Of a stretch of 24,059 bases of DNA, positions 1-24,059 are shown in pieces. This DNA is from a virus. The stretch lies in the IMG/VR virus record IMGVR_UViG_3300034198_017040, positions 1-24,059 of that record, one strand, 5' to 3'. How positions within the stretch are numbered: position 1 is the stretch's first letter; the number at the start of each line of letters is the position of its first letter. Made by a program: the position numbers and the translations under genes. The notes below the pieces were generated by a model that worked only from the letters and a program-made list of their open reading frames with translations, had not been told where the DNA came from and searched no databases.

Positions 1-45
1 AAAGGTCCACAATTTGAGAAACTAGCCCGCAGATGGGTCAAATAA
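1..45 (+). CDS. C-terminal end of an upstream phage gene (partial)
   Basis: Frame 1 is open from the first base and ends in TAA at 43-45, giving the tail KGPQFEKLARRWVK. The stop lies 13 bases before the next ATG, and that gap contains an A-rich AAGAAG stretch that could serve as a ribosome site. This spacing fits the end of the preceding gene in the same operon. Because a tail-assembly-chaperone-like gene follows, a tail tube or tail completion protein would be expected here by analogy with lambda order, but 14 residues cannot show it. The other two plus frames stop after a few codons. Function unknown. Confidence 0.4.
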   Translation, partial: KGPQFEKLARRWVK

Positions 46-58
46 CCAAAAAAGAAGC

Positions 59-514
59 ATGAGCGAAATCACCATTGAAGACATCGAAAAAGAGAACAGC
101 GTCACGCCTGACGTAGTCGCAGCACGCAGCCGGTCATACCAGTTCAAGGGCAAGGCCCTTAAACCGTTTTCCAAATCCCGCTCGACTGCTGCGCGATGCA
201 TGGGCAATTCCCTCTTCCTAGGTCGCGCAAGGCCGGATGAGAATGGAGTTTGGGACCAGATCACGCTTGACTCGATCATGGCGGTCTGGCTCTGCTCCGT
301 GGAAGATTCCCGCGTTGCCCGTGCCTGTCTCAATCGAGATCAAGCAATCATTGAGATGATGGCATGGTGGGACAAGGAAGGCGGCGAAATCGGAGGCGCG
401 GAGGAGATCGAGGCCGTGCAGCTTCTCAACATGATCTGCGAGGACATCCAGACCGTCTCTGCATCTGTCGAATCTCCGTCCGGTGGCCGCGACACCTCCA
501 ACGTGGGGGAGTGA
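59..514 (+). CDS. Putative tail assembly chaperone, first frame (gpG-like)
   Basis: 151-residue protein without membrane segments. The N-terminal third is basic and polar; the rest is helical, with MAVWLCSVEDSRVARA near residues 74-89 and an acidic region around MMAWWDKEGGEIGG. The style (small acidic helical protein, followed by an overlapping reading frame in the -1 phase) matches siphophage tail assembly chaperones, which coat the tape measure before tail tube polymerisation. The stop TGA (512-514) overlaps a GTG of the next frame, and the codons just before it contain GGGGG at 505-509, a possible slip site. The tape measure is not the next gene as it usually is; it lies on the other strand at 13131-14804. 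Identification rests on style and arrangement, so it is tentative. Confidence 0.5.
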   Translation: MSEITIEDIEKENSVTPDVVAARSRSYQFKGKALKPFSKSRSTAARCMGNSLFLGRARPDENGVWDQITLDSIMAVWLCSVEDSRVARACLNRDQAIIEMMAWWDKEGGEIGGAEEIEAVQLLNMICEDIQTVSASVESPSGGRDTSNVGE

Positions 515-729
515 TCGGGAGCGATGCTGACTATGTCTCAACCGTAGCAGCAAAGCTCCCCGGCCAGACTTGGGCATACTACATGGACGAACTGCCGCTC
601 TGTATCGGTATGCAGTTGCGCAACGCTGACCTCTTCGAGCGAGGTTGCGACATTGTGCCACCAGGCAGGAGCGCATCGGCAAAGATGCAGGAGATCCTTG
701 GCGAACATGCGGAAGCGTGGTTTAGTTGA
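511..729 (+). CDS. Putative tail assembly chaperone, second frame (gpT-like extension)
   Basis: Open frame in the -1 phase relative to 59-514. It can be read from GTG at 511 (GTGA overlap with the upstream stop), giving 72 residues, or joined to the upstream gene by a -1 slip at the GGGGG run (505-509), which would yield a fusion continuing ...GGVIGSDADYV. The conserved-looking part is YYMDELPLCIGMQLRNADL (residues about 21-39); an aromatic/LPL segment of this kind is common in second-frame chaperone extensions. The open frame extends far upstream of 511, but the part overlapping 364-510 is Arg-rich shadow sequence. It ends in TGA at 727-729, overlapping a TTG that could start the next gene. 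Whether it is made as a separate protein or as a frameshift tail is unresolved. Confidence 0.5.
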   Translation: MIGSDADYVSTVAAKLPGQTWAYYMDELPLCIGMQLRNADLFERGCDIVPPGRSASAKMQEILGEHAEAWFS

Positions 730-731
730 GT

Positions 732-1340
732 ATGGACCGGATAAAAGCAGATTGGGAAATGGCAGAGTTCACGAAGGCTTTGCAGGAGTATCTTGTCGAG
801 TCTCGAAAGGACACGGGAACGGCCATCAACGAAAAGGCCGTGCGAGTTGCTTTCACTGCCAGCAAAAACATGCCCGCTGCAATTGAGGTAAAGGCCCAAA
901 TTAACACTGATCATCCAAAGGGGAGTTCGATCTGGCACGCCATCGCAACCGGGAAAACCAAGTTTGGCATCACCAAATTCGGAGCAGCAGTAAGAGGGCA
1001 GGGGAACAAAAAGATCGCCGATCAAATCTACTCGTCACGCGTCAGGCACGCTGGTTATTCCAGATCCCTTTTCCTCAAGCTTGCGAGCGATCTTGGCGGG
1101 AAGGTTCGCGCAGTGAAGAAGGTTGCATCAATCGACAACGCAAAAGGCAAAAAGGCCAACGAAGGCGGAAAGAAAGATTTCATGGCCGCAGTCTTGCAAA
1201 TCCTCGGCGTCGATCAAGAGCACGGCGGAAAGCTTGATCGCGCGATTGCCTCGGCCCTGACTACGGAAGCGGCAGACATGCGGAAATACATTGAGGCGAA
1301 AATCGCCAAACGCGCCCAGGCCCACTCAGGACGACGATAA
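732..1340 (+). CDS. Phage protein of unknown function, basic, about 200 residues
   Basis: About 202 residues from ATG 732; a TTG at 726 in the same frame overlaps the previous stop (TTGA) and has a GGAAG sequence 10 bases upstream, so it is an alternative start. The protein is Lys/Ala-rich and basic, especially from residue 120 on (AKGKKANEGGKKDF), with a likely globular first half containing SSIWHAIATGKTKFGITKFG. No signal peptide or membrane segment is visible. It is followed by the Nu1-like gene with a TAATG stop/start overlap, so the two are probably translationally coupled. Position between a tail chaperone pair and the small terminase suggests a virion assembly or connector role, but no family is recognised. 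Confidence 0.6.
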   Translation: MDRIKADWEMAEFTKALQEYLVESRKDTGTAINEKAVRVAFTASKNMPAAIEVKAQINTDHPKGSSIWHAIATGKTKFGITKFGAAVRGQGNKKIADQIYSSRVRHAGYSRSLFLKLASDLGGKVRAVKKVASIDNAKGKKANEGGKKDFMAAVLQILGVDQEHGGKLDRAIASALTTEAADMRKYIEAKIAKRAQAHSGRR

Positions 1341-1753
1341 TGCAACGCTTCTCGATCAAGGCGCTTTCCTCGATGTTTCGCACCAACCGCGAGACGGTCG
1401 AAAAACGCGCCTCGCACCTGGGGCTGAAGTTTGAAGAAGGGGACAAAGGCGCAAAGCTCTACGACATCTTTGAGATCGCCCAGCTTCGCCCTCCACCAGC
1501 TCGCAGTGAGGGCGCAATGTCCTTAGAGGAGGCGAGGACGCGAGAGGCTACAGCACGCGCAGAGGGGCTGGAAATGGACAATGCGCGGAAACGCCGGGAA
1601 CTGGCCAACGTGGACGAGCTAATGGCCGCGCAAAACGTCCTCTTCGACGAGATCGCCGCGCGGATCAAAAGCTCAATGATGACCGACGCCGAAAAGGAGG
1701 ATTGCTTGAGCGTGATCTCCTCGGTTCCTCGAAAGTGCTGGGGCGAGCTTTAA
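1340..1753 (+). CDS. Terminase small subunit, Nu1-like DNA packaging protein
   Basis: 137 residues. Residues 1-50 form a winged-helix type DNA-binding region (SIKALSSMFRTNRETVEKR as the HTH, then KLYDIFEIAQL as the wing and following helix), as in lambda Nu1, where this domain binds cos/pac DNA. Residues 60-100 form a charged helix (TREATARAEGLEMDNARKRR), the layout of Nu1/DUF1441-type small terminases, and the C-terminal part would contact the large subunit. The start ATG overlaps the preceding stop (TAATG). Unusually, it is not upstream of the large terminase: it is on the opposite strand and convergent with the portal gene, the two stop codons sharing TTAA at 1750-1753. The packaging role is inferred from the family; DNA-binding specificity cannot be read from the sequence. 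Confidence 0.72.
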   Translation: MQRFSIKALSSMFRTNRETVEKRASHLGLKFEEGDKGAKLYDIFEIAQLRPPPARSEGAMSLEEARTREATARAEGLEMDNARKRRELANVDELMAAQNVLFDEIAARIKSSMMTDAEKEDCLSVISSVPRKCWGEL

Positions 1754-3192
1754 ATGTTACCGGGAGGCGCTGGCGCTTTCCCAATTGCCGTAGACAGCCC
1801 AGCCGCCTCCAGCTTGGCATTGTCAGCCTCATTCTCCGCAATGATCTTGTCGATGTTGAGACCGCGATCCTTGGCCGCACGCTCTCTGGAATTGAGCGAC
1901 AAAGCTATTTCCCGCTCGATGGCCTCAATGTCGCCGACAGGATCGACCCAGGTCCAAGTCCTGCCGGAGAATTCTACGTGAGAGAGGCGGTCGAAGTCGA
2001 GAAGCGTATAGCCTTCAATCCTGCCCATCAAGAGCGCCATGCGGAGCCAACGCTCGAAAAGCGGAATCTCGAAAGTGTCGATAAACCACGAATGGAGAAT
2101 CTTGTAGATGTCGCGCTCTGAAAGGACGCCCTGCCGGATGGACGAATACGAAACGCCCTCCAAGTCTTGCGCCCATGTGTTGTAATTGACGTAGATGCCG
2201 GGGCTAACGCCGCGCAAGATAGCCTTGCGGAAATCAGGCATTGCGCTGTTCGGATGCGCCGGATCAATCATTTGCGCCTCGACGCCATGCGGGAGCGTCT
2301 CAAACGTGCCTGGTGCGGAAGGCGCAATGGCCTTGCCGTCATCGTCCTCGTCGCCAGTGTATTGCGCCTCGCCAGTTTGCTTGAAAAAGCCTAGCTTGTT
2401 GGCGCTGATACGGGCGGCGATGACCTCGGCCTCTTCAAACTTCGCGAGATGGCGAAGGCGAAGGAGGGCATTGGCCAGCCACGAATAGCCTTGGCTCTGG
2501 TTGATGCGTCGAGCAAGGAACGTGTGGATCATGTTGTCACCAGGCACGGCGAACGTCTCGCGAGTGTAGCGACCGCTCTTCGGGTCCATCTTGCGCAGAT
2601 GATACCGAATCGGCTCATCCCACTCGTCAAACTCGACGCCCATGTAGATACGGGCGGCATCGTTCCGGTGGTGCGGATCCAAAGCGTCGATCTCGATGCC
2701 TTGAGCAGCAAAGCGGAAATCGTTTTTAGGAAAGCCCTCGATGGTGCGGGTCAAAAAGCCGCCATCGCGAACGGCAGAGCGCAGGGCAAGACGCTCAAAA
2801 GCAGCCCTTGAAAACTGCCGCGTAACGTCAAAATTGCCACGCCGGGAGAAATCCTCCCAAGCTTCCTCGACCTTCGCTCTTGCGTTGTTGTCGGCGCTGT
2901 TCGACAAGCCTTTTTTGCTCCTCGCATCTGCTCGACGGGCGAGCGATTTCATTCGGATGCCATGCTGCCCGATCACGTTGGACTCCAACGCCATCAACGC
3001 GCCCTCGATGTAGCCATCATTTCTCTCAGAATCCCGCGCACGGTCGCGCAGTGACTTGGCATCCTGCTTGATTGCGTTGTCGGCTGGGCCTGTTCCTGCG
3101 ACCCAATCGTTGGTGTATCGAGTCCCCTTGGCCGCGTCAAAATTGCGAGTGCGGATGGGCTTGTTGTTGGGGCCGTAAAGGAGAGGTTTCAT
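1750..3192 (-). CDS. Portal protein, lambda gpB family
   Basis: 480 residues, close to the length of lambda-type portals (phage_portal_2 family; lambda gpB is somewhat longer). The N-terminal part (TNDWVAGTGPADNAIKQD, then ALESNVIGQHGIRMKS) and the central YNTWAQDLEGVSYSSIRQG segment are typical of this family. Portals form the dodecameric ring at one capsid vertex through which DNA is packaged and to which the tail joins. The ATG overlaps the TGA of the upstream gpW-like gene (ATGA), and the terminase large subunit lies beyond that, so A-W-B order as in lambda is preserved. In lambda a head protease gene follows; here the block ends at the portal, whose stop shares bases with the convergent Nu1-like gene. 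Confidence 0.93.
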   Translation of the reverse strand: MKPLLYGPNNKPIRTRNFDAAKGTRYTNDWVAGTGPADNAIKQDAKSLRDRARDSERNDGYIEGALMALESNVIGQHGIRMKSLARRADARSKKGLSNSADNNARAKVEEAWEDFSRRGNFDVTRQFSRAAFERLALRSAVRDGGFLTRTIEGFPKNDFRFAAQGIEIDALDPHHRNDAARIYMGVEFDEWDEPIRYHLRKMDPKSGRYTRETFAVPGDNMIHTFLARRINQSQGYSWLANALLRLRHLAKFEEAEVIAARISANKLGFFKQTGEAQYTGDEDDDGKAIAPSAPGTFETLPHGVEAQMIDPAHPNSAMPDFRKAILRGVSPGIYVNYNTWAQDLEGVSYSSIRQGVLSERDIYKILHSWFIDTFEIPLFERWLRMALLMGRIEGYTLLDFDRLSHVEFSGRTWTWVDPVGDIEAIEREIALSLNSRERAAKDRGLNIDKIIAENEADNAKLEAAGLSTAIGKAPAPPGNI

Positions 3193-3725
3193 TCAAATCT
3201 GGAGTATATGGTTCGACCGTTGGAAAGGCCAGCGTCTGCGCGAGCCTTGGCAATCTCAGTGTCGAGGTCGCGGCGGTATTTGGTCAATAGCTCGCGAGCG
3301 TCCATCAAAGAGATCTTGGTAATGGGAACGCCGCCGACGGTGTAGGTTTCAAGTCCTCGGCCTTCGTCGTCTGAGATTCGGCCCTCAAGGTGCGCTTCCA
3401 AAGCCTTGACCATCTTTCGCGCATGACTCGGCAGCGGAGCGCGATCTGGCGGGGCTTGCAGTGTGATATTGCCAATAGACTCAACCGACCGATTCCCTGC
3501 CACCTCAAGCGTCAGAGCAACGACGTAGATTCCTGCCGGCAGGTTGGCCGTCTTTTCCGGCGGATAAGTCGCGGTCGCGGTCGTCCCTGAGACTGACAGT
3601 GCAACCGTCACAACCTCGCCGGTGTCAATGCTGCGAAAATGAGCCGATCCTGTAGCGCCTGACGTTACAGTTGCGGTAAATTCCAACGATTCGCCGCAGA
3701 ATGCGCGGGAGGGTAAAGCTGCCAT
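3189..3725 (-). CDS. gpW-like head-tail connector fused to an N-terminal Ig-like domain
   Basis: 178 residues from ATG 3725 (a TTG at 3746 in frame would add seven residues; neither has a clear ribosome site). Residues about 1-90 are beta-rich with alternating Thr/Val and AGIYVVALTLEVAGN, resembling an Ig-like fold. Residues about 100-178 resemble lambda gpW: a helix (ARKMVKALEAHLEGRISDDE), a short strand pair (TYTVGGVPITKIS) and a second helix (DARELLTKYRRDLDTEIAKA). gpW is about 68 residues and closes the portal after packaging. The position between terminase large subunit and portal is the lambda A-W-B order and strongly supports the call. The Ig-like extension is unusual for this connector. 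Fold calls are by eye. Confidence 0.7.
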   Translation of the reverse strand: MAALPSRAFCGESLEFTATVTSGATGSAHFRSIDTGEVVTVALSVSGTTATATYPPEKTANLPAGIYVVALTLEVAGNRSVESIGNITLQAPPDRAPLPSHARKMVKALEAHLEGRISDDEGRGLETYTVGGVPITKISLMDARELLTKYRRDLDTEIAKARADAGLSNGRTIYSRFE

Positions 3726-3769
3726 GTCGATGACTCGACAAAACAAAGCGCGAATTCAAGGGCTTTTGG

Positions 3770-5653
3770 TCAATCGGCTACGAAATCGAGCGTATATTCG
3801 CGCTCTTTACCTCGATCTGGCACGTTTTTGGCCGCATATTCAGCGTATTTTTTGGCAATCGTCACGAACGCAATGTCGAGCTTTTTGGCTGCGGCGATGT
3901 TGTAGACGCGAACGTCTAGCGGTTCGTTCCGGTCGCGCTTGTCTTTTTTGTCGAAAAACTCATAAAAACTTCCGTCTTGTCCTTTCTTAAGCGTCACCTT
4001 CTCGATCAACAGGCGCTGGAAATATTCGGGTGTATACCCATGGCCGCTGGGGAAATGCATGTAATTATGCGGATAGATGGAAGATTTGCGATCTTGCCGC
4101 AAAGCCGCGTTTTGGTAGATCATGCTCTTGCATTCATGCGTTCCAATCTCAAAGAACGTTCCGCGCTTTTCCCTCTTGGGTTGAGAAACAATCGGCTTGC
4201 CCAAGACCGTCGAGCCGAAGATTGCAAAAACGCCGCGAGCTTGTCGTGGCCTCGTAAAGGCTAGCACCTGAGCCTGCCGGTATTTCGAGTCGATGAAAAC
4301 CGACGCCACGCGCAGCACCTTGCCGCAAGGGTGGAGGAACTCCGTCTGAAGCAGCGCATCAAGCTTTTGCCAAACCTCTGGCTCCATCGTCCCCCCGCTC
4401 AAAATGTGATACCCCAGCCCCCATGTCTGGCCATTAACGCCGTGACCGACAAACTCAAACTCCAAACGGTCTCCTTGAACGTCGCAGCCTCCGGTGACGA
4501 CCAGAACGCCGGCGGGAATCGTGAACTGGTTTTCCGTGACGCGCTCCAAATAATCGTAGGCTTCTTGAGCAAGGCCAACGGGATCCGGCATTTCCTCCTC
4601 GGGCGCCTGGTAAGTTTCAGCATCGAACGTATTGATCAGGACGCGCTTTGCTTTCTCGCGATTATCCGCCGCCTCAATCTTCAGCTCCTCGACCGCAGCC
4701 CAATGGAGATGACTCGCGAATCCCTTTTGGGGAGGATGCGGCGACATCATGCGGGATCCGTGGAACCCTGCGATGCCGTTGAACGGTCGTGTGGCCTGCC
4801 ATCTGCCGTTCCGAATCATCTCCATCCGCTCCGCATCGGAGATCCGGCACTCGCTCTCGGGGCATTCAATCCACGCGTCCTCGGGCTTGTCGCGGTGATA
4901 TTTGAGCTGTCGTCGATGCAGGACAAATTCCTTTGCGCAATGAGGGCAGGGCGCGATCCAAACTCGCCAATCAGATTGGAGCATCAGCGCCTCGATTTTG
5001 CTTTTGCCCTTTACGCTTGGATAACTGGCCGCAATCTTGATTGTGTCCGCATACTCAGAGCCTCGGACCCAGAAGATTTCGAGCGGGTCGCCTTCGTCGC
5101 TCTCGGTCGATTCGATGGCGTCGATCTCGTCCGCGAAAAGGAAGTTGCCCTTCGCTCTCCGCATTTCACCTGGAGCGTTTGACCCGAAGGCATTCACAAG
5201 GCCACCAGGGAAAAGCTTGTGAAGGATTGTGTTCCCGCTTTTACGCCTTCCAGAATCGTCGCCAATGAGCGAGGCCAGATCGGGCGTCGGATTGACCAGC
5301 TCGCCCATAAGCGTCTCCTTGCTCCACTTCTCAGTCTGCGAAATCGTCGGATACATGACGAGGACGCGGCGCGGAGCCTCGGCAATGCTGTGGCCGATCT
5401 GGTTCATCACCACCTCGGTCTTTCCCATCCGGCTGGCGAGCATGTAAACCGTCATCTGCACGCGCGGATCGTAGGGAGCCTCCATCATTTCGCGCTGATA
5501 CGGAGCGAAGTCGAAGCGGAAGCGTCTCCCTCCCTCCATCCTTCGCACCTTCTCGGACCATTCCGGCGCAGTCATCGTGCGCTGAAACCTAAATGCCCGT
5601 TCTAAGTGCCTGAGAGTCCCTCGGTAATACCGATCAAGTGCCGCCTCGTTCAT
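3770..5653 (-). CDS. Terminase large subunit, lambda gpA family
   Basis: 627 residues, close to the 641 of lambda gpA. The ATPase half has a Walker-A-like ASRMGKTE at 73-80 and a Walker B FLFADEID at 171-178 (D175, E176). A zinc-binding pair CPHC (236-239) and CPESEC (264-269) follows, as in the family. The nuclease half has GGCDVQGDRLEFE with D391 as the likely first metal ligand and FIDSKYRQAQ downstream. It pumps DNA into the procapsid and cuts concatemers, working with the small subunit and portal. A GAGGG ribosome site lies 9 bases before the ATG and overlaps the stop of the upstream gene. The gene is first of the A-W-B series on the minus strand, but its usual partner Nu1 is not adjacent. 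Confidence 0.94.
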   Translation of the reverse strand: MNEAALDRYYRGTLRHLERAFRFQRTMTAPEWSEKVRRMEGGRRFRFDFAPYQREMMEAPYDPRVQMTVYMLASRMGKTEVVMNQIGHSIAEAPRRVLVMYPTISQTEKWSKETLMGELVNPTPDLASLIGDDSGRRKSGNTILHKLFPGGLVNAFGSNAPGEMRRAKGNFLFADEIDAIESTESDEGDPLEIFWVRGSEYADTIKIAASYPSVKGKSKIEALMLQSDWRVWIAPCPHCAKEFVLHRRQLKYHRDKPEDAWIECPESECRISDAERMEMIRNGRWQATRPFNGIAGFHGSRMMSPHPPQKGFASHLHWAAVEELKIEAADNREKAKRVLINTFDAETYQAPEEEMPDPVGLAQEAYDYLERVTENQFTIPAGVLVVTGGCDVQGDRLEFEFVGHGVNGQTWGLGYHILSGGTMEPEVWQKLDALLQTEFLHPCGKVLRVASVFIDSKYRQAQVLAFTRPRQARGVFAIFGSTVLGKPIVSQPKREKRGTFFEIGTHECKSMIYQNAALRQDRKSSIYPHNYMHFPSGHGYTPEYFQRLLIEKVTLKKGQDGSFYEFFDKKDKRDRNEPLDVRVYNIAAAKKLDIAFVTIAKKYAEYAAKNVPDRGKEREYTLDFVAD

Positions 5654-5664
5654 GTTTTAAACCC

Positions 5665-6708
5665 TCAAACAGGCTGACCGTGGCTCAACAAAACCGGAGC
5701 CAAAGTCACCAGTTGCGAAAATTGCGTCTCCGTGCCTCGCGAGAAGGTCAGAAGCGCCGCAGTTGGCAGTGCCACGCTAGCCGCGTCGAGCAGTCGCAGC
5801 ACCTTGGAAGTGTCGAGCGTCATCGTCACGCCGATGGGACCGATGAAGGTCTCGGAAACGGTGATCGCCGGATTCACTCCAACGGCAGTCCGCTTGATTT
5901 CGATCTTAATCGTCTCTCCCGTTGCATCTCTTGCGACCAGAAACTCTCCCGGCTCGATGTCTTCAAGCGCCGTTTCAATCTGATACGTTGAAACATCCGC
6001 CGAAAGCCACATCGTGCCGGTATCGGTCGCGGTGCGAATTTGGAACTTTCCGGCATCCGGCATCCTCGAAATGGTGATGCGGTCATTCTGCGCAACGCTC
6101 ACGCTCCCGGTCGCCACGTTCGCCACCGTGACCGCAGCCTCGCTAATGTTGGACGCGCTAGTTACCGCCACTAGCGTTTGTAGCGTTAGGTCAATCTCGA
6201 CCGTCTCGACGTTAGATGCGCCGCCAGCAATGAGCGTAAGCGCTCGATTCGTCATCGTGCCGAAGGCGGAATGGGCAATTGTAAAATCCGCCCTCGCTCC
6301 ATTGCTGCGGAAAGTGACGGTAAAAAGGCCATCTTTCCCTGTCACGTCTACGCCACCTGCCGAAACAATGGCGGAAAGTCGATTGAGCGCGAGGCCCAAC
6401 AAATGCGCGTCAATCCCGGCAGCGGGAAGCTCGACGGTGGAAACGCCCCAGGTGATCGACCAATCGCCGGAAGCAATCGGAACAGGCTTTTCGAGCGCAA
6501 GGGACAAGCTCAAGGTATCACTGCTGGCAATCTCCAAATGATCCGCGATTAGCTCGACGCTCAGACTGTCGCCGGGGCGAATCGCGTCAGGCAATCCCCG
6601 CACCTGTCCTTTGTCGTCGTATCGCAATCTGAGCATGTCGGAGGACTCCACAAAACGCCGCGCAAAATCAAGTTGAAAATCCCGTTCGTTTTGTGGAGGC
6701 ATCGGCAT
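5665..6708 (-). CDS. Beta-rich phage structural protein of unknown function
   Basis: 347 residues from ATG 6708. GGGAG about 11 bases upstream supports this start; an in-frame ATG at 6726 and another at 6702 are alternatives. After a helical start (ERDFQLDFARRFVES) the protein is almost entirely Thr/Val/Ala/Ser-rich with alternating hydrophobic residues, as in virion beta-structural proteins; no membrane segment or catalytic motif is visible. It is separated by 11 bases from the terminase gene and is transcribed with it. Its start codon overlaps that of the divergent fibre gene inside GCATGC (6705-6710). A role in a fibre attachment base or virion surface is possible from its company, but no family is recognised. 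Confidence 0.72.
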   Translation of the reverse strand: MPMPPQNERDFQLDFARRFVESSDMLRLRYDDKGQVRGLPDAIRPGDSLSVELIADHLEIASSDTLSLSLALEKPVPIASGDWSITWGVSTVELPAAGIDAHLLGLALNRLSAIVSAGGVDVTGKDGLFTVTFRSNGARADFTIAHSAFGTMTNRALTLIAGGASNVETVEIDLTLQTLVAVTSASNISEAAVTVANVATGSVSVAQNDRITISRMPDAGKFQIRTATDTGTMWLSADVSTYQIETALEDIEPGEFLVARDATGETIKIEIKRTAVGVNPAITVSETFIGPIGVTMTLDTSKVLRLLDAASVALPTAALLTFSRGTETQFSQLVTLAPVLLSHGQPV

Positions 6709-8989
6709 GCCTGACTCTCCCGTCATCTCTGGCGTTGCCGATCTGCCTAAATTCTATTTCGCGGAGGGCGCACCCTTCCGATTGAGCCTGACTATCGGCG
6801 CAGAGTTTTCGATGACGGGCAAATTCGTGACCTTCGGAATGAGGGCGCGTTCCGGCACGGTCAGGCGCGTTTTCGGAACCGATTCCGGCGAGGCAAATCT
6901 GACCATCGCGGGGCAGGTCATCACCCTCAACATTGCGACCAATGCAGCGACCGTTCCGGCCTTCGCTTCGGGTTGGACCTTGGAAGATGTCCAGGCTAAA
7001 GGCGAAACAGAATACTGGGTTGACATCTCCGCGACCGAAGGAAGCGACGTTCTGTTGCGCCTTCAAGGCCAAGCCGATTGGGTGGCACCTGGATCTGACA
7101 TCGCAGAATCTTCTGCCGTTGTTTCGTCGCCAGCGATTGATGTGAACATTGCAAGCGGAGCCGTCTCAGTATCGGTGGCAGTCCTCGGCGCTGCGGAACC
7201 AACGCTAACGACCAACACCGCCACAAGCGGGTTAACGGGCATTCTGAAAGCCGCAAGCAACACGCTCGACGTTGCCGTTGCAGGAACTGACTACGTCGCC
7301 ACAAACGATTCCCGCTTGACCGACGCAAGGACGCCCACAAGCCACGTTCATGGTGGCATTTCCAACGCTGGCGCAATCGGCTCGACCTCGGGCCTGCCAA
7401 TCAAAACCGGAACCAGCGGAGTCCTTGAGGCTGGCGCGTTTGGAACCGGCTCCGGTCAATTCGCACAAGGCAACGATGCGCGGTTCCATGATCGCTCGCA
7501 CGCGATAACATCGACCAGCGATCACACTGCCGGGAACTGGAAGGTATTTCACTCCAACGGCAGCGGTCAGCTTGTCGAGCTTGCCCTTGGGGCAGATGGA
7601 ACATACTTAAAGAGCAATGGCGCATCTGCCGCGCCTAGTTTCGCGACTCCTGCGGGAGGTGGCGGATCGTCCATCACCGGAACTGGGATTGCCTATGTTC
7701 GCACAACAGGGAACGGAGGAAATGATACGACCGGAACTATCGGAGATCCCTCAAAGCCGTATGCAACCGCGCAAGAGGCATGGAATGATGGGGCGCGGGT
7801 TTTTGAATTAGGGGCCGGAAGCTTTTCGTTTACGCACACATCATCCGTTAGTAGCACAGCGCAAGAACGTGTTTTCATCCAAGGACTTGGTAAGGAGGTT
7901 TCTAGTATCTCAATTACATGGGATGGTATCGATGGTGCGGTCGGATCGACATTTCCCTATGCGGTCGATGGTGGAAACGGGGTAATGCCTTCTAAGCTTT
8001 TTTTACAGTCGGATAGCACCGTAGCCATATCGCTCGCTATGTCGGGCGGGGATGGTGGAGCAGGAGGGGTAGGGCAACCGGGGACTTTTGAAGCACAAGG
8101 TGGCGTAGGTAGTGACGGTGGCGACGGGAGCAATAGCCCAGAGTTTGCAATTGCGAACGCACACCTAAGCACTTTTAGCTGCGTTGTTGGAGCAGGTGGG
8201 GCAGGTGGCGCAGGTGGCTCTGACGGTGGGGTTGGGGTTGGGGGGAATGGAATTGACGGAAATCCGGGGAACATAACTGGGGGTCTTTTTTCTTGGTGCT
8301 ATGTGCCAAGCACCTATACGGCTTCTGTTCAAGATGTCTTTTTGGCTAGCACAGTTGCTGGTGCAGGGCAGCTTGTTTTTGATGGTGACAAGGGTAGTAT
8401 CACCGTTAGCAGTAATGGGACTACTTGGTCTCTAGATCAAGGGGCCGTTGCCCTTGATAGAATTGTTAGCGCCACGGCAAAAGGTAAAATCATTGGCAGA
8501 AAAACCGCAGGGTGGGGGGCTTACGAGGAGTGTGTGATTGGAGATTTTATCGACGCTCCCGCTGCCACCACGAGTAACATCACGGACACGACGGGAGCTG
8601 TTACCAACGTAACGGGCATGTCTTTTTCAATTGCCGCCAACGAAAAAGTTTCGGCGATCTTTCGAGGTTTCTGGGCAACCAATACTTCCGGCTCCGGCTT
8701 CAAATATGCTTTTACCGGTCCAGAATCTCCTACTGACGTTCAGATTGGCGACTTCTCTTCCACCTCGGCTACCGCAGTTAGATCGGAGTCTGGAATGACT
8801 GCGTTCAGCACAACCGCGACTCAAGGCAGCGCCACGTTGATAAATACCCCGATGCCAATTATGGTTCAGATTTACGTTCGCAATGGGGCGAATCCAGGCA
8901 CGGTCCAGTTCCAGATCGGGGGAGAACTCCTTGGCTCCACCTTCACGCTTTATAAAGGCTTCACGATGCAGGTTCTCAGAATCCCATGA
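6707..8989 (+). CDS. Large tail fibre / receptor-binding protein with Gly-rich tract
   Basis: 760 residues. GTGGAGG about 9 bases before the ATG is a good ribosome site. Residues 1-125 form a beta-rich N-terminal domain, probably virion anchoring. Residues about 195-217 carry the fibre shaft motif TDYVATNDSRLTDARTPTSH, found in many phage fibres. Residues about 445-525 contain two Gly-rich runs (GGDGGAGGVGQPG; GAGGAGGAGGSDGG), separated by a short non-repetitive segment. Near residue 594 is IIGRKTAGWGAYEECVIGDF, another common fibre module. The C-terminal 150 residues look like a beta-structured tip. It presumably binds the host surface. The section from about 7700 to 8540 uses more AT-rich codons than its flanks, consistent with module exchange. 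The next gene overlaps by ATGA. Confidence 0.85.
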   Translation: MPDSPVISGVADLPKFYFAEGAPFRLSLTIGAEFSMTGKFVTFGMRARSGTVRRVFGTDSGEANLTIAGQVITLNIATNAATVPAFASGWTLEDVQAKGETEYWVDISATEGSDVLLRLQGQADWVAPGSDIAESSAVVSSPAIDVNIASGAVSVSVAVLGAAEPTLTTNTATSGLTGILKAASNTLDVAVAGTDYVATNDSRLTDARTPTSHVHGGISNAGAIGSTSGLPIKTGTSGVLEAGAFGTGSGQFAQGNDARFHDRSHAITSTSDHTAGNWKVFHSNGSGQLVELALGADGTYLKSNGASAAPSFATPAGGGGSSITGTGIAYVRTTGNGGNDTTGTIGDPSKPYATAQEAWNDGARVFELGAGSFSFTHTSSVSSTAQERVFIQGLGKEVSSISITWDGIDGAVGSTFPYAVDGGNGVMPSKLFLQSDSTVAISLAMSGGDGGAGGVGQPGTFEAQGGVGSDGGDGSNSPEFAIANAHLSTFSCVVGAGGAGGAGGSDGGVGVGGNGIDGNPGNITGGLFSWCYVPSTYTASVQDVFLASTVAGAGQLVFDGDKGSITVSSNGTTWSLDQGAVALDRIVSATAKGKIIGRKTAGWGAYEECVIGDFIDAPAATTSNITDTTGAVTNVTGMSFSIAANEKVSAIFRGFWATNTSGSGFKYAFTGPESPTDVQIGDFSSTSATAVRSESGMTAFSTTATQGSATLINTPMPIMVQIYVRNGANPGTVQFQIGGELLGSTFTLYKGFTMQVLRIP

Positions 8990-9405
8990 TAGCGACCATT
9001 CACGATATTCTTTCAATTGCTTGGCCAGATCGCGGCGGCTGGCGAGTCTACGGCGAGGAAATCACCGCAGGAGACGGCGGCAGCGTTCCAACGCTCCAAG
9101 AGATCGAGGCCCAACGCGCATTTGCAGAGGCTGTCATCACAGACAGGGAAACTTCCATAAATCAGCGCACACAAGGCCGCTCCGCTCTTTACGGCGCATG
9201 GCAAGCTCTCCCCGCTTACATTCGCGGCCCATTCCGCGAAAAGTTTGAAGTCGCCAACACCCTCCTCGACGAAGGCGATGACGAAGCCGCAATCGCAATG
9301 ATCGAATACGCCGAAGCGCCAACCTCTTACACAGCAGAACAAGTCATCGTCTTCGCCGCAACCAAAACGGCCATGAAAGCAGGCATCGAAAATCTCTCCG
9401 CATGA
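8986..9405 (+). CDS. Small fibre-associated protein, possible fibre assembly factor
   Basis: 139 residues, starting at an ATG that overlaps the fibre stop (ATGA) and ending in another ATGA overlap with the second fibre gene, so it is coupled to both. The N-terminus has a W-x-V-Y-G segment followed by SVPTLQEIEAQRAFAEAV, a pattern seen in small proteins encoded next to tail fibres. The rest is helical and acidic (NTLLDEGDDEAAIAMIEYAE). No membrane segment is visible. Role as chaperone or minor fibre component is inferred from position; a structural protein is an equal alternative. Confidence 0.7.
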   Translation: MIATIHDILSIAWPDRGGWRVYGEEITAGDGGSVPTLQEIEAQRAFAEAVITDRETSINQRTQGRSALYGAWQALPAYIRGPFREKFEVANTLLDEGDDEAAIAMIEYAEAPTSYTAEQVIVFAATKTAMKAGIENLSA

Positions 9406-10922
9406 AACTCTTCTTCGACCTCAGAATTGATCGCCTAGTTGCCGCACCTGGACAGGATTCTGTCATTACCGGTCTGGCCGGCAAGTCTGGAGATGGCGCT
9501 ACTCCGGTGCAACTCATTTTCGGGCGAAGCTCTGACCCAACAAGCACGACATCGATTGTTGAGGCCCCAACTTGGACGCCGGAAAATCTTCCTGGTGGCA
9601 CAATAATCAAAATCGGCATCAAGGAAGCTGGCGCATACAGCGACGGCACGCTTCTCGCATCCAATTCGACATGGACGCACAACGCTGGAACATACACTTA
9701 CACAGGCGCGCTTGATCTTAACACAAACGAGATCGACACGGCGCTGAATCGCGACGATGCCGATGATGCCAACGATGTCGCTAGCCTCGATTGTAGTTTC
9801 GAGCTGACCTATCAACCCAGCGGCTCAGGCGGATGGAGAAGCTCAGTGGAGCCTGTCGAATTTACGATCTACCACGACATTCTCGTAGGCGATGAAGCCA
9901 CGCCGACAAACGCAGGGGATCCGACGCAATACCTTCTCAAGGCTAGCGGCATCGAATGGCTTCCTACTACCACAAGTCAAATTGGAGGAACTGCCGCCGA
10001 TCTTGATGCCATTGCGACGGTTGGCGTGACTGTTGGCAAGTTGGTGATGTTTAAAGATGCCGACACTTCGGATCTTCTGCGAACATATCAACTGACCGCA
10101 GGGACTGACGCCGAAAGCGCTCCAGCCGTTATTCGCCCAGACGACTACAATGCATCGACCAACGCCAAGGTTTGGAAACAACGCCAAATTGACGGCGAAT
10201 CGCTGCTTCCATCTACCGTGTCTCAAGCGGAAGCGGAGGCCGGAACGGCAACAACAAACAGACTATGGACGGCGGAACGTGTAAAGCAATCCATCGCCGC
10301 CTTGGAATCAACAAAAGGGCTAGCTTCCAGCGTGGCGAATGAAGTCGTTCTTTTCAACGGCACTGATGGAAGGCAGCTCAAGAGGGCAACTACCACGGGC
10401 ATCGCCAAGCTCACCAGCGGCGTCTTGTCTGCTGCCACTGCTGGCGCAGACTACCTCGCGGCAGGTAATGTTTCATCGAGCGGCTTAACGATGTCAACCG
10501 ATCGCCTTCTGGGGCGCACGACCGCAAGTAATGGGGCCGTTCAAGAGATAAGCATTGGAGCAGGTTTAACTCTTTCAAGTCAGAGTCTTTCTGCCACTTC
10601 TATCGGTCACGTTCCGTTGTCTGTAACCACGGTGAGCACATCTTCATCGCTTGGGATGGGCGTAAACGGAGCGTACATAGAAGTAACCGGCACAGGCTCT
10701 GTGACAATTACCATTTCCGCATTTTCGTTTCAAGCGTGGCCCATTGGTTCGCACTTTTGGATTGTCAATCGTAAATCAAGTGGCAGTCTTACAATTCAGG
10801 GCGATACTGGCGTCACTGTGGTATACGCGGGATCAAGCACGGGATCATTCTCACTAGCAAGTACAGAAAGGGCGGTTCATCTTTGGAATTCAGCCCAGGA
10901 CGTTTGGAGGGTCATTTCCTAA
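9402..10922 (+). CDS. Second tail fibre / virion surface protein
   Basis: 506 residues. The N-terminal 170 residues are a beta-rich domain (DLRIDRLVAAPGQDSVITGL, TYTYTGALDLNTNEIDTAL, EFTIYHDILV). A linker follows with the helical SQAEAEAGTATTNRLWTAERV, a module common in phage fibres, then LLGRTTASNGAVQEISIGAG around residue 369, which is the same type of module as IIGRKTAGWGAYEE in the 6707-8989 fibre. The C-terminal domain (about 410-506) is Ser/Thr-rich beta and ends DVWRVIS. It begins at an ATGA overlap with the preceding gene. It likely forms part of the adsorption apparatus together with the first fibre; which one contacts the receptor is not visible. Confidence 0.8.
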   Translation: MKLFFDLRIDRLVAAPGQDSVITGLAGKSGDGATPVQLIFGRSSDPTSTTSIVEAPTWTPENLPGGTIIKIGIKEAGAYSDGTLLASNSTWTHNAGTYTYTGALDLNTNEIDTALNRDDADDANDVASLDCSFELTYQPSGSGGWRSSVEPVEFTIYHDILVGDEATPTNAGDPTQYLLKASGIEWLPTTTSQIGGTAADLDAIATVGVTVGKLVMFKDADTSDLLRTYQLTAGTDAESAPAVIRPDDYNASTNAKVWKQRQIDGESLLPSTVSQAEAEAGTATTNRLWTAERVKQSIAALESTKGLASSVANEVVLFNGTDGRQLKRATTTGIAKLTSGVLSAATAGADYLAAGNVSSSGLTMSTDRLLGRTTASNGAVQEISIGAGLTLSSQSLSATSIGHVPLSVTTVSTSSSLGMGVNGAYIEVTGTGSVTITISAFSFQAWPIGSHFWIVNRKSSGSLTIQGDTGVTVVYAGSSTGSFSLASTERAVHLWNSAQDVWRVIS

Positions 10923-10924
10923 CC

Positions 10925-11179
10925 ATGACAACGCAAAAAGCCACCGCATTGACGAAGGAATACGGCGTTCAGATCTCCATCGGCCTTCTACTCGTTCTAG
11001 GGGCTGGCGTGTGGAACCTATCGCGAGCCGCATTCAAGATCGAAGCTCGCCTTGAGGGCATTGAGCGCAATCAATGGTCAATCGAAATGGAGCGCGAGGT
11101 ATGGCACAATGTGAGCAAGTCGAACCCGATGATTCAAGTGCCGGATATAAACGCAATTGTTTCGATGTTTCGGTATTAG
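10925..11179 (+). CDS. Small one-helix membrane protein at end of fibre operon
   Basis: 84 residues from ATG 10925, three codons after the fibre stop; an in-frame ATG at 10883 inside the fibre gene would add 14 residues and is less likely. One hydrophobic helix spans about residues 16-31 (ISIGLLLVLGAGVWNL), followed by a charged helical region (KIEARLEGIERNQWSIEMER). Topology, a single membrane helix with a soluble C-terminal coiled part, fits several small phage lysis or membrane proteins (single-helix holin, inner-membrane spanin), but the probable holin is elsewhere (14877). It is convergent with the next minus-strand gene; a loose inverted repeat TAGGTC/GACCTA covers both stop codons. Function unknown. 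Confidence 0.65.
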   Translation: MTTQKATALTKEYGVQISIGLLLVLGAGVWNLSRAAFKIEARLEGIERNQWSIEMEREVWHNVSKSNPMIQVPDINAIVSMFRY

Positions 11180-11211
11180 GTCAAGAATTAAACAATCGTG
11201 AATTAGACCTA
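11177..11211. other. Inverted repeat across convergent stop codons
   Basis: TAGGTC at 11177-11182 and GACCTA at 11206-11211 are exact inverted repeats separated by 23 AT-rich bases. The left arm contains the TAG stop of the plus gene and the right arm the TAG stop of the minus gene. The stem is short and the loop long, so it is a weak candidate for a bidirectional terminator. Confidence 0.25.
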
Positions 11212-11874
11212 TTCAACATCAAGATATTCATGCGGTGTAAAAGAAATTGAACCGCTGAGCGGACTATTGGGCGTGCCTCTATAATAAAGAGGGAAAGTTT
11301 CGCCCAAAAAAGATACCGTGACACCAGAGGCGTCCCCGTCGATTTCACCGGGGCCGCCTAGAGCCGCCGATGTAAACTGAAATACATCGTCTTTAAAATC
11401 GCGAGTCTGTAAAAAAATTTGAAGTCCTGGCCACCATTTGTTGTCGGCCCACGAATAGTAAACATTATCGGTGCTAATCCTGAAGTTAAGCAAAAGCCAA
11501 TTTGGGGCTTCCGCAGAACCACCTTCCTCAAAAAAGCCTCCATTACAGGCGGAACCGCTTTTAATAAGCTCTTTCCATTTAGTTACGGATCCAGTTTCAG
11601 TATGATCAGAATACCCCCCCTCAACTCCTGCCCCAAATAGTTGCGCGTTCACTTTCCAGCTTTTTGCATACATAGCTGCAACAACGGCAGGAGGAGGGGC
11701 AGCGTAAGGACCACTGATTCCAGGCCTAAGTAAATTTAATTGGCCAACTAATCGCGGGACCAAAAGTATAGTGGGGTGCGCCACGGCTCGTTCTGCCCAA
11801 AAATCCCCATCAAGAACCCCATTTGGGGGAATGATTGAGCCAATTGAGGGAGTGTATAAGCTTGTGGAAGACAT
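11209..11874 (-). CDS. Putative tail-tip or baseplate protein, unknown family
   Basis: 221 residues from ATG 11874, which shares one base with the upstream TAA (TAATG); an in-frame start at 11916 would add 14 residues but overlap the previous gene. The protein has a Pro/Gly-containing N-terminal segment (SIGSIIPPNGVLDGDFWAER), a hydrophobic ARG-poor middle and many aromatic residues (YYSWADNKWWPGLQIF), typical of secreted or virion beta-structured proteins. No signal peptide or membrane segment. It is the last gene of the tape measure block, so a tail-tip or receptor-contact role is inferred. Codon use is AT-rich like its two upstream neighbours. Not recognised. Confidence 0.65.
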   Translation of the reverse strand: MSSTSLYTPSIGSIIPPNGVLDGDFWAERAVAHPTILLVPRLVGQLNLLRPGISGPYAAPPPAVVAAMYAKSWKVNAQLFGAGVEGGYSDHTETGSVTKWKELIKSGSACNGGFFEEGGSAEAPNWLLLNFRISTDNVYYSWADNKWWPGLQIFLQTRDFKDDVFQFTSAALGGPGEIDGDASGVTVSFLGETFPLYYRGTPNSPLSGSISFTPHEYLDVE

Positions 11875-12524
11875 TATGAAATTAACCCGTGATAAGGCAT
11901 CAGGAAATGAATCCAAAATGGCGAGTCGCCATCCTTGTGGTACGTTGTTCCGCCACGTAGGAAATTAGTGTTTGCTACGAGACGTTTTGCAAAAAGATCT
12001 TCCTTTATCCCTACGTCGTTTGAAGAACTTGATTCAGATAAAAATTGCCAAAGCGGGTAATAATAAGAAGCAAACGCAGCGGTTTCACCAGAGTTAGTTG
12101 TTTCAACTGGAGCGGGATGGTCTTCCCATGCAGGACCGCTTTCTAAAGTTGCTACAGGTAAATCTGCGGCACCGGTAATTTTGATGTACAGATACTCATT
12201 TGCCGCTACCTCAAATTCTGAGTCAATATTTTCAACTTCCAAAGGCACCGAAAGATTCGAGAAGTTTTTGATAATTGTCCCAGCGTTTTTGATTTTTACG
12301 ATTCCCTCTTCGGCGTCAAAGATTTCGATGTCCCAAAGGAGCAACTCAGATTTGCCACCGCCGACGTCTCCAATATGTGGAGGCATCCAGCCTTTATCAG
12401 TCTCAACCCACCCCGGCCTGCCGCCTGGATTGACGCCATGCCTCCTCGCGGCATCAACCACGGCGTTGAGCGCGCTTGCGAAACTCTTGTTTCCCGCTTT
12501 AAAAGTTGGGAATTTATAGCTCAT
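11874..12524 (-). CDS. Putative tail-tip-associated protein, unknown family
   Basis: 216 residues; the ATG overlaps the stop of the upstream gene (ATGA). The first 50 residues contain a helix (FASALNAVVDAARRHGVNPG) and a Pro/Gly/Trp turn (GRPGWVETDKGWMPPH); the central part is beta-rich (LLLWDIEIFDAEEGIVKIKN, EYLYIKITGAADLPVATLES), and the C-terminal part aromatic. An N-terminal helical hook followed by a compact beta domain is a layout seen in phage proteins that dock on baseplates or fibres. Third gene after the tape measure in the minus-strand block. A hand count of bases 12181-12240 gives 37% GC, clearly lower than the integrase-side genes. Function inferred from position only. Confidence 0.65.
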   Translation of the reverse strand: MSYKFPTFKAGNKSFASALNAVVDAARRHGVNPGGRPGWVETDKGWMPPHIGDVGGGKSELLLWDIEIFDAEEGIVKIKNAGTIIKNFSNLSVPLEVENIDSEFEVAANEYLYIKITGAADLPVATLESGPAWEDHPAPVETTNSGETAAFASYYYPLWQFLSESSSSNDVGIKEDLFAKRLVANTNFLRGGTTYHKDGDSPFWIHFLMPYHGLIS

Positions 12525-13129
12525 GAGTTAGGATTTATCGGCTCAACGAGATTTTTCCAAGATTCCGTAATCTCCCATGAGTTATCTGTTAATCTATTCC
12601 TTTGGAAAGCCACTAAAATTCCTTCAAGCTTGTAAGCTCCAGAAATACTTCCCGTGTAATTTGGCGGATTTGGTTGACGCAAAAAACCAACTGGAAGCGA
12701 ACTTGGAACAATCGCTGGGTATTTTGGTCTTGTTGGAGGTGCTGAACCTGTTGCGATGTAACTGTATGTAGTGGTCTGCGAGAAATAGCGGAAATTTACG
12801 TTTTCGTCTGTTGAAGTTGTGATTGTCACGCTTTCCTCGGCAATGTCGTCGAAAATGTTGACGGCATTGTCCTGCTTGGCGAGCGAGCCTTGATATATTA
12901 AAACCAAATCAGCAACTGGCCCATTTTCCCGCCACGATATTGACTGTAGAAACCCCGAACCATAGGATGAACTTTGTGAGCCGAGCTTATATTTTTTGAC
13001 CTCTGCCGCTAGCAAACTGGCAGCACCGCGCTTTGTAACGGTCACCGAGGCCACCCCGCCGAGACTTGTTTCGGACTCTACTGAAATGTCGCGGAAGGCG
13101 GTGTTTCCCTTTGAAGACGGCGTTGGCAT
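12521..13129 (-). CDS. Putative tail protein directly after tape measure, unknown family
   Basis: 202 residues, ATG one base after the tape measure stop, so almost certainly co-translated with it. The protein is Ser/Thr-rich and mixed beta (SLGGVASVTVTKRGAASLLA; ESVTITTSTDENVNFRYF; SGAYKLEGILVAFQRNRL), without membrane helices. In siphophages this position is taken by minor tail or distal tail proteins that cap the tube, but no conserved motif identifies one here. Codon use is AT-rich toward the 3' end. Ends in an ATGA overlap with the next gene. Confidence 0.65.
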   Translation of the reverse strand: MPTPSSKGNTAFRDISVESETSLGGVASVTVTKRGAASLLAAEVKKYKLGSQSSSYGSGFLQSISWRENGPVADLVLIYQGSLAKQDNAVNIFDDIAEESVTITTSTDENVNFRYFSQTTTYSYIATGSAPPTRPKYPAIVPSSLPVGFLRQPNPPNYTGSISGAYKLEGILVAFQRNRLTDNSWEITESWKNLVEPINPNS

Positions 13130-13130
13130 A

Positions 13131-14804
13131 TCAGTTTACAGTTACGGCTGACTTGATGTTGTTTTCAATCTCTTTTAGAGATTCGGCTTGCTGCTCTTGG
13201 ATTGAGAGATTCTTCTTGGCGTCTTTGTCATCGCCGCTTGTGCGCAGGCGACGCTTTTCGCCTAGGCCGGTAGTAAAACCGGGTCCGCCGACTCCTGCGA
13301 TTCCAGCAAAACGTCCAGTTTTTGGCACGCCGTTTTCGTCCACTCCGTAGCGATTCGACATCGAAAACGCGTTTCCAGTTCCAATTGCAAGTCCAGCTGC
13401 GCGGTTTGATTGCATCTGCGCAAGTGCATTAAGTCCGCCAAACGTAGTTCCGCCAACTCCCGCGCCGTTATATTTATCAGCCTGCATTTGATACAACCCA
13501 CCAAGCCCACCAAAACCTGCTTTTTTGTATTCTGCTGCTTTTGCCGCTAGATCCTCCCCGCCCGTAGTCGCTTCCGGTGATGTCGCCGCCGTTATGGCCC
13601 CCGAGTATTTTGCCATTACATCGCCTAAAGAATCCAACGGGCGGAAAGCATCCGCGAGAACGTCAACAATCGGTTGGATTTTATCGGCTCCACGCGTTCC
13701 GAGGTCATCAAGCCATTTTGTCAGGGGGCTTTTCTCGCCTTTGCCAGATAGTGCCTCCATGATGTCATCGCCGCTAAAAACGGCTTTTACAGCATCTTGA
13801 AATTGAGCCAAGGGCTTTAGCAGAGCCGCGGTCATGATGTTCGCAAGCCCGCTCCAGTAATCGGGTGACGAGAGCGCGAGAAAGGTCGCCGAAATTAGCT
13901 CTCCGATTCGCTGCCAAATTTGAAAAGCCTTATAAGCGCCGTCAACGAATGACATAATTCCGGCAACCATTTCGGGAATCTTCGCGCCGAAGTCCTGCCC
14001 CATCTTCGCAAAATCAACGCTTTCAAACTTGGTCAAAATATCGTTCAAATTTTGAGCGATAGGTTCAAGCGCCCCAACAAAGAACCCTTGAAGCTTAGCG
14101 GGTATTCTCCCGAGCTTGTCAGAAATCTCGTCAAAAAGCCCTGCGTTGCGGTTCAAAATCTCAGCCTGAGTTCCCAAGAATGCCCCCGCATTGGCAAAAG
14201 CTTTACCGTCTGCGAAAAGCGTCAAAAGCTCGCCGCCTGATTTTCCGAAAATCTGCATCGCGAGCGCAGCTCTTTGAGCGGGATCTTGAATCGCGGAAAT
14301 CTTTTTCTGAATGAGTTCAAATTGCGCAGCAGGGTCAAGCTTTGAAATGTCCTCAAACTTGATGCCTAAAGTCTCAAAAGGTTTCGTAGCCGTTTTCGAT
14401 CCATTGCCAAAATCGGTAATCGCTTTTTGAAGCTTGTTAATGACGCCGCCGATCTTGTCGGCCGAAACTCCATTGTCCTCAAACGCTCTGCCCATTATAG
14501 CAAGCTGCCCTGCCGCAATGCCAGTTCGCGCCGATAAATCCGCCAGCTTTCCGCCTAGATCAGCGGCGTTTTTAATTCCGACAACAAAGCCCGTTCCGGC
14601 GGCAGCGGCTCCTGCGGCAGTTAATGAGGCCGCAACCTTACCAGCCGAGAGCGCCAGCCCTCCGATTGCCTTGCCTGCGCCGCCCAACGATTTGCCGATC
14701 TTAATCCCGGTAGTTGCAGCCAGCCCTCCAGCTCGTCGCATCGTCGCCGCGAATCCCGTCATATCTGCCGAGATCGTTGTCTTTAGGTCTGCTTTTGCGG
14801 CCAT
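13131..14804 (-). CDS. Tail tape measure protein
   Basis: 557 residues from ATG 14804, which has AGAGGGG 7 bases upstream; the frame extends two codons further to a TTG. The N-terminus is an Ala/Gly-rich helical region with hydrophobic runs (about 30-80), followed by DLSARTGIAAGQLAIMGRAF and a stretch ending AALAMQIFGKSGGELLTLFA, both typical of TP901-type tape measures. Hydrophobic helices in the middle (EMVAGIMSFVDGAYKAFQIW) fit the part that enters the host membrane. It sets tail length and is threaded through the tube; at about 0.15 nm per residue it would correspond to a tail near 80 nm. The C-terminus is Gly-rich then charged. It is first in its minus-strand block, far from the chaperone-like pair at 59-729. 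Confidence 0.85.
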   Translation of the reverse strand: MAAKADLKTTISADMTGFAATMRRAGGLAATTGIKIGKSLGGAGKAIGGLALSAGKVAASLTAAGAAAAGTGFVVGIKNAADLGGKLADLSARTGIAAGQLAIMGRAFEDNGVSADKIGGVINKLQKAITDFGNGSKTATKPFETLGIKFEDISKLDPAAQFELIQKKISAIQDPAQRAALAMQIFGKSGGELLTLFADGKAFANAGAFLGTQAEILNRNAGLFDEISDKLGRIPAKLQGFFVGALEPIAQNLNDILTKFESVDFAKMGQDFGAKIPEMVAGIMSFVDGAYKAFQIWQRIGELISATFLALSSPDYWSGLANIMTAALLKPLAQFQDAVKAVFSGDDIMEALSGKGEKSPLTKWLDDLGTRGADKIQPIVDVLADAFRPLDSLGDVMAKYSGAITAATSPEATTGGEDLAAKAAEYKKAGFGGLGGLYQMQADKYNGAGVGGTTFGGLNALAQMQSNRAAGLAIGTGNAFSMSNRYGVDENGVPKTGRFAGIAGVGGPGFTTGLGEKRRLRTSGDDKDAKKNLSIQEQQAESLKEIENNIKSAVTVN

Positions 14805-14876
14805 GGTCAAACCCCTCTACAAAACATAGCGGAATTTCAACTTGCGTTTTTCGTTCGTTTTGTCGAGTCCTCCGGC

Positions 14877-15053
14877 ATGGACACGAAACTTCTTCTGGGT
14901 CTTCTCCTTCGTCACGGCCTGACCATTGCTGGCGGCTACGCAACTGGAGCCGGTATTGTCTCACAAGCAGACCTCCAGACCGGTATCGGCGCAGCGGTCG
15001 CGCTTGTAGGGATTGTGATGTCGGCGCTCGAAAAACGTAAGCGGACCAAATGA
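14877..15053 (+). CDS. Small holin, two membrane helices
   Basis: 58 residues: an N-terminal helix LLLGLLLRHGLTIAGGYATG, a short polar turn (SQADLQTG), a second helix (IGAAVALVGIVMSAL) and a basic tail EKRKRTK. This is the layout of small phage holins of the LRHxLTxxGG type. It would form lesions in the inner membrane at the end of infection and release the endolysin. The stop TGA overlaps the endolysin ATG (ATGA), which is strong support. It is divergent from the tape measure gene with a 72-bp intergenic region that must carry the promoters for both; I could not pick a convincing one there. Too short to appear in many automated gene lists. Confidence 0.82.
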   Translation: MDTKLLLGLLLRHGLTIAGGYATGAGIVSQADLQTGIGAAVALVGIVMSALEKRKRTK

Positions 15054-15754
15054 CAAAAACCGAGATCGTCGAAATCCAAACGCGCCTCAAGGCCCATGGC
15101 TTTGACCCAGGTGCAGCGGATGGAATGATCGGGCCGAAAACCCGAGCGGCGATCATCGCTTTCAAGGTCTCAAAAGCCCTATCGCCTCGCGACTACATTG
15201 GGCCGATTACGCTGGCCGAGCTACGCAAAGAGCCTCAAGCGTCGGTCGCACCTCCGAAGGTAGCTGGAGAACCAATCTGGCTACGCCGAGCAAGGCAGGA
15301 GATCGGCGTCTCCGAGATTGCTGGACGGCAGCATAGCAAGCGTATCTTGTCTTACTGGCAGCTCGCAAAACTCTATTTTACTGACGACGAGACCCCTTGG
15401 TGTTCCGGTTTCTGTAATGCGATGCTGCAGGATTGTGGTATCGAAGGAACTCGCAGCGGAATGGCGCGAAGCTTTGAGAAGTGGGGACAGCCCTGTGGGG
15501 CGATCCCCGGCGCTATTGTCGTCTTCTGGCGCGGCTCAAAATCGAGCGGATCCGGCCACGTTGGATTTGTCACGGGCAAGGACCAATACGGGAACATCAT
15601 GGTTCTAGGTGGCAACCAAGGTGATGCGGTCAACGTCAAGCCCTTCGACACTTCGCGAGTCGTTGGCTATCGCTGGCCAAAGGGTTTTGATATTGGAAGC
15701 GATACGCTCGAAACGGTCGCCAGTGACGGCAAAACATCCCAGAACGAAGCATGA
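15050..15754 (+). CDS. Endolysin: peptidoglycan-binding domain plus Cys/His amidase-like domain
   Basis: 234 residues. Residues about 5-58 are a peptidoglycan-binding-1 type domain (IQTRLKAHGFDPGAADGMIG, then KTRAAIIAFK). Residues about 75-210 match the TIGR02594/NlpC-P60-like layout: TPWCSGFCNAML with C118 as the likely nucleophile, GSGHVGFVTG with H170, and LGGNQGD with N189 as third polar residue. It would cut cell wall peptide or amide bonds. There is no signal peptide, so it needs the holin encoded directly upstream. Followed by an ATGA overlap with a tiny membrane protein gene. Bond specificity cannot be told from the sequence. Confidence 0.9.
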   Translation: MTKTEIVEIQTRLKAHGFDPGAADGMIGPKTRAAIIAFKVSKALSPRDYIGPITLAELRKEPQASVAPPKVAGEPIWLRRARQEIGVSEIAGRQHSKRILSYWQLAKLYFTDDETPWCSGFCNAMLQDCGIEGTRSGMARSFEKWGQPCGAIPGAIVVFWRGSKSSGSGHVGFVTGKDQYGNIMVLGGNQGDAVNVKPFDTSRVVGYRWPKGFDIGSDTLETVASDGKTSQNEA

Positions 15755-15870
15755 TCCCTTCCGCCATCTTCGGCTCGCTTTTGATGATCGCGGCTTTTGT
15801 CCTCGTCCTCAAATGCACCAAGGATGACGACGACGACGATTTCCCTGACTACCCCGGCGGATACCGATAA
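15751..15870 (+). CDS. Tiny membrane protein with poly-Asp tail in lysis cassette
   Basis: 39 residues: an N-terminal hydrophobic helix (IFGSLLMIAAFVLVL), then KC, TK, a run of six Asp, and a Pro/Gly/Tyr-rich end. The ATG overlaps the endolysin stop. A short membrane protein right after the endolysin could be an accessory lysis factor (spanin component, holin modulator). The Cys after the helix suggests a lipobox, but the residue before it is Lys, which does not fit the signal peptidase II consensus, so lipoprotein status is doubtful. The run GACGACGAC in the DNA also forms part of the Thr-rich upstream extension of the next frame, which I consider non-coding. Confidence 0.6.
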   Translation: MIPSAIFGSLLMIAAFVLVLKCTKDDDDDDFPDYPGGYR

Positions 15871-15874
15871 AATC

Positions 15875-16306
15875 ATGGACGAGGCAAAAAGAGACAGAAT
15901 TCTGGCAGCGATTGCGAAACGACCAAGCGCGGCCAATTACGACATCTCGAAAAACCTCTCAGCGGTCACATCTGCCGAGGTTGCCGAGGTCAGGGCGTCG
16001 ATGACAGGGCAGGTGATGAAAGGGCCACAGGAGGACACGCAGGGCGAACTAGAGGCCATCCAGCTAAATCAAAAGCGAGTCATGCCGCAGAAACCTCAAG
16101 GCTCAGACTGCCGAAGACGACTCCATGAGATCAAGCGCGGAGTCTGTTACCGAGTCGCGGACTTCGCGCAGCACCTAGGAGTTTCAGAGGATACGATCCG
16201 CCGGCACGCGAAGGCCCTGCACTGCATTAAGTGGGTGGAGATGTCACCGGACAATTTCGAGGAATGCGTGATGTCACCGGAGACGGCCAAACAATACCTA
16301 CGTTAA
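15875..16306 (+). CDS. Helix-turn-helix DNA-binding protein
   Basis: 143 residues from ATG 15875, which starts four bases after the preceding stop; an ATG at 15824 in frame would add a low-complexity Thr-rich leader overlapping the previous gene and is less likely. Two helical segments look DNA-binding: residues about 5-42 (RDRILAAIAKRPSAANYDIS) resembling a winged-helix start, and about 95-120 (RVADFAQHLGVSEDTIRRHA), a clear HTH. The C-terminal end MSPETAKQYLR is polar. It may regulate the genes in this block. It lies between the lysis genes and a metallophosphoesterase, separated by 3 bases from the latter. Regulatory target unknown. Confidence 0.7.
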   Translation: MDEAKRDRILAAIAKRPSAANYDISKNLSAVTSAEVAEVRASMTGQVMKGPQEDTQGELEAIQLNQKRVMPQKPQGSDCRRRLHEIKRGVCYRVADFAQHLGVSEDTIRRHAKALHCIKWVEMSPDNFEECVMSPETAKQYLR

Positions 16307-16309
16307 ACC

Positions 16310-17305
16310 ATGAGCGACGAAATCAATCTTTCCGACCGCCTCGTTTCTGATTCCGACGCCATGAACCGCGTCGTAAAGGCTCAAGCCGAACTGGCCAAAG
16401 CCCGAGCCGAAGCTTCAGCCCTTCGCAAAGATCGAGACGATGCGCTAGACGAATACAATGCCTTGCGGGCGGCGAAGTTTCCCGTCAAGAACGAATACAA
16501 GCCGAGGCCGAGGGTAAAAACCGAGACGGTCAGGCTGATCGCAAACGATGTCCACGGATCCATGATGGATCGCCCCGCGGTCGAGGCGTTTCTTGGCGAT
16601 GTGCGCCGACTCTCGCCGGATGAGATTATCCTCAACGGCGACATCGTAGAATGTGGCGGCTTCCTTGCCAAGCACCACGCGGCCAATTACATCGCGCAGA
16701 CTACCTACAGCTATCAGGATGACATCGCGCACGGGAACTGGTTTCTGGACCAACTTCAAGAGGCCGCGCCCTCCGCGCAGATCCATTACATTGAGGGTAA
16801 CCATGAGGATCGAGTGGAGCGGTGGGTCATCGACGAGACCTTGTCGAACTCGCGAGATGCTGAGTTCCTTCGGCGGCTGAACGCGCCCGAGTTTCTCCTC
16901 AAGCTCAAGGAAAGGGGCATCGTCTACTACCGGCGGTCCGAGACTCACGTTCCCGGCCTTCCACCAGGCTGGATCAAGATGGGCAAGATTTTCTTTGTCC
17001 ACGAGCTTTCTGGCAGCAAAAACGCCGCCAGCGACTCCGTATCGAGAACCGCCGGAAATGTGGTCTTCGCCCATACCCATCGAGAAGATTCGGCCACGCG
17101 AGTCCTTCCCGGCGTGGGTCTGGTGAAGGCTTGGAATCCCGGCTGTCTTTGCCAACGTCAACCGCTCTGGAGGCATTCGGATCCGACAGGATGGTCGCAC
17201 GGCTACGGCTACCAGGTCATCGCAAAATCAGGCGAGTTTCTCCACATAAATGTGGGGATCTGGGAGGGCAGGAGTCTCCTTGGCAACATGCTGGAGGGTC
17301 GATGA
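16310..17305 (+). CDS. Calcineurin-like metallophosphoesterase
   Basis: 331 residues. Residues 1-55 are a predicted coiled coil rich in Lys/Ala/Arg/Asp. The catalytic domain shows the metal-ligand series in order: NDVHG (D80, H82), NGDIVE (D111), EGNHED (N164, H165), a lone H231 in FVHELSG, and FAHTHRED (H255, H257), where the usual G of GHTH is Ala. This is a complete set for a two-metal phosphodiesterase or phosphatase. Substrate could be nucleic acid, a cyclic nucleotide or a phosphoprotein; the sequence does not say. Phage relatives are often encoded near replication or lysis genes. It overlaps the HExxH gene by ATGA. Confident on family, not on role. Confidence 0.87.
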   Translation: MSDEINLSDRLVSDSDAMNRVVKAQAELAKARAEASALRKDRDDALDEYNALRAAKFPVKNEYKPRPRVKTETVRLIANDVHGSMMDRPAVEAFLGDVRRLSPDEIILNGDIVECGGFLAKHHAANYIAQTTYSYQDDIAHGNWFLDQLQEAAPSAQIHYIEGNHEDRVERWVIDETLSNSRDAEFLRRLNAPEFLLKLKERGIVYYRRSETHVPGLPPGWIKMGKIFFVHELSGSKNAASDSVSRTAGNVVFAHTHREDSATRVLPGVGLVKAWNPGCLCQRQPLWRHSDPTGWSHGYGYQVIAKSGEFLHINVGIWEGRSLLGNMLEGR

Positions 17306-17625
17306 GCCTTTTCGAGCAATCGTTCCGCGTTGCGCAGGAAGCTCTAGGGCTAGGTCATTACGACGTTAGATTTTCAACTGATCCTGGTGCGGGAAATTAT
17401 GCGAGCATTGAACCAGATCCAGCATCCTGCACCGCGACCTGTCGAGTCGATCTGGAGTTGTGCGAGCGTGAGGAGCAGACTGCGCAGGTAGCAGTCCATG
17501 AGGTGCTGCACCTTTTGCTAGCGGAGCTGCGCCACGCCGCGTCTATTTCCGACGAAACCGCAGATTGGGTGGAGGAGCAGATCGTCAGGAAAATCGAAGC
17601 TGTGGTTTTTCGAGGGCTGGCATGA
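17302..17625 (+). CDS. Small HExxH zinc-metallopeptidase-like protein
   Basis: 107 residues starting at an ATGA overlap with the metallophosphoesterase; the open frame extends upstream inside that gene but that part is shadow. The motif HEVLHLL (H66, E67, H70) is the HExxH signature of zincins, with a further H78 in LRHA that could be a third ligand. Upstream is a beta-rich stretch (GHYDVRFS, TCRVDLELC) as in the short zincin fold. No signal peptide. It may be a tiny cytoplasmic protease or a structural zincin. The family of phage HExxH singletons is known to me only generally, so function is open. Confidence 0.68.
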   Translation: MSLFEQSFRVAQEALGLGHYDVRFSTDPGAGNYASIEPDPASCTATCRVDLELCEREEQTAQVAVHEVLHLLLAELRHAASISDETADWVEEQIVRKIEAVVFRGLA

Positions 17626-17861
17626 TCTGCCTTTGCTGTCCTCCCATCAATTTCGTCTGCGAGCTGCACCGATCCGGTCGAGCTGCGACCGATTGCCCGT
17701 GGAATCCTGACGACCTGCCGGCGCGTCTACGCGGATTCGGTCACCGAATGGCCGACCAAGACGGCGGAAGCGGCGAAGAGTGGATCTGGCCGCAAGAGGA
17801 TTTTGAGGCGCAGATGATCGAGGCCGTCAAAGTCATCTTTGAAGCGGCAGAATTGCCGTAA
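17622..17861 (+). CDS. Small Cys-containing protein of unknown function
   Basis: 79 residues, ATGA overlap with the HExxH gene, so it belongs to the same operon. The N-terminus is MICLCCPPINFVCELHRSG followed by ATDC: Cys at residues 3, 5, 6, 13 and 24 plus His 16 could bind a metal. The C-terminal half is acidic with a helix (EDFEAQMIEAVKVIFEAAEL). The last 29 bases overlap the 3' end of the convergent integrase gene. Not recognised. Confidence 0.55.
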   Translation: MICLCCPPINFVCELHRSGRAATDCPWNPDDLPARLRGFGHRMADQDGGSGEEWIWPQEDFEAQMIEAVKVIFEAAELP

Positions 17862-18996
17862 ACCGCTTCGCCTCGTCGCGACTGACCAGCTTGGCGACGT
17901 AGGACCGATAAAGCTGGCTGGCGTTGGCATGCCTTGACCACGTTGCCACCTTTGCCGCATCACCGTAAAGGCTCATCATCGCCGTGCAAAACGTGTGGCG
18001 CATGGCATTCTTGGGCCATTCTGGAATCCCGATCTTGCGGAACTCCTCACCTCGCCAATTCTCGACCGTGTCATTGCCGGGAACTGCGACCCTGCCTTTG
18101 CCCTGGTGCTTCCGAAGCCACGCCCAAAGGTTCTCAGGCAGGTCATGGAGCGCCCAATCGTCTCCCGTCTTAACGACTCGCTCGCCGCCTTCGGTCCAAC
18201 CAGGTAGGGTGATGACTCGCGCATCGAGGTCGATCCAGCTCCATTGCATGCGGCCCACTTCAGCGCGGCGGATTCCCGCGAATAGCTGGAGGGCGTGCCA
18301 TGGAGCGTACTTGGGAGCGTTGCAGTCGATCCATGCCATCATCGCCGCGCATTGATCGACACTCAGGACTCCCTTGGGCTTCGGCTTGAGGCGCGGAAGA
18401 TCGCCTTCGTGGATGGACAAGGTGGGGGCCTTCGATACAAGCCCTCGACGCTCGCACCAATTGAAAAAGTTGCAGAGGCTTCCGTGATAGTTGGCGACCG
18501 TTCTCGCATCGAGGGGCAGACTCGCAAGCCAATCGAGGACGGAATTGCCCGTGATGCTCCTAATCTGCCGCGTGCTGGCCGACTCAGCAAAAAGTCCGAC
18601 ATGGTGACGTAGACCGGACAGGTGGCGCTTGGAAAGGCCTCTAGACTCTTGCGCGGCCATAAACTCGTCGTAGGCGTTTGCTACGGTGACCGCAGCGGAT
18701 CCGAGCGGATGGTGCTGGAGGTAGAATCGGGCCGCGTCTCTCAGATCCACGTTGGGAATGATGCGTCGAGCCTCCGCAAGTTCACGCAAATCGTCAGGGG
18801 AAAGAGGGGCCGAATCAGTCCCGTGCCGCTTTAAGTGCCGCACATGTTCCGCCCATGCCTTTTCCGCTTCGGCTTGAGTCTGGTGGAGGGAACGGAGACG
18901 CTTTCCCTGCGAGTGAATGGTCAGCTCCCATTTCTCGCGATCACTTCTGAAAGTGATGGGAATGGTCCCGCTTCGGGTGGTTGGTATTTTGCCCAT
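17833..18996 (-). CDS. int: Tyrosine-type site-specific integrase
   Basis: 387 residues from ATG 18996; the frame continues to a GTG at 19038, but that leader would translate the GGTGGCGGTT repeats, so the shorter start is preferred (moderately). Residues 1-55 form an arm-binding type beta domain (IPITFRSDREKWELTIHSQG), about 100-190 a SAM-like core-binding domain, and 205-387 the catalytic domain: AGIRRAEV with R243, WPKNAMRHTF with R333, WSRHAN with H356, and the nucleophile probably Y366 in LYRSYV. Where most enzymes have H in HxxR, this one has N330. It recombines attP with a host attB, probably the tmRNA gene end next to it. Transcribed away from the att site. Confidence 0.93.
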   Translation of the reverse strand: MGKIPTTRSGTIPITFRSDREKWELTIHSQGKRLRSLHQTQAEAEKAWAEHVRHLKRHGTDSAPLSPDDLRELAEARRIIPNVDLRDAARFYLQHHPLGSAAVTVANAYDEFMAAQESRGLSKRHLSGLRHHVGLFAESASTRQIRSITGNSVLDWLASLPLDARTVANYHGSLCNFFNWCERRGLVSKAPTLSIHEGDLPRLKPKPKGVLSVDQCAAMMAWIDCNAPKYAPWHALQLFAGIRRAEVGRMQWSWIDLDARVITLPGWTEGGERVVKTGDDWALHDLPENLWAWLRKHQGKGRVAVPGNDTVENWRGEEFRKIGIPEWPKNAMRHTFCTAMMSLYGDAAKVATWSRHANASQLYRSYVAKLVSRDEAKRFTAILPLQR

Positions 18997-19000
18997 TTCC

Positions 19001-19020
19001 GGTGGCGGTTGGTGGCGGTT
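19001..19020 (+). repeat. Tandem GGTGGCGGTT repeat, candidate integrase arm sites (left)
   Basis: Two perfect direct copies of the decamer GGTGGCGGTT, at 19001-19010 and 19011-19020, period 10. Two more copies in the same orientation lie right of the core (19161 on). Paired, helically phased direct repeats either side of an att core are the usual form of integrase arm-type sites. They also lie just upstream of the preferred integrase start, so binding could affect int expression. Confidence 0.55.
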
Positions 19021-19076
19021 TAAGGTCTCAAAAGGCACTATTTTGCCCTATTTTGGGAACCTTGTAAACCCTGCAG

Positions 19077-19093
19077 CCCTTATTCTATAAGGG
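19077..19093. terminator. Hairpin with 7-bp stem, possible terminator or att element
   Basis: CCCTTAT (19077-19083) and ATAAGGG (19087-19093) pair perfectly around a TCT loop; on the plus strand TTTT follows at 19094. It could be a weak terminator of plus-strand transcripts or a copy of the host terminator downstream of ssrA carried in attP. The right arm is also half of the TATAAGGG/CCCTTATA inverted repeat around the core. Confidence 0.35.
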
Positions 19094-19100
19094 TTTTGAT

Positions 19101-19122
19101 ATGGAGGTGAGGGGAGTTGAAC
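19101..19122 (-). other. tmRNA (ssrA) 3'-end-like segment, probable att core
   Basis: On the minus strand this reads GGTTCAACTCCCCTCACC then TCCA. Mapped on tRNA numbering it gives T-loop TTCAACT, T-stem 3' side CCCCT, acceptor 3' side CACCTCC and discriminator A73. TTCAACTCCC is a hallmark of tmRNA, and the acceptor has U at position 70, which pairs as the G3-U70 alanine identity element. The matching 5' acceptor (GGGGGTG-like) and the T-stem 5' side are absent upstream, so it is a fragment, not a working RNA gene. No CCA follows the A. A tRNA-Ser-like source is the alternative. Integration into ssrA is common for phages and islands. Confidence 0.6.
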
Positions 19123-19160
19123 CTTCAACCACCCTTATATAATGGGGCTTCCAGAGACCC

Positions 19161-19179
19161 GGTGGCGGTTCGGTGGCGG
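19161..19179 (+). repeat. GGTGGCGG repeat pair, candidate integrase arm sites (right)
   Basis: GGTGGCGGTT at 19161-19170 and GGTGGCGG at 19172-19179 (diverging after the eighth base), period 11. Same orientation and sequence as the left pair. Confidence 0.5.
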
Positions 19180-19368
19180 GTGGAAGCAAGAGAGGGGCGT
19201 ATTTCGCTGTTCTTTTGATCACTTTTAAACCGTGTCCCAGCATCGCCTCAAAAACAACTTCGCTGCAAAATCCGCGTAATTTTTTGCATGTTTGGCAAAG
19301 CAGAATTGAGGCCGCTGATGCAACCTGCGAGCGGCTCACAATGATTGATGTTACGCTTCACTGGTCGT

Positions 19369-19548
19369 TCACTTCTGGGGTGGGATCGTCCCCAACCTCT
19401 CTTTAAGCAGCACCTCAAGCCAGCTCGACAAGCTCCGGCTATCTGCTTCCGCTGCTGCTTTTGCCGCCAAAAGTAAGTCCTCTCTCAGGGAAATGCTCGT
19501 CTGAGCCTTCCCCGCCGCACGGTCGTGGTTTCTCGCCTTCTTTTTCAT
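19369..19548 (-). CDS. Ribbon-helix-helix DNA-binding protein (leftward)
   Basis: 59 residues from ATG 19548; the frame runs on upstream to 19647 but that leader (FFELAVLF etc.) lies in the divergent AT-rich promoter region and is probably not translated. The core TSISLREDLLLAAKAAAEAD followed by SRSLSSWLEVLLKERL has the strand-helix-helix pattern of Arc/CopG-type proteins: a short beta strand (TSISL) for DNA contact, then two helices. The N-terminus is basic (KKKARNHDRAAGK). It is divergent from a second, similar RHH gene, so the two could form a switch, with one as the lysogeny repressor. No clear Shine-Dalgarno sequence precedes the ATG. Confidence 0.65.
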   Translation of the reverse strand: MKKKARNHDRAAGKAQTSISLREDLLLAAKAAAEADSRSLSSWLEVLLKERLGTIPPQK

Positions 19549-19602
19549 GATGGCGAATAATACGGCCAATTCAAAAAAAATACAGCAAAATAAAAAATGC
19601 TC

Positions 19603-19631
19603 TTGACCCTCGCCGTGATACGGCATATCAA
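19603..19631 (+). promoter_or_regulatory. Candidate rightward early promoter with operator-like palindrome
   Basis: TTGACC at 19603-19608, a 17-base spacer and TATCAA at 19626-19631 form a sigma70-type promoter pointing into the RHH/antirepressor operon (gene start 19658). Between the two boxes lies the palindrome CCGTgatACGG (19612-19622). ATACGGC inside it recurs at about 19560-19566, near the start of the leftward RHH gene, so both may be operator half-sites. The whole interval 19549-19657 is AT-rich. Confidence 0.5.
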
Positions 19632-19657
19632 GTTCAATCAGCGACAATTAAGACGTG

Positions 19658-19828
19658 ATGAAATCTAACACAACCATTAGTATTGAAGAGCAAATTCTCG
19701 AAGAAGCTCGGGCTTTTGCAAAATCGGAACGCCGATCCCTTTCCTCTCAAATTGAGGTCTGGATTGCCGAAAAGCTCGAGATCGACGCGCCAAAGGATGA
19801 GCTTGAAAGCGCGGAGGGAGCAGCATGA
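19658..19828 (+). CDS. Ribbon-helix-helix DNA-binding protein (rightward)
   Basis: 56 residues. [20 protein letters not shown] supplies the beta strand and first helix, and [17 protein letters not shown] the turn and second helix of the CopG/Arc fold. The turn SLSSxxEV matches that of the leftward RHH protein (SLSSWLEV), so the two are distant paralogues or members of one group. The acidic C-terminal tail differs. The stop overlaps the antirepressor ATG (ATGA). It is first in the rightward early operon behind the candidate promoter, so it may play a Cro-like part. A missing antitoxin partner is the alternative reading, but no toxin gene is next to it. Confidence 0.68.
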
Positions 19829-20535
19829 GTCTTTCCCTTGCCATCAAAAACGGGCCGCGAGGCGTTGACCTTCGCGAGCTTCACTTAAAGCTTGAGTCTG
19901 GACGGGATTTCTCGAATTGGGCCAAGGCAAATCTTGCCGAGTTCATCGAGGGTCACGACTTTGAGGTTTACGCCAACTCTGGCGAAAACCCCGCAGGTGG
20001 TCGCCCAAGGACTGAATACGCCGTTTCCATCGAATGCGCGAAACACATCGCGATGATGGAGCGGACCGAGAAGGGGCGGCAGGTCCGTCAATACTTCATC
20101 GAGATTGAGAAGGCGGCGCAACTCCCGGCCATCCCAACTCACTCCGAAGCGCTTCGCCTCGCCGCCGACGCCATCGACAAGGCCGAGGCTCTTGCCCTTG
20201 AGGTCGCGGATCTCAAACCCAAGGCCGAGTTTCACGATCAAGTCACGGCATCGGATACGGTGACCCAATTGGCCATTGCGTGCCAAGTCCTCGATCTGCC
20301 CTTTGGCCGGAACGTCCTGTTTCAGCGGCTCCGAAACCGGGGCGTGCTGATTACCGGTGGTGATCGTCACAATCTCCCGAAGCAGGAGCATGTCCTCAAC
20401 GGGCGCTTCACGGTCAAGGAGTCGAGCTACATACACGACGGCGAGCCGCATGTCCGTTTCACCACCTATGTGACCCAGAAGGGACTGGATTGGCTCCGGC
20501 GTGAATTCCAAACCAAACAACTGCAAACCGCATGA
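19825..20535 (+). CDS. Phage antirepressor, AntA/AntB domain plus KilAC domain
   Basis: 236 residues. Residues about 13-97 match the AntA/AntB type N-terminal domain: [20 protein letters not shown], then [20 protein letters not shown] and [19 protein letters not shown]. Residues about 105-140 are a helical linker, and 140-230 resemble the KilAC/ANT DNA-binding domain ([46 protein letters not shown]). Antirepressors of this type relieve repression of lytic genes, commonly by inactivating the prophage repressor. It follows the RHH gene directly and precedes an Xis-like gene, supporting a lysis/lysogeny control module. Confidence 0.88.
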
Positions 20536-20762
20536 AAGACCTATCAGCCCAACTCGACCGCATAGAGGCCGCGCTGGCCTCACTTGGCGGCATTCAATCG
20601 CCGTGGCTCCGAGGTGACAAGGCAGGAGCCGAATACGCAGGATTTAAGTCACCACGCGGATTCCTGCGCTGGGTTTCAATGAAGGGGATTCGCCCCGACA
20701 AGAGCGACGGCATTAATTTCTGGAGCCGCCGCGACATCGACAAAGCAAGAGGATCACGATGA
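20532..20762 (+). CDS. Small HTH/excisionase-like DNA-binding protein
   Basis: 76 residues with an N-terminal helix ([17 protein letters not shown]) and a MerR/Xis-type winged region: [20 protein letters not shown], then [18 protein letters not shown], where the tyrosine-containing helix, turn and following tryptophan resemble helix_turn_helix_17 proteins. Such proteins act as excisionases (recombination directionality factors) or small regulators. Overlaps by ATGA at both ends. Distance from the integrase and opposite direction are as expected for an early excisionase, but nothing proves it. Confidence 0.6.
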
Positions 20763-21034
20763 AAAACGACATTCTATACAACCGAAAAGCGGACAACCTC
20801 CGCGCACGCATGGCCGAGATCTTTGACCGTCAAAGCGTGGACACGGTCCACGATATCATCAACCGAGCCTTTGAGGCTGGCGTCTCAGCAAAGTCAGACG
20901 CGGACTTCTTCGCAATGGAGGACGCACTCCGTCGAGCAAGGGAGCGATACGAGGCCCAGCGCCGCACGGAGCCTGTCGCCTTCTTGGATGTCGCACCCGG
21001 AACCCTTATCCGCATCGCTGCAAATGAACTTTGA
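20759..21034 (+). CDS. Small helical protein of unknown function
   Basis: 91 residues, start ATG overlaps the previous stop. Mostly helical and charged (LRARMAEIFDRQSVDTVHDI; EDALRRARERYEAQRR), ending in a short hydrophobic/beta segment (VAFLDVAPGTLIRIAANEL). No known motif. It is in the middle of the rightward early operon. Confidence 0.6.
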   Translation: MKNDILYNRKADNLRARMAEIFDRQSVDTVHDIINRAFEAGVSAKSDADFFAMEDALRRARERYEAQRRTEPVAFLDVAPGTLIRIAANEL

Positions 21035-21125
21035 TATCACCGACTTCCTCGTCAAAACCGCAACGGTCCTTGCGATCTTCGCAGTTTGGAACGTGCCGGC
21101 AATCTTCGAACTCATCTGGCCATGA
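21024..21125 (+). CDS. Tiny membrane protein
   Basis: 33 residues with one hydrophobic helix (VKTATVLAIFAVWNVPAIF). Its ATG lies inside the end of the preceding gene (11-base overlap) and its stop overlaps the next ATG (ATGA), which argues for a real gene. Function unknown; short phage membrane peptides can affect host membrane or superinfection. Confidence 0.5.
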   Translation: MNFDITDFLVKTATVLAIFAVWNVPAIFELIWP

Positions 21126-21322
21126 TCCCGCATTGCATATCAGGCATCGTCTCACGCTACCTGCTCGACGGTCCCGAGGCCGAGCGTCTTGTGACAATTG
21201 AAATCGAGCGCAGTGAGGTTGCTGCGGTGATCTGCAACGAGACAGGCGAGGAACTCGACCCGTCCGTTGTTGAGCGCAGGGACTTTGACTACGCCATTGA
21301 CTACCTAATTCACAAAGCATGA
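21122..21322 (+). CDS. Small protein of unknown function
   Basis: 66 residues from ATG 21122 (ATGA overlap; the longer frame from 21086 is shadow). Mixed alpha/beta: ISGIVSRYLLDGPEAERLVT, then IEIERSEVAAVICNETGEEL. Single small domain without recognisable motif. Coupled to the next gene by ATGA. Confidence 0.55.
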   Translation: MIPHCISGIVSRYLLDGPEAERLVTIEIERSEVAAVICNETGEELDPSVVERRDFDYAIDYLIHKA

Positions 21323-21561
21323 ACTTTAGTCAACTACTGGCCGCGCATGAGCGCGAGACTGACGCTTTGATTGCCGAAATCAAGGCATACCGAGCACGTC
21401 CCCGAGAGGCGTGCGATTACATGATCTACGACGGCCTCGCTGTCCAGGTGCGGATGCTCAAGAATCTAGGCATCCGACTCGCCGCCGTCGATGCCATCGA
21501 GGAAGAGCTTTACGGGCTGGCTCTTGATATTTTCCCCGATAACAAGCAGGAGCGCGACTGA
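21319..21561 (+). CDS. Small helical protein of unknown function
   Basis: 80 residues, helical and acidic (LLAAHERETDALIAEIKAYR; AAVDAIEEELYGLALDIF). No motif recognised. Starts at an ATGA overlap; 17 bases separate it from the following gene, the first non-overlapping junction since 20532, so a new translation initiation site begins there. Confidence 0.55.
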   Translation: MNFSQLLAAHERETDALIAEIKAYRARPREACDYMIYDGLAVQVRMLKNLGIRLAAVDAIEEELYGLALDIFPDNKQERD

Positions 21562-21578
21562 TACGCGCATTTAATAAC

Positions 21579-21908
21579 ATGAAAGTAAGCGAATTATTTA
21601 GCGGCTACCTAGAGGCCGAAGACCTACCAGACGACCGTGATGTAACGGTCACAATCGAGAGCGTCCGCGCTCCCGGTAAAGACGACAAGGGCAAAGACGG
21701 GCGAGTCATGGACAAGCCCATCGTCAAGCTTGCGAAGGTTAAAAAGGAGTGGGTTTTGAACAAAACCAACGCTCGCACGATCCGCCGGATGCACGGCAAC
21801 GAGACGGAGGCCTGGCACGGTAAGGAGGTCACGATCTACCGCACGACCTGCGCCGCCTTCGGGGACGCGAATACCCCATGCATCCGCGTCCGCGGCAACA
21901 AGCTCTAA
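21579..21908 (+). CDS. Phage early protein of a widespread but uncharacterised type
   Basis: 109 residues: N-terminal helix (MKVSELFSGYLEAEDLPDD), beta segment (RDVTVTIESVRA), a Lys/Asp/Gly-rich loop, then KKEWVLNKTNARTIRRMHGN and EAWHGKEVTIYRTT, ending in TPCIRVRGNKL. The pattern LNKTNARTI...G(N/D)ETEAWxGKxVTIY followed by a final strand is one I recognise from many phage early regions, usually next to recombination or replication genes, with an OB-like beta arrangement possible. It lies directly before the RecE-like exonuclease. A nucleic-acid-binding role is an inference. Confidence 0.65.
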   Translation: MKVSELFSGYLEAEDLPDDRDVTVTIESVRAPGKDDKGKDGRVMDKPIVKLAKVKKEWVLNKTNARTIRRMHGNETEAWHGKEVTIYRTTCAAFGDANTPCIRVRGNKL

Positions 21909-21910
21909 GC

Positions 21911-22798
21911 ATGACCGCATTAGAAGTATCTCCGCGTGACTACCACGCAAAACTGACGCTGGATCGATCCAACGTGTTTAGCCCTGATTCGTGGCTTTCC
22001 AAGTCGCGTCTTTGGGAGTTGCGCAACTGCTCGCTATGGAAATGGCGATTCGCCCCGCGTGACTTTGCGCCGACCTCTGCGATGACTTGGGGATCGCTGA
22101 TTGACTGCCACCTAACAACGCCGGAACTGGTCGCTGAGACGGTTATCTACAACCCGTTTCCTGACTTCAGAACCAAGGCCGCTCAGGAACTGCGCGACAC
22201 TGCGACAGCTCAAGGGAAGATCATCGTGAGCGCGGAAATGGCTGCAAACGTCCAGGTGGCCGTTGATCGAGTCAAAGCCGATTCGATTGCGGGTCCCGTC
22301 TTCCGTTCCAGCCAGACGCAGGTGGTCCTTCTCAACCAGATCCGAGGCATCAACTTTAAGGCGCTTGTGGACCTTGCGCCGGAAAAGGAGTCCTGCCTTT
22401 ATGATTTCAAAACGACTAGCGACTTCTCCCCGCGCGGTATTTCCAAGGCAATAGACAGTTTTGGCTACCATGTTCAAAGCGCCCTTTACCTCAAGCTATG
22501 GAATCTTTGCCATCCCGACGACCAGAGGAGCCGCTTCCGGTTTATCTGGCAGGATTCCGCCGCACCTTATGAGGTTGCAGTGACGGAGCTTCCGGCCTTT
22601 GACATCGCGGCAGGTGACGAATGGGCGGCAAACCAGATCGACCGGATCATCGCCGCGACGAAAAGCGGATTTTGGCCAGGCATCACTAGCGGCAAGGTTG
22701 CCATGATCGGTCGCCCTGGTTACGCAGCGTATCAGGACGAGGAGGAGCTGGACGGCTTGGTTGACGCTCCGGAAATGCAAACCAACGCAACCGAATGA
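21911..22798 (+). CDS. RecE-like PDDEXK exonuclease (exodeoxyribonuclease VIII type)
   Basis: 295 residues from ATG 21911, two bases after the previous stop (an in-frame ATG at 21878 overlaps the preceding gene). Motifs of the PD-(D/E)XK exonuclease family are visible: AMTWGSLIDCHLTTPELVAE (Gly/His motif), NFKALVDLAPEKESCLYDFK with D...DxK as the metal-binding and Lys residues, and GYHVQSALYLKLWN, the Gln/Tyr motif of the RecB-like subgroup. This type makes 3' single-strand tails at double-strand ends for a phage annealing protein (RecT/Redbeta class). No annealing protein is recognised in the window; the neighbouring unknown genes or sequence after 24059 may hold it. Next gene overlaps by ATGA. 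Confidence 0.82.
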   Translation: MTALEVSPRDYHAKLTLDRSNVFSPDSWLSKSRLWELRNCSLWKWRFAPRDFAPTSAMTWGSLIDCHLTTPELVAETVIYNPFPDFRTKAAQELRDTATAQGKIIVSAEMAANVQVAVDRVKADSIAGPVFRSSQTQVVLLNQIRGINFKALVDLAPEKESCLYDFKTTSDFSPRGISKAIDSFGYHVQSALYLKLWNLCHPDDQRSRFRFIWQDSAAPYEVAVTELPAFDIAAGDEWAANQIDRIIAATKSGFWPGITSGKVAMIGRPGYAAYQDEEELDGLVDAPEMQTNATE

Positions 22799-23226
22799 GA
22801 GACGTTTCCATCTATCACCTAGAGCATTTGGGCGGCACGCGAACAATCCGGTTCAACCTTGCGGCGATTCGCCGCCTTCTTCCCGAGTATCAGATCGACA
22901 ATTTCAATCTTACCTCTCAGCAACGGAACAAGATGCAGCGCAGAGTCGATCTCTACGTTGGCCTTGGCGGAAAGTGTGATTTTCAAACGGGAATCGATGC
23001 TTCCGAGGAGCGCGTGATTCCTGCGCGCATCATACCTGCAAAAGATGCCAAGACGGTTCGCGGAAAGCTGGTCCCAGCAACGAAGCGCGAGGTGATACCG
23101 GCGCGGATCGAGCCAGCCAAGCCTGAGATCCTCCCGAGCATTGATCACTTGCCTAATAACCACATCCTCGACAAGGCGCTTCGTTTGGACTTTGCACCCA
23201 AAATCAAAACGCTCGCCTCACGATGA
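22795..23226 (+). CDS. Unknown protein with repeated PA(R/K) pentapeptides
   Basis: 143 residues. The first 60 are a compact alpha/beta segment (RTIRFNLAAIRRLLPEYQID). Residues about 72-115 contain five copies of a hydrophobic-x-Pro-Ala-basic/Thr pentapeptide: VIPAR, IIPAK, LVPAT, VIPAR, IEPAK. The two VIPAR-I units differ at three third-codon positions and at no amino acid in the compared six codons, so the peptide appears to be conserved rather than recently duplicated. The C-terminus is SIDHLPNNHILDKAL and LDFAPKIKTLASR. ATGA overlaps join it to both recombination-type nucleases, suggesting a partner or loader role. Not recognised. Confidence 0.65.
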   Translation: MRDVSIYHLEHLGGTRTIRFNLAAIRRLLPEYQIDNFNLTSQQRNKMQRRVDLYVGLGGKCDFQTGIDASEERVIPARIIPAKDAKTVRGKLVPATKREVIPARIEPAKPEILPSIDHLPNNHILDKALRLDFAPKIKTLASR

Positions 23227-23540
23227 AACAATCCCCCACCGCTCGCAGTCTGGCCCATCTGCGCAAAACTTGCCAGCTAGTCCAGGTAGTCGAGAAGTGG
23301 AATCCTCACGCTCGCATTAGACAGGATCTTTTCGGAATCATCGACATCCTCGCGATTCGCGATGGCGAGACTGTAGCAGTGCAATCAACTAGTTGGAGCA
23401 ATACAAAAAGCCGAATCAATAAGATGACCGAATCGGATGCGCTAGGGCATCTGAGAAAAGCCGGCTGGATCATTCTCGTTCACGGCTGGCGCAAAAACAA
23501 AAAGGGAAGATACGAGATTAAAGAAATAGATATATCATGA
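23223..23540 (+). CDS. PDDEXK-like nuclease fold protein
   Basis: 105 residues: DLFGIIDILAIRDGETVAVQ carries the fold's Asp motif (ID) and the strand with VQST where classical enzymes have (E/D)xK. Downstream, RINKMTESDALGHLRKAGWI and LVHGWRKNKKGRYEIKEI complete the alpha/beta core. Phage proteins of this pattern (FGxxD...QxTS...R..K...W.K) form a family related to Holliday-junction resolvase or VRR-type folds. The Gln in place of the usual acid may change metal use or make it non-catalytic. It lies after the PA-repeat gene and may resolve or nick recombination intermediates. Confidence 0.65.
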   Translation: MKQSPTARSLAHLRKTCQLVQVVEKWNPHARIRQDLFGIIDILAIRDGETVAVQSTSWSNTKSRINKMTESDALGHLRKAGWIILVHGWRKNKKGRYEIKEIDIS

Positions 23541-23713
23541 GAGAGACATACGGAATTTTGGCCGGGATGCTGCTCGGCCTTTCAATGGGCATCGCCGCAG
23601 CATGGGCAATAGAGATTAAGCATGATCGCGAGGTGGCGGAGCTGTCCGCTGATCTCAACGCATACCGCACAATGGCGGAATGGGGACGTTTTGAAGAGGG
23701 GAGGGCCAAATGA
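23537..23713 (+). CDS. Small membrane protein with charged tail
   Basis: 58 residues: membrane helix YGILAGMLLGLSMGIAAAWA, then a charged helical tail (EIKHDREVAELSADLNAYR). ATGA overlaps on both sides. Topology like inner-membrane spanins or small holin-type proteins, but it sits in an early operon far from the lysis genes, so a different membrane role is likelier. Confidence 0.6.
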   Translation: MRETYGILAGMLLGLSMGIAAAWAIEIKHDREVAELSADLNAYRTMAEWGRFEEGRAK

Positions 23714-23955
23714 GCGACAAGACACCAGACATTATCCGCATGGCGCGGCTGGAGGTTCTCGACCTTCTTGAAGAGCTTGGCGCTGCCGCAACTCATCTGC
23801 GCGAGGCTTATTCCGAATTTGAGGATGGCAACGTGCGAGCCGCGAATATGAGCGTCGAGGATGCGGTCGAGATCATGGGCCGGATTGAGCGGATGAGTTC
23901 CGAGATCGGTGTTGAACTGTGCAAGTGGGTTGAATTTGAAGGGAGGGCGAAATGA
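23710..23955 (+). CDS. Small acidic helical protein of unknown function
   Basis: 81 residues, almost entirely helical and acidic (RLEVLDLLEELGAAATHLRE; SVEDAVEIMGRIERMSSEIG). No motif recognised. Coupled by ATGA to both neighbours. Confidence 0.58.
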   Translation: MSDKTPDIIRMARLEVLDLLEELGAAATHLREAYSEFEDGNVRAANMSVEDAVEIMGRIERMSSEIGVELCKWVEFEGRAK

Positions 23956-24059
23956 CACAAGAACAAAGGCGCTTTGAAGTGGCGAAGGCGATGATGCAGG
24001 GGATGCTTACGAATCCATATTGGGATGAATTCGACTTTGAAGAGATTGCAGAAGCTGCA
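23952..24059 (+). CDS. Small phage protein, N-terminal part (runs off the window)
   Basis: 36 codons open to the window end, starting MTQEQRRFEVAKAMMQGMLT then NPYWDEFDFEEIAEAA. This resembles short phage proteins with the pattern F..KAMQ..L.NP..DE.DF.EIA, seen in many early regions and of unknown function. ATGA overlap with the preceding stop. Confidence 0.6.
   Translation, partial: MTQEQRRFEVAKAMMQGMLTNPYWDEFDFEEIAEAA

Follow-up and report, generated by a model that had tools for sequence, protein, structure and literature searches.

A phage attachment site, probably on the 3′ end of ssrA, beside a tyrosine integrase gene in a virus record

Published work has shown that about 30–50% of integrative islands target tDNA, with tmRNA as the most enriched target, and that the attP bears a tDNA fragment that restores the target gene (PMC4383910). 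The closest described systems are the phages and islands at the 3′ ends of ssrA and tRNA genes with a T-loop or junction sublocation (Islander, PMC4383910). The locus in this study is similar to them in its 3′ tDNA fragment from T-loop to discriminator, its short attP by a tyrosine integrase gene and its flanking repeats, whereas its integrase has no detectable relative in 50,697 GenBank phage records. The locus lies in a virus record of 24,059 bases, the whole of which was analyzed and is called the window here. The tDNA block beside the integrase gene is best read as an attP on a tDNA 3′ end. We believe that positions 19077–19180 are the core of an intact phage attP, which spans about 180 bases with its arm sites, and that its target is most likely the 3′ end of ssrA (tmRNA). 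A phage integrating at a tDNA 3′ end is of an already known kind, and the present one is an ordinary new case.

The sequence GGTTCAACTCCCCTCACCTCCA, read directly on the minus strand at 19123–19102, corresponds to the stretch from T-loop to discriminator of a tRNA-like gene. The block opens with the two final bases of the 5′ T-stem, followed by the T-loop TTCAACT (19115–19121), the 3′ T-stem CCCCT (19110–19114), the acceptor 3′ strand CACCTCC (19103–19109) and the discriminator A (19102). The rest of the 5′ T-stem is missing: GAAGG stands in place of AGGGG, and the GAA before the block breaks the T-stem. No CCA is encoded after the block, either in the window or in a second phage, L002 (in IMGVR_UViG_3300032227_001003). 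ARAGORN and Rfam gave no gene call in the window, which is expected because the block is a fragment. An earlier note on this DNA had recognized the fragment on the minus strand and its missing T-stem side correctly, and had placed it one base off, at 19122–19101. On the minus strand, the elements follow in the order TATAAGGG (19139–19132), TGGTTGAA, GGTTCAACTCCCCTCACCTCCA, TATCAAAA and CCCTTATA (19093–19086). The distance from the block to the integrase ATG is 106 bases, in agreement with the approximately 100 bases noticed before, and the two share one reading direction. On one flank of the block are genes for the portal, terminase and tail, and on the opposite flank those for the antirepressor and exonuclease VIII. 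Because phage genes flank the block on both sides, the phage is unintegrated at this site, as had been proposed. The coordinates of the features are shown in Table 1.

Table 1. Features of the attP region and its neighborhood, in window positions.
Feature	Position	Strand	Basis or conservation
Tyrosine integrase, 387 aa from ATG 18996 (GTG 19038 is a possible alternative ORF start)	17833..18996	-	PF00589, PHROG 1
Two CCGCCACC direct repeats, 10 bases apart, candidate arm-type sites in the core-integrase interval	19001..19018 (19001-19008, 19011-19018)	-	Degenerate in L002
Palindrome CCCTTATTCTATAAGGG, 7-bp arms	19077..19093	.	Alignment with L002: kept, three middle bases inverted
tDNA 3′ fragment GGTTCAACTCCCCTCACCTCCA, putative attP identity block with attB	19102..19123	-	Read directly
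Candidate core-type inverted repeat AGGGTGGTTGAA-GG-TTCAACTCCCCT, 10/12 arm positions matching	19110..19135	-	Best inverted repeat of the core region
Third ATAAGGG copy, across the core from the palindrome	19132..19138	-	Motif count
Two CCGCCACC direct repeats, 11 bases apart, candidate arm-type sites	19161..19179 (19161-19168, 19172-19179)	-	Identical in L002
Small ORF between attP and antirepressor, ribbon-helix-helix-like by eye	19369..19647	-	Zero family matches
AntA/KilAC antirepressor, in a module missing from most relatives	19825..20535	+	Family matches

The second phage L002 has an integrase that is 93% identical, the same core, the same left arm repeats and the same gene order. Its right flank has diverged, including the immediate 3′ flank of the block, and it carries an HTH-type gene between attP and antirepressor. 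The alignment of the two phages showed 42 unbroken common bases around the block, CCCATTATATAAGGGTGGTTGAAGGTTCAACTCCCCTCACCTCCAT, followed by divergence, and CACCCGCCACCGAACCGCCACCG is shared further left.

The sequence CCGCCACC occurs six times in the window, always on the minus strand, where 0.87 copies would be expected; four copies lie within 180 bases and flank the core two by two. Tyrosine integrases usually have their arm-type sites arranged in this way, as paired repeats on both sides of the core. From their clustering and conservation, these four repeats look like candidate arm-type sites of the integrase. The 8-bp inverted repeat TATAAGGG/CCCTTATA, which had been described as exact, is indeed exact in the window; in L002 the sequence on the right is CCCTTATTCTATAAGGG, which leaves only the heptamer CCCTTAT/ATAAGGG conserved. 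This right-hand heptamer belongs in both phages to a palindrome, CCCTTATnnnATAAGGG, whose central bases are AGA in one phage and TCT in the second. Three of the four ATAAGGG copies of the window lie in the core region, and the count of ATAAGGG was reached by 8 of 100 shuffles. This inverted repeat is not obviously a core-type site. The imperfect repeat AGGGTGGTTGAA-GG-TTCAACTCCCCT, which is centered on the left edge of the block and was equalled by 44 of 2000 shuffles, is the best candidate for the core-type sites and is suggestive only. We also considered the palindrome after the block as a replacement terminator; in the window its stem comprises just three G-C pairs, and a T-run is lacking. 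At the same position elsewhere, a clear terminator is found in one phage (L299) and hairpins in two others (L016 and L191).

The integrase matched the PF00589 profile with 31.2 bits, above the curated cut-off of 27.1, and the PHROG 1 integrase at 5.6e-30. The L002 homologue starts with MGKIPTT, as does the window integrase from ATG 18996. Candidate catalytic residues are an R in GIRRAE, an R and an H in NAMRHTF, the H of WSRH and a Tyr in the C-terminal part, and by eye the nucleophile would be Y366. Most tyrosine recombinases have a His at the first position of HxxR, which is replaced here by Asn. Scans of the viral collection with the integrase alignment gave nothing but L002. A search with the motif PKNAxRH[ST]F, which seven integrase relatives have in common, gave relatives at 21–29% identity, all with Asn for the first His of HxxR. 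In two of these distant relatives (L291 and L299), a tRNA-Ser 3′ end lies approximately 150–300 bases upstream of the integrase gene in the same orientation. The layout of the window is thus repeated within its own integrase family, on a different tDNA. The L299 fragment starts inside the T-loop and is directly followed by an intrinsic terminator, within 330 bases upstream of the integrase ORF (8074–9258, minus strand), and this attP seems to bring its own replacement terminator.

Four further phages (L016, L191, L204 and L229/L232) resemble the window in having a tyrosine integrase gene beside a tDNA fragment from T-loop to end with nearly the same sequence; they differ in that their integrases are unrelated to that of the window in pairwise BLAST and that CCA is encoded in some. 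Their tmRNA-like 3′ fragments (L016 1901–1922, L191 1575–1595, L204 822–842 and L229 4116–4136) all start one base before the T-loop, as in the window.

The earlier note had assigned the block to tmRNA on the basis of U70 and the discriminator A. This argument is insufficient, because G3-U70 is the identity element of tRNA-Ala, which also has the discriminator A, and these two features by themselves cannot distinguish the two targets. The exact 22-mer is present in 33 of 2.9 million viral contigs. In 30 of the 33 it lies at a tmRNA 3′ end (23 with an ARAGORN tmRNA call and seven with the tmRNA-type GGACAGG just upstream) and in none at a tRNA end, in collections that are viral and hold few tRNA-Ala genes. 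The remaining three are one locus that resembles a tmRNA end by eye (L033) and two fragments without a gene (L016, and L008, whose contig is that of L002). When the T-loop was allowed to vary and the stem and acceptor were kept, the matches in viral contigs belonged almost exclusively to tmRNAs, and every in-gene case with the T-loop TTCAACT and the acceptor of the block was a tmRNA. Among bacteria, the 22-mer was absent from whole genomes of one phylum reached via a Clostridiaceae genome (0/399) and of Pseudomonadota (0/399). No exact core match was found in GenBank phages or plasmids. Six Thermus plasmid records (NZ_CP010825.1 26808–26829, NZ_AP025618.1 175281–175302 and four more) carry a 22-base stretch one base off the block, with no gene annotated there. 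Separately, the tmRNA genes of many large viral contigs (L003, L006, L007, L009, L010, L027 and others) are complete and encode tag peptides of unusual length, for example VKSQSERVEEGASIIAMAFASELALAA.

The most serious competitor is an attP on the 3′ end of tRNA-Ala, which would involve the same mechanism with another target, and we consider it unlikely. Matches to the block with up to three mismatches were collected from an unbiased sample of 141 bacterial genomes of two phyla, and the readable loci were classed by ARAGORN: 28 were tRNA-Ala, 22 were tmRNA and ten had no call. Among the 50 near matches associated with a gene (two or three mismatches), 28 are thus tRNA-Ala, and because these matches are split between the two genes, resemblance alone cannot settle the target class. 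A viral contig (L244, 390–410) also carries a stretch that resembles a tRNA-Ala (GGC) 3′ fragment with the end TCACCTCCA, and no complete tRNA is called there. Against tRNA-Ala, an exact match to it was found in none of the 798 genomes and none of the 33 viral contigs, and the in-gene viral cases with the T-loop and acceptor of the block all fall to tmRNA. We therefore favor tmRNA as the probable target, because exact copies in viral contigs lie at the ends of tmRNA genes and at the end of no tRNA gene. What had been proposed as an attP on tmRNA is kept as an attP on a tRNA-like 3′ end beside a tyrosine integrase gene, with tmRNA as the likeliest gene, and the near matches in genomes, split with tRNA-Ala, speak less clearly. 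A tRNA-Ser target, which had been named as the case against tmRNA, does not fit: tRNA-Ser 3′ ends read CTCTCTCCG with the discriminator G, and the block ends CACCTCCA. As for the L244 fragment, it is perhaps an attachment site with its crossover in the anticodon region.

The remaining readings concern the nature of the block. Many phages carry whole tmRNA genes, and a decayed phage-borne tmRNA gene could leave such a fragment, as could the attR or attL of an integrated prophage. We regard both as very improbable: on either side the phage genes run on, both in the window and in a 34.5-kb relative, the fragment starts exactly at the T-loop border as in the four other phages with fragments beside integrases, and nothing of the remainder of a tmRNA is present. 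Still less probable is a chance resemblance to a tDNA end, or an unrelated regulatory dyad whose inverted repeats serve gene regulation. The silence of ARAGORN and Rfam in the window would fit it, and repeats of seven or eight bases are weak evidence by themselves; it is already largely refuted by a perfect 22-base tDNA end that lies beside an integrase gene, is kept in a second phage and does not occur by chance in 798 bacterial genomes.

With ssrA as the favored target, we propose that integration would proceed as follows. The integrase would pair the phage block with the identical stretch of the host target gene, and from known tDNA integration the crossover would fall within or near the T-loop (PMC4383910). 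The 5′ part of the host gene would be joined to the phage-borne 3′ end, and the tmRNA would be restored. The integrase gene would then lie directly downstream of the restored tmRNA and point the same way, and the opposite end of the prophage would carry the host 3′ end that had been displaced. The predicted junctions are tmRNA followed by TATCAAAACCCTTATAGAATAAGGG for attL, and ATTATATAAGGGTGGTTGAAGGTTCAA followed by host DNA for attR. As CCA does not follow the block in either phage, a gene restored in this way would need CCA to be added, and the ssrA of the host probably lacks an encoded CCA as well.

A search of the collection of bacterial genomes gave no relative of the integrase, and the searches used here revealed no bacterial genome that carries the integrase, a closely related terminase, the 22-mer, an integrated copy or an attB. 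The terminase alignment gave only relatives at 27–33% in bacterial genomes (Rickettsiales, Clostridia, Synergistaceae and others), an identity that carries no information about the host. Two similarities link the window to the Verrucomicrobia phage P8625, one in a metallophosphoesterase (25%) and one over part of the tape measure (31%), and they are too weak to point to a host.

A scan with the terminase gave 43 contigs, most at 91–99% identity. In four of these relatives (G002, G003, G007 and G013), homology to the window ends at 17824–17827 and restarts at 20769–20770, and approximately 0.3–0.7 kb of other DNA with small ORFs replaces the stretch from integrase to antirepressor. A tyrosine integrase was found in two of 20 records of terminase relatives (the contig of L002 and one other), the block in the contig of L002 only, and a serine recombinase in none of the eight relatives tested. 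The gap in the relatives indicates that the integrase-attP-antirepressor stretch (17833–20769) is a variable module of the phage group. The relatives without it may be virulent, or their records may be incomplete. One contig with a relative of the terminase (G016) carries two different tyrosine recombinase genes, tail to tail (L081; 961–2127 on the plus strand and 2132–3121 on the minus strand), together with a GC-rich second phage region, and its inspection for host genes was uninformative.

We tentatively speculate, with some doubt, that integrase, attP and antirepressor are one exchangeable module, gained by or lost from otherwise integrase-free, widespread environmental phages, which would switch close relatives (92–99% terminase identity) between virulent and temperate life with ssrA as the landing site. 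For this phage, a temperate member of an abundant and uncultured group, the block gives a precise address of integration, and it offers a handle for the host search, namely bacteria whose ssrA ends in the 24-mer GGGGTTCAACTCCCCTCACCTCCA, probably without an encoded CCA.
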